DNA of 64,000 nucleotides. Source: Gloeobacter kilaueensis JS1. Its GTDB lineage: Bacteria > Cyanobacteriota > Cyanobacteriia > Gloeobacterales > Gloeobacteraceae. The notes under the pieces are model-generated. The model saw only the letters and a program-made list of their open reading frames with translations. It did no database searches and was not told the DNA's origin. Positions 1 through 64,000 of this stretch are shown here, piece after piece. The stretch spans positions 3,472,001-3,536,000 of the forward strand of contig NC_022600.1 in assembly GCF_000484535.1 (NCBI RefSeq), written 5' to 3'. Position 1 is the stretch's first letter, and the number at the start of each line of letters is the position of its first letter. The position numbers and the translations under genes were made by a program.

Positions 1-390
1 TTGCGCTTCAAGGGCATCAACCAACCGATCCAGTTCGTGCTCTCGGAACTGGGGATCTCCGCCCGCAGCCACATCTGGACGCTCCTGGTCGGGCTGTTGC
101 CTTCGGTCGATGGGACCCAGCTCAAGCGGGTGGGCGTCTTTTTGTTCGTCTATTCGGCGGTGACGCTCATAGAAGGCTGGGGGGTCTGGGAGGGCAAGCG
201 CTGGGTCGAGATTTTCCTGGTGCTGGAGACGGCTGCGCTTTTGCCCGTTGAGCTTGTCGAACTGGTTAAAAAGTTTTCGTTCGGTAAGGTGGCGCTGTTA
301 CTCATCAACCTCTTCGTCGTCGTCTATCTTGGCTGGTCCCTCTGGCGCAAGTGGCAGCAAGAAAAGAAAAAAGACCGCCCGGCCCAGTGA
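1..390 (+). CDS. DUF2127-like membrane protein, 5'-truncated by window edge
   Basis: The reading frame is open from the first base, so the true start probably lies upstream; the TTG at position 1 is only the first codon seen. The visible 129 residues contain two or three hydrophobic segments (around residues 40-60, 70-85 and 95-112) and end in a very basic tail rich in Lys and Arg. The pattern resembles the DUF2127 family of small integral membrane proteins of unknown function, which normally have a further N-terminal membrane segment that would lie outside the window. No catalytic motif is visible. Likely inner membrane; function unknown. Confidence 0.65.
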   Translation: MRFKGINQPIQFVLSELGISARSHIWTLLVGLLPSVDGTQLKRVGVFLFVYSAVTLIEGWGVWEGKRWVEIFLVLETAALLPVELVELVKKFSFGKVALLLINLFVVVYLGWSLWRKWQQEKKKDRPAQ

Positions 391-465
391 ATAAAAATCG
401 CCATCTGAGCGCCACAGAGCCGTGCTAGCGTGATTTACAGTCCCCCTCAGTGCAGGAGGTGAGCG

Positions 466-1071
466 ATGAAGAGTTATCTACAGGCTGGTCTTTCTTTGCT
501 GTTTGCGGCGATGCTTTCAGGGCCGTCTGCCCTGGCGCAGACAGCGACCAGTTCAACGCCAAATGTTGTACCGGCGGGTACGACCTTTGAGGCCAAATTG
601 CAGCAAGAAATCTCCACCGCCAACAACCACGACCAGGAGCGCTTTACGCTGCGGGAGAAAAATCCGCTCTTCGGGGGCAACCCGATTCTCAAAGATTCTC
701 AGATCGAAGGGCACCTCGAAGGGGTGGTCAAGGCGGCAAAGGGCACCAGGGCCCAGCTGCATCTGGTCTTCGACGATATCGTGCTCACCAACGGTACCCG
801 GTTGCCCCTCGACGCTTCGCTGGTCGATTCAAAGCTGGAGACCAAGACCAAAGGCACCTTTTTGCGCAACGCCGGGATCATCATCGGCGGTGCAGTGGCC
901 GGTCATTACCTGGGCAAGGCTGCCCACGTTCCTCTAGGCGGTACGGGCGGCGCAGCGGCAGCGACGGCGGTCGTGCTCAACAGTCCCGGCGGCGAGGTGG
1001 TGATCAAGCGAGGAACTGTTCTCAAGCTCAAGCTCAATAGTCCCCTCGAAGCTGGGGCAGCCGCCCGGTAG
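466..1071 (+). CDS. secreted glycine-zipper protein, function unknown
   Basis: 201 residues. The N-terminus is a clear signal peptide (residues 1-25, ending Ala-Leu-Ala-Gln), so the protein is exported. A beta-rich body follows (about 30-135), then a glycine/alanine-rich segment (about 136-172) resembling a glycine zipper, and a short beta tail ending in a Leu-Lys-Leu motif with Pro-Leu-Glu-Ala. A strong AGGAGG Shine-Dalgarno lies 6-7 bases before the ATG. The gene at 10249-10887 has the same plan (signal peptide, a stretch suggesting a resistant or gated surface domain, glycine zipper, Leu-Glu-Ala-Pro-Leu-type tail), so the two are probably distant paralogues. I do not recognise a function; an envelope or outer-membrane-associated role is an inference. 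Confidence 0.75.
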   Translation: MKSYLQAGLSLLFAAMLSGPSALAQTATSSTPNVVPAGTTFEAKLQQEISTANNHDQERFTLREKNPLFGGNPILKDSQIEGHLEGVVKAAKGTRAQLHLVFDDIVLTNGTRLPLDASLVDSKLETKTKGTFLRNAGIIIGGAVAGHYLGKAAHVPLGGTGGAAAATAVVLNSPGGEVVIKRGTVLKLKLNSPLEAGAAAR

Positions 1072-1122
1072 GCAACGGCGAGATTGATATAATCCGAAAA
1101 CCGATGCCCGAGCAAGACAGAG

Positions 1123-1407
1123 ATGATCGACCGCGAACAGGTCAAAAAAGTCGCCGCCCTCGCCCGCCTCGAAATCAGCGAGCAGGAACAGGAGCTATTT
1201 ACCCGACAGCTCTCATCGATCCTCGATTATGTGGCAGAACTACAGCAGGTCGATACCGAAGGCGTTGCGCCCACGACCCGCGCCATCGAGGTCAACAATG
1301 TCGTGCGGCCCGACCAGCTTGAACCCTGCGTCGAGCGCGAGCGCATTCTCGCGAACGCTCCCGAGCGCGAGGACGACTTTTTCCGCGTGCCCAGAATTAT
1401 CGAGTAA
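1123..1407 (+). CDS. gatC: Asp-tRNA(Asn)/Glu-tRNA(Gln) amidotransferase subunit C
   Basis: 94 residues, the usual GatC length. The opening segment ([10 protein letters not shown] near residues 7-16) and the closing Phe-Arg-Val-Pro-Arg-Ile are the family hallmarks. GatC stabilises the GatA-GatB complex that converts misacylated Glu-tRNA(Gln) or Asp-tRNA(Asn) to the correctly charged tRNA in the cytoplasm; cyanobacteria lack glutaminyl-tRNA synthetase and depend on it. gatA and gatB are not adjacent. The last 168 bases are overlapped on the opposite strand by the uppP reading frame. Confidence 0.93.
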
Positions 1408-2271
1408 CGCGCTGGGAGTACTGGCCGGTTCGATGTTGGCGATCTTGCCCATCGCCAGCAGGGCGAGCAGGGCCGCGCCGAATAAAAAGCGATAAAGGAT
1501 AAAGACGAGGGTCGATCGGGTCTGCAAGAACTTGAGCAGCCAGGCAATCGCCAGGTAGCTGAAGATCGTCGAGGAGATAAAGCCCACGATCACCGGCAGC
1601 GCTCCGCCGCTTCCGAGGCCGTCCTCGAACAGTTTCTTCAGTTCCAATAGACCGCTCAAAAAAATCGCCGGGATGGCGAGCAAAAAAGAAAAGCGAGCCC
1701 CCTCGGCGCGCTGAAAACCCAGCAACAGAGCGGCGGTGAGGGTGGAACCGGAGCGGGAGACGCCGGGGACGAGGGCCAGGGTCTGGGCGGTGCCGATAAT
1801 CAGCCCATCCAGGATGCGGATGCCGGTGATCGTTCGCTTGCGGCTACCGACGACTTCTGCCAGCCAGAGCAGGGCCGCCATCACGATCGAGGCGACGGCA
1901 ATCACGCTCAGCGCCCGCAACGGCGAATCGGGCGCTTCGAGGGTCTTTTTAAGGATCAGGCCCACAATTACGATCGGGATGGTGCCGAGGACAATGCTCC
2001 AGAAAAGCCGCACGTCCCGCGAGCGCGTATCGCCGGAGCGAAAGGCTTTCACCGTTCCGGTGACAATTTCTGTCAGATCTTTGCGGAAGTAGGTGAGCAC
2101 TGCCAGCAGGCTGCCCAGCTGGATCACCGCCGAGTAGGCGGAGCCTGGATCGCCCCAGCCCAATAGCGCCGGTACCACCCGCAGATGGGCCGTGCTGCTG
2201 ATGGGCAGGTACTCGGTGATCCCCTGCACAAAACCCAGCACAATCGCCTCAATGATACTGATCTGCTGCAT
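1240..2271 (-). CDS. uppP: undecaprenyl-diphosphatase with unusual C-terminal extension
   Basis: Integral membrane phosphatase that recycles undecaprenyl pyrophosphate to the monophosphate carrier for peptidoglycan and polysaccharide synthesis (BacA/UppP family). Both active-site regions are present: [11 protein letters not shown] (residues 17-27) and Pro-Gly-Val-Ser-Arg-Ser-Gly-Ser-Thr (about 169-177), with about eight membrane segments. The ATG at 2271 gives a family-like N-terminus; a TTG at 2286 is a less likely alternative. The frame runs to 343 residues, whereas family members usually end near 270-280, right after the last membrane helix seen here at about 257-276. The final ~56 codons are antisense to gatC and look non-native; a stop exists in another frame exactly at the gatC boundary. 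Confidence 0.9.
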
Positions 2272-2360
2272 ATGGTTGCCCCACAACCGGCTCTACCCGG
2301 TAAGTCTTGCATCAGGTTAGCAGGGGCAGGTAACGGAATTGGTATCTTCAGGAGCCGGCA

Positions 2361-2400
2361 AAAAAAGTGGCGGGCGGCCAAAATCCTCAGGCCGCCCGCC
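2361..2400 (-). terminator. intrinsic-terminator-like hairpin in the uppP leader, minus strand
   Basis: A perfect 11-bp G+C-rich inverted repeat (2369-2379 with 2390-2400, 10-base loop). Read on the minus strand it is followed after two bases by a run of seven T (complement of 2361-2367), the classical Rho-independent layout. It lies about 90 bases upstream of the uppP start and points towards uppP, with no minus-strand gene recognised upstream of it. It could end an unannotated transcript or act as a leader attenuator. Confidence 0.7.
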
Positions 2401-2552
2401 ATTGAGCCGATTCGGGCCAGAGATCTTCAGTGCGGCAGGGAACGGATCGCTACTCAAGGTAGACAGCAAGTTGCAAAGTGAAATCTTAGGATGCAAGCAG
2501 TAAGGCAACCAGGCGGCAGTATCCTGTGCGCGGGAGGTAAACAGACGCGGAA

Positions 2553-3344
2553 ATGACAAATTTTTGTATGAGTAAATCTTTTATGCGACCCACAGCCGAA
2601 CTGCGCAACAGGTACGTGGGGCTGCTCTGGGCAGGCACGATCGTTGCCGCCTGGTGCCTGAGTGCCGTGTCCCTGTTCTGGCTACCGGTGCATAAGCTGC
2701 CCATTCCCGCGATCGCCGGTGCAGTTTTGCTTAGAACCTTCTTGCACACGGGCCTGTTTATCACCGCCCACGATGCGATGCACAGAAGCGTCTGTACAAC
2801 AAACCATCGTCTCAACGACCTGGTAGGCCGGTTGGCGGTTGCCCTGTACGCCTTTTTGCCCTACCGGGAACTGCTCGTCAAACACCAGCAACACCACCGC
2901 GCCCCGGCCACCGCCTCAGACCCGGATTACCACGACGGTAGACATACTGGCTTTGGGCAGTGGTATCTCAACTTTATGCAGGAGTACATGGCGGGCGAGC
3001 ACGCCGTCCGGCAGCTTGTGGCTCTGGCTCTCCTGTGCGTCGGCTGCCTCTGGCTTCTGGCGGTACCGGCAATCAACCTGCTGCTGTTCTGGCTTTTGCC
3101 CCTGGTGCTCAGCTCGGTGCAGCTGTTTTATTTCGGCACCTACCTGCCCCACCGCCGTCCCCACGGCGGTTACCACAACCGTCACCGCGCCACCAGCAAC
3201 CGCCTCTGTACGTTCTGGTCGTTCATCAGTTGCTACCACTTTGGCTACCACTGGGAGCACCACGAGTACCCCCAGGTGCCCTGGTACCACCTGCCGTCGC
3301 TGTTGGGTGCGGCACCCCGTCAGCAGTCAGCAGCCCGCTCGTAG
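2553..3344 (+). CDS. crtW: beta-carotene ketolase, CrtW type
   Basis: 263-residue membrane di-iron enzyme of the fatty-acid-desaturase-like carotenoid ketolase family, which adds 4-keto groups to beta-ionone rings (echinenone and canthaxanthin formation). The histidine boxes are visible: His73-Asp-Ala-Met-His77, His111-Gln-Gln-His-His115, and the C-terminal His230-Phe-Gly-Tyr-His-Trp-Glu-His-His237 followed by Tyr-Pro-Gln-Val-Pro-Trp. The Phe-Gly-Thr-Tyr-Leu-Pro-His-Arg element near 194-201 is characteristic of CrtW rather than of a generic desaturase. In-frame ATGs at 2571 and 2583 are alternative starts. It converges on the saccharopine-dehydrogenase-like gene with a 14-base gap, so the two are not co-transcribed. 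Confidence 0.9.
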   Translation: MTNFCMSKSFMRPTAELRNRYVGLLWAGTIVAAWCLSAVSLFWLPVHKLPIPAIAGAVLLRTFLHTGLFITAHDAMHRSVCTTNHRLNDLVGRLAVALYAFLPYRELLVKHQQHHRAPATASDPDYHDGRHTGFGQWYLNFMQEYMAGEHAVRQLVALALLCVGCLWLLAVPAINLLLFWLLPLVLSSVQLFYFGTYLPHRRPHGGYHNRHRATSNRLCTFWSFISCYHFGYHWEHHEYPQVPWYHLPSLLGAAPRQQSAARS

Positions 3345-3358
3345 TGCGGTTCGCCCGG

Positions 3359-4456
3359 TCAGTCCAGTTGGACGACGAGCCGGCGGTTTGTGACGATCTG
3401 CTCGAAGAGGGGGGTGCTCAGGGCTTCGTCTACCGTCCAGACGCCGGGCTTATTTACCTTGCCGTTCAGCATCAGTTCGGCCAGGCTGCCGGTGCCGATG
3501 CCGCAGACGACCGTCGTGTTGTGGTGGGAGAGGACGGCGGTGCGTAGGCTGCTCTGGCCATCCTTGATGCCACTCACCTGGGCGCGGATGCGCACGCCGA
3601 CGCCGCTAAAAGCATCGGTGACGGCAGTCATCGCGTGGCTCACCTGGGAAAGAAATTCGACGACATCCGGGTTGGCGAACCAGTTTTTTGGAAAGCGCTC
3701 GGCGGCAAGGGCGGTGAGGTGGTTGTACAGGTCGGGCTCGACCCCGAACTTGGTAATCACCGAGCGCACCGAAAAGGTCTGGGCCAGGGTGTAGCTTTCG
3801 GGCATATCGAACCAGTAGACGTGGGCCGGTGTCTGGCCAAAGTAGACGGTCTCGCGCCCGCTGTAGGGTTCGACCTCCTGCCAGCGGCCATCGAGCCAGA
3901 CTTTGAATGGATGCTGCAGCGCAAGAAAGGTCGTGCGCAGGACCGTCACCCCCGCTCCGCCGGAACCCTGCACGACGTAGCTCAGATGAATTGTCTCGGG
4001 CTGGTCGAGCTGTTCGGCAGCCTGGCGCACCATGCTGTTGGAGAGGCCCGGAAAGATGCCCGAGTTGACGATCGCTGTCACCCCGGCCTCCTGCGCCCGC
4101 TGCCTGAGGGCGAGCGCCCCGATGGTAAAGGCGCGGTTGTCGCTCACATCCAGATAGTTGACGCCCAGAGCGATGCAGCGCTCAAGAACAGAGGCATCTC
4201 GAAACTGAAAGGGACCGGCGCAGTGGATGACCAACTGGCTCTGGGCAATTGCCGTTTCAAGGGCCGCCCGGTCCTGCAGATCCAGCTGTTGAAAGCGGAC
4301 CCGTGGTCCGAGGCGGCGGGCAAAGGCCGCCCCGGTTTTTTCGGAGCGGCCCGTGATCACCACCTCCGCCTGCGTGTAGGCGACGAGATCGGCGGCGACG
4401 CTGCTGCCGATTCGTCCCTGGCCTCCAAGAATGAGTACGTGTTCAGTCACCATCAA
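3359..4456 (-). CDS. saccharopine dehydrogenase-like NAD(P)-binding reductase
   Basis: 365 residues. A Rossmann nucleotide-binding fold opens the protein (Leu-Ile-Leu-Gly-Gly-Gln-Gly-Arg-Ile-Gly, residues 8-17), followed by an Ala-Glu-Val-Val-Ile-Thr-Gly-Arg strand that favours NADP. The 'His-Cys-Ala-Gly-Pro-Phe' and 'Asn-Tyr-Leu-Asp-Val-Ser-Asp' elements near 80-110 are typical of the saccharopine-dehydrogenase / trans-acting enoyl-reductase-like superfamily. Substrate cannot be read from sequence; the superfamily spans lysine, polyamine and lipid metabolism. It stands alone on its strand, convergent with crtW. Confidence 0.8.
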   Translation of the reverse strand: MMVTEHVLILGGQGRIGSSVAADLVAYTQAEVVITGRSEKTGAAFARRLGPRVRFQQLDLQDRAALETAIAQSQLVIHCAGPFQFRDASVLERCIALGVNYLDVSDNRAFTIGALALRQRAQEAGVTAIVNSGIFPGLSNSMVRQAAEQLDQPETIHLSYVVQGSGGAGVTVLRTTFLALQHPFKVWLDGRWQEVEPYSGRETVYFGQTPAHVYWFDMPESYTLAQTFSVRSVITKFGVEPDLYNHLTALAAERFPKNWFANPDVVEFLSQVSHAMTAVTDAFSGVGVRIRAQVSGIKDGQSSLRTAVLSHHNTTVVCGIGTGSLAELMLNGKVNKPGVWTVDEALSTPLFEQIVTNRRLVVQLD

Positions 4457-4748
4457 AAGCAGCTATATTCTTTCTTGATTAAACTTCGGCTTTTGACAAT
4501 CTTCATCCACTCAGAGGTTGATCCCTGGCAGGTCGCTCTTCAATTGGGTAGGAGAAATAGCAGGGGATAGTATTCCGCAAAAGAGGCTCCAGAAGGATTT
4601 GCTCTTTTTGAAACTCCGTTTCTCGATTGCCTGAAGTCTCCCACCTGGGCGAGGCCAACCGCCGTGGGAAGAGAAGCGCTCCAGATATTTGCTGGACTTT
4701 TACGGATCAAACTGATAGATTGAGAACGGTTTGTCCCTGGAGGAATGC

Positions 4749-5609
4749 ATGGCCGGCAACGAGAACGAGACGGGACTGGAGACCGAGCGGCGATCGCCGC
4801 TTCGGCCCTGGGTCGGCGCACCGCCCTGGATGAAGGAAGCACCCGAGCCCCTCAACCCCGACCCGGCAGACAACAAACCCGCCGGGGAGCAGCCTCCTGC
4901 CTTGCGTTCGGCCTCCCAGCCCTTCGGCGACGGTGAGACTGACACTGCACCGCCGCCTTTGCGGCCTGCTCCGGTTCCGCTCGAAGACGCAGACGACGCG
5001 CCACCCTTCAAGTCAGCTTCTGCCCCCTTTGGCGACAGCGATGAGCCCCAAACCCCCGACCTGCGCTCCGCCCCCCAGCCCTTCGACGACCAGGACGACG
5101 CGCCAGATTTCAAGCCCGCCGAGCAGCCATTCGGTGCAGCGGGCTTTATGGGCAGCGACATCGAGCAAGACCAGCAAGAAGCGTTCGCTAACTATTCCGG
5201 CTTCGACGGCTGGGATGGAGTGGGCGACGAGAACGGCTCCTATTCCGAAATGAGTGCCTTCGGTGCGGGCGATCCCCAGTTTCAAGATCCAGACGGCGAA
5301 GGTGAGCAGTCCGGCTTTGGCCCTGATTTTGAGCAAGATGGTCAGGCATTCTCCGATGCCTATTCAGACGAAAACTTTGGCGGCGATTACCAGGTCGCAG
5401 ACAACCCGGACGACCAGGACCAGGACGATCAGGCTTTCGCGGACGGCTACGACAGCGGCTTTGGCGGCGATTATTCGGACAGCTATAACCAGGAGGGGGG
5501 CGCAGAGCAGTTCATCGCTGCCAGCGACGATTGTGACCAGGGTACGACGGACGATGGCGGCTACGGCTACGAGGGTGAGCTGGAAGATTATTCCGGTGAC
5601 GCCGCTTAG
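4749..5609 (+). CDS. acidic, repetitive, probably disordered protein
   Basis: 286 residues from the ATG at 4749, which has a GGAGG Shine-Dalgarno five bases upstream; an upstream in-frame TTG at 4731 is inferior. The composition is extreme: Asp, Glu, Gly, Pro, Gln and Ser dominate, with almost no Lys and few hydrophobics apart from Phe and Tyr. Residues ~45-135 carry four to five imperfect copies of about 17 residues with the core (Leu/Phe)-(Arg/Lys)-Ser-Ala-x-x-Pro-Phe-x-Asp, each followed by an acidic stretch. The second half repeats Gln-Ala-Phe-x-(Asp/Asn)-x-Tyr and Phe-Gly-Gly-Asp-Tyr units spaced with Asp/Gly. No signal peptide, membrane segment or enzyme motif is seen. I do not recognise a family. 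It is convergent with ccdA (11-base gap). Confidence 0.75.
   Translation: MAGNENETGLETERRSPLRPWVGAPPWMKEAPEPLNPDPADNKPAGEQPPALRSASQPFGDGETDTAPPPLRPAPVPLEDADDAPPFKSASAPFGDSDEPQTPDLRSAPQPFDDQDDAPDFKPAEQPFGAAGFMGSDIEQDQQEAFANYSGFDGWDGVGDENGSYSEMSAFGAGDPQFQDPDGEGEQSGFGPDFEQDGQAFSDAYSDENFGGDYQVADNPDDQDQDDQAFADGYDSGFGGDYSDSYNQEGGAEQFIAASDDCDQGTTDDGGYGYEGELEDYSGDAA
4877..5150 (+). repeat. tandem ~17-residue coding repeats within the acidic protein
   Basis: Approximate extent of the in-frame repeats. Four to five units share a core of Leu/Phe, Arg/Lys, Ser-Ala (or Pro-Ala), two variable residues, Pro-Phe/Leu, x, Asp, then acidic residues and Pro. Units differ in DNA sequence, so the repeat has diverged while the protein pattern is kept, which suggests selection on the motif rather than recent slippage. 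Confidence 0.6.
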
Positions 5610-5620
5610 GGCCGCTCCAG

Positions 5621-6349
5621 CTACCGGTGCAGCAGATTCAAGATGGCGATCGTGCCCGTAAAGATGAGCAGCACGCCGCTTGCCTGGTTGATCAGCCCCG
5701 ACCAGCGCCTGAGCGAGAGCAACGCCTTGAGGGCACCAGTAAAGGCTCCGGCAAGAACGAGCGGCGTGGCGTGGCCCAGCGAGTAAGCAAAGAGCAAGCC
5801 GACGCCCACCAGCGGATTGCCGGTGGTCGAGACCCAACCGAGCAGGCTCAGCAGCACAGGCGTCGAACAGGGAGAGGCGACCAGGCCGAAGGTGAGCCCT
5901 GTGAGCAGGGACTTGAGCCACTGGGGAGTGTCCTTGTCGAAGTCGAAGCCCCCCCACTGCGGCAGGCGGATCGGGATGAGGCCCAGCAGGTTCAGCCCCA
6001 TCAAGATCGCCAGTGCGCCCATGGCGATGAACCAGCCGGTGCCGACCTGGCCGTAGATCACCCCCGGCAGCGTCGCCACCAGGCCCAGGCTGGTCATCGT
6101 GACGGCCAGCCCCAGGGCAAACCAGGCCGACTGGATGAGCGATTCGCTGCGCGAGCGCGACTGGTAGCCGCCGATGTAGCCGATCGTCACCGGCAACATC
6201 GAAAGAATACAGGGTGTAAAGCTGGTGGCAAGGCCGATTGCGTACAGCAGCAAAAAGCTCAAAGGCGAGATCTGGCCCAGCTGGGCCTTTGCCAGTTGCT
6301 CGGCCCCCTGCTGCAACTGATAGAACCACAACTGCAAAGACTCGCTCAA
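5621..6349 (-). CDS. ccdA: cytochrome c biogenesis / thiol-disulfide transporter CcdA
   Basis: 242 residues with six predicted membrane helices. The two redox-active cysteines of the CcdA/DsbD family are present in Thr-Pro-Cys47 and Ser-Pro-Cys161, each at the start of a homologous three-helix half. CcdA passes reducing equivalents from cytoplasmic thioredoxin across the membrane, in cyanobacteria to keep apocytochrome c haem-binding cysteines reduced (System II). The start is a TTG with a GAGGGAG Shine-Dalgarno. It lies ten bases downstream of the membrane thioredoxin gene, so the two form an operon and very likely a redox relay. Confidence 0.92.
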   Translation of the reverse strand: MSESLQLWFYQLQQGAEQLAKAQLGQISPLSFLLLYAIGLATSFTPCILSMLPVTIGYIGGYQSRSRSESLIQSAWFALGLAVTMTSLGLVATLPGVIYGQVGTGWFIAMGALAILMGLNLLGLIPIRLPQWGGFDFDKDTPQWLKSLLTGLTFGLVASPCSTPVLLSLLGWVSTTGNPLVGVGLLFAYSLGHATPLVLAGAFTGALKALLSLRRWSGLINQASGVLLIFTGTIAILNLLHR

Positions 6350-6359
6350 CGCTCCCTCG

Positions 6360-6899
6360 CTACGAGTGATCGGTAGGTTGCACGGCGCGTTTGGGCGGCG
6401 TGAAGGTGGAGGTGCGGCCAGGAGCCGCTGTCAGGCCGGGCAGTTGCCGTTCTCCCGCCACCAGAGCGCTCAGGTTGTCCGCTAAGACGGTCGAGGGCTG
6501 CAGACCGACCACCGACCCGAGGGGCCGCCCCCGGTCGTCTAAAAATGCGTAGTGGGGTATGCCGTAGACTTTGTACTGCTGCAGTTCGGGTAGCCAGCGG
6601 GGATTATCGACGTTGAGCATCACAAAGTTGGCCCGGCTGCCATAGCGCTCTTTGAGCTGAGCAATTACCGGGGCCATCGTCTGACAGCTGCTGCACCAAT
6701 CGGCGTAGAACTCGACAAAGGTCGGCCTGCCGCTGGTGAGCGCCTGCTCGAGGGGCACCGCCGTCGTCGCCATCTGGGCCAGCGAGGGCGACTGGCTGCG
6801 CGAGGCAAAAAAGACGAGCACCGCGATCAGCACCGTCGCTACAGCGACAATGCCGTTGCGTATCCAGATGCCCATCCTGCTCCCAGAAGCCGTATCCAT
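6360..6899 (-). CDS. membrane-anchored thioredoxin-like protein (TxlA/HCF164 type)
   Basis: 179 residues from the ATG at 6899, chosen because AGGAG lies seven bases upstream; a GTG at 6944 sits directly against its Shine-Dalgarno and is unlikely. One N-terminal membrane anchor (about 11-32) precedes a thioredoxin fold with Trp68-Cys-Ser-Ser-Cys72 and the cis-proline loop Gly-Ile-Pro-His. TxlA/HCF164 proteins face the lumen or periplasm and take electrons from CcdA for cytochrome c and b6f assembly. The active-site dipeptide Ser-Ser differs from the Gly-Pro of general thioredoxins but fits this group. First gene of the pair with ccdA. Confidence 0.88.
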   Translation of the reverse strand: MDTASGSRMGIWIRNGIVAVATVLIAVLVFFASRSQSPSLAQMATTAVPLEQALTSGRPTFVEFYADWCSSCQTMAPVIAQLKERYGSRANFVMLNVDNPRWLPELQQYKVYGIPHYAFLDDRGRPLGSVVGLQPSTVLADNLSALVAGERQLPGLTAAPGRTSTFTPPKRAVQPTDHS

Positions 6900-6958
6900 C
6901 GGCGCGCTCCTGCCTCTCCTCTTCCAGGTTACAGGATTGGCCACCTCCTTCGCTGGCC

Positions 6959-6987
6959 TTGAATTATGGACAAATGTCCGCTATAAT
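6959..6987 (+). promoter_or_regulatory. sigma70-type promoter with a palindrome in the spacer
   Basis: TTGAAT (6959-6964) and a perfect TATAAT (6982-6987) are separated by exactly 17 bases. The spacer contains the inverted repeat GGACA-AA-TGTCC (6968-6979), placed where a bound repressor would block RNA polymerase. The predicted transcript starts near 6994, runs rightward and has a leader of about 160 bases before the kinase gene at 7156. Confidence 0.7.
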
Positions 6988-7155
6988 AAGGACGTCGCCG
7001 CTCAAGAGGTGACCGCTACCGGCCCCAGATGCGGAGTGCGACCAGGTATTTTCTGATTTTTTGCGATTTGCGGTGCAGGCGATCTTGTAAAGCCCCGGTA
7101 GATTGTCTGCATTCGTTGCTTTCGACCGGCAGTTTCCCAGGCGGAGGAGCAGGAG

Positions 7156-8478
7156 ATGTTGATGCGCATAATGGAACTGGCCATTGCCGCAGACGGTGGA
7201 AACTTCCCTTTGAATGAAAGCCTCGATTCTCCTATCGGTCGGCTGTTCGGCGAGCGCTACCGCATCAGCCGCTTCGTCGCCGGTGGCGGCATGGGTAGAG
7301 TCTTTCAGGCGATCGATACGCGCCTTGCCGGCAAGATCGTGGCGATCAAGTTGCTCTCGCTGCAGCTACTGAGCAACCCGCAACTGGCGACCCGCCTGCG
7401 GCAGTGGTTCGAGCAAGAAGCACAACTCAGCGCCATCCTGGGCAAGCACTCGCGGATTATCCAGGTCACAGATTACGGCGTGGATGCAGGCCAGCCGTAC
7501 CTGGTCATGGAGTACCTCGAAGGCCGCAGCCTCAAGCAACTCATCGAGAGCGAGGGCGTGCTCGCCCTTGAGCGGGTCTTAAATCTGGCCGTTCAGATGT
7601 GTGAAGGTCTGCAGTTTGCCCATTCTCTGCAGACGCGGGTGGGCGGACGCCAGCTCAGTGGCGTCATCCACCGCGACATCAAGCCCAGCAACATCTTTGT
7701 CATCGACGAGGGCCGCCTCGGTGAGACGGTCAAGATACTCGATTTTGGCGTCGCCAAGGTAGTAGGCGACGTGCAGGAGACGCTGCACACCCAGTCGGGC
7801 TTTGTCGGCACCCCCCAGTACGCTTCTCCCGAGTTGTTGCGCGGCGAAGCGCTCGACTGCCGCTCCGACATCTACTCGCTCGGGGTCATCCTCTACCAGA
7901 TGCTGACCGCCCGGCTGCCCTTTTCGCCCCAGACCAATTCCTTCGGTGGCTGGTACCACGCCCACAACCACCTGCCGCCCATCGACCTGGGCGCTTTCAG
8001 CCCGGAGGTGCCCGAAGCCTTTGCCCGGACGGTGATGGCCTGCCTGGCCAAAGAGCGCGACGAGCGGCCTGCGACCATGGCCGAGGTGAGCGACCGATTG
8101 CAGGCGGCGATGACCACTCCGACCCTTTTTGCACCCACTTCCCCGGCAGAAGACTGGCGGCAGGTGATCCTCTCCGAACAGCCGATCGCCCTGCCTGCCA
8201 CGGTTCCGTCTGAGCCGGACACCCCCAAAAAGCCCACCGCCGGGCGCAGGCACCTGGCTTGGCGGATGATCCTCCTGGCTGCCCTCGCGGCTCTGGTGGT
8301 GCTATTACTGCAAGCTGCGCTCTCCCACCGCCCGATCGGTCTCTTCCAGAGCGTTCACCATCAGGGCGATGCCTGCTGGGCGCGGGCGATCGTTTCGAGC
8401 ATTCCCCGCGCCTTGCTGAGGGTTTCCTCGTACTCGACGAGTGGAACAGAATCGGCTACCAGCCCCGCCCCGGCCTGA
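7156..8478 (+). CDS. membrane-anchored Ser/Thr protein kinase
   Basis: 440 residues. A complete Hanks-type kinase domain spans about 33-320: glycine loop Gly-Gly-Gly-Met-Gly (43-47), catalytic Lys65, His172-Arg-Asp174, Asp196-Phe-Gly198, Gly-Thr-Pro-x-Tyr-x-Ser-Pro-Glu in the activation segment and Asp-Ile-Tyr-Ser. A linker and one membrane helix (about 370-388) follow. Bacterial kinases of this layout usually continue into an external sensor domain; here only about 50 residues remain, and the last ~39 codons are antisense to trpE. The tail therefore looks truncated or shifted. A GGAGGAGCAGGAG stretch precedes the ATG. Targets are unknown. Confidence 0.9.
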   Translation: MLMRIMELAIAADGGNFPLNESLDSPIGRLFGERYRISRFVAGGGMGRVFQAIDTRLAGKIVAIKLLSLQLLSNPQLATRLRQWFEQEAQLSAILGKHSRIIQVTDYGVDAGQPYLVMEYLEGRSLKQLIESEGVLALERVLNLAVQMCEGLQFAHSLQTRVGGRQLSGVIHRDIKPSNIFVIDEGRLGETVKILDFGVAKVVGDVQETLHTQSGFVGTPQYASPELLRGEALDCRSDIYSLGVILYQMLTARLPFSPQTNSFGGWYHAHNHLPPIDLGAFSPEVPEAFARTVMACLAKERDERPATMAEVSDRLQAAMTTPTLFAPTSPAEDWRQVILSEQPIALPATVPSEPDTPKKPTAGRRHLAWRMILLAALAALVVLLLQAALSHRPIGLFQSVHHQGDACWARAIVSSIPRALLRVSSYSTSGTESATSPAPA

Positions 8479-9857
8479 ATCGTCGCCTGATTATTGGCAA
8501 CTACCAGAGTCCGAATCGTGATGGCCGTATTGAGCTGGCCGTCGAAGCTGTAGTAGCCGTAGGCTCCGGCGTAAGGACCGCGCCAGAAAGGTTCCAGCTC
8601 GTAGATAATCTCCATCGCCCGGATTTTGGGCGCGCCGCTCACGGTCCCGGCAGGAAAAGTCGCCTTTAACAACTCCCAGGCCCGCGCCCCCTCCCGCAGT
8701 TCGCCCGTCACATTCGAGACGATGTGCATGACGTGGGAGTAGCGCTCGATCGTGAGCAGTTCATCGACCTGCACCGTTCCCGGCTTGCAGACGCGCCCGA
8801 GGTCGTTGCGGCCCAGATCGACCAGCATGACGTGCTCGGCCACCTCCTTTGGATCGGCGAGCAGGTCTTTTTCGAGCCACTGGTCCTCTTCGTCGTCGAG
8901 GCCCCGGCGGCGGGTACCGGCGATCGGCCTGAGGGTGGCAAGGGCTCGCCCCTCGCGCCGGTCGAGGCGGACCATCACCTCGGGGCTGGAGCCGACGATC
9001 TGAAAGTCGCCGAAGTTGTAGTAGGCCATGTAGGGCGAAGGGTTGATCACCCGCAAGGTGCGATAAAGGTCGAAGCTCTCGCCCCGGTAGGCTGTGGCGA
9101 AGCGCTGGGCCAGCACGACCTGAAAGATGTCACCGGCGCGGATGTACTCGCGGGCGCGCTCGACGGCGCTGCAGAACTCCTCGCGGCTGAAGTTGCTCGT
9201 AGGGCTTACCGGGGCCGCCGTCCATTCGAGGCTGAGGGGCCGGGCCTTCGCCGACGGTCTGGACAGGCGCTCCACCAGCGCGTCCACCCGTTCGCTCGCC
9301 TCCTGGTAGGCACTTTGCGCGTCCTGTTCGCGCAGGTCGGCGTAGGCCACCACCCAGATCTTGCGCTTGATCTGATCGAATATAAGAAGCGAATCGATCT
9401 GCATCCAGAAGCCGTCCGGCAGAGCGGCGGGCTCAGCGTGGACCGGCACCGAGGGTTCGATCCAGCGGATCAGTTCGTACCCCCAGTAGCCAAAGAGCCC
9501 CCCGATCCCGGCGGGCAACTCCGGCAGGTGAACCGGGTGATAAGGCTCCAAACAGCGATCGAGGACCACAAACGGATCGCCCCGGTGCAAAATTTTGTGC
9601 CCGTCGCGAAACACCTGCTCGCAGGTGTCGCCGCGCGCCGAGAGCGTCCAGAGGGGTTCACAGCCTAAAAAGCTATAACGGCCCAACCGCTCGCCGCCTT
9701 CTACCGATTCGAGCAAAAAGCTCTGCTGCGCCTCCGCACAGACTCTGTACCAGGCGGAGACAGGCGTCTCGAGATCGGCGAGGATCTCGCGGTAGACAGG
9801 AATAAAGTTTCCTTCGGCTGTTAGCTGGGCAAAGCGCTCAAAATCCGGTGCGACCAT
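8361..9857 (-). CDS. trpE: anthranilate synthase component I
   Basis: 498 residues from the ATG at 9857, preceded by GGGAGGGGAGC; the open frame extends further upstream but that part overlaps the divergent YciI gene. The Leu-Leu-Glu-Ser motif (48-51) marks the tryptophan feedback site of TrpE. The chorismate-binding half carries the family signatures around 'Ile-Ala-Gly-Thr-Arg-Arg-Arg-Gly', 'Asp-Leu-Gly-Arg-Asn-Asp-Leu-Gly-Arg', 'Pro-Ala-Gly-Thr-Val-Ser-Gly-Ala-Pro-Lys' and 'Gly-Ala-Tyr-Gly-Tyr'. It makes anthranilate from chorismate with the TrpG glutaminase, which is not adjacent. Its 3' end overlaps the kinase gene tail to tail by 118 bases. Confidence 0.93.
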   Translation of the reverse strand: MVAPDFERFAQLTAEGNFIPVYREILADLETPVSAWYRVCAEAQQSFLLESVEGGERLGRYSFLGCEPLWTLSARGDTCEQVFRDGHKILHRGDPFVVLDRCLEPYHPVHLPELPAGIGGLFGYWGYELIRWIEPSVPVHAEPAALPDGFWMQIDSLLIFDQIKRKIWVVAYADLREQDAQSAYQEASERVDALVERLSRPSAKARPLSLEWTAAPVSPTSNFSREEFCSAVERAREYIRAGDIFQVVLAQRFATAYRGESFDLYRTLRVINPSPYMAYYNFGDFQIVGSSPEVMVRLDRREGRALATLRPIAGTRRRGLDDEEDQWLEKDLLADPKEVAEHVMLVDLGRNDLGRVCKPGTVQVDELLTIERYSHVMHIVSNVTGELREGARAWELLKATFPAGTVSGAPKIRAMEIIYELEPFWRGPYAGAYGYYSFDGQLNTAITIRTLVVANNQATIQAGAGLVADSVPLVEYEETLSKARGMLETIARAQQASP

Positions 9858-9911
9858 TGCTCCCCTCCCCGGTCTCCCGATAGTAGCGCAGCCCCGTGGC
9901 ACAATCGAACT

Positions 9912-10181
9912 ATGGCCAAGTATGTTCTTACCGGCACCTACTGCCCGGACGTGCTCGAAAAGCGTGCTCCTTACCGTGAGGCGCACCTGGGCCGCCTCGC
10001 TGGGCTGAAGGCGGCGGGCAAGGTGATCACGATCGGCCCCACCCGCGACCTGACCCGCGTCTTTGGCGTCTACGAGACCGATTCGGAGGCAGAGGCGCGC
10101 GAACTCATCGAGTCCGACCCCTACTGGCAGCACCAGATCTGGACGAGCTACGAGCTATTCGAGTGGATTCAGGCTTTTTGA
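9912..10181 (+). CDS. YciI-like small protein
   Basis: 89 residues with the YCII-related fold pattern: an opening beta strand, Arg-x-x-His-Leu-x-x-Leu (the conserved His region near residue 25), a Gly-Pro-Thr-Arg segment, and a closing Asp-Pro-Tyr followed by a Trp-rich end. YciI proteins are small ferredoxin-like-fold proteins, some with dehalogenase or ring-processing activity, most uncharacterised. It diverges from trpE with a 54-base gap that must hold both promoters. Confidence 0.8.
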   Translation: MAKYVLTGTYCPDVLEKRAPYREAHLGRLAGLKAAGKVITIGPTRDLTRVFGVYETDSEAEARELIESDPYWQHQIWTSYELFEWIQAF

Positions 10182-10197
10182 AGCTTGCTCGTAACCA

Positions 10198-10224
10198 CAA
10201 AAAACCCGCCTCCAGGAGGCGGGT
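10198..10224 (-). terminator. intrinsic terminator of the 10249-10887 gene
   Basis: A near-perfect G+C-rich inverted repeat (10204-10213 with 10215-10224; in practice an eight-bp stem with a five-base loop) is followed on the minus strand by six T (complement of 10198-10203). It begins 25 bases after the stop codon of the minus-strand gene. The convergent YciI gene may use the same hairpin, but lacks a T-run on its side. Confidence 0.85.
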
Positions 10225-10248
10225 GGGTGGGTCTAGATTTTGAACAAA

Positions 10249-10887
10249 CTAGTAGCGCAGCGAAAGGGGCGCTTCGAGACGGAGATCAATTGGGCTGTTG
10301 TCATCGACGACAACCACCTGGGGAGCGGTGACGTTGCCGATTGCCGCACCGCCTACGCCGCCTGCGATCGCACCGAGGCCCGGATTACCGAGTGCCCAGC
10401 CGAGCAACGCACCGCCCGCCGCACCGATAGCCGCGTCACCGGCAATCTTGCCGCCACCCTGGTAGCGCGGATCCTTGACGTCCTTAAGGGTCTTGGAGGA
10501 GGCGCGCAGGGTGTAGAAGCGGCCATTGATGTTGGCCGAATCGGCAAAGAAGCGCAGACCGCCCTTGGCCGGACGGAAGGTGCCGCGCACTTCGCTACCT
10601 GCTGGTAGAGCGACGTTGCCGTTGCCGTCGTAGACGTCTTCGGCGACGATCAGCGAGTAGGGGTAGCTCTTATCGGTGTTGAGGTACAGCGTGCCCTGAT
10701 CGGTAGTCGGTGCTACCGAAATGGTGGTACCAGGGGCCAGCCTTGCCACACCCAGGTTGAACTGGCGGCTGTTGTTGTTGCCGCGATTGTATTCGTAGTC
10801 TGAATACTGTTGCGCCTGCACGGGCAAGAAAGCGCCGGTGGCACTCACCAGACCCACGACCGCGAGGGATAACAGTGACCGATTCAT
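10249..10887 (-). CDS. secreted glycine-zipper protein, function unknown
   Basis: 212 residues. Signal peptide at 1-25 (cleavage after Val-Gln-Ala). The mature part starts with a short Gln/Asn/Tyr-rich segment, then a beta-rich domain with a 'Leu-Pro-Ala-Gly-Ser-Glu-Val-x-Gly' element near 95-103, a glycine zipper (about 150-185) that could insert into a membrane, and a tail ending Leu-Glu-Ala-Pro-Leu-Ser-Leu. The plan matches the 466-1071 product. GGGAGGAAGAGT provides a good ribosome site. The strong terminator suggests a highly transcribed monocistronic unit. Function unknown; an envelope-associated role is inferred. Confidence 0.78.
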   Translation of the reverse strand: MNRSLLSLAVVGLVSATGAFLPVQAQQYSDYEYNRGNNNSRQFNLGVARLAPGTTISVAPTTDQGTLYLNTDKSYPYSLIVAEDVYDGNGNVALPAGSEVRGTFRPAKGGLRFFADSANINGRFYTLRASSKTLKDVKDPRYQGGGKIAGDAAIGAAGGALLGWALGNPGLGAIAGGVGGAAIGNVTAPQVVVVDDNSPIDLRLEAPLSLRY

Positions 10888-10968
10888 ACTCTTCCTCCCA
10901 AAATTTGGTGGATGGGAATGCTCACGAAACCAGCCTTCTTTTAGTCCTAGACTAGCCTGGGACAGGCA

Positions 10969-10985
10969 TTGGGGGATCCCCCCAA
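10969..10985. promoter_or_regulatory. G/C palindrome upstream of the secreted protein gene
   Basis: TTGGGGG-AT-CCCCCCAA is an almost perfect inverted repeat about 82 bases upstream of the 10887 start. A second small inverted repeat, TAGTC/GACTA, lies between it and the gene near 10932-10944. Position and symmetry suggest an operator, but no regulator is identifiable. Confidence 0.35.
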
Positions 10986-11081
10986 CGGTCGAAGTTAGCT
11001 GGTCTGTACATCCTTATCCTAGTCGAGCTGCCCACCCGTCCATAGGCTGATCGTTGCAATCTTCGCTGCGCTTAACAGTAC

Positions 11082-12182
11082 TTACCGGGGCAGGGGATCG
11101 CGCTCCGGCGCTGTGCCGTTGTTCTCGGGGGCGGGCAGATTAAAGACGCGCCGGAACACCTTTTCGACCTTGTAACCGGAGTCGATCGTCTCAAGCGGAT
11201 CTTTGCGCAGGCGATGGCGCAGACACAGCACGATGATTCGCTCGATGTCCTGGGCAGTGACACTGGCGCGTCCCTCGAAGGCAGCGAGGGCGCGGGCGGC
11301 GTTGTTGGCGACGATATCGCCCCGCAGGCCGTCTACGTTTAACTCCGAGCAGACTTCAGAAATCTGCAGGCGCAGCGGGTAGGGCACTTCGGTTTTTTTG
11401 AGCAGTTGCTGGGCTTTGAGGATACGCCGGGACAATTCCTGTTGGGCTTTGCGGTGGGCGAGGGCAAAGCGCTGGGGGTTGCTGTCGAACTCGCTGCGCT
11501 GCTGGACAATCTGCACCCGCAGCTGGGGATCTCTGACAGTCCGCACCTCGGCGTGCATCGCAAAGCGATCGAGCAGCTGGGGCCGCAGTTCGCCTTCTTC
11601 GGGGTTGCCCGAGCCCACCAGGACGAAGCGGGCCGGGTGGCGCACCGAGATCCCCTCGCGCTCGACGGTGTTCCAGCCCATCGCCGCCGAATCGAGCAGC
11701 ACATCGACCAGATGATCGTCGAGCAGATTCACCTCATCGACGTAGAGGATGCCCCGGTTCGCCCGCGCTAAAAGCCCCGGCTCGAACGCCCTGGTGCCCT
11801 CGGAGAGCGCTTTCTCGATATCGATCGTCCCACAGACCCGGTCCTCGGTGGCCCCGAGGGGCAGATCGACCATCTGGACCTGGCGGCGCTCGATGGGCAG
11901 CGCTTCTCCCGCCAGCTTGCGCACGCGCACCTCGTCGCTCATCAGATCGGCGTTGTGGGGATCGCTGTTGTAGGGATCGCCCGCCACCACTTCGATTTCA
12001 GGCAGCAGTTCGGCGAGGGCCCGCACGGTGGTCGATTTGCCGGTGCCCCGGTCGCCCATGATCATCACCCCACCCAACCGGGGATCGATAACGTTGAGGA
12101 TGAGGGCCAGCTTCATCTCTTCCTGGCCGACGATGGCCGTAAAAGGAAAAACCGGTCGGCGACCACGGTCGGCTACAGCCAC
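11082..12182 (-). CDS. chlI: magnesium chelatase ATPase subunit ChlI
   Basis: 366 residues, AAA+ ATPase. Walker A Gly-Asp-Arg-Gly-Thr-Gly-Lys-Ser-Thr (43-51), Walker B with Ile-Leu-Tyr-Val-Asp-Glu-Val (145-151), and sensor and arginine-finger regions in the usual order. ChlI forms a hexameric ring with ChlD and drives ChlH to insert Mg2+ into protoporphyrin IX, the first committed step of chlorophyll synthesis. The Cys-containing segment 'Arg-Val-Cys-Gly-Thr-Ile-Asp' near 115-121 is the one linked to thioredoxin control in plastid ChlI. Start is a GTG. It lies 47 bases downstream of the M50 protease gene on the same strand. Confidence 0.95.
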
Positions 12183-12220
12183 GGCAGGATACCTGTTAAT
12201 TGAACGGCTCCAATTCTAAC

Positions 12221-12249
12221 GCCTTGGCCTCAGCCCCCGAGGCCAAGGC
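12221..12249. repeat. 11-bp inverted repeat at the 3' end of the M50 protease gene
   Basis: GCCTTGGCCTC (12221-12231) and GAGGCCAAGGC (12239-12249) flank a seven-base loop. The right arm includes the last codons of the protease and the loop contains its stop. On the minus strand no T-run follows, so it is not a canonical terminator; it may slow or process the transcript before chlI. Confidence 0.6.
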
Positions 12250-13771
12250 GCAGGGCAATCTGGGGCGAAAGGGGCAGCAAGATTGCCGCCATCGCAAACA
12301 GTGCCAGGATGGCAAGCGCGTCGCGCCGACTGTCGGTTTCGCTCAATTCGTTGAGGCAGGGCCGCTCTGGGGTGCGGGCAAACAGGAGCACCACCACCGC
12401 CCAGTAGAGATACTGGGGCACAAAAAGACCGATAAAGCCTAACAACACAAGGGCGACGATGCCAGTGATCCGCGCAGTCCGGCGACCATAAACCGCCTGG
12501 ACGATCCGGCCTCCGTCGAGCTGACCGGCGGGCAGCAGACTGAGGGCAGTAATCTGCAGACCGACCAGGCCAATCACCGCAAAAGGATGCAGGTCGATGA
12601 ACTGGCCTTTTGCTATCGGTCCTAACAGTACCCGGACCAGGATGCCCGCCAGCACGTTCAGGCTATCCGGAGCGATCGTGAGCGGCCCCTGGGTGGCGAT
12701 CACGCTCGACAGCAGCAGGCCCACCAGCAAAAAGGCGAGGGAGACGAGGCCACCCACCGCCGGACCGGCGAAGGCGATGTCAAAGAGGGCGCGGCGGCTG
12801 GGCGGAGGCGAATCGATGCGCGTCAGCGAACCGAAGGTACCGGGAAAGACGGCAAAGCCCGAGGGCGGCACCGGAAAGGGCGTGAGCAAGGGCAGAAAAA
12901 AGGCGGCACTTAGGCGCACGCCGTAGCGCTTTGCCTGCCAGCGGTGGCCCACTTCGTGGGCAAAAAGGGTAAAGAGCACGCCCCCTGCCATGGGCAGACC
13001 CTGGAGCAACCCGGCGGGCGAGAACGGGTTGACGTTGTTGGGTATACAGATGAGCAACACCGCGAGAAACATCAAGACCAGCAGCGCCGCTGTAAAGGCA
13101 GCCGGCACCTTGCGCCCCTGAAACGGATCGCGCTCGGTGGGCATGACCAGCACCGTCGGTCGGTTCTCCTCGTCGGCGAGCAAATACAGCTGGTAGCGCT
13201 CGCCAAAGAGGGCGTGCAGCTTTTCGCTCAGCGTCCGAAAGACCAGTTCCGTCTCGCCCCGCAGGTTGCCCTTATAAAGAATACCCTGGCGAAAAGGTAC
13301 CGACTCGGTAGCAAAAAAAGTGTCGATGCCGAAGATGCCCTGCAGTTGCTCGCGATCCGGGTCGGGGATGGCGACCGCCTCCTCCAGTTCAAGCAGCAGC
13401 GCCGAGGGCTGTACCGGTTGCTCGCCATCCTGGCTATCACTGGCTGCCTGACGGCGCGCCTCCAGTTCGGCCCGGTAGCGCTCGCGCAACTGCTTTTCTT
13501 GATCGCTCGCCGCCGCCCGCAATAGCCGCCCCACCCAGATGTAGCCGCCGGTGGTGGCAATCAAGATCACAATCAAGATGCCGAAGTTGATCTGAACATT
13601 GGTCCAGAACAGGGCGAACAGGCCAATCCAGGGCAGGTAGAGAATTGCCGCCTGCAACCAGGCGAGGATACCGACCCGCCCCGCCCGGCGCGCCCGCACA
13701 AAACCCCAGCCCAGGAAGGCAAAGCTGCCCAGGATAAGCAATGTAGGGATGAGCAAGGCGGAGGTGTTCAC
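12230..13771 (-). CDS. M50 site-2-protease family membrane metalloprotease
   Basis: 513 residues. Two helices at the N-terminus, a cytoplasmic domain (about 75-235) and then a multi-span protease core. The zinc site is His-Glu-Val-Gly-His (about 271-275), with the distal Leu-Asp-Gly-Gly-Arg near 416-420 giving the third ligand. The order and the long soluble N-terminal domain resemble the EGY/cyanobacterial S2P-like proteins rather than RseP (no PDZ domain seen). Such proteins cut membrane-embedded substrates; in plastids EGY proteins affect chloroplast development. It precedes chlI on the same strand, so a link to pigment regulation is possible but unproven. Confidence 0.87.
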   Translation of the reverse strand: MNTSALLIPTLLILGSFAFLGWGFVRARRAGRVGILAWLQAAILYLPWIGLFALFWTNVQINFGILIVILIATTGGYIWVGRLLRAAASDQEKQLRERYRAELEARRQAASDSQDGEQPVQPSALLLELEEAVAIPDPDREQLQGIFGIDTFFATESVPFRQGILYKGNLRGETELVFRTLSEKLHALFGERYQLYLLADEENRPTVLVMPTERDPFQGRKVPAAFTAALLVLMFLAVLLICIPNNVNPFSPAGLLQGLPMAGGVLFTLFAHEVGHRWQAKRYGVRLSAAFFLPLLTPFPVPPSGFAVFPGTFGSLTRIDSPPPSRRALFDIAFAGPAVGGLVSLAFLLVGLLLSSVIATQGPLTIAPDSLNVLAGILVRVLLGPIAKGQFIDLHPFAVIGLVGLQITALSLLPAGQLDGGRIVQAVYGRRTARITGIVALVLLGFIGLFVPQYLYWAVVVLLFARTPERPCLNELSETDSRRDALAILALFAMAAILLPLSPQIALRLGLGG

Positions 13772-13862
13772 CTCTCCATTGTGTCCACAGGTTGCGAGAA
13801 TACTTCAAAGATCCGCCAAAAACTTTGTGGCAGGATAGTGCTTCCAGAACAAAGACGATCCA

Positions 13863-14987
13863 ATGGCGCAAGTCTACGACTGTGCAGTGATCGGTGCCGG
13901 TCCGGGCGGTGGAGCGACAGCCTACCACCTGGCCCGGCGCGGCTACCGGGTGCTGGTACTCGAAAAAGAATCTCTGCCCCGCTACAAGCCCTGTGGCGGC
14001 GGCGTCTCCCCGGCGGTAGCCGAGTGGTTCGACTTTGACTGGTCACCGGCCATCGCCACCTACGTCGATACAATCCGCTACACCTGGCAGATGGAGGAGC
14101 GCGTCGATGCGCCGCTGGAACTGGAGCGACCGATCTGGATGGTCCGGCGCGACAGCTTCGATCACTTCTTGATTAAAAAGGCCGTCGCCCAGGGAGCCGA
14201 GCTGCGCACCGCCTGCCCGCTTACCGCCCTTGAGCGTCGGGGCGATCGCTGGGAGCTGACAACTTCCGCAGGCTCCTTCACCAGCCGCTACCTGGTGGCC
14301 GCCGACGGTGCCAAAGGACCGACGGCCCGCTGGCTGGGCCTTGAAAAGCGGGCGATACTTATCGGCGGAGCGATCGAAGTCGAGATCGTCGCTCCGGTTC
14401 CCGAGCCGAACGTGGCGCACTTCGAGTTTGCCCTCGTCAAAGACGGTTATCTCTGGAACTTTCCAAAGGACAATGCCCACTCGATCGGCATCGGTAGCTT
14501 CGGCCACCGCAAGGTCGATCTCAAGACACCCCTCGCCCGCTACGTCGAATCTTTTGGCCTCTCGCTCGCGGGCGTTACCCTCCATGGTCACCCCCTGCTG
14601 CTCTGGCGGGGTCCGTCGCGGCTGCACACCGAGGGGGCGATCCTCTGCGGCGAGGCTGCCGGGATCGTCGATCCGTTCACTGCCGAAGGCATCCGCCCGT
14701 CGCTTTACACGGGCGTGCAGGCTGCCGGGGCGATTGCTGCCGCCCTGGCGGGTGAGCCGAATGCGCTGGAGCGCTACAGCGAGCAGATCAAACGCGAGTG
14801 GGGCGAGGACCTGCGCTGGGCGGAGCGGCTCGCTCAGGTGTTTTATGCCTTTCCGCGCATCGCCTACCGCGTCGGCGTCCAGCAGCCCTCCGCCACCCGC
14901 ACGATGGGTAAAATTCTCTCAGGCTCACTGCGCTACCGCGACGTGGCCGAACGGGCGATCCGGCGGCTGGTGGGCCACAGGCGCTAG
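13863..14987 (+). CDS. geranylgeranyl-reductase-family flavoprotein
   Basis: 374 residues. FAD-binding Rossmann motif Gly-Ala-Gly-Pro-Gly-Gly-Gly (11-17), the 'Pro-Arg-Tyr-Lys-Pro-Cys-Gly-Gly-Gly' segment near 40-48 typical of geranylgeranyl reductases, and the second FAD motif 'Cys-Gly-Glu-Ala-Ala-Gly-x-x-Asp-Pro' near 262-271. The family reduces the geranylgeranyl chain of chlorophyll or archaeal lipids, or other prenyl and aromatic substrates. It is shorter than, and only family-level similar to, ChlP, so I do not assign chlP. The next gene starts 16 bases later and is likely co-transcribed. Confidence 0.85.
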   Translation: MAQVYDCAVIGAGPGGGATAYHLARRGYRVLVLEKESLPRYKPCGGGVSPAVAEWFDFDWSPAIATYVDTIRYTWQMEERVDAPLELERPIWMVRRDSFDHFLIKKAVAQGAELRTACPLTALERRGDRWELTTSAGSFTSRYLVAADGAKGPTARWLGLEKRAILIGGAIEVEIVAPVPEPNVAHFEFALVKDGYLWNFPKDNAHSIGIGSFGHRKVDLKTPLARYVESFGLSLAGVTLHGHPLLLWRGPSRLHTEGAILCGEAAGIVDPFTAEGIRPSLYTGVQAAGAIAAALAGEPNALERYSEQIKREWGEDLRWAERLAQVFYAFPRIAYRVGVQQPSATRTMGKILSGSLRYRDVAERAIRRLVGHRR

Positions 14988-15003
14988 GAGTCAATATTTT
15001 CCC

Positions 15004-15771
15004 TTGAACGAATTCACCTACCACCTGCAGATTATCGGCCACCCGCAGAGTGGCCGCTCGACGTTTCTAGCCGCCTCCTACTACCGCGCCCGCGAATTGT
15101 TGCGCAGTCTGGGCAAGGCGAGCCTCAGCCTCAGTTGCACCGATCAGGCGAGCCGTGAATTTATCGATCGGATCCTCTCGCACGTGCGGGTCAACGGCGA
15201 CTACCCGAAGCTGAGCGGCTGCCCCGACACCCTGCGCCTGCACTTCTACAACCTGCACGCGCCCACCCGGCTTTTTGGCGAGCGCGAGATCGCTGTCTGC
15301 TACTGGATCTGGCACAAACTCTCCCTCCCAGATAGCAGCGCAGCGCTTCCAGACGCCGACGGCAGTTGTCTATTTATCGACGCCGCGCAGCTGATGGACG
15401 ACATTGCCTACCGGGCAAAGCTCGACGAACTTACCGGGGTTGCCCTATCTATCGCCCAGAAAGCGCACCGCCGTCCCCATCCGTTTGCGATCGTGCTCAC
15501 CAAGTGCGATCTGTTGGGGCAGATGACCCCGGCCCTGCGCCGGGTGCTCAACCGGGAACTGATTCCACTCACCGAGGCTCTAGCCCGCAGCGAAAGCCTG
15601 CACCAGGTCTTCTTCTCGTCGCTTGCGATCGGCGTTGTCCCCAATACGCAGCGCTACTTTCTCCTCTCCAGCGACAGTGCTGCCGCTCCCCTCTGGCTGA
15701 TGGACACCATTCACCCCCTCAACCAAGCACCGCTCAACGTCGATCTCGACCAGTTGCTCAATGCCCGGTAG
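15004..15771 (+). CDS. GTPase-like protein with altered P-loop
   Basis: 255 residues from a TTG at 15004, placed by TAGGAG ten bases upstream; the open frame continues leftward only as a shadow of the preceding gene. The N-terminal strand leads into Gly12-His-Pro-Gln-Ser-Gly17-Arg18-Ser-Thr, a Walker A loop whose invariant lysine is arginine. A G4-like Thr166-Lys-Cys-Asp169 follows the strand 'Ala-Ile-Val-Leu', so guanine specificity is plausible. The layout resembles the 'double-GTPase' (DO-GTPase) proteins found beside conflict or effector systems. Whether it hydrolyses GTP is doubtful because of Arg18. Probably co-transcribed with the flavoprotein upstream. Confidence 0.65.
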   Translation: MNEFTYHLQIIGHPQSGRSTFLAASYYRARELLRSLGKASLSLSCTDQASREFIDRILSHVRVNGDYPKLSGCPDTLRLHFYNLHAPTRLFGEREIAVCYWIWHKLSLPDSSAALPDADGSCLFIDAAQLMDDIAYRAKLDELTGVALSIAQKAHRRPHPFAIVLTKCDLLGQMTPALRRVLNRELIPLTEALARSESLHQVFFSSLAIGVVPNTQRYFLLSSDSAAAPLWLMDTIHPLNQAPLNVDLDQLLNAR

Positions 15772-15886
15772 GGCTAAGTGTGCCAGACCGGGACACTTTA
15801 AATATTTGACCCGTCGCCGCGAACAAAGAGGAAGTACAAGCGCTAGCATGTCTGCGAGAGCCTCATAGGGTTCAGAAGACTCGTTT

Positions 15887-16234
15887 ATGGTCTTTGCGCG
15901 GCAATCAGAACCGTTCCCCACCTGGAGCCATCCTCCCCGGCGTCAGGAAGTTCTCGACTGTCTACGTCGCCACTGGTCCCAACTGCAGGCTTTCGGAGTC
16001 AAATCCATCGCCCTTTTTGGCTCCGTTGTCCGAGACGAAGCCAGGCGAGACTCGGATGTAGATTTGCTCGTCGAATTCGAGCCTGGTGAAGTTGTAACCT
16101 TTGCCAGGTTTTTTGAACTCCAAGACTTTCTTGAAGCGCTTTTACAGCGTCCTGTCGATCTCGGAACTCCCAGTTCTTTGAAACCGAGGATCGCAGCGTC
16201 AGTATTTAAAGAACTTATCTATGTCCAGCCATGA
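15887..16234 (+). CDS. mntA: MntA-type minimal nucleotidyltransferase (antitoxin)
   Basis: 115 residues with the nucleotidyltransferase motif Gly45-Ser46 plus Asp57-x-Asp59 (Gly-Ser-Val-Val-Arg-Asp...Asp-Ser-Asp-Val-Asp) and a third acidic residue in 'Pro-Val-Asp-Leu' near 90-94. MntA proteins of HEPN-MNT systems silence the HepT RNase by adding AMP to a tyrosine beside its active site. The gene overlaps the HepT frame by 14 bases, the usual coupling for this pair. All catalytic residues look intact, in contrast to its partner. Confidence 0.85.
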   Translation: MVFARQSEPFPTWSHPPRRQEVLDCLRRHWSQLQAFGVKSIALFGSVVRDEARRDSDVDLLVEFEPGEVVTFARFFELQDFLEALLQRPVDLGTPSSLKPRIAASVFKELIYVQP

Positions 16235-16615
16235 TGTTGATCGGCGTTTGAGCGATATTCTGGATGCTGCCAGCAGCATCCAGCAGTACACGGCCAATCT
16301 GAGCGAACTGCAATTCATCTCAGGGCAACAGGTAGTAGATGCCGTGAACTATAACCTGATAAAGATCGGTGAGGCCGTCGCTAACCTGCCAGAAGACTTT
16401 AAAGAAGCGAACCCTGACATTCCCTGGCAGGCTATTAAGCGAACCCGCAATTTTATAACTATCGTTATTTTATGGTGGACCCCAGCATCGTCTGGGCAAC
16501 AGTCCGGTCTGATCTGCCGGAACTTGTAACGAAGGTTGAGCAACTCGTTGTAAGCCGCACACAGATCAATCCGGCGGAGTCGGAGCAGTCAGGCCCGGAA
16601 ACCAGCTCAGAGTAG
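16221..16615 (+). pseudogene. hepT: HepT (HEPN, DUF86) toxin gene broken by a frameshift
   Basis: The first 80 codons encode a normal HepT helix bundle up to Arg-Thr-Arg-Asn-Phe-Ile-Thr. After position 16460 the frame changes: as read, the protein ends with about 22 unrelated residues at 16529. In the neighbouring frame the family sequence resumes at once (Arg-Tyr-Phe-x-Val-Asp, then Val-Trp-x-Thr-Val and Leu-Pro-Glu-Leu) and runs to a stop at 16613-16615. Adding one C between 16460 and 16461 would give Ile-Thr-His-Arg-Tyr-Phe, restoring the histidine of the Arg-x(4-6)-His RNase motif. The lesion thus removes the catalytic His and the C-terminal helix. It is not in a homopolymer, so phase variation is unlikely; a sequencing error is possible. 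Confidence 0.8.
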
Positions 16616-16631
16616 GAGTGTGGGTCGCGTG

Positions 16632-17171
16632 TTAATAATCGAGTTCCTGTGCGGTCGAGAGGTGCAGAGTAATCTCTTCGAGTTGGCGAGCGGTCGCTTC
16701 TGGGTAGCGCAGGCGCAGATCGAGGGGGGCGGCTTCTAAGAATGTGGTCTGCTCGTGAACGCCCGGTGCGGCAGCCCGCAGGTAGGGCAAAAGATATTCA
16801 GGCAGCGGAGCGCAACGGCCCGCAAAGTGACGATCAAAGTAGATGATCCGGTCGCTCTTCCAGAGGTTGCACGGCTGGCAAAGGGGCTGGAGGTTCTTCG
16901 CCTCGTTTGGCCCGCCCCGGCTTACGGGCACGATATGGTCGCGGGCAATCATCTCTACCGCTGACCAGTTTTTGCCGCAGCAGGGACAGGTGCGGTACCA
17001 GCGCAACAGATCCCAAAATTCCCAATCTTCGATCTGGCCGTTCGGATCGTAGCTGTGGCGGCGCTCCTTCGCTTTTTTGGCGCGGGCCTTGCGGTTGGCC
17101 TGGTCGATGCAACCGGGGCAGGGTTCGACCCGCATCAAAAAGTCCGAGTAGCAGTCCGGGCAGCGGTACAT
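16632..17171 (-). CDS. HNH endonuclease domain protein
   Basis: 179 residues. An N-terminal four-cysteine zinc ribbon (Cys4-x2-Cys7 and Cys18-x2-Cys21) precedes a basic linker, a Cys-Pro-Cys-Cys pair near 62-65, and the HNH core Asp-His-Ile-Val-Pro-Val-Ser-Arg-Gly-Gly ... Asn-Leu-Gln-Pro-Leu-Cys-x-x-Cys-Asn near 78-103. The fold cuts DNA in restriction, homing and conflict systems; no methylase or intein is nearby. It begins four bases after the DCC protein gene, so the two are probably co-transcribed. The neighbouring toxin-antitoxin remnant suggests a small defence-like patch. Confidence 0.82.
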   Translation of the reverse strand: MYRCPDCYSDFLMRVEPCPGCIDQANRKARAKKAKERRHSYDPNGQIEDWEFWDLLRWYRTCPCCGKNWSAVEMIARDHIVPVSRGGPNEAKNLQPLCQPCNLWKSDRIIYFDRHFAGRCAPLPEYLLPYLRAAAPGVHEQTTFLEAAPLDLRLRYPEATARQLEEITLHLSTAQELDY

Positions 17172-17174
17172 CGT

Positions 17175-17573
17175 CTAGTTGGCCGCAGCGAAGGGCGGGT
17201 AGAGGCTGCGGTAGACCTGATCGCGGCTGCCGAACCAGGCGTAGCGGTTGTCTCGCACCTGGATGTAGCAGTTGTCGCCCAGATCCTGCAGGCCCGGTAC
17301 GGCCCGGTAGGCAGCGATGAACGCCTCACCTGCCGGTAAGCGGCGGGCGATCTGTTCGGCGGCGGCACTGCCTTGAAACCAGTCGGGCGATGTGGGGTCG
17401 ATCAAGATCATCCCCTGCTCGCATTGACCGGAAGCTACCCCAAAGTGGGCCAACTGCTCGCTGTCCTGCATCGGCACGTAGCGGAACTGTCTGCCGCCGT
17501 CGAGGCGCTCCAGGAGCTGCACCAGGTTCACGCATAGATTGCAAAGGCCGTCGTAGATGATCGTGGAGTGCAC
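17175..17573 (-). CDS. DCC-family thiol-disulfide oxidoreductase-like protein (DUF393)
   Basis: 132 residues from the GTG at 17573, which has AAGGAGG seven bases upstream; the longer open frame to 17633 has no comparable site. The family signature Tyr-Asp8-Gly-Leu-Cys11-Asn-Leu-Cys14 opens the protein, and a Gly-Ser-x-Ala and late Trp-Phe-Gly element follow as in other DUF393 members. The Cys-x-x-Cys pair suggests thioredoxin-like redox chemistry; no substrate is known. Upstream of the HNH gene with a three-base gap. Confidence 0.85.
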   Translation of the reverse strand: MHSTIIYDGLCNLCVNLVQLLERLDGGRQFRYVPMQDSEQLAHFGVASGQCEQGMILIDPTSPDWFQGSAAAEQIARRLPAGEAFIAAYRAVPGLQDLGDNCYIQVRDNRYAWFGSRDQVYRSLYPPFAAAN

Positions 17574-17694
17574 GGATACCCTCCTTTGCAGCCCCTTTAT
17601 GGTAGCCGCGCCAAAATCAAATCCGCAGGGCAAAGCGGTCTTCCTGCGGCGAGAAACGGTGGCAGAATGGCGCTTGTAGAGCTTTCAGCGGTCC

Positions 17695-18381
17695 ATGAGC
17701 TGTCCATTGCCCGATACGTTTGAACAGGCGCTCCTGCAGGCCCAGAGGGCACTGCGCAACGCCGTCGAGGCGGGCCATACCCGCCTGCAGGTCGAGGTGC
17801 AGACAGGACGGCGATCGGCGACGGATCTGGCCCGGCCACTGTTGGATATGATGCCGCAGCCGCTACTAGCCGTCTCCGGCACCGGCATCGCCGACTACGC
17901 CTTTACGCGCTGGGGCGAGACCCCCTACAAGATCCTCAATATCAGCGAGCGCGACTACATCGGCAACAACTGGCAGACCCTGGCGCTCATCGACGCCAGT
18001 TCGATCGATGTCGATGAGGTGCAACTGTACGCCGAGCGGGCAAAAGCCGGCAACAAACACTTCTTGATGGTCAACAACTGGCCGGAAGGGCCGGGCCTCA
18101 CCGGCATCGGTCGGGGCAAAGAATCGGTGCGTCGAGCTTTTCGCTCCACCGTCGAAGTCGCCTACTTTTTGCAGGCGTTTCGCTACCGACCAGTGGTTCT
18201 GTTTCGCCGCTTCCCGGAAGCCTGGCAAATCTGGGAGCGCCAGGGCGAAAGTTTCAAGCTCGCCCGCGAATCGGCCCAGATCTTCAGCGCCAGAGAGATC
18301 GCCGCCTTCGGCGAGAGCGTCAATCCCCTGGTGGCGGTGGAGCGCTTCTTCAAGGGTCCGAGCTTTTTTCATTCGTGGTGA
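17695..18381 (+). CDS. DUF1995 family protein
   Basis: 228 residues, soluble. The pattern (Pro-x-x-Phe-x-Gln-Ala at the start, Val-Glu-Val-Gln-Thr-Gly, 'Asn-Asn-Trp-Pro-Glu-Gly' near 124-129, 'Phe-Arg-Ser-Thr-Val-Glu-Val-Ala-Tyr' and a Phe-Phe-Lys-Gly-Pro end) fits DUF1995, a family found in cyanobacteria and chloroplasts; a plant member (LPA3) assists photosystem II assembly. A similar role here is inference. It overlaps miaA by seven bases, indicating translational coupling. Confidence 0.75.
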   Translation: MSCPLPDTFEQALLQAQRALRNAVEAGHTRLQVEVQTGRRSATDLARPLLDMMPQPLLAVSGTGIADYAFTRWGETPYKILNISERDYIGNNWQTLALIDASSIDVDEVQLYAERAKAGNKHFLMVNNWPEGPGLTGIGRGKESVRRAFRSTVEVAYFLQAFRYRPVVLFRRFPEAWQIWERQGESFKLARESAQIFSAREIAAFGESVNPLVAVERFFKGPSFFHSW

Positions 18382-19295
18382 ACGGCAAACTCATCGTTCT
18401 TTGCGGGCCGACCGCCGCCGGCAAGACGGGGCTGGGCATCCAGCTTGCCCGCTATCTGGGGGTGCCGGTCTTGAGCGCCGACTCCCGGCAGGTCTATCGC
18501 GAGTTCGACATCGGCACCGCCAAACCGACCCCCCAGGAGCGCGAGCAGGCAGAGCACCGGCTGATCGATGTCGCCTCGCCGACTGAAACGTTCAACGTCG
18601 CCCGCTACCGCGCACTGGCCCTCGCCGAGATCGAGAAGCTGCACGCAGCCAGGCAACCGGCGCTGCTGGTGGGCGGCAGCGGCCTCTACCTGCGGGCGGT
18701 GGCCGGTGGCTGGCAACCACCTGCTGTCCCGCCAGATCTTGAACTGCGCAGCCAACTTGCTATCCAACCCCTCGCCCGGCTTTTTGAGCAGCTGCAACGA
18801 CTCGACCCCGAGACCGCCAGGCGACTGCATTCCAACGACCGGGTGCGCATCGAGCGGGCGCTGGAGGTGTGCCTTGCGAGCGGCAGACCGATGAGCACCC
18901 AGCAGCAACCCATTCATCCGGGCTTTGAGGTTCTCACCGTTGGCATCGGCAGCGATCGAGCAGCACTGCTGGAGCGCATCGAGCGGCGCACCCACCAGAT
19001 GATCGAGCGGGGCTGGCTCATCGAAGTTAAAAAATTGAGAGCAAAGTACGGCCTCGATCTGCCCCTGCTGCGGACGCTCGGTTACGCCGAGTTGGGAGCG
19101 TACCTGGCAGGAGAGATCGATCAAGACCAGGCTATCCGGCAGATCGTCGTCCATACCCGTCAGTTCGCCAAGCGCCAGATGACCTGGTTTCGTTCCGAAT
19201 CCAAAATTCACTGGCTGGACAGTCTCGAAGAATCTGCCCAGGCAGATCTCTGGTCCCGCCTGCAGGAGCAGGTAGACCGTTTTCTAAAAAGCTGA
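18375..19295 (+). CDS. miaA: tRNA dimethylallyltransferase
   Basis: 306 residues. P-loop Gly-Pro-Thr-Ala-Ala-Gly-Lys-Thr (11-18), the Asp-Ser-Arg-Gln-Val-Tyr motif near 36-41 that recognises A37, and Gly-Gly-Ser-Gly-Leu-Tyr near 98-103. It transfers a dimethylallyl group to N6 of A37 in tRNAs reading UNN codons. Two adjacent GTG codons (18375, 18378) can start it, both inside the end of the DUF1995 gene. Confidence 0.95.
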   Translation: MVNGKLIVLCGPTAAGKTGLGIQLARYLGVPVLSADSRQVYREFDIGTAKPTPQEREQAEHRLIDVASPTETFNVARYRALALAEIEKLHAARQPALLVGGSGLYLRAVAGGWQPPAVPPDLELRSQLAIQPLARLFEQLQRLDPETARRLHSNDRVRIERALEVCLASGRPMSTQQQPIHPGFEVLTVGIGSDRAALLERIERRTHQMIERGWLIEVKKLRAKYGLDLPLLRTLGYAELGAYLAGEIDQDQAIRQIVVHTRQFAKRQMTWFRSESKIHWLDSLEESAQADLWSRLQEQVDRFLKS

Positions 19296-19399
19296 AAGGA
19301 CCTGACAGCAGGTAAACCCCTCTCCAGAAGGAGGCCGGAGCCGCGTCCCGGCTCGACCATGGAAGACAAGTACCGACCTGTGAGCCTGGAGAAACAGCT

Positions 19400-19987
19400 A
19401 TGGGCAAACAGACGATTTTCAGCCTGGCCTCTGCTCTGACATTTATAACCCTGGTGGTCGCCCTGCCGGTACGGGCCCAGGAAGAGACCACCGTCATCCA
19501 GCGCACCGAGACGGTGACCACCAGCCCGGCGACTGCATCGGGGGCCGCCTATCTAAGTGCGATGGCCGAATTTGGCGTGCGCGAGGTGACCCTGGCCGGT
19601 CTTGCTCTCAAACATTCCAACAATCCCACCGTCCGGCAGTACGCCACGGACGTGCTGACCTACCATGAGCGCACCGACCACGAGTTGCAACTGCTCGCAG
19701 CGAGCAAGCGCGTCACCGTCCCGGCCACCGGCAGCGATCTCACGGCACCGGCCAAAGACAAACTCCAGTCGCTGCTCGCCCGACTGCAGCCCTGGTCCGG
19801 CAGCCGCTTCGACCAGGAATATCTCAACCTCGCCTACTTCGATCAGCGCGAAGCTCTGCGACTGTCTCGCGCTGCTGCCGAGCAGTCCCGCGACTCCGAC
19901 ATCCAGAACTTTGCCAGCCGCAACCTCGAGACGCTGCAGACCCAGACTGCCACCGCCGATACCCTCGCTAAAAAACTTCCCGGTTAA
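19400..19987 (+). CDS. secreted DUF4142 protein
   Basis: 195 residues. Signal peptide at 1-26 (cleavage after Val-Arg-Ala). The mature protein is almost entirely helical and fits the DUF4142 ferritin-like four-helix family: 'Tyr-Leu-Ser-Ala-Met-Ala-Glu-Phe', 'Glu-Val-x-Leu-Ala', a 'Val-Arg-x-Tyr-Ala' segment and 'Asp-Gln-Glu-Tyr-Leu'. Members are periplasmic and often linked to stress, but no function is established. The 104-base leader contains a GAGCCG/CGGCTC hairpin. Confidence 0.8.
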   Translation: MGKQTIFSLASALTFITLVVALPVRAQEETTVIQRTETVTTSPATASGAAYLSAMAEFGVREVTLAGLALKHSNNPTVRQYATDVLTYHERTDHELQLLAASKRVTVPATGSDLTAPAKDKLQSLLARLQPWSGSRFDQEYLNLAYFDQREALRLSRAAAEQSRDSDIQNFASRNLETLQTQTATADTLAKKLPG

Positions 19988-20035
19988 AAAAAGGTGCCCA
20001 GCCACCGGCCACGATGCGATGCGCCTCCGGGCGCT

Positions 20036-20851
20036 TCAGCCGCCCGGCTTTGAACGTCCCCATTTTCTTTCCTGCTCGATCACCTGCCGGGCATCGGCAA
20101 ACGGGGACGCATCGACCCGCAGGTTTCCAGAGTACGGGTACTGGAGTAGGAGCACTACATAGACGATCGAACTAAATAGCAGGGCAAACAAGGCGATGAG
20201 CAGCGGGTAGTTGCCAGGGTTCTCCGGCGGGAACAGCGCCATGACGAGCATGGCCAGCACCGACCCTAAGAGCACCAACCACCACATGATGACGGGCAGA
20301 GTGCCACCTGCAAGCCACAGCCGCTCATTGCGCAGTTTCACCAGTTCACCCAGGGTGGGTAGAAGGATGTTATAGGCCGCGAGCTGGGTGGTCGTCGCCA
20401 CTCGAATATGAGAGAAGATAGTATATAATTTCTCGACGGCGGGCCTGGACGCCTTTTGTGGCCGTCCCTGTTCCATCGTCGGCCACTCCTGCTCAACAAC
20501 CAGGTCGATGTACTCGTTGATGGCCGCATAGACATTCTGGCGCTCGGCGACGGGGAACTGCTCCATCAGACGAGAGATAACGATGAGCTTTTGCGTCTCG
20601 TTCACCAGGTCGAGTTCGGCCCGCTTCATGTCACTCCAGCAGTTGACCAGGATAAAGCCAACAATCAGGCCGACGACCGAGAAGAAGTAGCCGTTGACAT
20701 CCTGGGCCGCATCGCTGATGAATCGGTACTTGCCCTGCTGGTGCCGTCTACAGGTCCAGAAGGCCAGTGCGGAGAACGCCGAGGTCGGAAACACGACGAT
20801 CAGCAAAAAAGAGACCCAGGTAGGCCAGTTGACAAAATCCACCATTTTCAT
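20036..20851 (-). CDS. DUF4239 membrane protein
   Basis: 271 residues with four membrane helices in two pairs (about 12-32 and 55-75; 181-205 and 213-235) separated by a long soluble helical region. This is the DUF4239 (bestrophin-like) layout: 'Val-Gly-Leu-Ile-Val-Gly-Phe' in the second helix and 'Glu-Thr-x-Lys-Leu' just after. An ion-channel role is suggested by fold predictions in the literature but is not shown. Convergent with the DUF4142 gene. Confidence 0.75.
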   Translation of the reverse strand: MKMVDFVNWPTWVSFLLIVVFPTSAFSALAFWTCRRHQQGKYRFISDAAQDVNGYFFSVVGLIVGFILVNCWSDMKRAELDLVNETQKLIVISRLMEQFPVAERQNVYAAINEYIDLVVEQEWPTMEQGRPQKASRPAVEKLYTIFSHIRVATTTQLAAYNILLPTLGELVKLRNERLWLAGGTLPVIMWWLVLLGSVLAMLVMALFPPENPGNYPLLIALFALLFSSIVYVVLLLQYPYSGNLRVDASPFADARQVIEQERKWGRSKPGG

Positions 20852-21113
20852 GGGGACACTCAGCGCGCTTCCAGAGCTTTACCTGAGTAGTGTACTTTGG
20901 CATCGAGCAAGACAGTACATCGAAGACGACCTCGATGGCGGGGATGTTCTGAGGGGCACCCTGCCTGCCGGAGAAAGCGCTCGGCCCAAAAATTTGTGAG
21001 TTTGTGTGAGCGCGAACCCGCAAGATTTCACATTCTGCACATAGCTCAGGGCGGATCAAAACCGGCGCTTTTTTTACAGTGGCTGCGTAGGTGCCCGCTA
21101 CTGGCTGCGCGCT

Positions 21114-24100
21114 ATGAACTGGAACATCTCGGCCTGGTCCATCCGCAATCCCGTCCCGACGCTGGTGTTGTTTTTGGTGATCACCCTGGCCGGAGCCGTC
21201 TCCTTTGCCGGGCTCGGCATCGACCTCGATCCGAACACCGACGCACCGATGGTGGGAGTGACGATCAGCCAGCTCGGCGCAGCCCCGACAGAACTGGAGA
21301 CCCAGGTCACGCGCAAAGTCGAGCAGGCAGTTTCAAGTATCGGCAACATCAAGCACATCTACTCGACGGTGAGCGACGGCAGTTCGTTTACGCGGGTCGA
21401 ATTTATTCTGGGCACCAGCATCGACCGGGCGACCAACGACGTGCGCGACGCGGTGAGCAAGATCCGTTCTTCGCTGCCCCAGAGCATCGATGAGCCGGTG
21501 GTCCAGCGCTTCGACTCCAACAACGAGCCATTTATCGGTTACACCCTCTCTTCGACTCGCCGCTCCGCCGTCGAATTGAGCTGGGTGGCCGAAAACACAA
21601 TCGCCCGCGAACTGTTGACGGTGCCCGGCGTCTCCCAGGTGCTGCACTTTGGCCTGCAACGCGAGGTGCGCGTCCAGCTCGATCCATTGCGCCTCAAGGC
21701 TCTAGGTGTCACCGCCGATCAGGTCCACGCCCAGATTCGCGCCCTCAACATCGATCTGCCCGGTGGCCGGGGAGAAGTAGGCACCACCGAGCAGGCGATC
21801 CGCACCCTGGGCAGTGCCGCCACGGTCGAACAGTTGCGCACCACCCGCATCGCCCTGCCGGATGGCCGCTACGCCAACCTTGAGACCCTGGGCACGATCG
21901 TCGATGGCACCGCCGAGCAGCGCTGGCTCGCCTTCTTCGATGGCCGTCCTGCCGTCGTCTTTCAGGTCGTGCGCGCCAGCGGCACCAACCTCGTCGCCGT
22001 CGAGCAGGCGGTGCGCAACCGGGTAGCCGAGATTCAAAAAAGCCTCCCTGCCGATACCCGCATCGAGATGCTCTGGACCACCGGCACCTTTGTGCGCGAG
22101 TCCTACGACGCCTCGGTGGAGGCGGTGCTGCTGGGAGCGGGCCTCGCCATCGTCGTCATCTGGCTCTTTTTGCGCGACTGGCGATCGACGCTCATCGCCG
22201 CGCTGGCCATCCCGCTTTCAGTGGTGCCCACTTTTGCAGTCATGTACCTGGCGGGCTTTACCCTCAACAACATGACCCTGCTGGCGCTGGCGCTGGTAAT
22301 TGGCATTCTGGTAGACGATGCGATCGTCGAGCTTGAAAATATCTCCCGCCACATCGGCATGGGCAAGACGCCCTTTGAGGCGGCGATCGAGGCGGCGGAC
22401 GAGATTGGCCTGGCGGTGGTGGCGACGACCTTTGCAATTGTGGCGGTCTTCTTGCCGGTTGCCTTTATGGACGGCATTCAGGGGCAGTACTTCCGGCAGT
22501 TTGGCTGGACGGTCGCAGCGGCGGTGCTCTTTTCCCTCGTGGTGGCCCGGATGCTCACCCCACTCATGGCCGCTTATCTACTCAAGCCCCACCACCAGCC
22601 CTCTGGGCGATCGGTGCTGATGCGCCTCTACGACGCCGTTCTCAGGCGCGCCCTCCGCTACCGGCTCCTCACCCTCGCTCTGGCGATTGCCTTCTTTGTG
22701 GGCAGCTTGTTGCTCATCCCGCTATTGCCTACGTCTTTTATCGGGCCGGTCGATCAGGGCCAGAGCAGCCTGGAAGTGGAGCTGCCGCCGGGTTCGAGCA
22801 TCGCCACCACCCGCCGGGCGATCCTGCAACTGAGTGCGCTGGTGCAAAAAAACCCGGATGTCGAGCACATCTACGCCCGCGCCGGGGCGATCGGCGCGCA
22901 GGCCGGTCAGGTCAACGTCGGTCGGCTGGTGATCCCCCTCAAACCCCGCGACCAGCGCCCCCACTCCCAGCAAGAATTTGAAGCGCTGATGCGGCCTGTG
23001 CTCAATTCGGTGCCGGGGGTACGGCTGTCTTTTTCGGGCTGGGGCGGCAAGGCGCTGCAGATTGTTCTGACCGGCGACAATCCGATCGAATTGAACCGGG
23101 CTGCCCGCGACCTTACCGACCAGATGCGCACGTTGCCCGAACTGGTCGATATCAGCTCCAGCGCCGCCCTGCTGCGCCCCGAGATCACCGTGCGGCCCAA
23201 CCTGGCCCGCGCCGCCGAGCAGGGCGTCTCGGTACAGGCGATCGCCCGCACTGCCCAGATGGCGACCCTGGGGGACAACGAGGCCAACCTGCCCAAGTTC
23301 ACCCTGCCCAGCCGCCAGATCAATATCCGCGTCCAGCTCGACCCGGCCTTCCGCACCGACCTCGAAGCGATCGGCGATCTGCAGGTGACAGGCAACGATG
23401 GCCGCCTCGTTCCCCTCAAGGCGGTCGCGACTGTGCGCATGGGCAGTGGTGCCGTCCAGTTCGAGCGCTACGACCGGGCCCGCCAGGTGCTCATCGGTGC
23501 CAACCTTGCCCCCGGCGTCAACCTGGGTCCCGCCCTGCAAAAAGTTCATCAACTGCCCGTACTGCGCAATTTGCCTGCGAGCGTCACCGAAAAACTGGCA
23601 GGCGACGCCGAGAACCAGCGCGACGTGTTCAATGGCTTCGGTGGGGCGATTGCCGCCGCCATCCTGCTTATCTGGGCGGTGCTGGCACTGTTGTTCGGTG
23701 GCTTTTTGCAGCCGCTCACGATCATGATGTCGCTGCCGCTGTCGCTGGGCGGGGCGCTTATCGGTCTACTCGTCTTTCAAAAATCCCTGGGCCTTTACAC
23801 CCTCATCGGTATCGTCATGCTCATGGGCCTGGTGACCAAAAATGCGATCTTGCTGGTCGAGTACTGCCTGGTGGCGATGCAGAACGGCCAGACCCGCAGC
23901 GAGGCGATCCGTTCTGCCGGGGAGGCGCGGATGCGGCCCATCTTGATGACCACGGTCGCGATGATTGCCGGAATGCTGCCCATCGCCCTCGGGATCGGTG
24001 CCGGTTCGGAGGCGCGCTCGCCCATGGCCGTCGCCGTCGTCGGTGGCCTGCTCACCTCGTCGTTGCTGACGCTGGTGGTCGTGCCCGTCGTCTTTACCTA

Positions 24101-24221
24101 CATCGACGATCTGCAGAATGGGCTCTGGCGCTTGCTCCTGGGCCGCCGGGGCGAGATGGCTGCACCAGAAACCTCCGAGCAGGTACCGTCCGCCGCTGCC
24201 CAGGCCGCCCAGCAGGAATAG
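21114..24221 (+). CDS. RND-family efflux transporter, HAE-1/AcrB type
   Basis: 1035 residues, the normal length for an AcrB/MdtB-like trimeric inner-membrane pump. Twelve membrane helices in two halves with two large periplasmic porter domains each. The proton-relay pair Asp401-Asp402 lies in the Gly-Ile-Leu-Val-Asp-Asp-Ala helix, and the second-half helix carries 'Gly-Leu-Val-Thr-Lys-Asn-Ala-Ile-Leu-Leu-Val-Glu'. It would expel lipophilic drugs, solvents or metabolites using the proton gradient. No membrane-fusion protein or TolC-like gene adjoins it, so partners must be encoded elsewhere. It ends with a strong terminator, so it is likely transcribed alone. Confidence 0.92.
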   Translation: MNWNISAWSIRNPVPTLVLFLVITLAGAVSFAGLGIDLDPNTDAPMVGVTISQLGAAPTELETQVTRKVEQAVSSIGNIKHIYSTVSDGSSFTRVEFILGTSIDRATNDVRDAVSKIRSSLPQSIDEPVVQRFDSNNEPFIGYTLSSTRRSAVELSWVAENTIARELLTVPGVSQVLHFGLQREVRVQLDPLRLKALGVTADQVHAQIRALNIDLPGGRGEVGTTEQAIRTLGSAATVEQLRTTRIALPDGRYANLETLGTIVDGTAEQRWLAFFDGRPAVVFQVVRASGTNLVAVEQAVRNRVAEIQKSLPADTRIEMLWTTGTFVRESYDASVEAVLLGAGLAIVVIWLFLRDWRSTLIAALAIPLSVVPTFAVMYLAGFTLNNMTLLALALVIGILVDDAIVELENISRHIGMGKTPFEAAIEAADEIGLAVVATTFAIVAVFLPVAFMDGIQGQYFRQFGWTVAAAVLFSLVVARMLTPLMAAYLLKPHHQPSGRSVLMRLYDAVLRRALRYRLLTLALAIAFFVGSLLLIPLLPTSFIGPVDQGQSSLEVELPPGSSIATTRRAILQLSALVQKNPDVEHIYARAGAIGAQAGQVNVGRLVIPLKPRDQRPHSQQEFEALMRPVLNSVPGVRLSFSGWGGKALQIVLTGDNPIELNRAARDLTDQMRTLPELVDISSSAALLRPEITVRPNLARAAEQGVSVQAIARTAQMATLGDNEANLPKFTLPSRQINIRVQLDPAFRTDLEAIGDLQVTGNDGRLVPLKAVATVRMGSGAVQFERYDRARQVLIGANLAPGVNLGPALQKVHQLPVLRNLPASVTEKLAGDAENQRDVFNGFGGAIAAAILLIWAVLALLFGGFLQPLTIMMSLPLSLGGALIGLLVFQKSLGLYTLIGIVMLMGLVTKNAILLVEYCLVAMQNGQTRSEAIRSAGEARMRPILMTTVAMIAGMLPIALGIGAGSEARSPMAVAVVGGLLTSSLLTLVVVPVVFTYIDDLQNGLWRLLLGRRGEMAAPETSEQVPSAAAQAAQQE

Positions 24222-24250
24222 GCATCAAAGTGTCCAAGAAACAGGGGACC

Positions 24251-24285
24251 CGTCGGGGAGATTCCAACCTCCCCGACGTTTTTTT
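24251..24285 (+). terminator. intrinsic terminator after the RND pump
   Basis: CGTCGGGGAG (24251-24260) pairs with CTCCCCGACG (24269-24278) around an eight-base loop, followed directly by seven T (24279-24285). It starts 30 bases after the stop codon. Confidence 0.95.
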
Positions 24286-24350
24286 GCGCACGCCGCCCGC
24301 GACGCGGGTTGCCGTAGACTTGTACGGGCCCGGTGAGGAGCATTTTATAA

Positions 24351-26192
24351 ATGGCAGGCGCGGGAGCTTTCAAGAAAAACAATCTGGCAGCCTGGCTGGC
24401 AGCGGCATTGACAGTGGCAGGACCGGTGGCTGCCCAGCCCCAGCCCCACAACGTCGTGCTCTTTGTGGTCGATGGCTTGAGGCCGACTGCCGTCAACCCG
24501 GTCGATAGCCCGAGGCTCTATCGCTTTGCCCGCAGGGGTGTACGCTTTGCCAACAGCCATTCGCTGTTTCCGACTTTTACGACCCCGAACGCCACAGCCC
24601 TGGCCACCGGCCACTACCTGGGCGACACGGGCGATTTTAGCAACACGATCTTTCGGGGGCTGGACGGGCCAGCCGGGCAGACGGTCGTGCCCTTCATCGA
24701 AAACGATGGGGTGCTCGCCAGCTTGAATCAGCAATTTACGGGCAACTTTACAGGCGAAACGAGCCTGCTCGCAGCGGCGCGCACAAAAGGTTTCAGCACC
24801 GCCGCCGTGGGCAAACTGGGTCCGGTCCTGATTCAAGATCTCACAGGAGCTGGTGAACCTGGGACGATCGTTTTTGACGATACGACCGGCAGTACAGGCG
24901 GCGTGCCGATCGATCCCCAGGTGCTCGAACGGCTCCAGCAAAATAGCCTTCCTGCCGTCGCTCCCGCTCGGGGCTTGAACGGCAAGGGCGGCGACAGCAA
25001 GACACCGGGCACTGCCCTGCCCAACACGGTCCAGCAGCACTACTTCATCGATGTCACCACCCAGGTGTTGCTGCCGCTATTTAGAGAGCGCCAGAAACCG
25101 TTCGTGCTCGTCTACTGGTCGCGGGATCCGGACGGCACCCAGCACAACCAGGGCGACAGCCTCAACCAGTTGCGCCCCGGCATCAACGGTCCCACCTCCC
25201 GCGCCGCCATCCACAACGCCGACAGCAACCTTGCCCAACTGCTCGCCGGGCTGCGCCTGCTCAATCTGGAGGCGACCACCGATGTCGTCGTCGTCTCCGA
25301 TCACGGTTTTTCGACGGTGAGCAAGCAAGACAGCAAGAGCTACGCCGCCCAGCAGCGCTACCCCGATGTGCCGCCGGGATTTGTCCCGCCCGGCTTTGTG
25401 GCGATCGACCTGGCCCACGAGCTTCAACTGCCGCTTTTTGACGCCGACAGCCAGAATGCTCCCGTCGATGCCCAAAAAGGCCAGCATCCTTTTTTGGGCA
25501 ACGCCGTCATCGGCAGCGATCCGGCCTCCCCGGCGATCGTGGTCGCAGCCAACGGCGGCTCCGATCTGCTCTACTTTCCCGATGCGCCCGATCGCCCCCA
25601 GAAGTTAAAGCAGGCGGTCGATTTTTTGCTCAAGCAGGACTACGTGAGCGGCCTGTTCGTCGATGACAGCCTGGGCGTGCCACCCGGAGCACTCCCCCTC
25701 AGCGCCGTCAACTTAAAAGGCACGGCGCGCACCCCGACTCCGTCGATCGTCGTCAACTTCCGCTCCTTCAGCACCGGTTGCCGCAACGAGCGCGCCTGTG
25801 CGGCGGTCATCGCAGACACGCGCCTGCAGCAGGGCCAGGGCATCCACGGCAGCTTCAGCCGCGCCGACACCTTCAACTACATGGCAGCGAGCGGGCCCGA
25901 TTTCCGCCGCCAGTTCATCGACCGCGCTCCGGCGAGCAACGCCGATATTCAAGTGACGCTCGCCCGTCTATTGGGTCTTGATATCCCGAGCCGGGGCGAA
26001 CTCACTGGGCGAGTGCTGGGCGAAGCACTGGCAGGTGGTGCCCCCGTACCGGTCAGCTCCGGCACCCTGCGCTCGAAACCTGGAATAGAAGGCCGCGTCA
26101 CCCTCCTGCAGTACCAGCAGGTGGGCAAGACCCGCTACTTCGACGCTGCCGGCTTCGCAGGCCGCACCCTGGGGCTCAAACAAGGCCGCTGA
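24351..26192 (+). CDS. secreted alkaline-phosphatase-superfamily / phosphodiesterase protein
   Basis: 613 residues. Signal peptide at about 1-28 (ending Ala-Ala-Gln). The metal-site strand Val-Val-Leu-Phe-Val-Val-Asp-Gly-Leu-Arg-Pro near 35-45, a likely nucleophile in 'Phe-Pro-Thr-Phe-Thr-Thr-Pro-Asn' and the distal 'Val-Val-Ser-Asp-His-Gly-Phe' near 313-319 place it among type I phosphodiesterase/nucleotide pyrophosphatase-like enzymes. It probably hydrolyses phosphate mono- or diesters in the periplasm. Substrate unknown. It follows the RND terminator and has its own leader of about 65 bases. Confidence 0.83.
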   Translation: MAGAGAFKKNNLAAWLAAALTVAGPVAAQPQPHNVVLFVVDGLRPTAVNPVDSPRLYRFARRGVRFANSHSLFPTFTTPNATALATGHYLGDTGDFSNTIFRGLDGPAGQTVVPFIENDGVLASLNQQFTGNFTGETSLLAAARTKGFSTAAVGKLGPVLIQDLTGAGEPGTIVFDDTTGSTGGVPIDPQVLERLQQNSLPAVAPARGLNGKGGDSKTPGTALPNTVQQHYFIDVTTQVLLPLFRERQKPFVLVYWSRDPDGTQHNQGDSLNQLRPGINGPTSRAAIHNADSNLAQLLAGLRLLNLEATTDVVVVSDHGFSTVSKQDSKSYAAQQRYPDVPPGFVPPGFVAIDLAHELQLPLFDADSQNAPVDAQKGQHPFLGNAVIGSDPASPAIVVAANGGSDLLYFPDAPDRPQKLKQAVDFLLKQDYVSGLFVDDSLGVPPGALPLSAVNLKGTARTPTPSIVVNFRSFSTGCRNERACAAVIADTRLQQGQGIHGSFSRADTFNYMAASGPDFRRQFIDRAPASNADIQVTLARLLGLDIPSRGELTGRVLGEALAGGAPVPVSSGTLRSKPGIEGRVTLLQYQQVGKTRYFDAAGFAGRTLGLKQGR

Positions 26193-26195
26193 GGA

Positions 26196-26831
26196 TCAAT
26201 CGGACAGGTTTAGAACGAAGCGCATCGCCGCTGCCTGCCCTTGCTGCCGTCCGATCCGCAGCGCCTCTGTCAGGACGGCTGCGCTCAATCCCGGCAGCAA
26301 GCTAGAGCTTTCTATCGGCTCCAGGGATTGACTCTCGGCAACTGTGCCAAAAAGCAGTACCCGAGCAGCGTTGCTATCGACTATCCAGTACTCTTGTATC
26401 CCTAACTGGCCGTACAATTCGCGCTTAATTGTCAGATCGTCCTGCAAGCTGGTGGCTGCGACTTCCAGGACCAGAGCTGGAGCGGGGGCATTGTCGAGAT
26501 CGATCGGGCTGTTGGAGTAAGCGTCCGGTTGTCCTCCCATCAGGTAGTAGGCCAGATCCGGCTGGGCTTCTTGCTCACCCGTTTTTCTAAGGCTGATATT
26601 GGTCAGGCCCTGCAGGTCGAGCCCCCGGCTGAAAGCATAGATGCTGATGATCTGGGCGATGAGATAGTTGTCTTCTGCGTGGGCGCGGCCAACGGGTGAC
26701 ATCTCAATGCGTATCCAGCCCTGGTGATAGTAGAACTTCGCTTTTTGAAGGGCAGGATCGTCAGCCAGAGCAAGAAAGTCGCCCCAATTGGCGCGCACCC
26801 ATGCCTCTAATCGAACTGCCGGCGTTCTCAT
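26196..26831 (-). CDS. Uma2 family (DUF820) putative endonuclease
   Basis: 211 residues of a restriction-nuclease-like fold very abundant in cyanobacteria. Visible elements are 'Pro-Asp-Leu-Ala-Tyr-Tyr' near 92-97, 'Pro-Ala-Leu-Val-Leu-Glu-Val' near 118-124 (acidic metal ligands), and 'Lys...Leu-Gly-Ile-x-Glu-Tyr-Trp-Ile-Val-Asp'. Nuclease activity is predicted, not established, and cyanobacterial genomes carry many copies. It is convergent with the phosphodiesterase gene with only three bases between stops. Confidence 0.85.
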   Translation of the reverse strand: MRTPAVRLEAWVRANWGDFLALADDPALQKAKFYYHQGWIRIEMSPVGRAHAEDNYLIAQIISIYAFSRGLDLQGLTNISLRKTGEQEAQPDLAYYLMGGQPDAYSNSPIDLDNAPAPALVLEVAATSLQDDLTIKRELYGQLGIQEYWIVDSNAARVLLFGTVAESQSLEPIESSSLLPGLSAAVLTEALRIGRQQGQAAAMRFVLNLSD

Positions 26832-26922
26832 CGGTCTGGAATCTTCTACCTGCTGTTTCTGATCTTAGCGAGAAAAAAGAGCAGACAGCTGTGGAAGGCG
26901 ATCTCAGGGCAGTCTAAATAAT

Positions 26923-26950
26923 GTACGGTAATGTACTCGATTTACTGTAC
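26923..26950. promoter_or_regulatory. inverted repeat (operator-like) upstream of the sulfonate genes
   Basis: GTACGGTAA (26923-26931) and TTACTGTAC (26942-26950) form an inverted repeat with eight of nine matches and a ten-base spacer that itself contains TGTAC. A further GTACGGTTTA copy lies at 26991-27000, close to the ssuA start. A possible -35 (TTGACT, 26951-26956) directly abuts the repeat, with a weak -10 17 bases later. The arrangement resembles a binding site for a dimeric regulator controlling ssuA; no regulator gene is adjacent. Confidence 0.5.
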
Positions 26951-27018
26951 TTGACTGTTTGATCGTGCTAACTTGTTAGGCGCTCAATAAGTACGGTTTA
27001 TCGATTGGAGAACCGTAG

Positions 27019-28044
27019 ATGCCGAATATTCAGTGTGGTGGGTTCATCGGGCAGGTGTGGGCGGTCCTGGCGCGCTCTGTTTTAGCGCTGGGGATCGCCC
27101 TGGGACTGGCCGGTTGCAGCGTCCAGGCCGGTACCCAGGTGGCGGCGCGCAGCCAGGGGGAACGGGTGGTGCGCATCGGGTATCAAAAGACCGGCGAAAT
27201 CATCCGGCTGCAGGGCAAGCTCCAAAAACGGCTGGCGGCGGTGGGGGCAAAAGTCGAGTGGGCAGAATTTACCGCCGGGCCACCGCTTCTGGAGGCATTG
27301 AGCGCGGGCGGCCTCGATTTTGGTGCGACCGGCGACACGCCGCCTATCTTTGCCCAGGCGGCGGGTGCGCCCCTGGTCTACGTGGCGGCAACTGAACCGA
27401 GCCCGCGTGGGCGGGCGATCCTGGTTCATAAAAGCAGCCACATCCGCACCGTTCGGGATCTGCGTGGCAAGAAAGTGGCCGTCCAGAAGGCTTCCGGAGC
27501 GCACTATCTGCTGGTGCAGGTGTTAGAGCGAGCGGGGCTTCACTGGAGCGACATCAAGCCGGTTTATCTTGCTCCGGCAGAAGCCAGGGTGGCCTTTGCC
27601 AGCCATAGCGTCGATGCCTGGGCAATCTGGGATCCGTTTTATGCCGTGGCCGAGGAACAGCCGGATGTGCGGGTACTCATCGACGGCGAGGGGATCACCA
27701 CCCAGGGGAGCCGCTACCTGGCTTCGCGGGATTTTGCCCTGCGCAATCCCGATCTGTTGCGCGTCGTGCTCGACGAGTACCGGCAGGTCAACCGCTGGAT
27801 CGACGAACATCCCCACGAGGCAGCCCTGCTCGCTGCCAGGAGCCAGGGGCTGCCGGTCTCGACCCTTGAGCGGACCTTCCGCCGCCGCCGCGAGGCGCTC
27901 GTACCGCTCGACGCCCACTTTGTCAGCGAACAGCAAAAAGTGGCGGACACCTTCTGGCGGCTCAAACTGCTCCCCCGGCCCGTGAACATTCGTGAGGCGC
28001 TGCTCGATTCAAAGCAGTACGCCGCCTCTGCCGGATCACCTTAG
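27019..28044 (+). CDS. ssuA: aliphatic-sulfonate-binding lipoprotein, SsuA type
   Basis: 341 residues. Lipoprotein signal with lipobox Leu-Ala-Gly-Cys33, so it is anchored to the membrane facing the periplasm. The solute-binding fold starts 'Val-Arg-Ile-Gly-Tyr-Gln-Lys', with 'Phe-Gly-Ala-Thr-Gly-Asp-Thr-Pro-Pro' near 96-104 and '[10 protein letters not shown]' near 198-207, both hallmarks of SsuA/TauA-like proteins. It delivers sulfonates to an ABC permease, but no ssuB or ssuC lies nearby. The monooxygenase gene follows after 13 bases. Confidence 0.87.
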
Positions 28045-28057
28045 ACAAGGAGAGGAC

Positions 28058-29155
28058 ATGGAAGTGTTCTGGTACCTGCCGACCCAGGGCGACCAGCGCT
28101 ATCTAGGAAGCGCCATCGGTGAACGGGAGCCGAGCTATCCGTACCTGCGCCAGATCGCCCAGGCCGCTGACCAGTTGGGCTTTGGCGGAATGCTCATCGG
28201 CACCGGCCAGAAGCAGGACACCTGGGTGGTGGCGACCGCTCTGATGACCGAGACGCAGCGGCTGCGCTTTTTGCTCGCCATCCGGCCCTCGATCATGTCA
28301 CCGGCGCTGTCGGTGCGGATGGCGGCCACCTTCGACCGCATTTCCGGTGGTCGGATCTTGCTCAATATCGTCACCGGCGGCAGCGCCGTCGAGGCGGCCA
28401 AAGACGGTGTCTTTCTCGATCACGACGAGCGCTACGCGCTGACGGACGAATTTTTGACGATCTGGCGGGCGCTGATGCGGGGCGAGGAGGTGCATTTTCA
28501 GGGCAAGCACCTGCGCATCGAGGGGGGCAAACTCGGCTTTGCTCCTGTACAGCGGCCTTACCCGCCCCTGTACTTCGGCGGCTCCTCCGCTGCCGCCCTG
28601 GAGGTGGCTGCCAGGCACGTCGATGTCTATCTGAGTTGGGGAGAACCCCCTGATCAAGTAGCGCTCAAGATTGCCCAGGTGCGTCGCCTGGCGGCAGCCT
28701 GCGGTCGGACGGTGCGCTTCGGCATCCGCCTGCACGTCATCGTGCGCGAGACGACCCAGCAAGCCTGGGACGCCGCCAACGACCTGATCCGCTACCTCGA
28801 CGACGAGCAGATCGCCGCTTCCCAGCAGGCGTTTGCCCGCTCCGACTCCGAAGGCCAGAGGCGGATGCTGCAGTTGCACCGGGGGCGGCGCGACGCCCTC
28901 GAAGTTGCCCCCAACCTCTGGGCAGGGGTCGGGCTGGTGCGGGGCGGGGCCGGGACGGCGCTGGTGGGCGATGCCGATACGGTTGCCCGGCGGATGTACG
29001 AGTACGCCGATCTGGGCATCGAGACGTTTATCTTTTCGGGCTATCCCCACCTGGAAGAAGCCTACCGGGTGGCCGAGTTGCTCTTTCCCCGGCTGCCGCT
29101 CAAAGAACCGCCCCAGCCCGAGCGCCAGCCGGTGGTGCGCGAGGGAGCGGTCTAG
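28058..29155 (+). CDS. ssuD: FMNH2-dependent alkanesulfonate monooxygenase
   Basis: 365 residues from the ATG at 28058, which has AAGGAGAGG seven bases upstream. Flavin-dependent luciferase-like TIM barrel: 'Phe-Trp-Tyr-Leu-Pro-Thr' at the start, 'Leu-Ala-Ile-Arg-Pro-Ser' near 74-79, 'Asn-Ile-Val-Thr-Gly-Gly' near 104-109 and 'Tyr-Phe-Gly-Gly-Ser-Ser' near 170-175 are SsuD signatures. It cleaves alkanesulfonates to aldehyde and sulfite with reduced FMN, releasing sulfur during sulfate limitation. The flavin reductase SsuE is not adjacent. Confidence 0.92.
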
Positions 29156-29187
29156 GACCAGATTTTTGCAGAGCGAGTGAGGTGTGC

Positions 29188-31812
29188 ATGGGAGTGTTCT
29201 TAAAATTTCGTTTGCCTCTGTTTCTCGCTATGGGCCTGCTGGTGCCCTGGGAGGCCGCTCAGGGACAACCACCGCTGCGGCTGGGGGATCTAAGAACTCT
29301 AGATACAGGCAGCGCCGCCGATCTCAAGGAGCGCCCCGCCGCCTGGAACTGGACAGAACCGGTGATCAAGCAGGCGGCGGCTCCACCCGATGGGGCCCAG
29401 TCTTCTGAGCCCGTGGCCGATCTGCCCGACGAGGAGGGTGCGGGCGATCTGCTCGACGAAGTGGCGGTGACGGCAACCCGGAGGCCGGTGCGCCAGCGGG
29501 ACACCACCGCCACGACTTATAGCGTCCGGCAAGAAGACTTCCGGGCCGTGGGGGCCACCACCGCCAGCGACGCTCTGCAACTGGTGCCGGGTTTTCAGGC
29601 GGTGCCTTCCTTTGGCGGTATACGCATCGGCGGCATCTTCCTGCGCGGCTTCGACGACTCGCGCTTTCAACTGCTGCGCGATGGACTGCTCTTAAACCGC
29701 TCCTCCAGCGGCGCAGCGGATCTGGTGGCCGTGCAACTGGTCGATCTCGAGCGCATCGAGGTGGTGACCGGTGGGGCGACGCTGCGCTACGGCTCCGGGG
29801 CGGTAGGAGGCGTGATCAACTTGATCACCGAGACGCCCAAAGGGCAACCCAGACTGCGCTTTAGCTACGAGACCGGCAGTTACGGCTTCAGCCGCTACAC
29901 CGCCAAGTTCGGCGGCGACGACACCTTCAACTACAACCTCACCTACGGCGGCATCGTTGCTTTCAACGACTACCCCTTCAGCTACACCCTGCCCAACCAG
30001 GCACTCTTTTATGGGCCGACCAGCAACCCGGCGGCCCAGGCACCGGCGGCAATCAATCCGGCGGGCTACCCGAACGGCCAGAACTCCTTTGGCCTGGGCG
30101 GTGCGGCGGCTGCCGATCCGGCCAACCGTGGTCCTATCGACCTCTACGGCTTTCTCAAGCCCGAGGTCGGGCCACCCATCAAAGTCCAGGGCGTCGCCGA
30201 CGCTGCCCAGGCAGCCAGCGACAACTACTCAGCCAAGCTCACCTTCAAACCCGACCCCTTCAACAAGCTGACCCTGCGGCTCGATCAGCAGAACCGTTTT
30301 TATTTGCAGACGCCCTCCACCTTCGGCAACAGTTTTCCGGTCTGCCAGGGAGGGCCATCGGCAGCAGCCAATCCGACCCTCAACGGCGATCAGTTCTTTC
30401 CGGTCGATGAATTCGGCAACCCCCTTTCCTGCGACCAGCAGCGCTACACCGTCGCTACCCCCAGCAGCGTCCAGGCAGGCGGTCCTTACCCCTACAACAT
30501 TGCCCTCGGCAGCGGAGCGGTCTTTCCGACAGGCCAGGCGTACCCACTGGCGGAGGCCAGCACCCAGGGCGGGCCGCGCGCCTTCCAGCGCATTCATACT
30601 TCCCAGACCCAGGCGGCACTCTATTGGGACCACGAAATTTCTCCCACCACCTCGCTCAACAGCTACGCCTACTTTTTGCGCCTCGCAGGCAACCAGTTCA
30701 CCCCCGATCCCTTCTACTACAACACCAACCTCCAGCAGAGCCTGGGAACGAGTGCCATCCCCGGCCTGCCCGGCCAGCGCACCGCCCCCCCCAACGCCCA
30801 GCCTGCCTACGAGAATGGCCGCTTCGAGATCCAGACGGCCCTCAACACCAAGCTCTCCCCCGGCCAGGATCTCTCCTTTGGGCTCAACTTTCTGGAGGAC
30901 CGCTCCTACCAGCAACGAAGCGGTGGGCGTACGTTCTTCGACAAGGCGATTGCCCGCTACGCCGCCTTCTTGATCGACGACATCAGCTTCAGCGACCAGC
31001 TCAAGGCGAATATCGGCCTGCGCTACACCTCCAACTCCGCCTTCGGCGAGCTATTGAGCCCCGCCGCCGGTGTGCGCTATAGCCCGACCAGTTTTCTTTC
31101 GTTGCGGGCGAACTGGTCCCAGGTCTTTAACGCCCCCAGCCTCACCAACCTCTTCGTCGCCGGGGCGGGCGTGATCCCCAACCCCGATCTCAAACCCGAG
31201 ACCGGCGTCACCTACGATGTCGGCGTCGATATCACCCCGGCGCGCAACCTGGGCTTTCGCCTCACCTACTTCAACACCTACCTGGACGGGGCGATCGGCA
31301 CAGCGGTCTTCCGCAACCCCGATCCGACCTCGCAGTTTCGCTTTCTCTCGCAGACGCGCAACTTGGATAGCCGCCTCGCCTCTGGGATCGAACTGACCGC
31401 CGACTGGCAGCTGAGCGATCAGTGGCGTCTTAGAGCGATCTGGAGCAACACCGATGCGCGCAACTACGGTCCTCCCGACAGCCCCGATCAATCTACCTAC
31501 CCCTACTTTTACCAGTATCAAGATCCAAACATTCCCTTCAACAGCGTCCTGGTTAACGCCGTCTACCAGAACCGGGGCCTGCTCGCCAGCCTGGTGGGCC
31601 GCTACGACAGTGGCAAGCGCCGCTTCAACTCCCTCGACTTTGTGCCCGCCTGGTTCAGCCTCGATCTCAACGTCGAGCTACCTATCGCTCCCAACTTCAT
31701 CCTCACCGGCAGCGTCTTCAACCTGCTCGACAGTCAGTACGAATTTCGTGACGGTGCCCCGGCACCCGGCACTACCTTCCGCCTCGGCGGACGGGTCGAG
31801 ATCGGCGGCTAG
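29188..31812 (+). CDS. TonB-dependent outer-membrane receptor in sulfonate locus
   Basis: About 874 residues from the ATG at 29188 (an in-frame GTG at 29182 is possible). Signal peptide at about 1-27, a spacer, then a TonB-box-like 'Glu-Val-Ala-Val-Thr-Ala-Thr' segment near 90-96. The plug domain has 'Asp-Ala-Leu-Gln-Leu-Val-Pro-Gly' and 'Arg-Ile-Glu-Val-Val-Thr-Gly-Gly-Ala-Thr-Leu-Arg-Tyr-Gly', and a 22-strand-type barrel ends in an aromatic/Gly-rich strand. It imports a scarce large or charged ligand across the outer membrane. Its position 32 bases after ssuD suggests a sulfonated or sulfur-containing ligand rather than iron or B12. Confidence 0.9.
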   Translation: MGVFLKFRLPLFLAMGLLVPWEAAQGQPPLRLGDLRTLDTGSAADLKERPAAWNWTEPVIKQAAAPPDGAQSSEPVADLPDEEGAGDLLDEVAVTATRRPVRQRDTTATTYSVRQEDFRAVGATTASDALQLVPGFQAVPSFGGIRIGGIFLRGFDDSRFQLLRDGLLLNRSSSGAADLVAVQLVDLERIEVVTGGATLRYGSGAVGGVINLITETPKGQPRLRFSYETGSYGFSRYTAKFGGDDTFNYNLTYGGIVAFNDYPFSYTLPNQALFYGPTSNPAAQAPAAINPAGYPNGQNSFGLGGAAAADPANRGPIDLYGFLKPEVGPPIKVQGVADAAQAASDNYSAKLTFKPDPFNKLTLRLDQQNRFYLQTPSTFGNSFPVCQGGPSAAANPTLNGDQFFPVDEFGNPLSCDQQRYTVATPSSVQAGGPYPYNIALGSGAVFPTGQAYPLAEASTQGGPRAFQRIHTSQTQAALYWDHEISPTTSLNSYAYFLRLAGNQFTPDPFYYNTNLQQSLGTSAIPGLPGQRTAPPNAQPAYENGRFEIQTALNTKLSPGQDLSFGLNFLEDRSYQQRSGGRTFFDKAIARYAAFLIDDISFSDQLKANIGLRYTSNSAFGELLSPAAGVRYSPTSFLSLRANWSQVFNAPSLTNLFVAGAGVIPNPDLKPETGVTYDVGVDITPARNLGFRLTYFNTYLDGAIGTAVFRNPDPTSQFRFLSQTRNLDSRLASGIELTADWQLSDQWRLRAIWSNTDARNYGPPDSPDQSTYPYFYQYQDPNIPFNSVLVNAVYQNRGLLASLVGRYDSGKRRFNSLDFVPAWFSLDLNVELPIAPNFILTGSVFNLLDSQYEFRDGAPAPGTTFRLGGRVEIGG

Positions 31813-32036
31813 GCGTTGAAGCGGTGTGCGAATATTCAGCTGATTGCACGCGGATCGGACAGTGCAAAATATTGTACAGTCTTAAATTGATCTCTGGCGA
31901 TGTATCAGGCGATACCTGTAATTCTCTATCTCAAGACAGTCGCTTCCGCCTCCCGCTTTTGAAACAATCTGCCTGCAGTGGAGAAGCCTCCTTCGACACT
32001 CACAAACTGTCAAGACACCAAAAAGGGAGATTTACT

Positions 32037-32360
32037 ATGGCAGATTCTCAAATTACCGCCGATCTCGACACGACGATTGCAGCGCTGCAACGGGGGCTCA
32101 CCTCCGTTCCTGCCGATCAGGCGCTGGCCCTTATCGACCGCTGGCAGCAGGCTCTACAGGGCACTGACCTGGCTGAGGATCTCGGTCAGCTAAAAGCGGC
32201 ACTGGGCAACGGTGATACCGCTCAACTCGGTTCTTTGCTCACTGATCTTGGCGAAGATTCGGCTGAGACCGCGACCAAAGCCGGTGCCACCGGCGAGGTA
32301 GCAAGCAAGTTGCAGCAACTGTCGCAGCTTCTCGTTCAGGCGGGCGGCTCCCTGCAATAG
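32037..32360 (+). CDS. small all-helical protein, function unknown
   Basis: 107 residues from the ATG at 32037 with AAGGGAGA upstream; the frame stays open further left but without a good start. Rich in Ala, Leu, Gln, Asp and Thr, it appears to form four to five amphipathic helices, with a conserved-looking 'Ile-Asp-Arg-Trp-Gln-Gln-Ala-Leu' near 43-50. No Cys, no membrane segment, no signal peptide; net acidic. The ~225 bases before it hold no recognisable gene. I do not know its function. Confidence 0.7.
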   Translation: MADSQITADLDTTIAALQRGLTSVPADQALALIDRWQQALQGTDLAEDLGQLKAALGNGDTAQLGSLLTDLGEDSAETATKAGATGEVASKLQQLSQLLVQAGGSLQ

Positions 32361-32427
32361 CGATGAGCGCCGCAGTCTCGCCCAGCCAGTACCTGGATGA
32401 GGCTGCGGTTTCCCGATAGATTGCCCA

Positions 32428-33705
32428 CTACAGCCTCAATAGCTCCCGATGCCGCAAGAAAGCCTGCAGCGCGTAGAGTGTCACGACTACCGCCCCAACG
32501 GCGAGGGTGAGCGGGGCACCGAAGTGGTTGGCGACAAATCCCGAAAGCAGGTTGCCTACGGGGGTGAGGCCCATAAAGGCGAGGCTGAACAGGCTCATCA
32601 CCCGGCCCAATAACTGGTCCGGCACGCTCGTCTGCAACTCGGTGTTGACGATCGTCACCTGCGAGACGATCGCTGCGCCGAGCATAAAGAGCAACAACAG
32701 CGACAGCACAAAGTCCGTCGAGAGGGCAAAACCGACCAGGCTGCCCCCGAGGGCGAGGGAGGCAAAAAAGGTGATCCGGCCCTTGCCCAGCCGCTCGCCC
32801 AGCCAGGCGATGAGCAGCGCACCCGTAACCGCTCCGATGCCCACCGCTCCTGTAAGTAGTCCAAGGCCGCCGGAGCCGACTTTTAGAATGTCTTTGGCAA
32901 ACAGCGGCAACAGCGTGATGTAGGGCATGGCAAAGATACTGGTGACGGCGACCAGCAACAACAGCCACTGCACCTTAAGGGTCTGCTGGACGTAGCGAAA
33001 TGCCTCCACCAGGCTGCAGCGAAAAGAAATCGTGCTGGGGGCGGGTTTGGTCGGTAGCTTGACTCGCAGCAGGGCAAAGATGACGACGATGAAGCTCGCG
33101 GCGTTGACTAAAAAGCAGACCGCCGATCCGGCAGTGGCCAGCAGCACAGCGGCAATCGAAGGACCGATCGCCCGCGCCAGGTTGAACTGGGTCGAGTTGA
33201 GGGCGATGGCGCTCGTCACTTCGTCGCTCGCCAGATCCTTGGCGAGGGTCTGGTAGGCAGGACCGCTCAGGGCCATCGCCAGGCCCGCTCCGAAGGCGAT
33301 GGCGGCGACAGTGGGCACATCGATGCGGTGGATCCAGGTGAGCACGCCCAACAATAGCGCCATCAGCATCTGGACAGTCTGGGCAGCGACGAGTAAAAAC
33401 CGCCGGTCGAAGCGATCGGCAAAGACGCCGCCTACCACCGAGAAAAACAGCGACGGCAGGCCACCGGCAAAACCGACCAGTCCCAGCCAGAAGGGCGAGC
33501 TGTCGAGGCTGAGCACTAGCCAGCCCTGGGCGACGACCTGGATCCAGCCGCCAATGTTCGAGACAAAGGCGCTGATAAAAAACAGGCGGTAGTCGCGGTA
33601 CCTGAGCGCCCCAAGATGCTTAAAAAGAGCGATCTCGGGCCTGTCACTCTCCACCGGTAGCACCGGGGTGATGGGCTCGACGGCGCGCATGTTGTTGCCG
33701 CTCAT
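32428..33705 (-). CDS. MFS transporter
   Basis: 425 residues with 12 membrane helices. The 'Ala-Asp-Arg-Phe-Asp-Arg-Arg' loop between helices 2 and 3 (about 96-102) is the MFS motif A. 'Arg-Asp-Tyr-Arg-Leu-Phe' precedes helix 1, and 'Ala-Arg-Ala-Ile-Gly-Pro-Ser-Ile' occurs in helix 5-6 as in the EntS-like/DUF894 exporter group. Substrate unknown. It is related to the transporter at 62690-63949, which shares the pre-helix motif and plan. Confidence 0.85.
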   Translation of the reverse strand: MSGNNMRAVEPITPVLPVESDRPEIALFKHLGALRYRDYRLFFISAFVSNIGGWIQVVAQGWLVLSLDSSPFWLGLVGFAGGLPSLFFSVVGGVFADRFDRRFLLVAAQTVQMLMALLLGVLTWIHRIDVPTVAAIAFGAGLAMALSGPAYQTLAKDLASDEVTSAIALNSTQFNLARAIGPSIAAVLLATAGSAVCFLVNAASFIVVIFALLRVKLPTKPAPSTISFRCSLVEAFRYVQQTLKVQWLLLLVAVTSIFAMPYITLLPLFAKDILKVGSGGLGLLTGAVGIGAVTGALLIAWLGERLGKGRITFFASLALGGSLVGFALSTDFVLSLLLLFMLGAAIVSQVTIVNTELQTSVPDQLLGRVMSLFSLAFMGLTPVGNLLSGFVANHFGAPLTLAVGAVVVTLYALQAFLRHRELLRL

Positions 33706-33837
33706 GGGTTCTTCCAGAAGGAGAGATCGATCTCAAGTAGACGAAGCTGAATAAGCATGAGGTTTTGGGCTGGGGTAGGGGAAGCAGAGTTCTAGGGCTG
33801 GTTGTTCTCTTGGCTTTTTGGGTACTTGCTAAAACCG

Positions 33838-34018
33838 TCCCCCACCTCCCCTTACCCCCCTGCCCCCCTTACCCCTCCTGCCCCCGCCGGGGCAGGAGAG
33901 GCAAGGGGGGTTCACTGTAACTGGGCTGCCGGGTGGCTCGGTGAAGTCGGTTGCAGGCTTGTCATCCTCCCCTCTCTCCTTGTGGGAGAGGGGCTGGGGG
34001 GTGAGGGGTCAGGGACCG
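33838..34018. repeat. C-rich intergenic repeat with two hairpins
   Basis: The 303-base gap 33706-34008 contains no gene I can support. Its right part is strand-asymmetric: C-rich runs broken by T or A, a perfect 10-bp stem with a four-base loop (33875-33884 with 33889-33898), and CCCCTCTC/GAGAGGGG (33969-33976 with 33986-33993), followed by G-rich runs ending at the stop of the next minus-strand gene. This type of sequence is a dispersed intergenic repeat in many bacterial genomes. The left part (33706-33837) shows nothing notable. Confidence 0.6.
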
Positions 34019-35121
34019 GCCTTCGCCTGGGTAGCGCTGTAGCGGATGCGGTAGACCCTCCCTGCAGCGTCGTCGGTGACGAATAAGCTGCCGTCCGGGG
34101 CGGTGAGCACATCGACGGGACGGCCCATCACGTCGCGGTCGGGCCTCAGCCAGCCGGTGGCAAAGTCGGTGAGCTGTTTTACCCTGCCGTTCTCGAGGTG
34201 GGCGCGCACCACCTTGTAGCCGGTGGGCTGGGAACGGTTCCAGCTGCCGTGAAAGGCGACGAACAGATCGCCTTTATAGTCGGCAGGAAACTGGCTGCCG
34301 GTGTACTCGCTCACCCCAAGCGGTGCGGAGTGAGCCTGAAAGCTCCAGTCGGGGGGAGTGACGGCGCTGCAGGAGCCAAGGGAACCAAAGCGGTCGTCCC
34401 TGTATTTGCCCGCGTGGCAAAAGGGCCAGCCCGCGTTTAGCCCGTCGCGGACGATGTGCAGTTCGTCGGGCGGGATGTTATCTCCCAGCCAGTCGCGGCC
34501 ATTGCTGGTGGCCCAGAGCCGTCCCTGGCTGTCGAAGCGCAGGCCGACGGCGTTGCGCAGGCCGCTCGCGTAGATCCGGCCACCGCTGCCGTCCGGGTTG
34601 TACTGCATGATCGTCGCCCGGCGCTTGTCCTTTTCGTTGCAGACGTTGCAACTGGAGCCGATCGAGACGTAGAGCTTGTTGTCGGGGCCAAAGGCGACCG
34701 TGCGCGTCGAATGGCCGCCGTCGTCGGGCAGGTTGGGGACGACGACGCGCTTATTGCTGCCGGTGGGTTTTCCGGGTTGATAGTCGAAGCGCACCACCTC
34801 GTTGGTCTCGCCGATATAGAGGCCGCTTTTATAAAAGGCAAGGCCGTGGGGGTGGTTGAGGCCACTGGCAAAGACCACCCGCCGGTCCGCCTTGCCGTCT
34901 TTGTCGCGGTCGGGCAGCGCACTGACGCGCCCGGCCCCCATCTCGGTGACGAACAGATCGCCTTCGGGGGAGAGGGCCAGGGCGCGGGGCTGCTCCAGGC
35001 CATCGGCAAATACCTCGATCTCAAATCCGGACGGCAGATTGATCAGCTTCAAGTTCGGCGCTGCCTGAGCCGCTACTGGTGCAAGGGTCAAAAACAAAAG
35101 TACCAGCTTCCAGATGCGCAT
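34009..35121 (-). CDS. secreted PQQ-dependent sugar/sorbosone dehydrogenase-like protein
   Basis: 370 residues. Signal peptide at 1-20 (cleavage after Ala-Gln-Ala). Beta-propeller repeats with 'Asn-His-Pro-His-Gly-Leu', 'Thr-Arg-Thr-Val-Ala-Phe-Gly-Pro-Asp' and 'Ser-Gly-Leu-Arg-Asn' are the usual landmarks of L-sorbosone/glucose dehydrogenases of the SGNH-unrelated six-bladed family. A 'Cys-Asn-Val-Cys' and later Cys pair occur in the mid-region. It probably oxidises a sugar or aldehyde in the periplasm using PQQ, but PQQ supply is not evident here. It starts 27 bases after aroQ ends on the same strand. Confidence 0.82.
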   Translation of the reverse strand: MRIWKLVLLFLTLAPVAAQAAPNLKLINLPSGFEIEVFADGLEQPRALALSPEGDLFVTEMGAGRVSALPDRDKDGKADRRVVFASGLNHPHGLAFYKSGLYIGETNEVVRFDYQPGKPTGSNKRVVVPNLPDDGGHSTRTVAFGPDNKLYVSIGSSCNVCNEKDKRRATIMQYNPDGSGGRIYASGLRNAVGLRFDSQGRLWATSNGRDWLGDNIPPDELHIVRDGLNAGWPFCHAGKYRDDRFGSLGSCSAVTPPDWSFQAHSAPLGVSEYTGSQFPADYKGDLFVAFHGSWNRSQPTGYKVVRAHLENGRVKQLTDFATGWLRPDRDVMGRPVDVLTAPDGSLFVTDDAAGRVYRIRYSATQAKAGP

Positions 35122-35148
35122 TTTTTTGCGATCCCGGTGACAGTAATC

Positions 35149-35643
35149 TCAATCTACCGAGTCAGAACCGGAAGTGTCCCCCTGCTCTGCCCTGCGGCGG
35201 AGGTGAGCTGCCAGGGCTCTCAGGCCCAGTCCGTAGCTGTCGGCTCCAAAGCCGCTGATCTGGCCTACAGCCACCGGCGCGATGTAGGAGTGATGGCGGA
35301 ACGCCTCGCGCCGGTAAATGTTGCTCAGATGCACTTCGACAGTCGGCAGTTCGACCCCTGCGATCGCATCGCCCAGGGCGACACTCGTGTGGGTAAAGGC
35401 TCCGGGATTGATCAGCAGTCCGTCGAACTGACCGGCAGCGGCGTGGATCGCGTCGATCAGGGCTCCCTCGTGGTTGGACTGAAAGCAAGAAAGCTCGACG
35501 CCCAGATTTTCGGCGTCGAGCTTGAGTGATTGTTCGATCTGGCTGAGGGTCACAGTCCCGTAGAGAGCAACCTCACGCCTGCCCAGCAGGTTGAGGTTTG
35601 GACCGTTGAGAAGAAGAACGCGATATTTAGCGGCGATCGGCAC
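35149..35643 (-). CDS. aroQ: type II 3-dehydroquinate dehydratase
   Basis: 164 residues from the GTG at 35643. '[10 protein letters not shown]' near 12-21, the catalytic Tyr in the flexible 'Ala-Leu-Tyr-Gly' lid, 'Gln-Ser-Asn-His-Glu-Gly' and 'Ile-Asn-Pro-Gly-Ala-Phe-Thr-His' with the catalytic His are all present. It makes 3-dehydroshikimate in the shikimate pathway. The open frame continues to 35739, but the upstream part coincides with a 40-codon ORF that ends inside aroQ. It lies downstream of cinA on the same strand. Confidence 0.93.
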
Positions 35644-35749
35644 GGACGCGGACAGGAACGCGCTGTAGCTGGGGCACCTGCTGTGGGATGCCCAGTAGTT
35701 CTGCCAGTCGATCGAGGGCGCGTTGGATCTTCTCTGCAATATTGTCCAT
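35627..35749 (-). CDS. candidate 40-residue small protein overlapping aroQ
   Basis: An ATG at 35749 opens a 40-codon frame that ends TAA at 35627, overlapping the aroQ GTG by 17 bases. The first ~25 residues form a strongly amphipathic helix ([16 protein letters not shown]), followed by a Pro/Gln turn and a basic tail of Arg and Val. The overlap suggests coupling of aroQ translation to it. The ribosome site is weak (GAGAG). No homologue is known to me. Confidence 0.45.
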
Positions 35750-35780
35750 GCTTCGTTCTCTCAAGGTGACTCTCGCCTTC

Positions 35781-37058
35781 CTATCCTTTTAGCATACCAG
35801 AGGCGCGCTGGGCGATGATCTCTCTTCGGAGAAGATCGAGGGCGCTCTGGCTGCTCACCAGGCGGATCGCTTCGCGGCCCCGCTCTGCCCCCAGGCGTAG
35901 CTCCTGGACCCGCGTGCCCTGCGGCCCGGCCAGGGCAAGGTACACTAGGCCTACCGGTTTTTGCTCCGTGCCGCCCTCCGGCCCCGAGATACCGGTGAGG
36001 GCCAGCCCCCAGTCACTGCTGGTGAGGCGGCGCACCCCTTCTGCCATCTGGCGCACCGCCGGTTCACTGACGGCACCGTGAGCGATAAGTATCTCTTCTT
36101 CGACGGCCAGAAGTTGGGTTTTAAGCGCATTGTCGTAGGCGAGCACGCCGCCTGCAAAGTAGCGCGAGGCACCCGGCACGGCAGTAATTGCCGCCCCCAC
36201 CAGCCCACCGGTGCAGGATTCGGCGACCGACAGCGTTGTGCCTGTACTGACAAGAAGTTTCCCGCACACCGAGGCGAGGGTCTCGTCGTCAGCTCCATAG
36301 CAGTCGTCTCCGGCGAGGGCGCGCAGGCCGGCCTCCACCGGGGCGATGAGCGCTCTGGCCGCTTCGGGAGTGGCGGCGCGGGCGGTGATCCGCAGTTTTA
36401 CCTCGCCGTCGCCCGCGTAGGGCGCGACCGTCGGATTGTCCTGGGCCAGATAAGCGGCGGCCTTCTCCGCCAGCAGCGATTCGGAGATGCCCCAGTGCCG
36501 GAGGGTGCGGCTGATAAAGACCTCCTGGCCCCAGCCTTTTGAGCGCAAAAAAGGAACGGCGGTCTGCTGCCACATGGCGCGCATCTCGGCGGGCACCCCC
36601 GGAAAAGTGAGAATCAGCACCTGGGGCCGTGCCTGCCAGAGAATGCCGGGGGCGGTGCCAGTCGGGTTGGGTAAAACCTCCGCCCCGGCGGGCAGATCCG
36701 CCTGGCGGGCGTTTGTAGCGCTCATTGGGCGCTGGCGCGCCCGAAAGCGGGCCTCGATGCGGGTCAGTTGCTCGGGATGGCGGACGAGGGGGACGCCAAA
36801 ATGTTCGGCGATCGTCGGATGGGTCAGATCGTCGGCGGTCGGCCCCAGCCCGCCGGTGGTGAGGATTAAACCGGAGCGGGCCATCGCGACATCGAGGGCA
36901 TGGTGGATGCGCTCGGGGTTGTCGCCCACGACGCTCTGGTAGTGGTGGGGAATGCCGAGGGCCGCCAGCTCCTGGGCAAGAAACCGGGCGTTGGTATTGA
37001 CAATCTGGCCCAGCAACAGCTCGGTGCCAATGCAGAGGATTTCGGCGCTGACAGCCAT
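35781..37058 (-). CDS. cinA: CinA-like competence/damage protein (nicotinamide-nucleotide amidase)
   Basis: 425 residues, two domains. N-terminal MoaB-like domain: 'Gly-Thr-Glu-Leu-Leu-Leu-Gly' near 12-18 and 'Thr-Gly-Gly-Leu-Gly-Pro-Thr-Ala-Asp-Asp' near 69-78. C-terminal PncC amidase domain: 'Ala-Glu-Ser-Cys-Thr-Gly-Gly' near 283-289, 'Tyr-Phe-Ala-Gly-Gly-Val' and 'Gly-Ile-Ser-Gly-Pro-Glu-Gly-Gly'. CinA hydrolyses ADP-ribose-type pyrophosphates and deamidates nicotinamide mononucleotide, and is linked to competence in some bacteria. First gene of a probable cinA-small ORF-aroQ transcript. Confidence 0.94.
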   Translation of the reverse strand: MAVSAEILCIGTELLLGQIVNTNARFLAQELAALGIPHHYQSVVGDNPERIHHALDVAMARSGLILTTGGLGPTADDLTHPTIAEHFGVPLVRHPEQLTRIEARFRARQRPMSATNARQADLPAGAEVLPNPTGTAPGILWQARPQVLILTFPGVPAEMRAMWQQTAVPFLRSKGWGQEVFISRTLRHWGISESLLAEKAAAYLAQDNPTVAPYAGDGEVKLRITARAATPEAARALIAPVEAGLRALAGDDCYGADDETLASVCGKLLVSTGTTLSVAESCTGGLVGAAITAVPGASRYFAGGVLAYDNALKTQLLAVEEEILIAHGAVSEPAVRQMAEGVRRLTSSDWGLALTGISGPEGGTEQKPVGLVYLALAGPQGTRVQELRLGAERGREAIRLVSSQSALDLLRREIIAQRASGMLKG

Positions 37059-37135
37059 CTTCAGCAGTCCACTAGAATAGATAGGCGAGAAAGACTTGGC
37101 CAGCCATCTACTTCAACCACCCCTGCTGTCAACTG

Positions 37136-37573
37136 ATGCGTACCTTTTTTCGCGCCCTCCTGATTGTAATCGTGCTCGCTACGGCTGCCAGCGCCGCCGC
37201 GCCCCTCATCAACACCGATCCGACCCCCGCCCAGGCTCTGCACAACCCGATCGACATAAAAATCAGCCTCAAGCTGAGCGGCGAAGCGGGCAAAAGCCTC
37301 GACTGGCGGCATCCCCGCGTCGTGGTCAACGGCTACGACGCCACCGAGATGCTCCGGCCTCTGCTCGAAGGGGCAAATGCCGTGCCGATCAAGGGCGACC
37401 AGTTTGTGATTATGGATTCGACCGTTCAAGACGACCAGGCCGAGTTTCACATCTACGGCTTCGACGCCCCCCTCGGTCCCCATCAGGTGCTGGTGGAGGT
37501 GCCGCGCAGCGACGGCAGCCCGCCCCTGCGCTACCAGGCCCAGTACGTCGTGACCGCTCTGCCGCCGCGCTAG
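37136..37573 (+). CDS. secreted small beta protein, function unknown
   Basis: 145 residues. Signal peptide at 1-21 (Ala-Ser-Ala-Ala cleavage region). The rest is beta-rich with an immunoglobulin-like rhythm ('Arg-Val-Val-Val-Asn-Gly-Tyr-Asp-Ala-Thr', 'His-Gln-Val-Leu-Val-Glu-Val'). No cysteine in the mature part. It diverges from cinA with 77 bases between starts and converges on the 37577 gene with a three-base gap. Function unknown. Confidence 0.7.
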   Translation: MRTFFRALLIVIVLATAASAAAPLINTDPTPAQALHNPIDIKISLKLSGEAGKSLDWRHPRVVVNGYDATEMLRPLLEGANAVPIKGDQFVIMDSTVQDDQAEFHIYGFDAPLGPHQVLVEVPRSDGSPPLRYQAQYVVTALPPR

Positions 37574-37576
37574 AAC

Positions 37577-38611
37577 TTATTCGCGGAAGTTGTAGACCCG
37601 GTTGATGTCTTCTTTTTGAAAACCGAGGACGAACGGGTGGCGGCAGCCCTCGATCACCTGGATGTCGTAGATTTCTTCGATGCCCGTATCAAAGCTCAGC
37701 CAGGCTTCGACCGCCCCGCTGCGCAGGTTGACCGCGTAGACGCCGCACTGCAGACCGCCGTTATCGATGGGAGAGCCGCCGAAGGTTGCCTTCTCGCGGA
37801 TCTTAGAGAGCCCGACGAAGGCGTAGGGACCGACCAAAGCCAGGCCGCGCGTGAAGCCTGGGAGCTGGGCGAGGGGCTCCCACCGGCCCGCCTGCGGATC
37901 GAAGGTGCCCAGTTCTCCCCGGCCAGAATTAAGGAGCCAGAGCCGGCCATTGTAGAGGCGCGGCGAGTGGGGCATGGCAAAGCCTTTATAGATCACCTCG
38001 TTTGCCTCGACATCGATGAGGCAGCCGCCGCTATTTTTTTCTGGCCGCCAGCCGGTGGCAAAGTCGGTGGTGCTGAGGGCGGCGGCGTAGCGCAGGCGGC
38101 CCTCCGCGTCGAGGGCGACGCTGTTGAGGTGGCAGCGGTCCTCCGGGGCCAGGCGGCTGATGAACCGGGGCTGCCAGATCGGCACAAAGCTCGCCGTCGG
38201 GCTGATCCGGGCGACGCAAGAAAAGAGCGTATTGACCAGATGAATGTCGCCACCCAACAAGAAGACATCGTGGGCGGCGACATCGCCCGTCACATAGGAG
38301 CACTGGGGCAAAAACAGATTGTCGTAGTCGCGGTCGGGATAGTGGATGGCGAGCAGCTGCGGCGCTTTGACAAACGACCAGATCTGGTTGCGGGTCGCAA
38401 GCAGCATTCCCCCCGGATGGACAAACAGACCCATCGCCTTGTTGTAGGTGCGCATCAGCATCCGCACCCGCTGCTGGTAGTTGCTCAAAAAACAGAGCTT
38501 GCCCGCCTGGTAAGTGGTGAGGGCGAGGGTGATACCGAGCCTGTCGAGCAGTTCGGCGAAGCTGGGGGAGTGGACAAAAGTAACCGAAGCTTCGGTGCTG
38601 GTGGCCGTCAT
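37577..38611 (-). CDS. TIGR03032-like beta-propeller protein
   Basis: 344 residues from the ATG at 38611. The pattern fits the TIGR03032 family (unknown function): 'Thr-Tyr-Gln-Ala-Gly-Lys-Leu', 'Asn-Lys-Ala-Met-Gly-Leu' near 54-59, 'Leu-Asn-Ser-Val-Ala', 'Met-Pro-His-Ser-Pro-Arg' and 'Leu-Leu-Asn-Ser-Gly-Arg-Gly'. Such proteins look like six-bladed propellers and sometimes neighbour tetratricopeptide or glycosyltransferase proteins. No signal peptide is visible, so it is probably cytoplasmic. Function unknown. Confidence 0.8.
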   Translation of the reverse strand: MTATSTEASVTFVHSPSFAELLDRLGITLALTTYQAGKLCFLSNYQQRVRMLMRTYNKAMGLFVHPGGMLLATRNQIWSFVKAPQLLAIHYPDRDYDNLFLPQCSYVTGDVAAHDVFLLGGDIHLVNTLFSCVARISPTASFVPIWQPRFISRLAPEDRCHLNSVALDAEGRLRYAAALSTTDFATGWRPEKNSGGCLIDVEANEVIYKGFAMPHSPRLYNGRLWLLNSGRGELGTFDPQAGRWEPLAQLPGFTRGLALVGPYAFVGLSKIREKATFGGSPIDNGGLQCGVYAVNLRSGAVEAWLSFDTGIEEIYDIQVIEGCRHPFVLGFQKEDINRVYNFRE

Positions 38612-38697
38612 AGACAAATATTCTAGCGGGCCGGATGGCATCGCTTCTGTTCTTCCTCAGCAAAGTAGAGCGCTGTGGTAGAACTTGCTAGAGGTGG

Positions 38698-39855
38698 TTG
38701 CTTATCCAATCGGGGCGTGCCGTGTTTTACGGGTATCTGGGGATCGTTCTTGTGGCCCTGCTGGTGTCCGTCCGGATGGCGGCAGCCCAGCCGCTTGTCA
38801 TCCTGCACGGCTTCAGCGGCGCAGACGGCGCTTACCCTTATACCGGCATCCTCATGGGTCCGGACGGCAACTTCTACGGCACGACGAGCGCCGGGGGAAG
38901 CGCCAACAAGGGCACGATCTACCGGCTCACGCCCACTGGCGCATTCAATCTGCTCCATAGCTTTACGGGCAGCGACGGGGCCAACCCCTATGCCAGGGTG
39001 CTGCCCGCCCAGGACGGGATGTTCTACGGTACGACCAGCAGCGGCGGTGCCCAGGGCCGGGGGACGATCTTTCGCCTCAGCCGCAGCGGTGAGTTCAAAA
39101 CCCTGCATTCCTTCGAGGGCAGCGACAGCGGCAATTCTTTTTCCAGGCTGCTGCAGGCGAGCGACGGCAACTTTTATGGCACGACCAGCGGAGCGATGTC
39201 GCCGGGCGATGGCACGGTCTACCGACTGGACAAAGAAGGCCACTTCCAGACGCTGCACGCTTTTCGCCTATTGGACGGCATCGATCCTTACACGTCATTG
39301 AGCGAGGGCAAAGACGGCAACTTTTATGGCACTACCCCCTACGGCGGTACCGGCGGCAACGGAACGATCTTTCGGGTAAATGCCAGGGGTGAATTTGCGG
39401 TGATCTACGCCTTTGGCGGCGGCGACGGAGCCAATCCCCACGCCGGGCTGTTGCTTGCAAGGGACGGCAACTTCTACGGCACGACGACGGGCGGCGGCGA
39501 TCAGGGAATGGGGACGATCTTTCAGCTCACCCCAGCAGGCAAACTCACCGTCCTCCATAGCTTTGCGGGCAGCGATGGAGCCCGCCCCCAGGCTGGTCTT
39601 CTAGAAGGCAGCGACGGCAGGCTCTACGGCACGACTGCCTATGGCGGAGGGGATCTGTCGCTTTTTGAGGACGGGGACGGTACGATCTTTGCCCTTTCTG
39701 CTGCCGGTGCTTTTCAGACCCTCTACGTCTTTACGGGCGACGACGGCACCAACCCGGCCTGCACGCTCATCCAGGGCAAAGACGGCGCACTCTACGGCAC
39801 CACCGCCCACGGTGGCACTAACGGTCAGGGCACCGTCTTCAAGTTGCCTCTATAG
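38698..39855 (+). CDS. secreted tandem-repeat protein, Gloeo_Verruco (GloVer) type
   Basis: Up to 385 residues. Seven tandem repeats of about 40-50 residues each centre on (Phe/Leu)-Tyr-Gly-Thr-Thr followed by a Gly-rich turn and Gly-Thr-(Ile/Val)-(Phe/Tyr)-x-Leu, then 'Leu-His-Ser-Phe-x-Gly-x-Asp-Gly'. This is the repeat class annotated as Gloeo_Verruco, named from Gloeobacter and Verrucomicrobia; it likely folds as a beta-propeller. The N-terminus is a signal peptide ending Ala-Ala-Ala-Gln. The start is uncertain: TTG at 38698 or GTG at 38722. No membrane or sorting anchor is seen at the C-terminus. Function unknown, extracellular. Confidence 0.85.
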   Translation: MLIQSGRAVFYGYLGIVLVALLVSVRMAAAQPLVILHGFSGADGAYPYTGILMGPDGNFYGTTSAGGSANKGTIYRLTPTGAFNLLHSFTGSDGANPYARVLPAQDGMFYGTTSSGGAQGRGTIFRLSRSGEFKTLHSFEGSDSGNSFSRLLQASDGNFYGTTSGAMSPGDGTVYRLDKEGHFQTLHAFRLLDGIDPYTSLSEGKDGNFYGTTPYGGTGGNGTIFRVNARGEFAVIYAFGGGDGANPHAGLLLARDGNFYGTTTGGGDQGMGTIFQLTPAGKLTVLHSFAGSDGARPQAGLLEGSDGRLYGTTAYGGGDLSLFEDGDGTIFALSAAGAFQTLYVFTGDDGTNPACTLIQGKDGALYGTTAHGGTNGQGTVFKLPL

Positions 39856-39856
39856 A

Positions 39857-41035
39857 TCAAGCGTCGTAGCGGATGCTCGCCGCCTCCATGCGATGAATCG
39901 CCTCGCGCATCCGCTCGTCGGGGACAGTGAGGGCAATCCGAAAGAATCCCTCGCCGTGCTCGCCGTAGCCATTGCCCGGCGGGACGATGATCCCGCACTT
40001 GTCGAGCAGGGCGCTCACAAAGGCGAGGGACGAATCAAAAGATCTAGGAATCGCTGCCCAGACGTAGAGGGTGGCCCTGGGCGCTACGATCGGCCAGCCC
40101 AGCGAGCGCAGCCCTTCGACAACGATGTTGCGGCGGTTTTGATAGACCGTCATCAATTCTTCGAGCCGTTCGTCGCTGAGCGAGAAAGCGGCGATCGCCG
40201 CCTGCTGGATCGCCTTGAAGGCACCGGAGTCGATGTTGGTCTTGACCTGGCCCAGCCCCGAGATGCCGGTCTGGTTGCCGATCACAAAGCCGATGCGCCA
40301 GCCGGTCATGTTGTAGGCTTTTGAGCACGAAAGAAACTCGATCGCCACGTCCTTTGCCCCCGGTACCTGGAGAATGCTCGGGGGCCTGTAGCCGTCGTAG
40401 GCCATCTCGCTGTAGGCGTTGTCGTGGCAGACGAGAATATCGTGTTTTTTGGCAAAATGCACGACCCGCTCAAAAAATTCCAGCGGAGCGATGCCGCCGG
40501 TCGGGTTGTTGGGATAGTTGAGCCAGAGCAATTTTGCTCGATCGGCCACCGCCGCCGGAATCGCCTCCAGATCGGGCAAAAACTGATTTTCGGCGAGCAG
40601 GGGCAGCGTGTAGTATTCTCCCCCAGCAAAGATCGTCGCGGTGCGGTAGACCGGATAGGCCGGATCGGGAATGAGCGTCAGATCGCCCGGATCGACGAAG
40701 GCCAAAAAAGTGTTGTGGATCGCTTCTTTAGAGCCAATCGACGAAATTACCTGGGTGTCCGGATCCCAGCCCCCGACGCCAAAGCGCCGCTCAAACCAGT
40801 TGGCGGCGGCCTCGCGGTAGGCGCGGGTGCCCTTGTAGGGCGGATAGTTGTGGGTGGCCGGATCGTCGATCGCCCGGTGCATCGCCTCGACGACAATCTC
40901 AGGGGTCGGCTTATCCGGGTCGCCGATGCCCATGTTGATGATATCGACGCCGCGCGCCACCGCCTCGTCGCGGCGGCGGTCAATCTCGGCAAATAGATAC
41001 GGCGGAATGCGATCGAGGCGGCTGGCAGTCTTCAT
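39857..41035 (-). CDS. dapL: LL-diaminopimelate aminotransferase
   Basis: 392 residues from the ATG at 41035. Fold-type I PLP enzyme: 'Leu-Asn-Tyr-Pro-Asn-Asn-Pro-Thr' near 170-177, 'His-Asp-Asn-Ala-Tyr' and the PLP lysine in 'Ser-Cys-Ser-Lys-Ala-Tyr-Asn-Met-Thr-Gly-Trp-Arg' near 238-249. The N-terminal 'Pro-Pro-Tyr-Leu-Phe-Ala' and 'Gly-Ile-Gly-Asp-Pro-Asp' favour DapL, which makes LL-diaminopimelate from tetrahydrodipicolinate in cyanobacteria and plants in one step. Other aspartate-type aminotransferases of this subgroup cannot be fully excluded. The stop is one base from the stop of the repeat protein gene. Confidence 0.88.
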   Translation of the reverse strand: MKTASRLDRIPPYLFAEIDRRRDEAVARGVDIINMGIGDPDKPTPEIVVEAMHRAIDDPATHNYPPYKGTRAYREAAANWFERRFGVGGWDPDTQVISSIGSKEAIHNTFLAFVDPGDLTLIPDPAYPVYRTATIFAGGEYYTLPLLAENQFLPDLEAIPAAVADRAKLLWLNYPNNPTGGIAPLEFFERVVHFAKKHDILVCHDNAYSEMAYDGYRPPSILQVPGAKDVAIEFLSCSKAYNMTGWRIGFVIGNQTGISGLGQVKTNIDSGAFKAIQQAAIAAFSLSDERLEELMTVYQNRRNIVVEGLRSLGWPIVAPRATLYVWAAIPRSFDSSLAFVSALLDKCGIIVPPGNGYGEHGEGFFRIALTVPDERMREAIHRMEAASIRYDA

Positions 41036-41072
41036 GGGCACCCAGGTGAGCGGACTGCGCCATTGTACCGGC

Positions 41073-41951
41073 TTATCCGGAGGCGGCAAAGGGCTGCAGG
41101 GCAGCGGCAAATGCGCGGCAATCGCGGTAGCGGTCCTGGGGCTGGTAGGCGGTCGCAACATCGATAATCGCGATCAGATCGGCGGGAATGCCTGCTGCGT
41201 CGAGGCCCAGCAGTCGGCGCTGGCGAATGTTGTAAAGGTTGCCCGGAAACTGGCGGGTGAGCAAGAACACCAGCGTCATCGCCACCCCGTAAATGTCCGA
41301 CTGGATGCAGGGACGGCCCTGGCTCTGCTCGGGCGGGCCATAGCCGGGGGTGGCGATGCGCGTGCCCTGGCGGTTGCTGAACTCTTTGACCGCACCGTAG
41401 TCGATGAGCACCACCTCGCGGGGGTTATAGCGCAAGATCATGTTGGCAGGCTTGAGGTCGCGGTGGATAACCGGCGGCGTGCGCTCGTGCAGGTAGGTGA
41501 GCACGGCACACACTTCGAGCATCCAGCCTACGGCCTGGCTCACCGATCGCGGCTGCAACTGTTCGAGCGTCAGGCCATAGATCATCTCCATGACCAGGTA
41601 ATAGCGATCTTCAGTACAAAAAAAATCGTAGAACCTGGGAATACCGGGGTGACGCAACTCGGCGAGCACCCGCGCCTCGCGCAAAAATAGCTCCCGCGCC
41701 TTTGCCTTGCGCGATAGATCGGCGTCGATCTCCTTGAGCACCGCCAGCCGGTCGTTCTGCAGGTTAAAAATTAAATACGTCGTGCTCATCCCGCCCTGGG
41801 CGAGGGTACTGATGATCTCGTAGCTATCCCCGGTTTCGGGGTTGGTGAGCACCCCCTCGCTGATTAAAAGCCTGCCGCAGATCCGGCAAAAGCGCGTGTA
41901 GCCGGGGTTGTTCTCACAGCAGGCAAGCGGCACTTCACTCCTGGCGGCCAC
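41073..41951 (-). CDS. Ser/Thr kinase with N-terminal zinc ribbon, next to eCIS genes
   Basis: 292 residues. Cys11-Cys12 ... Cys22-x-x-Cys25 form a small zinc-ribbon-like knuckle. The kinase domain (about 44-285) has Gly-Gly-Met-Ser in the glycine loop, Lys73, His163-Arg-Asp165 and Asp184-Tyr-Gly186, the last in place of Asp-Phe-Gly. The activation segment ends Pro-Gly-Tyr-Gly-Pro-Pro-Glu. It has no membrane segment. It lies 57 bases downstream of the last tail gene on the same strand, so it may be part of the injection-system transcript and phosphorylate its components; this is inference. Confidence 0.85.
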   Translation of the reverse strand: MAARSEVPLACCENNPGYTRFCRICGRLLISEGVLTNPETGDSYEIISTLAQGGMSTTYLIFNLQNDRLAVLKEIDADLSRKAKARELFLREARVLAELRHPGIPRFYDFFCTEDRYYLVMEMIYGLTLEQLQPRSVSQAVGWMLEVCAVLTYLHERTPPVIHRDLKPANMILRYNPREVVLIDYGAVKEFSNRQGTRIATPGYGPPEQSQGRPCIQSDIYGVAMTLVFLLTRQFPGNLYNIRQRRLLGLDAAGIPADLIAIIDVATAYQPQDRYRDCRAFAAALQPFAASG

Positions 41952-42008
41952 ACCGGCTCCTTACTCGATTGGTCCCCTTGCGGGCAGTCAGCATCGCGAC
42001 ACCTGGCC

Positions 42009-42323
42009 TTACGAAGATTTGCGGTTTTTCTTGAGATCTTCCGGGTTCATTGGCCCCATATCCAGGAAAATATGGTTGGGATCCTTGTTCTTTGCTATCA
42101 GCGTACTGCTCCACTTGCGCGCCTCGATCTGCTGATTGATCTTGCCTATCTCCTCCACCCAGCGCTGGCGCTCCCTGTGCTCAAGGCCCAAGATCGCATC
42201 CGGCGGCCAGTGAAAGTGAAAGGCAATGTAGGCTACCTCCTCGTACAGCCGCTCGGAGGGGTAGCCTAAGATTCCCCCGATAAGGCCAGCTCCACGGCGA
42301 ACTGGTTGCTGCAGTAGGGGCAC
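42009..42323 (-). CDS. DUF6760-like small eCIS-associated protein
   Basis: 104 residues from the GTG at 42323; the first ~15 codons overlap the preceding gene out of frame, so the real start may be later. The core 'Gly-Tyr-Pro-Ser-Glu-Arg-Leu-Tyr-Glu-Glu-Val-Ala-Tyr-Ile-Ala' and 'His-Arg-Glu-Arg-x-Arg-Trp-Val-Glu-Glu-Ile' resembles DUF6760, a short family seen in cyanobacterial and actinobacterial contractile-injection loci. Helical, soluble, with a basic tail. Exact role unknown; a tail assembly factor is likely from position. Confidence 0.72.
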   Translation of the reverse strand: MPLLQQPVRRGAGLIGGILGYPSERLYEEVAYIAFHFHWPPDAILGLEHRERQRWVEEIGKINQQIEARKWSSTLIAKNKDPNHIFLDMGPMNPEDLKKNRKSS

Positions 42324-42640
42324 TGGGCCGGGATGTGGGCGTTGCCCTGCTGATTGAGGCGATTGTATAACTCGCGCAGGTAGCCGATGTCTCGGGTAAA
42401 TAGACTTTCGAGCAACTCCGGGGTAAGGGGAGCGAGCGTTCCGAGGCGGGTGATCACCCGCGCCAGCATCACGAGCACGCCGTAGGCGGGATTTTCTTGC
42501 ACGCGGCTGTCATTTTGCACAGCCATCTCGTCCCTGGCGGTCGCCAGGCGCATCATCCCTTTTTTGTGCAGCTGCCCCTGATCGTCGAGCAACCCCCGTG
42601 GCAGGGTAAAGGGAAATTCACTTCGGAAATCTTCACTCAT
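42266..42640 (-). CDS. eCIS tail-assembly-like protein with C-terminal Cys-x-x-Cys
   Basis: 124 residues from the ATG at 42640. Residues 8-97 are clearly paralogous to the 42723-43046 product: (Phe/Leu)-x-Leu-Pro-(Arg/Lys)-Gly, Gly-x-Leu-His-(Lys/Arg)-Lys-Gly-x-Met-Arg-Leu, Asp-Glu, Arg-Val, Asn-Pro-Ala-Tyr, Ala-Arg/Ser-Arg-Val-Ile and a closing Leu-Tyr-x-x-(Leu/Ile)-Asn. A short C-terminal extension adds Cys107-Pro-Tyr-Cys110, half of a zinc knuckle, not found in the paralogue. Size and position are like phage tail assembly chaperones, but the assignment is inferred. Confidence 0.72.
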   Translation of the reverse strand: MSEDFRSEFPFTLPRGLLDDQGQLHKKGMMRLATARDEMAVQNDSRVQENPAYGVLVMLARVITRLGTLAPLTPELLESLFTRDIGYLRELYNRLNQQGNAHIPAQCPYCSNQFAVELALSGES

Positions 42641-42722
42641 ACGCGCACAACGAACAACAGCAAAAGGGCGAACCGATCGGCCCGCCCGCTGTGGAGAAGC
42701 AACCGCGCCACCCACGGGATCG

Positions 42723-43046
42723 TCAGGTCGCGGAGGACTTGGTCGCCTCCGGGATGAGCCCGTTGATCTGCCGGTAGAAGTTTTGCAGGTAATTGAGATC
42801 ACCAGCAAAAAAACCTTCGACGACCGCCGGGGTAATCTCGGGCAGGGCTCCCAACTGTACGATAACGCGGGAGAGGATGATGATCGTAGCGTAGGCGGGA
42901 TTGGACTTTACCCGTGGATCGCGCAGGGGCGCGATCTCGTCCATCGCCGTCGAAAGGCGCATGACGCCCTTGCGGTGCAAATTGCCGTCAGGATCGAGAT
43001 ATCCCTTGGGCAGGGCGAACTCATACTCAGTCTGAATGGCACCCAC
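42723..43046 (-). CDS. eCIS tail-assembly-like protein, paralogue
   Basis: 107 residues. It begins with a short beta part ('Tyr-Glu-Phe-Ala-Leu-Pro-Lys-Gly-Tyr') and continues in helices with the motif Gly-Asn-Leu-His-Arg-Lys-Gly-Val-Met-Arg-Leu-Ser-Thr-Ala-x-Asp-Glu-Ile. The next gene is a diverged copy. Two base pairs separate it from the tube-like gene before it, so it is in the same operon. The position directly after tube genes is where tail-tube chaperones sit in contractile phages; I infer that role. Confidence 0.72.
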   Translation of the reverse strand: MGAIQTEYEFALPKGYLDPDGNLHRKGVMRLSTAMDEIAPLRDPRVKSNPAYATIIILSRVIVQLGALPEITPAVVEGFFAGDLNYLQNFYRQINGLIPEATKSSAT

Positions 43047-43048
43047 GG

Positions 43049-43564
43049 CTACATTACTCGCTTGAACTCTTCAACGGCCAACTCCACCTCTTCGAGGGCG
43101 TACTCGCCGCTCGAAGCGTCCAGTCCGGGGCGGTTCGCCTCAATATAAGAGAACTTCCCGGAAGCTGGTCCAAAGCTGGTGGGCCAGGCTCCGTGGAAGT
43201 CGTAGCGCGCCCCCACATCACCCGCCTGAGTATACACCGTTAGCGAGCCCGAGCGACGCTTTGCTGCCCAACCGCCTTCTTCGACGCCGTTGAACCAGTT
43301 CCACATCGCAAGGGAACTGGTCATACCGTGTCTGAGAATCAAGGTGGTGCGCTGCGTATTTCCCGGTACCTTGGTGCTCACCACCATGCCGCGCTTGGCG
43401 TTCGCCCAGCGCTGGGGGGTGACTTCGACGACCTCGACGATCGGCTGTTTGGCCCGGATACCCCGGCACTCCAAAAAAAGAGCGTCCATGGGCCCAGCTC
43501 CGTCGAGCGACAGTTCGACGTAAAACCGACAGGCAACGAGGGCTTCAGCGCTGATGGGCAACAT
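43049..43564 (-). CDS. eCIS tube protein-like (gp19 family), third paralogue
   Basis: 171 residues. The start has the tube-family pattern 'Cys-Arg-Phe-Tyr-Val-Glu' followed by a short loop and 'Glu-Cys-Arg-Gly-Ile', then a Val-Pro-Gly-Asn-x-x-x-x-Thr-(Leu/Ile)-x-Leu-Arg-His strand and 'Met-Trp-Asn-Trp-Phe'. It is more divergent from the other two tube proteins than they are from each other and has a longer Ser/Pro-rich late loop. It probably forms a specialised tube ring (tip or base adaptor) rather than the main shaft. 17 bases after the second tube gene. Confidence 0.75.
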   Translation of the reverse strand: MLPISAEALVACRFYVELSLDGAGPMDALFLECRGIRAKQPIVEVVEVTPQRWANAKRGMVVSTKVPGNTQRTTLILRHGMTSSLAMWNWFNGVEEGGWAAKRRSGSLTVYTQAGDVGARYDFHGAWPTSFGPASGKFSYIEANRPGLDASSGEYALEEVELAVEEFKRVM

Positions 43565-43581
43565 GGCGGATCACCTCGAAT

Positions 43582-44076
43582 TTAGACAGTGCCGGCTTCG
43601 CGGCCAACACAGGTCATCTCCCGCCAGTGGATCGTGAAGGTCTCGGTCATGACGTCGCCGCTGCTGGCCTTGGCTGATCCAATTTTATAGTCGGAGGGCA
43701 CGCAATCGACGTACTCGAACTGCGAGACGACGTTGCCCGACTGGTCGTAGATGCAGAGCGTCGATGTCTTGCGGTTCTTAGACCAGGTATTGCCGGTGCT
43801 GGTCCACTGCTTGGCGCACTCGCTCATCCAGCGCTGGATGGCATTGTCCTTGCACATCACAACGGTGATCGTGTAGGGCTTGTTGGCGTTGGTGGACATG
43901 ATCGGCGTGCCGAAGAGCATACCGCCGGGCTTACCGGCACCCAGAACGGTGTTTTTGGAGGCGATCGTGTTGCTGTAGCTGAAGTCTTTGACTTCGAGGA
44001 CGGGGCGCTGCTCGATGCCGGTCGCTGACCAGTAGAATCGGCAGGAGACGAGAAACTCTCTATCGTGGTCGATCAT
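43582..44076 (-). CDS. eCIS tube protein (gp19 family), second paralogue
   Basis: 164 residues with the same order as the first tube gene: 'Cys-Arg-Phe-Tyr-Trp' start, 'Val-Lys-Asp-Phe-Ser', a Pro-Tyr-Thr-Ile-Thr-Val-Val strand, 'Gln-Arg-Trp-Met-Ser-Glu-Cys', Lys-Asn-Arg-Lys-Thr-Ser and a closing 'Glu-Thr-Phe-Thr-Ile-His'. The family forms hexameric rings of the inner tube of contractile tails. It lies 36 bases after the first tube gene. Confidence 0.8.
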   Translation of the reverse strand: MIDHDREFLVSCRFYWSATGIEQRPVLEVKDFSYSNTIASKNTVLGAGKPGGMLFGTPIMSTNANKPYTITVVMCKDNAIQRWMSECAKQWTSTGNTWSKNRKTSTLCIYDQSGNVVSQFEYVDCVPSDYKIGSAKASSGDVMTETFTIHWREMTCVGREAGTV

Positions 44077-44112
44077 CTGGCTTGCTCCTCCTTGTTGATG
44101 GGTGTGGGTCGC

Positions 44113-44577
44113 TTAGAGAACGCGCTTGATGCCTTCGTGGACCAGTTCGAGGGTCTCGGTCGCCATCGAGGACTGGCCGGCACCAAAGTCGGGACCGCCG
44201 TACTTGCAGGGATAAGAGTTGACAATCTCCCAGCGCGCCTGCATCGAGCCATCCTGACCATAGGCAGTGATCGAAGACGCTTTACGGTTGGTGCGCCAGG
44301 AAGAACCACCGGCATCGTTTTTGTTGCACTTCTCGTACCACTGGTAGAGATCGACGTCGTTGGTGGCGACGAGTTTGACGATCACGTGGGTAAAGCGCTC
44401 GACCGTCGGGGTGACCTGACGGGTCTTGGCACCGTTCTTGCTGGAGCCCTGGACGTTCTCGGCTCCGCCCACGGGCGAGGAGCACACCAGACCGCGAATT
44501 TCGCTGATCACCTTGTCGGTGATGCCGTCCGCTTCAAAGTAAAACTTGCAATTTGTAAGAAACTCTCCAGTAGCCAT
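44113..44577 (-). CDS. eCIS inner tube protein (gp19 family)
   Basis: 154 residues. It opens 'Leu-Thr-Asn-Cys-Lys-Phe-Tyr-Phe-Glu', continues with 'Val-Ile-Ser-Glu-Ile-Arg-Gly-Leu', 'His-Val-Ile-Val-Lys-Leu', 'Leu-Tyr-Gln-Trp-Tyr-Glu' and 'Thr-Asn-Arg-Lys-Ala-Ser', and ends 'Glu-Thr-Leu-Glu-Leu-Val-His-Glu-Gly'. This is the typical tail-tube fold of T4 gp19 and Afp1/5. As the first tube gene after the sheath, it is the best candidate for the main tube subunit. A strong hairpin lies between the sheath stop and its start. Confidence 0.85.
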   Translation of the reverse strand: MATGEFLTNCKFYFEADGITDKVISEIRGLVCSSPVGGAENVQGSSKNGAKTRQVTPTVERFTHVIVKLVATNDVDLYQWYEKCNKNDAGGSSWRTNRKASSITAYGQDGSMQARWEIVNSYPCKYGGPDFGAGQSSMATETLELVHEGIKRVL

Positions 44578-44630
44578 GATCTCGCTCGCTCCTTTGGTAA
44601 TGGATGACGTGATGAGTGAACAGGTCGGGA

Positions 44631-44662
44631 GCCGTCAGCCACCCCTAGGGATGGCTGACGGC
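44631..44662. repeat. inverted repeat between sheath and tube genes
   Basis: GCCGTCAGCCA (44631-44641) and TGGCTGACGGC (44652-44662) match over all 11 positions; the 10-base loop holds a further CCCTAGGG palindrome. No T-run follows on the minus strand, so it is not a classical terminator. It fits a processing or stability hairpin that would give the tube mRNA a different level from the sheath mRNA. Confidence 0.75.
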
Positions 44663-44678
44663 GAAAGTCAAGCCGTGT

Positions 44679-46352
44679 CTAGGCCACTTCCTCGTCGGCA
44701 GCGCCGTTCCACTGGCTGATGCGGAAGACGACGAATTCTGCCGGCCTGACCGGGCAGACGCCGACTTCGACGTACAACCGGCCCAGAACCATCGTCTCGG
44801 GCGTGTTCAGCTCTTCGTCGCACTTGACGTAGAAGGCTTGCTCGGGGGTGGCACCAAACAGCGCTCCCTCGCGCCAGATGCGCTCAAGGAAGTTAGAAAT
44901 GGTCCGGCGCACCCGCATCCAGAGGTCCTGATCGTTGGGCTCGAAGACCGCCCACTGGGTGCCCAGTTCGATCGACTTTTCGATGTAGCTGATGAGGCGG
45001 CGAACGCTGATGTAGCGCCACTCGGTCTTGTCGGGTTCAACCAGCGTGCGCGCGCCCCAGATGCGGATGCCGCGATTGGGGAAGGAGCGGATGCAGTTGA
45101 TGCCCAGGGGGTTGAGCAGTTCTTGCTCGCGGAAGTTGGTGTCGTAGGCAAGGCCGATGACGCCGCGCGGCACTTCGTTGGCGGGAGCCTTGTAGACGCC
45201 CCGCGTCTCGTCGGTGCGGCCCCAGACGCCCATGACGTGGCCGGAGGGCGGCACCAGCAGCGGGCGACCGCCGTTGCGCGGGTTGGCCACCTTGATCCAC
45301 GGATAGTAGAGGGCAGCAAACATCGAGCGGCGGTTGAAGGCGGCGAGCCACTGCACCACTTCCTGGGGCTTGACGCGGTCCGGCGGCGCATCGAGGACGA
45401 CCATGCGGTTGGGCGGGTTGGGCACATCGCCGGTGGCGGAGCCCTCGCACATGCTGATCATCATCTCCATGATCGCGTGGACCTGCTCAAGATCCAGCAG
45501 GTTCGCCTCGTAGGCGCGCCAGAGGTCGGGGCAGGCCACCATCGTGATCTCGTCGATTTCAAAGATGCCGCGCACGCCGGTGCGCTCGTCTCTTAGACCC
45601 TCGACATCGCGGGCAAAGCGGTCGATCGATGAAGCGACCAGCGGCGGCGACAGCTCATACTGGCCATTGCCGGGACGCCGAGCGAGTGGGCGACCGGTCT
45701 GAGCCAGATCTTCGATCTGAATAAACTGCGAAGTCTGCACGGCGGTGGCCACGTAGGTCGCTACCTGCGGCTGGGCTTCGCGCTCCATCGTCAGGTGCTC
45801 GAAGCGCTCAAGGATTTGATCGCCCCGGCGGACGGTGACCGTAAAGTATTCGCCGGTATTGACCGGCTGTTCGCCGCCCTGGCCGTCGGGCAGAGCGCGG
45901 GGGGTACCATCTGAAATCTGGACGGTCACAGAGCCCTGCTGGGCTGCCTCGGGCTTGAGGACGAGGCGCAGCGAGGGGCGGTTGCCACGGCTTTGGATCT
46001 GCAGCCCGGTTTCACTGGTGGGCTGGGGGGTACCCGGCTTGGGACCAGGCAGCTGCGTGCCGATGCTGGTCACCCAGCAACGGCCACCGCCGTTCATAAA
46101 CCAGCCGTAGACCGCAAAGGGCAGGTAGGCGTTGAAATCGGTAAAGCCATCGGAGCCGGGCCGGGCAAAGTAGTTGAGGTACTGGGTCCAGTTGGTGATG
46201 AGCATCGGCTTGAACGGTTCGGCACCGCCGCGCACATCCTCGCTGAAGCCGACGAAACCGGCGATGGCGGTAGCCACACCCTCGATCGGGCGACTACCAC
46301 GGTCAATTTCTTCGATGTATACGCCAGGGGCGAAATAATCCAGTCTTGGCAT
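44679..46352 (-). CDS. contractile tail sheath protein of the eCIS
   Basis: 557 residues. The N-terminal 'Phe-Ala-Pro-Gly-Val-Tyr-Ile-Glu-Glu-Ile' and 'Ile-Ala-Gly-Phe-Val-Gly' near 7-37 are the tail-sheath hallmark. A subtilisin-like middle domain, with 'Gly-Asn-Gly-Gln-Tyr' region insert, is followed by the C-terminal sheath domain: 'Ser-Val-Arg-Arg-Leu-Ile-Ser-Tyr-Ile-Glu-Lys-Ser-Ile' near 447-459, 'Trp-Ala-Val-Phe-Glu-Pro-Asn-Asp' and 'Ala-Phe-Tyr-Val-Lys-Cys-Asp'. It contracts to drive the inner tube through a membrane. Only one sheath gene is present, unlike the three of the Afp/PVC type. Confidence 0.93.
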   Translation of the reverse strand: MPRLDYFAPGVYIEEIDRGSRPIEGVATAIAGFVGFSEDVRGGAEPFKPMLITNWTQYLNYFARPGSDGFTDFNAYLPFAVYGWFMNGGGRCWVTSIGTQLPGPKPGTPQPTSETGLQIQSRGNRPSLRLVLKPEAAQQGSVTVQISDGTPRALPDGQGGEQPVNTGEYFTVTVRRGDQILERFEHLTMEREAQPQVATYVATAVQTSQFIQIEDLAQTGRPLARRPGNGQYELSPPLVASSIDRFARDVEGLRDERTGVRGIFEIDEITMVACPDLWRAYEANLLDLEQVHAIMEMMISMCEGSATGDVPNPPNRMVVLDAPPDRVKPQEVVQWLAAFNRRSMFAALYYPWIKVANPRNGGRPLLVPPSGHVMGVWGRTDETRGVYKAPANEVPRGVIGLAYDTNFREQELLNPLGINCIRSFPNRGIRIWGARTLVEPDKTEWRYISVRRLISYIEKSIELGTQWAVFEPNDQDLWMRVRRTISNFLERIWREGALFGATPEQAFYVKCDEELNTPETMVLGRLYVEVGVCPVRPAEFVVFRISQWNGAADEEVA

Positions 46353-46415
46353 GATGGGCTTCCTGTAGGGTAGGTGGGACGGCGCTGCCGGGAGTCTTCC
46401 CCGCCATCGCCGGAG

Positions 46416-47258
46416 CTAATTTGGAGTCAGCAGAATCTCCTTGAAGGTGTAATTCTGGGAGTCCACCAGCACATTGCACCTCTGGGTGAGATAGCCGGGA
46501 CAGTCCAACTCCAAAACGTAGTGACCGAGGGCGAGATTGTCGAAGTAGAACAATCCCTCCTGGTTGCTTGTCACTGCCTTTTTGGTACCGGCGATGGCCA
46601 CCTTGGCAGCGACTAGCGGTTCGGTGGTGAGGGCGCTTTTGACCACACCTGCAACAGAAACGCGCCGAGAGGCGGCTGAGTCGGCATGGCCATCGGCGGT
46701 CGATGAGCGCAGGCGGGTGATCCGCTCCCAGACCAGGGGAATCGGAGCGGCGGCGTTGGGATTGATGGGAGCGGTGATCGTCACCATCAAGGCCGGACGC
46801 AAGGGGGCTCCCAGGGCCAACCACAAAGTGGAAATGTCCATCGGACGCACCTGGCAGACGCTCATCGTCAGGTTGCCAAAGCCGCGCAGGGCCGGGGCGA
46901 GCAGATCCTCGCGCAGCGAGCGATGCCTGAGCAGCAAGCTCAAAGCCTCGGAGAGCAGATGGTGCTCGCCCAGTACCGTGCGGTCCCAGGCGGTGATCAA
47001 AAAGGAGGCATCGAACCAGGTGGGCGTCCAGCCCACCGCTGCCAGGGGCCGCTCATCGATGTAGCGGCGCTCGACCTGGCGGCTGGCCTGGGGCACCTGG
47101 GCATTTTCGCGCAGATCGTAAAAGTAAACATTGAGACCCTGCTGACCAGACTTTGTCTGCCGCTCGCCAGGCGGCGCAAAGTCGATCTGTTCAGTACTGG
47201 TGAGGGAGGTGCCCCCGGCTAAAATTTCGGCCAGGGTCTGAACGAGGGCGGTGATCAT
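46416..47258 (-). CDS. eCIS tail-terminator-like protein: DUF4255 plus carboxypeptidase-regulatory-like domain
   Basis: 280 residues. The first ~190 fit DUF4255 (Afp16/Pvc16-like): 'Leu-Asn-Val-Tyr-Phe-Tyr-Asp-Leu-Arg-Glu-Asn' near 42-52, 'Phe-Leu-Ile-Thr-Ala-Trp' near 87-92, 'Glu-His-His-Leu-Leu-Ser' and 'Leu-Trp-x-Ala-Leu-Gly'. Residues ~200-280 form a carboxypeptidase-regulatory-like beta sandwich ('Val-Ala-Gly-Val-Val', 'Asn-Gln-Glu-Gly-Leu-Phe-Tyr-Phe-Asp-Asn-Leu', 'Gly-His-Tyr-Val-Leu-Glu-Leu'). Terminators cap the tube and sheath at the distal end; the extra domain could bind a sugar or envelope surface. First gene of the operon; it diverges from the histidine kinase. Confidence 0.87.
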   Translation of the reverse strand: MITALVQTLAEILAGGTSLTSTEQIDFAPPGERQTKSGQQGLNVYFYDLRENAQVPQASRQVERRYIDERPLAAVGWTPTWFDASFLITAWDRTVLGEHHLLSEALSLLLRHRSLREDLLAPALRGFGNLTMSVCQVRPMDISTLWLALGAPLRPALMVTITAPINPNAAAPIPLVWERITRLRSSTADGHADSAASRRVSVAGVVKSALTTEPLVAAKVAIAGTKKAVTSNQEGLFYFDNLALGHYVLELDCPGYLTQRCNVLVDSQNYTFKEILLTPN

Positions 47259-47546
47259 TCGGGAGAAAGACGTTCGTATCCAGACTCAGATTAGGGAGCG
47301 GCGAGGCTTTCTGGTTATTAGACTTTGGTCGGAGATTTTTGCTGAATATTCGTGACGGAGCCGACAGCAACTTTTTCTAGACCCGCTATACTCATGGCAA
47401 ACACCAAATGGGCATGGGTATCTCGGGTTGCATACTTTCCTGCTTTCTCCCCTAGAACCTTAAGGAGAAGAGCACGATCGCCTGCGCCTTCCCACGTTCT
47501 CGGCTATGTGTGCTCCGGTTCTGCATCTGGTAGCTGCTCGCCTCCT

Positions 47547-48653
47547 ATGAAGGTCTCTTTCTCACCCGTATCCGTAAGCTCCACTGCGCCCCCCTCACCG
47601 CTCGAAAGTGCCTGCCGGCTGCATGCCGAGCAATTGAGCGCGCTCTGTCCGATTCTGTGCGTCCGCATCGCCTACTACGACCCCCACGCAGGTTGCTGCC
47701 GGCACCTGACCCACTACGGGCCAGATCAACCTGGTCTGCCGGAAGAAAGTTTCCCGGAGGCCACAGCCGAAAACTGGTTGACAGACAAGCTACCCGTAGC
47801 TACATTATCAGAAATCAATTTCAAGCATTTTCACGGCGCGGCCTATATCTGTCCTCTTGCTTACAGAGATCCCAATCCTGAGTACCTGCTTATTTTCTCT
47901 CCCCAGGTACTGAACACTTCACAAAAGCAGGCGATCGAGCAGGCGACTTTGCTTTTGGCCCGTCACCTCGAACTGTATCAAAAGTGCGTGCGCCAGCATT
48001 CTGAGATTCAACTGCTCGAGCAGGTCGTGCAGCGCGTCGGTCACCAGCTGCGCAATCCCCTGGCTCTGGTCAGCCTCTACGCTGAAAATCTCTGCCTGGG
48101 TCTTGCGGACGGCACAGCCCTCGAACAGGCGCAGATTATCCGTGAGACAGTCCAGGAACTGAATACCAATTTGACTGAACTCATCTACTGCGGGCAGGGG
48201 GTGCGCCTGCGCATGAGCTTTCAGGATCTGCGATCGATCTTCGATGAGAGCATCGAAGCGCTCCAGCCCTGGATTGCCAAAAAGGGACTGCAGGTCCGCC
48301 TGCCTGAGACTTCGCTGATGCTGGTGTGCGATCGGCTCCAGCTCAAGCAGGTCATCGACAACCTGCTCAACAACGCTGTTCATTTCAGTCCGGTGGGCGG
48401 GACAATCAATTGCCGCTGGCGCTCGTTTCAAAACGAGGTGCTCATCGAGATCAGCGACCAGGGGCCAGGGCTGTCCCATCAAGATCTTCAACAGATCTTC
48501 ACACCCTTTTATTCGCGCCGCCCCGGCGGCACTGGACTGGGGCTGGCGATTGCCAAGAAGATTGTTCTCGATCACCAGGGCAGTCTGTGGGCCCAAAACC
48601 TGCACGCCGGTGGGGCACAATTTTCTTTAAGTCTGCCTCGGGGTGTCAACTGA
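47547..48653 (+). CDS. sensor histidine kinase
   Basis: 368 residues from the ATG at 47547; the frame is open to 47352, but that part reads as low-complexity, Arg/Pro/Ser-rich and is doubtful. An N-terminal ~150-residue sensor region of GAF-like size has no membrane segments, so the kinase is soluble. The H-box Gly-His166-Gln-Leu-Arg-Asn-Pro-Leu, N-box 'Asp-Asn-Leu-Leu-Asn-Asn-Ala', G1 'Asp-Gln-Gly-Pro-Gly-Leu' and 'Gly-Gly-Thr-Gly-Leu-Gly-Leu' are all present. Its response regulator follows at once. The divergent orientation from the injection-system genes suggests that the pair controls them. Confidence 0.88.
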   Translation: MKVSFSPVSVSSTAPPSPLESACRLHAEQLSALCPILCVRIAYYDPHAGCCRHLTHYGPDQPGLPEESFPEATAENWLTDKLPVATLSEINFKHFHGAAYICPLAYRDPNPEYLLIFSPQVLNTSQKQAIEQATLLLARHLELYQKCVRQHSEIQLLEQVVQRVGHQLRNPLALVSLYAENLCLGLADGTALEQAQIIRETVQELNTNLTELIYCGQGVRLRMSFQDLRSIFDESIEALQPWIAKKGLQVRLPETSLMLVCDRLQLKQVIDNLLNNAVHFSPVGGTINCRWRSFQNEVLIEISDQGPGLSHQDLQQIFTPFYSRRPGGTGLGLAIAKKIVLDHQGSLWAQNLHAGGAQFSLSLPRGVN

Positions 48654-48681
48654 ATTGGGGCAGGCGGGGAGGCCAGGCTCA

Positions 48682-49356
48682 ATGGTGACTGCGGCGCTGT
48701 CCATTTTGCTGGTCGATGACGAGCAACGCTTTCGTCAGGGTCTGCGCACGCTGTTAAATTTTTACAGCTCCGCTGGTCCCACGACCTTTGAGATTGTCGG
48801 CGAAGCGGCCTCCGTCGAGCAGGCGATGGTCCTGGTCGGTGAGCAGCGGCCCGCTCTGGTGCTCTTAGATCTCGAACTGGCGCGCGGCGACGGGGTGGCG
48901 CTCCTCGAACAGTTGCGCGAGGGCAGCTACCACGGCAAGGTACTGGTACTCTCGGCCCACCAGGAGGACGACTGGGTCTTTCGCGCCATGCAGGCCGGTG
49001 CCTGCGGCTATGTCTTTAAGACCCACCTGGCAAGCCAGTTGGGCGAGGCGATCGCGACGGTGATGCGCGATGAAATTTATTTGCCGCCGGAGGTCGCCAC
49101 TCAGTTTTTCCGACTGTTTCACTACTATTCCGGTCGTTCGCTGCAGGCGCGCAGCCAGATTCACCTCACCGAGCGCGAGCAGGAGGTGCTCTACTGGCTG
49201 GTGCGGGGCGCTTCTAACGAGGAGATCGCCAAAAACCTCTACATCACGATCGCCACAGTCAAGGCGCACCTGACGGCAATCTTTGAAAAATTGCAGGTGA
49301 CAAGCCGCACCCAGGCGATCGTCGCGGCCCTCAAGCTCGGTCTGGTCCAGGCGTAG
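48682..49356 (+). CDS. NarL/LuxR-family response regulator
   Basis: 224 residues from the ATG at 48682, preceded by GGGGAGG; a GTG at 48643 overlaps the kinase gene but lacks a better site. Receiver domain: Asp12-Asp13 acidic pocket, phosphoacceptor Asp63 in Leu-Leu-Asp-Leu-Glu, and a conserved Lys in 'Tyr-Val-Phe-Lys-Thr'. C-terminal helix-turn-helix: 'Leu-Thr-Glu-Arg-Glu-Gln-Glu-Val-Leu' and 'Ile-Ala-x-Asn-Leu-Tyr-Ile-Thr-Ile-Ala-Thr-Val-Lys'. Cognate partner of the kinase. Its last 26 bases overlap the convergent glycosyltransferase gene. Confidence 0.92.
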   Translation: MVTAALSILLVDDEQRFRQGLRTLLNFYSSAGPTTFEIVGEAASVEQAMVLVGEQRPALVLLDLELARGDGVALLEQLREGSYHGKVLVLSAHQEDDWVFRAMQAGACGYVFKTHLASQLGEAIATVMRDEIYLPPEVATQFFRLFHYYSGRSLQARSQIHLTEREQEVLYWLVRGASNEEIAKNLYITIATVKAHLTAIFEKLQVTSRTQAIVAALKLGLVQA

Positions 49357-50458
49357 CGAGCAATCGGCGGTAGTGACCCAGATATTCATCGATCATCCGC
49401 TCAGGCCGGAAGCGCTCGATATTTTGCCGGCCCCTGGCAATCCAGATCGAGCGCTCGTGCGGATCGGTGAGGCGGAGGATTGCACTGGCCATGCCCTGCT
49501 CGTCGTCGAGGCTAAAAACCAGCGCCGAGTTGGCCACTACCTCCGGCAGCGAGGTAGTATCCGAGCAGATCACCGGGCAGTGGCACTGCTGCGCCTCCAG
49601 GGGCGGCCAGCCGAAACCCTCGAAGCGCGACGGAAACAGTAGAGCGTGCGCGCCGCTGTAGAGCGCTTCGAGTCGTTCGTCGTCGGGAGATGGCACCTCG
49701 ATGAGCCGATGGGCGATCCCCAGTTGCTGGGCCAGTTCCCGGAGGGCCGGGCCCGCCGGTTCTCCTGCCAGCACCACCTGCCCGTCCCAGTGCCGGTGGG
49801 CGAGGGCAAAGATGCGCAGGACACCTTCGCGGTTTTTGCGCGCCAAAGCGGAGCCGACGTGCAGCAGGTAGGGCCGCGTCCAGAGATCAGGGAGGGCCGC
49901 AAGCCGGGCTTGAATTTCGTCTGGCGGAAGCGGACGGTAGGGGCGGTTGAGCCCCAAAAGGACAACAGGAGCGTCGAGCTGTCTACCTGCCAGGCGCTGG
50001 AGATCGCCCTGGGTGTGGGTCGAATCGCAGATCACCAGGCGCGAGCGCCGCAGCCCCGAGAGAATCAACCGCTGCAAAAGCTTGCCTGTAAGCGTGGCCG
50101 GACAGTCGGTGTCCTCGCCCAGGGCACCGCGCACCGCCAGCAGATCGTGGCAGGTAACGCTCGCGCCGGGCAAAAAGTGGGCGTAGATCGCGTTGGAGTG
50201 ATCGCAGATATGCACGATGTCTGCCCAGGGGCGCTGGGTCCAAAGCGTCCCGGTAAAGAGCACGAACTTGTCGAGGTAGGCGACCCACTTGCGCACCGGA
50301 GCTGGGGTTGCCTTAAAAAGCGGCAGCAGGCGGGGCTCGGGGGCAACGACGCGCACCTGCACACCGGCTTGCTTGAGGCCCGAGGCAAGCAGTGCAGCGA
50401 AGCGCAGCATACTCTGCTGCTCATCGGGTCGATAGTTGGCGACCAGCAGAACTTTCAT
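49331..50458 (-). CDS. GT4 family glycosyltransferase
   Basis: 375 residues from the ATG at 50458 (a TTG at 50467 is also in frame). GT-B fold: 'Leu-Leu-Val-Ala-Asn-Tyr' start, 'Leu-Leu-His-Val-Gly-Ser' near 198-203 starting the nucleotide-sugar domain, and the acidic 'Phe-Pro-Ser-Arg-Phe-Glu-Gly-Phe-Gly-Trp-Pro-Pro-Leu-Glu-Ala' near 275-289 with the catalytic Glu-x7-Glu. It transfers a sugar from a nucleotide donor, with retention, onto a lipid-linked or polysaccharide acceptor. It overlaps the polymerase gene by 38 bases, so the two are co-translated. Confidence 0.9.
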   Translation of the reverse strand: MKVLLVANYRPDEQQSMLRFAALLASGLKQAGVQVRVVAPEPRLLPLFKATPAPVRKWVAYLDKFVLFTGTLWTQRPWADIVHICDHSNAIYAHFLPGASVTCHDLLAVRGALGEDTDCPATLTGKLLQRLILSGLRRSRLVICDSTHTQGDLQRLAGRQLDAPVVLLGLNRPYRPLPPDEIQARLAALPDLWTRPYLLHVGSALARKNREGVLRIFALAHRHWDGQVVLAGEPAGPALRELAQQLGIAHRLIEVPSPDDERLEALYSGAHALLFPSRFEGFGWPPLEAQQCHCPVICSDTTSLPEVVANSALVFSLDDEQGMASAILRLTDPHERSIWIARGRQNIERFRPERMIDEYLGHYRRLLATPGPDRA

Positions 50459-51737
50459 AGCTTTCAAGCACTACTGGCACCCGCATCGCCGCCAGACAGA
50501 GGCCGCCGCCAAAAACGGCGAACCCGAGACTGGTGGGCTGGCCGAACTGGCCACTGATGATGTTGAGGCCGCAGGCGGCAAACAATAGCAGCGGCAGCAG
50601 GTTGCCGGTGGAGACGCAGCGCAGGGCAAGCTTACCCATCCAGACAGCAATCGCTAACCGCAGCAGGATATAACCGAAACCGAGGATCGGACCACTCTCG
50701 CGCACGACGCGGGGCCACTCGGCCTCGGCAAGCAAAAAGCGGCCCTTCAGCCCGAGCAGGGCTGCCCCAGCGTTGGTGCCCATCCCGAGGCCGTAACCTA
50801 GAAGCGGCACGCTCAAAAGACCATTGAACGTGTCCTGGTAGCTGCCGATAAAGCGCTGGGCAAGCCCCCCCTCGGCGGTACTGGCAAGCTCCAGGCGGGT
50901 CGTGGTGACGTTGAGCGCTTCATTAAAAGTCGGCAAAAAACTGAGGCTCAGCCCGGCAAACCCGATAAATAATGCCACCCGCACCGCCCCCCGCGCCAGT
51001 CGTGGCTGCAACAGCAGGCCGACGAACATCGCTGCAAAGACCAGAGCCACCCCGAGGATTGTGCTGCGGCTGCCGGAGACAGCGAGGGCGATGGGCAGCG
51101 CAAAACCCGCAGCTGTGAGCAGGGGGCGCGAGTAGACGCCGGGCTGCAAAAAGCCGTAGAGCAAAAAAGCGGTGCTCAAAGCAAAAAAGAGCGACGTGCC
51201 GTTGACGAACGAAAAAGTCCCGGCTGGCCGGATGCGGCCAAAGACCGAGATGATCTGGCTTGCATCTTCGCCGGCCCCGCGATTGAGAAACGCCTCCGGC
51301 CCGACGGCGAACTGGGCTGCCATGAGTAGCGCCATCGGCAAAGCTAAAAGGAGCACTACCCGGCCAAAGCGCAGCACGTCGGTGCGATCGAAGACCTTGG
51401 GGATCAAAAAGATCAGGGGCAGGTGCAAAAAGTTGGTGCGCAGCCCAAAAAGCACGACGCTGATATTGCTGAAGTCGGTGTAGACGGTTGCCACCAGCCC
51501 CGCCGGAAACGACAGCAGCGCCAGGGCCAACGTCGAGCGCGTGAAGCGGTTGTCCGGCAGGAGCTGACAGCGAAAAGCATAAAAATATGCAAGCAGCAGC
51601 ACCGGGTCGCGGACGATGAGCAGGGGCACCGATAGACCGGGCAAAAGCCACTTGCGGAGCACTCCCTCGAAGATGAGCAGCCAGAAGTACAACCAGATAA
51701 AGCGCTGAATATAGCGGACGTGCTTGGTGACGGGCAT
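50421..51737 (-). CDS. O-antigen ligase/polymerase-like membrane protein
   Basis: 438 residues with about 10-12 membrane helices and a large periplasmic loop around 270-330. The layout and 'Gly-Ser-Arg-Ser-Thr' followed by a loop with 'Arg-Phe-Ile-Gly-Ser-Tyr-Gln-Asp' and 'Leu-Gly-Tyr-Gly-Leu-Gly-Met-Gly-Thr' resemble Wzy/WaaL-type proteins of the O-antigen ligase family. It would polymerise or attach lipid-linked oligosaccharide repeats in the periplasm. Wzy and WaaL cannot be separated by sequence. In the same transcript as the glycosyltransferase. Confidence 0.8.
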   Translation of the reverse strand: MPVTKHVRYIQRFIWLYFWLLIFEGVLRKWLLPGLSVPLLIVRDPVLLLAYFYAFRCQLLPDNRFTRSTLALALLSFPAGLVATVYTDFSNISVVLFGLRTNFLHLPLIFLIPKVFDRTDVLRFGRVVLLLALPMALLMAAQFAVGPEAFLNRGAGEDASQIISVFGRIRPAGTFSFVNGTSLFFALSTAFLLYGFLQPGVYSRPLLTAAGFALPIALAVSGSRSTILGVALVFAAMFVGLLLQPRLARGAVRVALFIGFAGLSLSFLPTFNEALNVTTTRLELASTAEGGLAQRFIGSYQDTFNGLLSVPLLGYGLGMGTNAGAALLGLKGRFLLAEAEWPRVVRESGPILGFGYILLRLAIAVWMGKLALRCVSTGNLLPLLLFAACGLNIISGQFGQPTSLGFAVFGGGLCLAAMRVPVVLESYESSAGRQLSTR

Positions 51738-51883
51738 GAAGGAGCAAAGCCGAGGGTCTGTCCCTCAGAATATCAATCTGCCGCCCGAAGCCACCAGTCC
51801 TTGCCAATCACCACGGCCTGAGAAACTAATAAACTGGACGTTGGCGGCGCTCATGGACACGACAGCAGACCAGGAGGAATCTT

Positions 51884-54391
51884 ATGCGCGCGGTACTGAT
51901 GGCGGGCGGCTCGGGAACGCGGCTTCGGCCCCTCACCTGCGATCTGCCCAAGCCGATGGTTCCGATTCTCAACCGGCCCATCTCCGAGCACATTCTCAAT
52001 CTTTTGAAGCGGCACGGGGTCGATGAGGTGATTGCGACCCTGTACTACCTGCCGGATGTGATGCGCGAGTACTTCCGCGACGGCAGCGACTTTGGACTGC
52101 ACATGACCTACGCCATCGAGGAAGAAAAGCCCCTGGGCACCGCCGGTTGCGTCAAAAATATCCAAGCGCTCCTGCAGGATACCTTCATCGTCATCTCGGG
52201 CGACTCGCTCACCGACATCGACCTGAGCGCTGCCGTTGCCTTTCATAAAAAATCGGGCTCGAAGGCGACGCTGGTGCTCACCCGCGTGCCGGACCCGATG
52301 GAATTTGGCGTCGTGATCACAGACGCCCAGGGCCGGATCGTCCGGTTTCTCGAAAAACCGGCGACCAGCGAAGTCTTCTCCGATACGGTCAACACCGGCA
52401 CCTACATCCTGGAGCCGGAGGTACTGCAGTATCTACCCGCCGACACCGAGGTCGATTTTTCTAAGGACCTCTTTCCAAAATTGCTCGCCAAGGGCGAACC
52501 GATGTTTGGCTACGTCGCCGAAGGCTACTGGTGCGATGTCGGCAGCCTCGATACCTACCGCGAGGCGCAGTACGAGGCGCTCGCCGGAAAGATCGCCCTT
52601 GAGACCGGCTACAGGCAGATCGAGGAGGGCATCTGGATAGGCGAGAACTCGATTATCGATCCGAGTGTCCGCCTCGAAGCGCCGCTACTGATTGGCAACA
52701 ACTGCCGCATCGGACCACGGGCACGGCTTTCTGCCGGAACGATCATCGGCGACAACGTCACGGTCGGGGCGGAGGCGGACCTCAAGCGCCCGGTGATCTG
52801 GAATGGGGCGCTTATCGGCGAGGAAGCGCACCTGCGCGGCTGCACGATCGCCCGTGGTGCGAGGGTCGGACGGCGCGCCCAGCTATTAGAAGGGGCCGTC
52901 GTCGGCGCGCTCACAACCGTCGGAGAAGAGGCAGTGATCGCCCCTGAGGTGCGCATCTGGCCTTCTAAGAAGGTCGAGGTCGGGGCGAATGTGACGATGA
53001 ATCTCATCTGGGGCACGACGGCGCTGCGCAACCTGTTCTCGCAGCGCGGCGTCAGCGGCCTCGCCAACATCGAGATCACCCCCGAATTTGCCGTCAAGCT
53101 GGGAGCGGCTTACGGAGCCACCCTCAAACCCGGTGCCCAGGTGCAGGTCTCCCGCGACCAGCGAGCGATCTCAAGAATGCTCTCGCGCTCGCTCATCTCG
53201 GGCCTGATGAGCGTCGGCGTCAACGTCCAGAACCTGGAGGCGACGGCGATTCCGATCGCCCGCTACGTCGCGCCGATGCTCGAAGTCGATGGCGGCATCC
53301 ATGTGCGCGTCCACCCCGAGCACAACGACCGGGCCCTCATCGAATTTATCGATTCGCAAGGCATCAACATCAACAAAAGCCGCGAAAAGAAGATCGAATC
53401 TTCTTTTTTCAAAGAAGACTTTCGCCGCGCCCGCGTCGATGAAATTGGTGAAATCACCTACCCGGCCCGCACGCTCGAATTTTATGGCGCGGGCTTTCTC
53501 GATCACCTGAGCGCTCAGGCCCTGCGCAACAGCCAGGCGCGGGTGGTGATCGACTACGCCTACGGCGTCTCCGGCGCGGTGCTGCCGATGCTTTTGGGCA
53601 AACTGAGCTGTGAGGCGGTGGTGCTCAACGCCGCCCTTACCACCAACACTCCCCCCACCGGCAAGCAGCGCGAGAGCCTGATTACCCAGTTGGGCAACGT
53701 CGTCGAGGCTCTGCAGGCCACCTTCGGCGTTCAGATCTTTGCCAACGGCGAGCGCTTCACCCTGGTGGACGAGGCGGGAGCGGCGATCCGCGAGGAGCAA
53801 CTGACGGCGCTGCTCGTCGAATTGGTGCTTACCGACAGCCCCCGCTCGGTGATCGTCGTGCCTACCGAAGTGTCGAGTGTCGTCGAGCAGATCGCCCACC
53901 GCCACGACGCACGAGTAGTGCGCACCAAGTCGAGCCCGACAGCCCTGATGGAGGCAGCCGCCTCGATCACGAGCGTCGCCCTCGCCGGTTCAGCCGAGAT
54001 GGGCTTTATCTTCCCCCAACTGCATCCGGGCTTCGATGCGATGTTTGCCATTGCCCACCTGATCGAGATGCTCACCAAGCAGGGCCGATCCCTCTCCCAG
54101 ACCCGCCAGGATCTGCCGCGCATCCACCACCGCCACCACGTCATCCACTGCCCCTGGAGCGCCAAAGGAGCGCTGATGCGCCAGCTGGTCGAATCGCACC
54201 CCGAGGACAGCCTCGAACTGGTGGACGGCGTCAAGGTACACTTTTCTAACGAAGACTGGGTGCTAATCTTGCCGGATGCGGGCGAGCCCATCGTCCATAT
54301 CTACAGCAACGGCCAGAACCGCGAGTCGGTGGAAAGGCTGGCGCGCAAGTACCGGGAACTGGTGCAGGATTTTACGCGGGACCGGCGCTAG
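51884..54391 (+). CDS. NDP-sugar pyrophosphorylase fused to a degenerate phosphohexomutase
   Basis: 835 residues with CAGGAGGAATCTT before the ATG. Domain 1 (1-235) is a nucleotidyltransferase: Met-Ala-Gly-Gly-Ser-Gly-Thr-Arg-Leu-Arg-Pro-Leu-Thr, then Leu-Pro-Lys-Pro-Met, with 'Ser-Gly-Asp' near 104-106. Domain 2 (about 245-375) is a left-handed beta-helix of hexapeptide repeats. Domain 3 (about 380-835) has the alpha-D-phosphohexomutase fold, but the catalytic Thr-Ala-Ser-His-Asn-Pro loop is replaced by a Val-Arg-Val-His-Pro-Glu-His-Asn-Asp stretch and the Asp-Gly-Asp-x-Asp-Arg metal loop by Ala-Asn-Gly-Glu-Arg. The first domain is probably active (mannose- or glucose-1-phosphate); the mutase domain is likely non-catalytic. 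Confidence 0.85.
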   Translation: MRAVLMAGGSGTRLRPLTCDLPKPMVPILNRPISEHILNLLKRHGVDEVIATLYYLPDVMREYFRDGSDFGLHMTYAIEEEKPLGTAGCVKNIQALLQDTFIVISGDSLTDIDLSAAVAFHKKSGSKATLVLTRVPDPMEFGVVITDAQGRIVRFLEKPATSEVFSDTVNTGTYILEPEVLQYLPADTEVDFSKDLFPKLLAKGEPMFGYVAEGYWCDVGSLDTYREAQYEALAGKIALETGYRQIEEGIWIGENSIIDPSVRLEAPLLIGNNCRIGPRARLSAGTIIGDNVTVGAEADLKRPVIWNGALIGEEAHLRGCTIARGARVGRRAQLLEGAVVGALTTVGEEAVIAPEVRIWPSKKVEVGANVTMNLIWGTTALRNLFSQRGVSGLANIEITPEFAVKLGAAYGATLKPGAQVQVSRDQRAISRMLSRSLISGLMSVGVNVQNLEATAIPIARYVAPMLEVDGGIHVRVHPEHNDRALIEFIDSQGININKSREKKIESSFFKEDFRRARVDEIGEITYPARTLEFYGAGFLDHLSAQALRNSQARVVIDYAYGVSGAVLPMLLGKLSCEAVVLNAALTTNTPPTGKQRESLITQLGNVVEALQATFGVQIFANGERFTLVDEAGAAIREEQLTALLVELVLTDSPRSVIVVPTEVSSVVEQIAHRHDARVVRTKSSPTALMEAAASITSVALAGSAEMGFIFPQLHPGFDAMFAIAHLIEMLTKQGRSLSQTRQDLPRIHHRHHVIHCPWSAKGALMRQLVESHPEDSLELVDGVKVHFSNEDWVLILPDAGEPIVHIYSNGQNRESVERLARKYRELVQDFTRDRR

Positions 54392-54600
54392 GCAAGTTTG
54401 CCGATTTCGCGCCGGGAGACGACGACGGTGTGCTCCCAGCCGTCCATATGCACGGTGATGCCGCCGAAGGCTCCGAAACCGACGACTGTACCGGTTTTGC
54501 CCACCAGCGAGCGACCAAAACTGCGGGCGGGCCTGCCGGGAGGAGTGGGATTGGGGTCGATGCAGCGCACGCGGTCGCCGATGGCAAGCGTTATCTTCAT
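54388..54600 (-). CDS. small SH3/KOW-like protein, function unknown
   Basis: 70 residues. Nearly all beta: 'Ile-Gly-Asp-Arg-Val-Arg-Cys-Ile-Asp' opening, 'Leu-Val-Gly-Lys-Thr-Gly-Thr-Val-Val-Gly' in the middle and 'Trp-Glu-His-Thr-Val-Val-Val' at the end, the rhythm of a small SH3-like barrel as in KOW domains. It might bind RNA or protein. Its stop overlaps the convergent fusion gene by four bases. Confidence 0.65.
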   Translation of the reverse strand: MKITLAIGDRVRCIDPNPTPPGRPARSFGRSLVGKTGTVVGFGAFGGITVHMDGWEHTVVVSRREIGKLA

Positions 54601-54682
54601 GCAGAATTGCTATGTGTCAGACAAGGTACCAACAATCTTAGCGGCAGGGTTCTACCCCTCACCCCTGCCCTTAAGGCCGATT

Positions 54683-55072
54683 TTATCTACTGCTGCCCCA
54701 GGCGAAGTGCTGGCGCAGCACATCGAGGGGCGGATGCCGCCAGTAATCGATGTGCGAGACGATGCGCTCTGTCTCATCGACGATGAGTTCGCTCCAGCCG
54801 TCGATGCGGATGCGCGGCTGCCAGGGCAAAGGAGCGCGCCAGCTCAGTGTCCAGCGCGTCACGATCCGGCTATCTGTGCGCTCGATCCCGTGCAGCTCCA
54901 GCCGCAGATCCTTGAACCACCTGCCCATAAAGCCAATCATCCGGCGGTAGCGCTCCAGACCCCGAAATTCGGTGAGCGGATCTTTGAAGTAGACCCCTGG
55001 GGCGTAGATGCCGTAGGTCTGCTCCGCTGGAAAGCGCTCATAGTCTGCCCGCAGAATGTCGAGGAGATCCAC
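54683..55072 (-). CDS. DUF2358 (NTF2-like) protein
   Basis: About 129 residues from the GTG at 55072; an upstream ATG at 55144 would overlap the cruP leader and gives a doubtful Ala/Ser-rich start. The fold is NTF2-like: 'Leu-Arg-Ala-Asp-Tyr-Glu-Arg-Phe-Pro', 'Ile-Tyr-Ala-Pro-Gly-Val-Tyr-Phe-Lys-Asp-Pro', 'Arg-Tyr-Arg-Arg-Met-Ile' and 'Ile-Val-Thr-Arg-Trp-Thr-Leu'. DUF2358 occurs in cyanobacteria and plastids without an assigned role. It diverges from the CruP-like gene. Confidence 0.75.
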   Translation of the reverse strand: MDLLDILRADYERFPAEQTYGIYAPGVYFKDPLTEFRGLERYRRMIGFMGRWFKDLRLELHGIERTDSRIVTRWTLSWRAPLPWQPRIRIDGWSELIVDETERIVSHIDYWRHPPLDVLRQHFAWGSSR

Positions 55073-55152
55073 AACGTAGACAAAATAAAGTTTTGTTTCG
55101 ATTGTAGGGCTTGCTGCCGCTAGGATCGAAGCAGTTGCGCTCAAGGGAGGCG

Positions 55153-56694
55153 ATGCCAGCCAGCCGGACGCCCCTATCGCCCGCCGACCGGGAAAATTTG
55201 CGGCGCGCCCAGCAGATCTGGGAGCAGATCAAGGCACCGGGTCCGTTGCCGGTTGCCCAGGTGCTTTCAAGAAGTAGCGAACTGCTTTTTTCGCCGCAGT
55301 GGGATGTCGCAATCGCAGGCGGCACACTCGGGGCAATGATCGCAGTACCGCTCGCCCGGCGGGGCTGGCGGGTTGCCCTGGTGGAGCGCGGGCACCTGCG
55401 GGGGCGCGATCAGGAGTGGAACGTCTCCCGTCCGGACCTCGATGTACTCGTGGAGCGGCAACTGTTGAGCCGCCACCAACTGGAGCAGGCGATTGCCACG
55501 CACTGCGGCCCGGCCCGCATCCAGTTTATGGGTGGTGAACCCATCACCGTGCAGGGTGTGCTCGATGTCGGCGTCGATCCGGTGTTTTTGCTGGCCACCC
55601 TCAAGGAGCGCTTTTTAGAAGCCGGGGGAACACTCATCGAACAGGCGGCCTTCGAGAGTGCCGTTGTGCATCCCGATGGCGTGAGCGTCCGGGCGGGCGG
55701 CAGGACACTCACGGCGCGATTACTCGTCGATGCGATGGGGCACTTCTCACCCATCGTCCGGCAGGCCCGAGGCGGCGTGAAGCCGGACGGTGTCTGTCTG
55801 GTGGTCGGCAGTTGTGCCCGTGGCTATGCTGCCAGTTCAGACAGGACGGACTTGATTGTTTCGTTTACGCCCAGCCAGAACCAGTGCCAGTACTTCTGGG
55901 AAGCGTTTCCGGCCCGCGATGGCCGCACGACGTATTTATTTACCTACGTCGATGCTGACCCCCGCCGCTTTGACCTTGAAGTGCTTCTAGACGAATACCT
56001 GCACCTGCTGCCGGTATACCAGGGTGCCAATCTGGAGGATCTGCGCTTTGAGCGGCTGCTGTTTGGGGTCTTTCCCTCCTACCGGCGGCCACTGGATCTT
56101 TCGCGCTGGGACCGGGTGCTGGCGGTGGGGGACAGTGCGGGTAACCAGTCACCTCTGAGCTTCGGCGGCTTTGGTGCGATGCTGCGCCACCTCGGGCGAC
56201 TTGAAACTGGCATCGACGGGGCACTGCGGGCAGATTGTCTGGGCGGCCCCGACCTGCAGCGCCTGCAGCCTTATCAGCCGAATCTGGCGGCAAGCTGGCT
56301 GTTTCAAAAGGCGATGAGCATCGCAGTGGAGCGCCGGGCCGACCCCGATCAGATCAATCGACTGCTCACCACGGTTTTTGCCCAGATGCAGCAGTTGGGC
56401 GAGCCGGTGCTCAAACCGTTCCTGCAGGATATCGTGCAAGCCGGAGCGCTGACGGCAACCCTGGTGCGGGTTGCGATCGCTGATCCGGCGCTGGTGGTGC
56501 GTCTGCTACAGCAGCTGGGGGCGGGGCCGGTGCTGGAATGGACCGGCCACTACACAGCTCTGCTCGCCTACAGCGGCCTTTTTCAGTTGACAGCCCACCT
56601 GGACCGGCAACTGCTCGATCGGCTGCCCGCCCCACTGTGCTATCGCCTTGGCTGTCTGCTGGAAGCCTGGCGCTACGGTTCGGGCAACGATTGA
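55153..56694 (+). CDS. cruP: CruP-like lycopene-cyclase paralogue (FAD/NAD(P) oxidoreductase)
   Basis: 513 residues from the ATG at 55153, with AAGGGAGG five bases upstream. A ~50-residue N-terminal extension precedes the nucleotide-binding motif 'Asp-Val-Ala-Ile-Ala-Gly-Gly-Thr-Leu-Gly' near 51-60. Then comes 'Val-Glu-Arg-Gly-His-Leu-Arg-Gly-Arg-x-Gln-Glu-Trp-Asn-Val-Ser-Arg', which is specific to the CruA/CruP group. CruP occurs in oxygenic phototrophs; in plants and cyanobacteria it has been linked to protection from oxidative stress in carotenoid metabolism rather than robust cyclisation. The Gly-Asp-Ser-Ala-Gly-x-Gln-Ser-Pro element near 330-338 is intact. CruA cannot be fully excluded. 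Confidence 0.82.
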   Translation: MPASRTPLSPADRENLRRAQQIWEQIKAPGPLPVAQVLSRSSELLFSPQWDVAIAGGTLGAMIAVPLARRGWRVALVERGHLRGRDQEWNVSRPDLDVLVERQLLSRHQLEQAIATHCGPARIQFMGGEPITVQGVLDVGVDPVFLLATLKERFLEAGGTLIEQAAFESAVVHPDGVSVRAGGRTLTARLLVDAMGHFSPIVRQARGGVKPDGVCLVVGSCARGYAASSDRTDLIVSFTPSQNQCQYFWEAFPARDGRTTYLFTYVDADPRRFDLEVLLDEYLHLLPVYQGANLEDLRFERLLFGVFPSYRRPLDLSRWDRVLAVGDSAGNQSPLSFGGFGAMLRHLGRLETGIDGALRADCLGGPDLQRLQPYQPNLAASWLFQKAMSIAVERRADPDQINRLLTTVFAQMQQLGEPVLKPFLQDIVQAGALTATLVRVAIADPALVVRLLQQLGAGPVLEWTGHYTALLAYSGLFQLTAHLDRQLLDRLPAPLCYRLGCLLEAWRYGSGND

Positions 56695-56751
56695 GCCTCG
56701 TTCGGGGCAAAGTTCTAAGATGAACCTGCGGCCAAGAAGGAGATACAGAAG

Positions 56752-57192
56752 ATGATGGAATTTGAGACCGAGCAGCAGAAGCAAGTCTTCGAGCGGATCT
56801 TGCCCTGGGTATACGCCGTCTTCGACAAAGCGTCGGTGAGCGTTCACGAGGACAAGCCCCTGGTTCGCATCACCTTCGGCTCCGCCTTCGTCGTCGTCAA
56901 CGTCTATCCCTGGCGCGACGACGCTGTAGTCAACGTCCGCTCCTACGTCGTCACCAACACCGAGATCACCCCGGATCTGATGTTCTTTTTGTTGCGCGAG
57001 AACGACGACATGCGCTTCGGTGCCTTCGGCATCGACGAGGAAAACGACATCTTCTTCGAGTACGCGATCGTCGGCTCCACCTGCGATCAGCCGGAACTGA
57101 AGGCAGCGGTCGGGGCGGTTGCCTTTACTGCCGACGAGTACGACGATCAGATCGTCGAGCGCTGGGGCGGCGAGCGGGCAATCGACCGTTAA
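56752..57192 (+). CDS. YbjN/DUF1821-like protein
   Basis: 146 residues with AAGAAGGAG upstream. An alpha-beta fold of the type III chaperone-like/YbjN kind: 'Phe-Gly-Ser-Ala-Phe-Val-Val-Val-Asn-Val' near 44-53, 'Val-Arg-Ser-Tyr-Val-Val' near 65-70 and a 'Leu-Leu-Arg-Glu-Asn' helix near 84-88, ending in Asp/Glu-rich helices. Soluble, acidic. Function unknown; DUF1821 proteins are cyanobacterial. It is convergent with lepB with a five-base gap. Confidence 0.75.
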   Translation: MMEFETEQQKQVFERILPWVYAVFDKASVSVHEDKPLVRITFGSAFVVVNVYPWRDDAVVNVRSYVVTNTEITPDLMFFLLRENDDMRFGAFGIDEENDIFFEYAIVGSTCDQPELKAAVGAVAFTADEYDDQIVERWGGERAIDR

Positions 57193-57197
57193 ATTTT

Positions 57198-57761
57198 TTA
57201 GTTGAGCGGCCCCAGCCGATCGAGCGGCCAGAAGCGGAAGACGGCCCGGCCAATCACGTTCTTGCGCGGCAGGAAGCCCCAGATGTGCGAGTCGAAGCTG
57301 TTGTTGCGGTTGTCGCCCATGACGAAGTACATGTTGTCGGGCACCTTGACCGGCTGCATCTCGTAGGCCGGTGGCTCGGCGATGTATTTTTCGTCGAGGG
57401 GTTTACTGTTGATATACACTTTGCCCTCGTGGACGGCGACCGTATCGCCCGGCAGGCCGATCACCCGCTTGATAAAGGGCTGGTCGTTGGTGTTGATGCC
57501 ATTTTTGGGCGGTGTGAAGACGATGATCTGGCCGCGCTGGGGCGAAGAAAAGTCGTAGCTGATCTTTTCGACCATCAGCCGATCGTTGATGAGCAGCGTC
57601 GGCTCCATCGAGCCTGAAGGAATGTAGAACGCCTGGGCGGCGAAAGTCTGGATGGTGAAGGTGAGGATCAGCGCCACGGCGATAGACTGCACATTTTCGC
57701 GCTGGCTTTTAAGGAATGTCCAGAATTTGTTTTCTGGGGGCGGGCTGGGCGAGTTGCTCAT
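57198..57761 (-). CDS. lepB: signal peptidase I
   Basis: 187 residues from the ATG at 57761. One membrane helix (about 27-45) then the catalytic Ser51 in Pro-Ser-Gly-Ser-Met-Glu-Pro-Thr and the general base Lys98 in Phe-Ile-Lys-Arg-Val-Ile-Gly-Leu-Pro-Gly-Asp. The Gly-Asp-Asn-Arg-Asn-Asn-Ser-x-Asp-Ser segment (box E) near 152-161 is present. It removes signal peptides from exported proteins at the periplasmic face. Confidence 0.95.
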   Translation of the reverse strand: MSNSPSPPPENKFWTFLKSQRENVQSIAVALILTFTIQTFAAQAFYIPSGSMEPTLLINDRLMVEKISYDFSSPQRGQIIVFTPPKNGINTNDQPFIKRVIGLPGDTVAVHEGKVYINSKPLDEKYIAEPPAYEMQPVKVPDNMYFVMGDNRNNSFDSHIWGFLPRKNVIGRAVFRFWPLDRLGPLN

Positions 57762-57883
57762 AGATACACTGCGAAACGATCTGCCTTTGCAAATCATAGT
57801 GGATCAGCTTCCGGACGGGCCAGAGCCTGACGCTGTTTCGCACACCAGCTAGGCTGTGGGAGCTAGCGGGAGGAAGATGCACC

Positions 57884-58801
57884 TTGGCAAAGCCAGTCAT
57901 CCACGACCAGGATGGCCACGCCGACGATCTGGTGGCGACGCTGCTCCTGGCGGCCCACCCGGCGGTGGACCTCAAGGCTGCCATCGTCAATAGCGGCGAC
58001 TGTCTGCCGGAGGTCTCCGCCCAGGTGCTGCAGGAGGTACTGCTCCAACTGGGCCTCCCCGAGGTGGTGGTGGCTTACCAGATCCATTCGCTGCCCCATC
58101 CGTTTCCGGCAGCCTGGCAGGCGGAGAGCCTCAATTATCGCCGCGACTTCGCCGGTTCACCGGTGCATTCTCCAACCGCAACGGGCACCCAACTGCTGGT
58201 GGAGACGATTCTAGAGAGCCCCGAACCGGTGACACTGCTGGTCACTGGTCCCTGCACCAACCTCGCCGCCGCCCTGGACGCTGCACCGCAGATTGCCCGC
58301 AAGTTGGAGCGGGTGGTGTTGATGGCCGGTAGTCTGGCGGCGGGAGGCAACGTCCACGACCAACCGGGTCACGACGGCAGCGCCGAGTGGAATCTTTATT
58401 GTGACCCGCCCGCCGCTGCTTTCTGTCTGGCTGCTGGGCTGCCTTTGGAGCTGGTCACCCTCGATGTCACCAATCACGTGCCGATGACGCCGCCTTTTTT
58501 GCAGCGCCTGGCTGAGCGCTCCGGTGCCTGTGCGATCGCAGCCAGGCTGCTGGGCGGTGTCGAGCAGCAGAATTACTATTTCTGGGACACCCTCGCCGCT
58601 CTGCTGACCTGCGAACCGGATTTTCTACCCCGCCAGGGTGTACAAGTTCGTATCCGCACCGACGCACCGGCTGAGGGGCGCACCGAGTGTGCGGACGACG
58701 GCTTTCCAGTAACGATCTTTGCTGCCGGAGACGAGGACAGAACGCTCAAGGTGCGCGTCGAGGAACGCTTTATCAAGATCCTCGAAGGGGCAGGATTCTA
58801 G
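57884..58801 (+). CDS. inosine/uridine-preferring nucleoside hydrolase-like protein
   Basis: 305 residues from a TTG with GGGAGG about ten bases upstream. The metal site is Asp8-x-Asp10-x-x-x-Asp14-Asp15, conserved in spacing although the usual Asp-Thr-Asp-Pro-Gly is written Asp-Gln-Asp-Gly-His. 'Leu-Val-Thr-Gly-Pro-Cys-Thr-Asn-Leu' near 118-126 and 'Ala-Glu-Trp-Asn' near 167-170 are the expected later elements. It should cleave N-glycosidic bonds of ribonucleosides, with Ca2+. The non-standard first loop leaves substrate choice open. Confidence 0.85.
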   Translation: MAKPVIHDQDGHADDLVATLLLAAHPAVDLKAAIVNSGDCLPEVSAQVLQEVLLQLGLPEVVVAYQIHSLPHPFPAAWQAESLNYRRDFAGSPVHSPTATGTQLLVETILESPEPVTLLVTGPCTNLAAALDAAPQIARKLERVVLMAGSLAAGGNVHDQPGHDGSAEWNLYCDPPAAAFCLAAGLPLELVTLDVTNHVPMTPPFLQRLAERSGACAIAARLLGGVEQQNYYFWDTLAALLTCEPDFLPRQGVQVRIRTDAPAEGRTECADDGFPVTIFAAGDEDRTLKVRVEERFIKILEGAGF

Positions 58802-59832
58802 CCATAGAGACGCTTGAAGACCGCGAGTGCCTGCTCGATTGCCCCATCGTTGATGTCGAGGTGGGTGACCAACCGCAGCCGCTGGGGACCAAAGACGCTG
58901 ACTCGAACGCCGTGGGCGGCCAGATCCGCCGCTACCGCCGCCGCTGTGTAATCGGCCTGGACATCGACCATGACGATGTTGGTGTGTACCACCTCCAGAT
59001 CGACCGAAAAGGCCGGCAGCTGAGCAAGTTGCTCCGCCAGCTGCCGTGCGCGCCGATGATCCTCCGCCAGCCGTTCGATGTGGTGATCGAGGGCGTAAAG
59101 CCCGGCGGCGGCGAGCAGGCCCACCTGGCGCATACCGCCCCCAAAAGCTTTGCGCAGCCGCGTCGCCTGGGCGATAAAATCGGCTCCCCCCGCCAGGACC
59201 GACCCCGCCGGGCAGCCCAGCCCCTTAGAAAGGCAGAAGTAAACCGAGTCGAAAGGAGCGGCCAGTTCTGCCGGGCTGAGGCCGCTGGCGACGCTGGCAT
59301 TTAGGAGTCGCGCTCCATCGAGGTGCATCGGCAACCGGTACTGGTGGGCAACCTCGGCAATGTCTAAGATGAGCGGCTGCGGATAGACCACGCCGCCACC
59401 CCGATTGTGGGTATTTTCAAGCAGGATGAGGGCGGTCATCGGCTCGTGCAGATCGACGGGCCGAATTGCAGAGCGCACCTGCTCAGCGCTTAAGATACCG
59501 TGCTGACCACTGAGGGTATGGAGTTGGACGCCGCTTAAGTGACTCGCGCCGCCCCGCTCGTAGTTGAAAACATGACAGTCTCGATCGCAGATCACCTCCT
59601 GGCCGGGACGGGTATGGGTGGCAATTGCCACCTGATTGCACATCGTGCCGGTAGGAAAAAATAGCCCCTTTTCTTTGCCGAGCAGGCGAGCGACGCGCTC
59701 CTGCAGGCGGTTGACGGTGGGATCTTCTCCGTATACATCGTCTCCGACTTCGGCCTCGAACATCGTCTGACGCATCGCCGCTGTGGGCCGGGTAACCGTA
59801 TCGCTGCGCAAATCGATGGCCGGGTCAGACAT
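58798..59832 (-). CDS. ltaE: low-specificity L-threonine aldolase
   Basis: 344 residues. PLP fold-type I: N-terminal 'Asp-Leu-Arg-Ser-Asp-Thr-Val-Thr' (7-14), 'Pro-Thr-Gly-Thr-Met-Cys-Asn' near 61-67, 'His-Leu-Asp-Gly-Ala-Arg' near 168-173 and the PLP lysine in 'Cys-Leu-Ser-Lys-Gly-Leu-Gly-Cys-Pro'. It cleaves L-threonine or allo-threonine to glycine and acetaldehyde. The stop overlaps the end of the convergent hydrolase gene by four bases. Confidence 0.92.
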
Positions 59833-60068
59833 AGCTTGTACTCCCTGTGATTTCTACATCCTAGCGAGCACACTCCCAAAGCTGGGCGAGCAATCGAATT
59901 ACCGATTGACCCTAAACCTCAAGAAAGATGTCGGGGATCAACAAAGAGGGCTAAGATTGAAATCAGGATCTGGCGTTGTGCGATTCGATACCGGTTGATA
60001 TCTGACAAGCAGCGACAGAGCCTGGGATAAATCTAATAATCGCATTGCTTTACGGTTTGAGGCTGTCA

Positions 60069-60332
60069 ATGCTTTTCCACCTGCTCTATCTGATCTGCTT
60101 CCTGCTGCTGAGCGCTCTGGCGTTTTATACCATGGCTGTGGGTTGGCGTCAGAGGCAGTCGCGTAAGACGAATCGCATCAAGCCGCACCCGGAATTGCTC
60201 GATCGTCAGGGCCGGTTGATCAAAGATCCGCTGCTGGTGGTCCGGGTAACGCCCCGCGACGCTGATTTTCGCAGTCGGCTCGAAGCTCTTTATAACCAGT
60301 CCCCCGACGAGGAGCAGCGCCCCGAGCGCTAG
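60069..60332 (+). CDS. small membrane protein, DUF2973-like
   Basis: 87 residues from the ATG at 60069; eight more codons upstream are open. One N-terminal membrane helix ('Leu-Leu-Tyr-Leu-Ile-Cys-Phe-Leu-Leu-Leu') is followed by a basic 'Trp-Arg-Gln-Arg-Gln' cytoplasmic stretch and a soluble tail with 'His-Pro-Glu-Leu-Leu-Asp-x-x-Gly'. It resembles DUF2973, a cyanobacterial family. The 236 bases before it hold no gene I can support. Function unknown. Confidence 0.65.
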   Translation: MLFHLLYLICFLLLSALAFYTMAVGWRQRQSRKTNRIKPHPELLDRQGRLIKDPLLVVRVTPRDADFRSRLEALYNQSPDEEQRPER

Positions 60333-60853
60333 GTTTTTTGTGCGCCCAGCTGTGACCAGTCGAAGTGGGCCTGCTCGTCGCGCTGGAACTTGTAGCGCAC
60401 AAAGGTCTTGAAGCCTTCCTCCGCAACGATGTTCCAGCAATAGCCGAGATCGGGCAGGTAGGTGTCGCCCGTGTGCTCTCCTGGGATCAAGCTCAAGTAG
60501 AGAGTGTCGAGCAGTCTGGCGCACTGGGCATAGACGCTCGCTCCACCGATAACGAAGAGGGTTTTTTGCCGGGCACAGACCAGTGCCTCCTCCAGGCTTG
60601 GCAGATACTGCACGTCGGGCCAGGGCGGACCCGGTCGATGTGTCAATACAAGATGCCTGCGTTCTACTAAAGGGGCTTTGCGCCTTTTGACGATGCTCTC
60701 GAAAGTTTGGCGGCCCATCAGCAGCGTCTGGCCGATGGTGAGCTGTTTGAATGCCTGCAATTCTTCAGGGCAATCCCAGGGCAGGTCGTTGTCCCGGCCA
60801 ATCAGGCGGTTGCGGTCGGTGGCGACGACGGCGGTGAGTTTGAGCATCTCCAT
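60329..60853 (-). CDS. folA: dihydrofolate reductase
   Basis: 174 residues from the ATG at 60853. 'Val-Val-Ala-Thr-Asp-Arg-Asn-Arg-Leu-Ile-Gly', then Asp-Asn-Asp-Leu-Pro-Trp-Asp with the substrate-binding acid in the following helix, 'Met-Gly-Arg-Gln-Thr-Phe-Glu-Ser-Ile' binding NADPH and 'Ile-Gly-Gly-Ala-Ser-Val-Tyr' are the DHFR hallmarks. It reduces dihydrofolate to tetrahydrofolate. Its end overlaps the convergent DUF2973-like gene by four bases, and its start lies 54 bases from the divergent M14 peptidase. Confidence 0.93.
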   Translation of the reverse strand: MEMLKLTAVVATDRNRLIGRDNDLPWDCPEELQAFKQLTIGQTLLMGRQTFESIVKRRKAPLVERRHLVLTHRPGPPWPDVQYLPSLEEALVCARQKTLFVIGGASVYAQCARLLDTLYLSLIPGEHTGDTYLPDLGYCWNIVAEEGFKTFVRYKFQRDEQAHFDWSQLGAQKT

Positions 60854-60906
60854 AAAATTGGCTCCGGCCTCTTTCAAAGACCCCGACAAAGGCATAGTAT
60901 CGGCGG

Positions 60907-62709
60907 ATGCAGCGCACGATTTCGACAATGTTTCTGCTGGGCAGTGGTTTGCTCAGCCTTGTTATTCTCAGCTTCGCTGCCGGGGCTACCCCGGTACCCG
61001 CCCAGTGGCAGACGCAGGCCGAGGCGAGCGACTATCGCCGGACCAGCCGCTACGACGAGGACGTTGCCTTTGCCCGCAGACTGGCAGCGGCCTCGCCTTA
61101 CATCGACTTTCAGCCGGTGGGCAAAAGTCCGGAGGGACGCGCTCTGCCGGTCATCGTCGTCTCGAAGGATAGAGCCTTCAGTCCCGAGGCAGCCCGCGCC
61201 ACAGGTAAAGAGATCGTGCTGGTCATTGCCGGCATTCACCCCGGCGAGATCCCAGGCAAGGACGCCGGTTGGGCGCTGGTGCGCGACATGGCGATCACCG
61301 CGACCCAGCAGGCGCTTTTGGACAAGGCGATCTTGATATTTATCCCGATCTTCAACGTCGATGGCCACGAGCGCTTTGGGCCCTATAACCGGATCAACCA
61401 GAACGGTCCCGAGCAGGCGGGCTGGCGCACGACAGCCCAGAACTACAACCTCAACCGCGACTTTCTCAAAGCCGACAGTCCCGAGATGCGCACCTGGCTG
61501 GATCTGTTCCACCGCTGGCAGCCGGATCTCATCGTCGATACCCACGACACCGACGGCGCGGATTTTCAGTACGACCTCACCTACGGCCTGGAATTTGCCG
61601 CCAACCTGCCCCAGGCACTCGTTGCCTGGCAAAAAGCAGCGTTTTTAGGTGCAATCTTTCCGGCCACCGAGCGCCACGGCCACAAGATCGCTCCCTACAT
61701 CGTCCTGCGCGACAGCAAAGACCCGACAAAAGGTTTCGATCAGCAGGCGAGCGAACCGCGCTACTCCACAGGCTACGGAGCGATTCTCAATCGCCCGTCG
61801 CTTCTGGTGGAAACCCACATGCTCAAGGACTACCGCACCCGCGTCCTCGCCACCTACGATCTATTAGTCGAAATTTTTGCTTACCTGAACCGCCATCCCG
61901 GCGAACTGCGCGCCCTGGTAAATCAAGCCGACAGTCAGACGACCGCTCGCGGCCAAAAGTACGATCCGGCGGCCCGCTTTCCCCTCACTTTTGAGTTGAG
62001 CGATAAACACGAGCGCTTTGCCTTCAAAGGGTTCGAGTCGCACCTCGAATTGAGCGCCCTCTCGGGCACCACCTGGATCCGCTACGATTCGAGCAAACCG
62101 CGCACCTTCGATGTGCCGTACTACAGCGAACTGCTCCCCAAAAAGACCGTCGCACCGCCTCTCGCCTATATCGTGCCAGTGCATCTGAGCGAGGTGATCG
62201 AGCGGATCAAACTCCACCACCTGCGCTACGAGGTGCTCACTGCTCCCCGCCAGTTCACCGTGCAGACCTATCGCCTGAGCGACCCGGTCTGGGAGGCGCA
62301 GCCCTTCGAGAACCACATCCGGCTCAAGGACTTCAAACTCGCGCCCATCGAGCGCCAGATAACCTATCCGACCGGGTCGTTACTCGTTCCCCTCGACCAG
62401 CCCGCTGCCAACGTCGCCATTCACCTGCTGGAGCCGGAGGGACCGGACTCGCTTTTGCAGTGGGGCTACCTCGACGCCCTCTTTGAGCAGAAGGAGTACG
62501 CCGAACCCTACGTGATGGAAAAAAAAGCCCGCGAGATGATCGAAGCCGATCCACAGCTCAAAGCCGAATTTGAGCAGAAGCTCAGCAGTGACCCGGCCTT
62601 CGCCGCCAGTCCCGAAGCACGGCTGGACTTTTTTTATCGGCGCACGCCCTACTGGGACGAGCGGCTGGGCATCTATCCGATTGGCCGGATCATCCAGCCA
62701 GTTCGCTGA
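60907..62709 (+). CDS. secreted M14 family zinc carboxypeptidase-like protein
   Basis: 600 residues. Signal peptide at 1-26 region. The M14 zinc motif is His111-Pro-Gly-Glu114, with the third ligand in 'Asp-Thr-His-Asp-Thr-Asp-Gly' near 215-221 and a likely catalytic Glu in 'Leu-Val-Glu-Thr-His' near 299-303. 'Asn-Tyr-Asn-Leu-Asn-Arg-Asp-Phe' supplies the substrate-binding Arg. The C-terminal ~280 residues form an extra beta-rich domain. It would act on peptides or cell-wall peptides in the periplasm. The end overlaps the convergent MFS gene by 20 bases. Confidence 0.88.
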   Translation: MQRTISTMFLLGSGLLSLVILSFAAGATPVPAQWQTQAEASDYRRTSRYDEDVAFARRLAAASPYIDFQPVGKSPEGRALPVIVVSKDRAFSPEAARATGKEIVLVIAGIHPGEIPGKDAGWALVRDMAITATQQALLDKAILIFIPIFNVDGHERFGPYNRINQNGPEQAGWRTTAQNYNLNRDFLKADSPEMRTWLDLFHRWQPDLIVDTHDTDGADFQYDLTYGLEFAANLPQALVAWQKAAFLGAIFPATERHGHKIAPYIVLRDSKDPTKGFDQQASEPRYSTGYGAILNRPSLLVETHMLKDYRTRVLATYDLLVEIFAYLNRHPGELRALVNQADSQTTARGQKYDPAARFPLTFELSDKHERFAFKGFESHLELSALSGTTWIRYDSSKPRTFDVPYYSELLPKKTVAPPLAYIVPVHLSEVIERIKLHHLRYEVLTAPRQFTVQTYRLSDPVWEAQPFENHIRLKDFKLAPIERQITYPTGSLLVPLDQPAANVAIHLLEPEGPDSLLQWGYLDALFEQKEYAEPYVMEKKAREMIEADPQLKAEFEQKLSSDPAFAASPEARLDFFYRRTPYWDERLGIYPIGRIIQPVR

Positions 62710-63949
62710 GCGAACCGAGGCGGCGCACCTGCGGCCAGAGCCAGGCCACGGCGAGCACGACGACGAGGGTGCCGATGCCGCCGCCCACCACCGAGAGAAT
62801 GGGTCCGAACCATTCGGCCACCAGGCCCGACTCGAAGCCGCCAATTTCGTTGGAGGCACTTACAAAGACGAAGTTCACCGCCAGTACCCGGCCCCGCATC
62901 GCGTCGGGGGTGAGGAGCTGCAACAGGGTGCTGCGCACGACGACGCTGATGTTGTCGAACACACCGGTCAGCGCCAGCATCGCGAGCGACAGATAAAAAT
63001 TGTGCGACAAACCAAAGACGATCGTCGCCACACCAAAGCCGCTCACCGCCAACAGCAGCGTCAGCCCGGCCCGGCGCATCGGCGGCAGGTAGGCAAGGAC
63101 GATCGCCATCGCGAGGGCCCCCACCGAGGGAGCGGCCCGCAGCCAGCCCAGCCCCACCGGACCGACGTGGAGAATATCTTTGGCATAGACCGGCAGGAGG
63201 GTGGTGGCACCGCCCAAAAGCACCGCAAACAGATCGAGGGTGATCGTGGCGAGGATGATCTGGTTGCTCCAGATAAAGCTCAACCCACCCACCAGCGAGC
63301 GAAAGCTAATCGCCTCTTTGGCGCGGGCGGGCGGTCTGTACTGGGGCCTGAGGGCAGCGGTGAACAGCAAAAAACTGAAGGCGCAGGCGACAGTGAGCAC
63401 GTAGGCGAAGGCGGCGCTCTTTTGCCAGGCGATCACGAGGCCACCGAGAGCCGGGCCAATCACCGAGCCAACCTGAAACCAGCTGCTGCGCCAGGTAACG
63501 GCGTTCGCCAGAGCAGCCGGCGGCACCAGTTGCGGCAGCAGTGCCGAGTTGGCGGGGCCGCTGAAGGCGCGGGCCAGGGCACTGATAAGCAGACAGCCAT
63601 AGATGAGCATGACCGCACCGTGCAGGGCAGAAAGCAGCGAGAGCCCAAGAGCGGCGAGGGCAACCACCGTCTGCGCCACCATGATCACCCGCTGGCGGTC
63701 GTAGCGGTCCGCCACCTGACCGGCGGGCAGCGAGAGCAAGATGGGTGGCAGTGCCTGCACCAGCCCGACCCAACCTAAGAGCAAAGTCGAGTGGGTGCGC
63801 TCGTACAGCTCCCAGCCCACCGCCACCGCCTGCACCTGCTGGCCCAGTACCGCCGCCATGCTGCCGCAGGCGTACAGCCGGTAGTCGCGCGAGCGCAAAG
63901 CGGCGTAAGGGTCATGCAGAGCCTTCAGCTCTTCGTTGTTCTCTCCCAT
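62690..63949 (-). CDS. MFS transporter
   Basis: 419 residues from the ATG at 63949, with AGGAGCGGGA upstream. Twelve membrane helices; 'Arg-Asp-Tyr-Arg-Leu-Tyr' before helix 1 and motif A 'Ala-Asp-Arg-Tyr-Asp-Arg-Gln-Arg' between helices 2 and 3. Same EntS-like/DUF894 group as the gene at 32428-33705, but of clearly different sequence. Substrate unknown. It may export a small molecule. Confidence 0.87.
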   Translation of the reverse strand: MGENNEELKALHDPYAALRSRDYRLYACGSMAAVLGQQVQAVAVGWELYERTHSTLLLGWVGLVQALPPILLSLPAGQVADRYDRQRVIMVAQTVVALAALGLSLLSALHGAVMLIYGCLLISALARAFSGPANSALLPQLVPPAALANAVTWRSSWFQVGSVIGPALGGLVIAWQKSAAFAYVLTVACAFSFLLFTAALRPQYRPPARAKEAISFRSLVGGLSFIWSNQIILATITLDLFAVLLGGATTLLPVYAKDILHVGPVGLGWLRAAPSVGALAMAIVLAYLPPMRRAGLTLLLAVSGFGVATIVFGLSHNFYLSLAMLALTGVFDNISVVVRSTLLQLLTPDAMRGRVLAVNFVFVSASNEIGGFESGLVAEWFGPILSVVGGGIGTLVVVLAVAWLWPQVRRLGSLSELAG

Positions 63950-64000
63950 TCCCGCTCCTGAGCCAACCCCCCTCACCAGTAAAACCCACCGCCTATGTTT

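What the first reader, a model, noticed from the sequence alone, without database searches (positions are those of the whole stretch)
42009..47258. Partial, cyanobacterial-type contractile injection system locus without baseplate, spike or ATPase
Seven minus-strand genes encode a DUF4255 terminator-like protein, one sheath, three tube-family proteins, two paralogous small assembly-like proteins and a DUF6760-like protein. The genes that normally complete an eCIS (gp25-like, spike, PAAR, baseplate, tape measure, AAA+ ATPase, cargo) are not in the 5 kb or the flanks. Either the machine is split over two loci, or this is a reduced tail-like device. In a thylakoid-less relative of the cyanobacteria with thylakoid-anchored systems, its anchoring site is an open question.
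Basis: partly seen in the sequence, partly recalled or inferred. Interest (0 to 1): 0.85.

Follow-up and report, generated by a model that had tools for sequence, protein, structure and literature searches.

The report
Scattered injection machine with frameshifted chaperone
A cyanobacterium keeps the genes of one spring-loaded injection machine scattered over several parts of its chromosome, and one of those genes appears to be read by a deliberate ribosome slip whose signal is nearly the same in similar machines of many bacteria and some archaea.

Summary
Most missing parts are elsewhere in the chromosome: gp25, baseplate J and a P2-I wedge protein about 616 kb away; spike, Cis7-like adaptor and a fourth tube protein about 700 kb away; a PAAR tip alone (ATPase not located). 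Sheath, gp25 and spike each have one match in the genome, so this is one split machine. Sheath and baseplate J lie >400 kb apart in 4 of 4 Gloeobacterales genomes with both on one contig; 11 of 12 genes tested are under purifying selection. Among solved structures, sheath and baseplate J are closest to the Streptomyces cytoplasmic system, not the thylakoid-anchored one. Main new result: the second small protein is a tail assembly chaperone, and DUF6760 continues it in the -1 frame across GGGGGAA, a 5-nt spacer and a 9-bp hairpin. Of 95 unique sites from many bacterial phyla and some archaea, 92 carry GGGGG there, 57 offer DUF6760 no ATG/GTG/TTG start, and silent positions in slip site and stem arms are strongly constrained, loop positions much less. 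This looks like the programmed frameshift of phage tail chaperones kept in injection systems. Translation is untested.

The parts
46416..47258 (-). Pvc16/DUF4255 cap (tail terminator) protein with carboxypeptidase-regulatory-like domain
   Evidence: Pfam Pvc16_N 2.8e-22; dN/dS 0.097 against G390
44679..46352 (-). contractile sheath, 557 aa, the only sheath match in the genome
   Evidence: best PDB match 8BKY, E 6.5e-123, residues 5-552
44113..44577 (-). inner tube protein A
   Evidence: Phage_T4_gp19 1.2e-28; TIGR02241 134.2 bits, cut-off 62.4
43582..44076 (-). inner tube-family protein B, fast evolving
   Evidence: Phage_T4_gp19 4.4e-10; 38% identity and dN/dS 0.81 against G390
43049..43564 (-). 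inner tube-family protein C
   Evidence: Phage_T4_gp19 1.3e-26; TIGR02241 64.7 bits, cut-off 62.4
42723..43046 (-). tail assembly chaperone paralogue 1 (TAC1)
   Evidence: 42% identical to TAC2 in alignment A3; phrog_508 matches 51 of 52 members of A3, the output does not name the one that fails; dN/dS 0.066
42266..42640 (-). tail assembly chaperone paralogue 2 (TAC2) with zinc-ribbon-like C-terminal end; frame 0 of the frameshift gene (ATG at 42640 is my choice of start)
   Evidence: phrog_508 5.9e-11; model pLDDT 86, best PDB fold match HK97 TAC 2OB9, E 0.027
42272..42278 (-). slippery heptamer G GGG GAA
   Evidence: position; GGGGG at this place in 92 of 95 unique sites
42231..42266 (-). 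stem-loop 5 nt after the heptamer: GGCUACC/GGUAGCC, bulged A, CC/GG
   Evidence: RNA model R1 has one hit in the 4.72-Mb genome at E<=1
42009..42275 (-). DUF6760 (P2 gpE-like) extension read in the -1 frame of TAC2
   Evidence: Pfam DUF6760 3.7e-14; Phage_P2_GpE 0.0039, below cut-off; -1 relation in 114 of 115 sites
41073..41951 (-). Ser/Thr protein kinase directly downstream, possibly associated
   Evidence: Pkinase 1.1e-31; relatives beside the module in G386 and G392 and G390 (dN/dS 0.27)
47352..48653 (+). histidine kinase, divergent from the cap gene, probable regulator
   Evidence: HATPase_c 3.2e-25
48643..49356 (+). NarL/GerE-type response regulator, partner of the histidine kinase
   Evidence: Response_reg 2.8e-21, GerE 5.9e-19; kinase/regulator pair beside this module also in G101, G008 and G167, regulator in G386 and G390

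Best explanation
The island is the sheath, tube, cap and assembly module (A) of one apparently complete contractile injection system (ATPase not located) whose other modules lie elsewhere in the chromosome: B (fourth tube protein, long disordered protein, Cis7-like adaptor, spike), C (gp25, baseplate J, P2-I wedge, then membrane and FHA proteins) and a lone PAAR tip. It belongs to a cyanobacterial branch near the Streptomyces cytoplasmic systems. The two small proteins are tail assembly chaperones. The second, TAC2, is made in two forms: the short one, and a longer one produced when a fraction of ribosomes slips back one base on G GGG GAA, helped by the hairpin 5 nt downstream, and goes on into DUF6760. 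By analogy with lambda G/GT and P2 E/E+E' (recalled), the chaperone would coat a long lumen or tape protein and the extension would recruit tube subunits, so that the ratio of the two forms would govern tube assembly. The particle would then dock at the cytoplasmic membrane through module-linked single-span proteins and fire under control of kinases and a two-component system. Shown by sequence: gene content, dispersal, -1 frame, conserved slip site and hairpin, selection. Inferred: slippage, chaperone function, docking, firing.
For: One match each for sheath, gp25 and spike, at 3.517, 2.901 and 2.817 Mb; PAAR elsewhere. Content of modules C and B. Sheath match in 7 of 9 Gloeobacterales genomes, own included, one of them (G387) only a 40% partial match; baseplate J in 5 of 7 further Gloeobacterales genomes searched, absent from G391 and G387; the two lie >400 kb apart in G390, G389 and G386 too. 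All 14 long-sheath cyanobacteria searched have gp25 and spike matches. dN/dS 0.07-0.38 for 11 of 12 genes tested. TAC identity: phrog_508 in 51 of 52; HK97 TAC as best PDB fold; Mu FS-gp41 ninth among viral folds. GGGGGAA is the 'fivetwo' slip motif of about a thousand annotated phage sites (PMC10885494, passages).
Against: No translation or protein data. Covariation is modest: 9 double-change cells (2 of 500 shuffles reach that), but the number of double-change pairs does not beat shuffles (55 of 500) and the covariation score (0.083) is not above two slid controls (0.087, 0.100); the arms hardly vary. A 101-nt piece folds no better than its shuffles (z -0.57). 16 of 95 sites have ATG/GTG/TTG within 5 codons before the Tyr of the domain, so re-initiation is possible there. 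Haloferax larsenii has the gene pair without the slip run. The stem is disrupted in L152, L169 and L175; L141 has the frames in another relation. Of 15 cyanobacterial module A loci looked at, 4 (G024 second copy, G074, G193, G125) have no TAC2-DUF6760 beside TAC1; G193 and G125 have DUF6760 elsewhere, G074 nowhere. The spacer codons and some flanking codons also deviate from local usage (z up to 6.5 and 4.7). Related sequences are not independent, which inflates the z values. No ATPase located.
Confidence: 0.82

Rival explanations
1. TAC2 and DUF6760 are two separate proteins; the overlap is translational coupling (termination and re-initiation), and the hairpin serves that coupling.
For: 16 of 95 sites have ATG/GTG/TTG within 5 codons of the domain; Haloferax has a 4-nt gene overlap without the slip run; the six annotated public stretches opened list two genes.
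Against: 57 of 95 sites have no ATG/GTG/TTG between the upstream stop and the domain, 12 of 95 no table-11 start at all. The G run is fixed in frame and place, which re-initiation does not need; one exception, L175, carries GGGAAAC, a slip site of the canonical X XXY YYZ kind.
Confidence: 0.12
2. The island is a remnant or reduced tail-like device, not part of a working injection system.
For: Spike and gp25 are not in the window; no eCIS_core cargo in the genome; no clear ATPase in the stretches held.
Against: Baseplate, spike, adaptor and tip genes exist elsewhere; purifying selection on 11 of 12 genes tested; same split in related genera.
Confidence: 0.05
3. A prophage or tailocin remnant.
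For: Tail chaperone, P2-I and J-like proteins are of phage-tail kind; 1712 phage records hold some sheath relative.
Against: All 1712 phage sheath matches are below 60% identity and 4 records have a place covering 80% of the query; DUF6760 has one weak hit, E 0.06, in 50,697 phage records and 8 loci in the viral contig set, all 8 with sheath relatives. Neighbours include a kinase and a two-component system. Capsid and terminase families were not searched.
Confidence: 0.03
4. A thylakoid-type (Anabaena tCIS) system adapted to a cell without thylakoids.
For: It is cyanobacterial; a Nostoc plasmid system with two sheaths also has the TAC-DUF6760 junction.
Against: The Anabaena sheath matches only residues 363-546 (E 2.6e-55) against nearly full length for Streptomyces (6.5e-123); baseplate J finds no Anabaena chain at E<=0.001; in the sheath tree the two-sheath systems lie apart (no support values read). 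Cis12 extension, Cis13 and Cis19 were not searched.
Confidence: 0.05

Closest known systems
Streptomyces coelicolor cytoplasmic CIS (dbeCIS subtype IId), PMC10066040 and PMC12237407 (passages)
   Same: Nearly full-length sheath and baseplate J similarity; no conventional tail fibre and no typical Afp14 tape measure reported there; a Streptomyces plasmid cluster has the order sheath, tube, TAC, DUF6760, long protein, tail protein, LysM, VgrG, PAAR, gp25, baseplate
   Different: Genes dispersed instead of one cluster; no sequence homologue of a presumed Streptomyces CisA found by pairwise comparison; extra kinase, FHA, WD40 and PBP-domain proteins; two chaperone paralogues
Thylakoid-anchored CIS of Anabaena PCC 7120 (PMC8894136, abstract and passages)
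   Same: Cyanobacterial host, same core parts; a two-sheath Nostoc plasmid cluster shares the TAC-DUF6760 junction
   Different: Sheath related only in its C-terminal third; single gene cluster in Anabaena; Gloeobacter has no thylakoids (recalled)
Programmed -1 frameshift of phage tail assembly chaperones (lambda G/GT, P2 E/E+E', HK97: recalled; SEA-PHAGES sites: PMC10885494 passages; HK97-like cluster with 7% frameshifting: PMC3711429 passages)
   Same: Chaperone followed by a -1-frame extension, slip site near the chaperone stop, GGGGGAA motif, chaperone family and fold
   Different: In a host-encoded injection system rather than a phage; slip site and hairpin nearly invariant across bacterial phyla and in some archaea
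T6SS kinase/FHA control (PpkA/Fha, recalled)
   Same: Kinase and FHA-domain genes beside modules
   Different: No functional test; different contractile lineage

Membership tests
Contractile injection system (eCIS/CIS) | sheath, tube, cap, gp25, J-like baseplate, spike and PAAR present in the genome | tested here: met
Contractile injection system (eCIS/CIS) | AAA+ ATPase Cis15 | tested here: inconclusive
   one weak 29% hit (L005) in 179,100 bases of own genome; strong hits in 4 of 38 relatives' stretches (L099, L085, L090, L084); whole genome not searched
Contractile injection system (eCIS/CIS) | genes in one cluster (a search criterion, linkage within 12 kb, in PMC8213781; not a structural feature) | tested here: not met
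   sheath, gp25 and spike 84 to 700 kb apart
Streptomyces-type subtype IId | sheath and baseplate J closest to the S. coelicolor system among solved structures | tested here: met
   tree places Streptomyces sheaths nearby, support not read
Streptomyces-type subtype IId | CisA membrane adaptor | tested here: inconclusive
   no sequence relation beyond a 20-aa zinc ribbon (E 0.008) to a Streptomyces protein presumed CisA by position; layout alike: zinc ribbon, one span, C-terminal domain
Thylakoid-anchored CIS | Cis13 transmembrane fibre, Cis12 extension, Cis19 crown | not tested
   no query sequences fetched
Phage-type tail assembly chaperone with programmed -1 frameshift | chaperone homology or fold | tested here: met
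   phrog_508 in 51 of 52; HK97 TAC best PDB fold, prob 0.99 but E 0.027
Phage-type tail assembly chaperone with programmed -1 frameshift | extension in the -1 frame overlapping the chaperone end | tested here: met
   114 of 115 sites
Phage-type tail assembly chaperone with programmed -1 frameshift | conserved slip site just before the chaperone stop | tested here: met
   GGGGG in 92 of 95; stop 7 or 10 nt after the expected first G in 91 of 95
Phage-type tail assembly chaperone with programmed -1 frameshift | stimulatory downstream RNA structure | tested here: inconclusive
   for: silent-site constraint, 95.3% paired cells against 29.8-63.7% when slid; against: weak covariation, no fold-energy excess
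Phage-type tail assembly chaperone with programmed -1 frameshift | both protein forms are made | not testable with these tools
   needs a reporter or mass spectrometry
Prophage or tailocin | close phage relatives | tested here: not met

The most novel reading that the evidence does not exclude
A -1 ribosomal frameshift with a near-invariant RNA signal is a general assembly switch of lineage-II contractile injection systems in bacteria and some archaea: DUF6760 is not a gene but the tail of the chaperone, and the short-to-long ratio, acting on a long disordered lumen protein, replaces the 'missing' tape measure system. In Gloeobacterales the same machine is encoded as dispersed modules that cluster-based surveys cannot see.
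Probability: 0.55. Interest if true: 0.85.

Novelty: new variant of a known kind. Interest (0 to 1): 0.72.

Why it matters
Papers on the Streptomyces and haloarchaeal systems report no typical tape measure protein (PMC10066040; PMC11566945; passages). A tail chaperone made in two forms would mean that these machines keep the phage way of assembling the tube, and gives a single small target to break. Surveys that demand linked genes (within 12 kb, at least ten core genes, PMC8213781, passages) would be expected to miss dispersed systems such as this one.

Tried and rejected
Thylakoid-type reading: set aside on sheath and baseplate similarity. Prophage reading: set aside. Rfam: no match in 41900-47500 at E<=1. 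Cis6 spike plug as the identity of DUF6760: passages in PMC8894136 place Cis6 as a plug in the spike, so I did not equate them; not tested by sequence. The 2736-aa disordered protein as Cis6 or tape measure: its conserved C-terminal motif finds no convincing PDB or Pfam relative (best E 0.36 and 0.016), left open. CisA homology of the kinase/PBP protein: not found by sequence. Sheath tree: topology only, support values not read, so used lightly. Chaperone profile against PDB sequences: no hit at E<=1; only the fold search linked it to HK97. In that search no PDB match reached E<=0.001, and eight viral matches rank above Mu FS-gp41, five of them named baseplate or baseplate hub proteins.

Counts and drops: six of 110 loci (L114, L121, L126, L128, L129, L133) were missed by my pattern and dropped; the 115 sites repeat some genomes, hence the 95 unique sequences; 57 of these (below 85% identity) form alignment A2. 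Of the 57, two gave no chaperone start (L141, L149); of the 55 extracted I aligned 51 (L140, L154, L176, L218 left out) plus TAC1.

Literature on frameshifting in injection systems: full-text searches (open PubMed Central subset). Searches found 119 and 562 papers with two or more of the terms, and only the 25 best of each were listed. Among the listed titles and the passages I opened none describes it; PMC13222765 holds the words only in a reference title; PMC10269795, a phage paper holding all three terms, was not opened. 'DUF6760' is in no held paper. Subscription papers were not searchable. No paper was read whole.

Full report
What was checked. The eight minus-strand genes are real and six of them match known Pfam families: cap (Pvc16_N), sheath, three gp19-type tube proteins and DUF6760 (TIGR02241 tube model). 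Two small paralogues between them match nothing in Pfam above cut-off. The genome is one contig of 4,724,791 bases, the window being 3,472,001-3,536,000; its size suggests Gloeobacter kilaueensis (recalled).

One machine, several places. Sheath: one match, in the window. gp25: one match at 2,901,441. Spike (Phage_GPD): one match at 2,816,626. PAAR: two matches, at 3,683,177 and 222,567. Around gp25 (module C) lie a 732-aa baseplate protein whose best solved relative is a J-like baseplate chain, a Tail_P2_I protein, a DUF4159 protein, a WD40 protein with a borderline and an Ig-like protein with a clear hydrophobic span, and an FHA protein (simple hydropathy only). Around the spike (module B) lie a CIS_tube/Cis7-like adaptor, a fourth tube-family protein (by similarity) and a 2736-aa low-complexity protein; just beyond are a protein with weak kinase-like, single-span and PBP parts and an FHA protein with two spans. 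The 161-aa PAAR at 222 kb is 54-60% identical to PAAR genes lying near gp25 and spike in G125, G087 and G008, so it is probably this machine's tip.

The split is old. In a sample of 194 cyanobacterial genomes 23 hold a sheath match at E<=1e-20. The 14 with the long-sheath type all hold gp25 and spike matches. Modules are near each other in some: G066, G091 and G167 within about 35 kb, and G125 within about 26 kb, with a second gp25 and spike set 2.3 Mb away. In others they lie on different contigs of draft genomes (G008, G087, G101, G193 and more), which does not prove distance. In Gloeobacterales 7 of 9 genomes, own included, have a sheath match, one of them only 40% identical and partial; baseplate J is found in 5 of 7 further genomes searched. 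Where both lie on one contig they are far apart: 4.298 and 1.515 Mb (G390), 0.529 and 0.977 Mb (G389), 2.618 and 0.992 Mb (G386), and 616 kb here. In G386 modules B and C are together. Against G390, dN/dS is 0.07-0.38 for 11 of 12 genes tested; tube protein B is the exception at 0.81. This is not decay.

Which kind. The sheath matches 8BKY over residues 5-552 (E 6.5e-123) and the Anabaena thylakoid-type sheath only over residues 363-546 (E 2.6e-55); 8BKY is an entry of the S. coelicolor paper (PMC10066040, data section). Baseplate J matches 9GTP (E 1.8e-123), an entry that shares its sheath sequence with 8BKY, and no Anabaena chain at E<=0.001. The sheath tree puts the family beside an Anaerolineae and Streptomyces/Armatimonadetes sheaths and apart from two-sheath systems (support not read). 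So it is probably a cyanobacterial branch near the cytoplasmic systems that mediate death of the producing cell under stress (PMC10066040, passages). Two relatives, G066 and G091, carry an eCIS_core cargo gene near the modules; the own genome has none at E<=0.01.

A chaperone read in two frames. phrog_508 'tail assembly chaperone' matches 51 of 52 aligned members of the small-protein family; Pfam Phage_TAC_7 matches 5 of 52 weakly. The predicted fold of TAC2 (pLDDT 86) has the HK97 chaperone as best PDB match (probability 0.99, TM 0.49/0.57, E 0.027; none reaches 0.001). Among viral models the top ones are named baseplate or hub proteins or are unnamed, with Mu FS-gp41 ninth (E 8e-4). DUF6760 also shows a weak Phage_P2_GpE match (0.0039, below cut-off). 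In 11 of 11 genomes where TAC2 was found beside TAC1, own included, DUF6760 lies in its -1 frame and the junction reads NNG GGG GAR in the same frame. Four more module A loci (second copy of G024, G074, G193, G125) have no such pair beside TAC1; DUF6760 is elsewhere in G193 and G125 and not found in G074.

The wider set. All 80 have a chaperone relative and 76 a sheath or tube relative in the fetched stretch. Together with loci, relatives and the window, 115 sites were read: 114 have an upstream frame open for 60 or more codons in the -1 relation, 12 also in the other. Among 95 unique sequences, 81 have GGGGGA, 10 GGGGGG, 1 GGGGGT; L175 has GGGAAAC, L207 GGAAAAG, L214 the same run one codon earlier. 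The chaperone stop comes 7 or 10 nt after the expected first G in 91 of 95; 57 of 95 have no ATG/GTG/TTG for DUF6760, 12 of 95 no table-11 start, 16 have one within 5 codons, 22 only further upstream.

The RNA signal. Codon choice against local usage: slip-site Gly GGG 93 of 95 (17.3 expected, z 20.7) and GGA 81 of 92 (z 14.3); stem arm 1 GGC 50 of the 50 sites with Gly, TAC 92 of 95, CCC 84 of 95 (z 10.3, 13.0, 15.2); stem arm 2 GAG 72 of 76, GAG 93 of 95, GTA 89 of 91, GCC 51 of 95 (z 11.5, 13.3, 19.0, 6.4). The two spacer codons give z 6.5 and 6.0, the five loop codons 4.0, 0.6, 2.2, 0.8 and -0.6, the codons after the stem -0.6 to 4.7. In loci above 60% GC, Val is GTA in 18 of 20 against 1.8 expected. 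The sequences are related, so z values are inflated; the GC-rich subset is the stronger argument. The consensus hairpin has 7 + 2 pairs with a bulged A. On 57 divergent sequences 95.3% of cells pair, against 29.8-63.7% when one side is slid; 9 cells changed on both sides (2 of 500 shuffles reach it), but double-change pairs do not beat shuffles (55 of 500) and the covariation score does not beat two slid controls. A 101-nt piece folds no better than shuffles (z -0.57). Model R1 finds one place in the own genome at E<=1. In plasmid records from Nostoc, Streptomyces, Streptantibioticus, Rhodococcus, Paraburkholderia, Paenibacillus and Rhizobium the run is present in 9 of 10 read, Haloferax being the tenth; the six annotated stretches list two genes. 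The heptamer GGGGGAA is described as the 'fivetwo' slip motif across 'the thousand' such motifs of the SEA-PHAGES data (PMC10885494, passages).

How it would work. Short and long chaperone would load a long lumen protein and recruit tube subunits, as in lambda and P2 (recalled). A candidate lumen protein is the module B protein (2736 aa here, 187-1874 aa in the position-equivalent genes read), which by eye keeps a C-terminal LAxEIYxxLRQRIEIERER-like motif in 13 of 15 (not G066, not clearly Streptomyces) and has no convincing solved relative. Docking could use the kinase-like/PBP protein: 10 of 10 members read, own included, have one span, and it recurs beside modules in nine other cyanobacterial genomes; it resembles CisA only in layout. 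A histidine kinase and GerE-type regulator stand divergent from the cap gene here, and the pair or the regulator stands near it in five relatives. Function in this paragraph is inference throughout.

Limits. 

Noticed in passing
window 43582-44076: Tube-family protein B is far less conserved than its neighbours (38% identity, dN/dS 0.81 against G390).
   Followed up: no
L007:11342-19552 (genome 2.818-2.827 Mb): A 2736-aa disordered protein between the fourth tube protein and the Cis7-like adaptor; position-equivalent genes are 187-1874 aa and most keep a short C-terminal motif.
   Followed up: partly
L104:1232-3331: Zinc-ribbon, degenerate-kinase, single-span, PBP-domain protein recurring beside CIS modules in nine other cyanobacteria; layout like Streptomyces CisA without sequence relation.
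   Followed up: partly
L102:8061-8354: A second lone PAAR protein (97 aa) in the same genome.
   Followed up: no
L007:7548-8207 and 8231-8899: Two paralogous proteins with signal-like N-termini directly after the spike gene; the one tested has no Pfam match.
   Followed up: no
L255, L257: CIS clusters with the TAC-DUF6760 junction on plasmids typed as conjugative in Nostoc and Rhodococcus.
   Followed up: no
L262: Haloferax larsenii has chaperone-position and DUF6760 genes with a 4-nt overlap but no G run, so haloarchaea may use coupling instead of slippage.
   Followed up: no
L141: One unnamed cyanobacterium has the chaperone in another frame relation to DUF6760; an indel or assembly error is possible.
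   Followed up: no
L099, L085, L090, L084: Four stretches of cyanobacterial relatives of the same family carry a Cis15-like ATPase near a module.
   Followed up: no
sheath tree: The Gloeobacteraceae sheaths group with Nostocales sheaths while G386 of the same order branches deeper, which could mean horizontal transfer among cyanobacteria; support not read.
   Followed up: no
L089-L091 (G125): G125 carries two gp25/spike/baseplate sets, one near its sheath and one 2.3 Mb away, and its DUF6760 at a third place.
   Followed up: no
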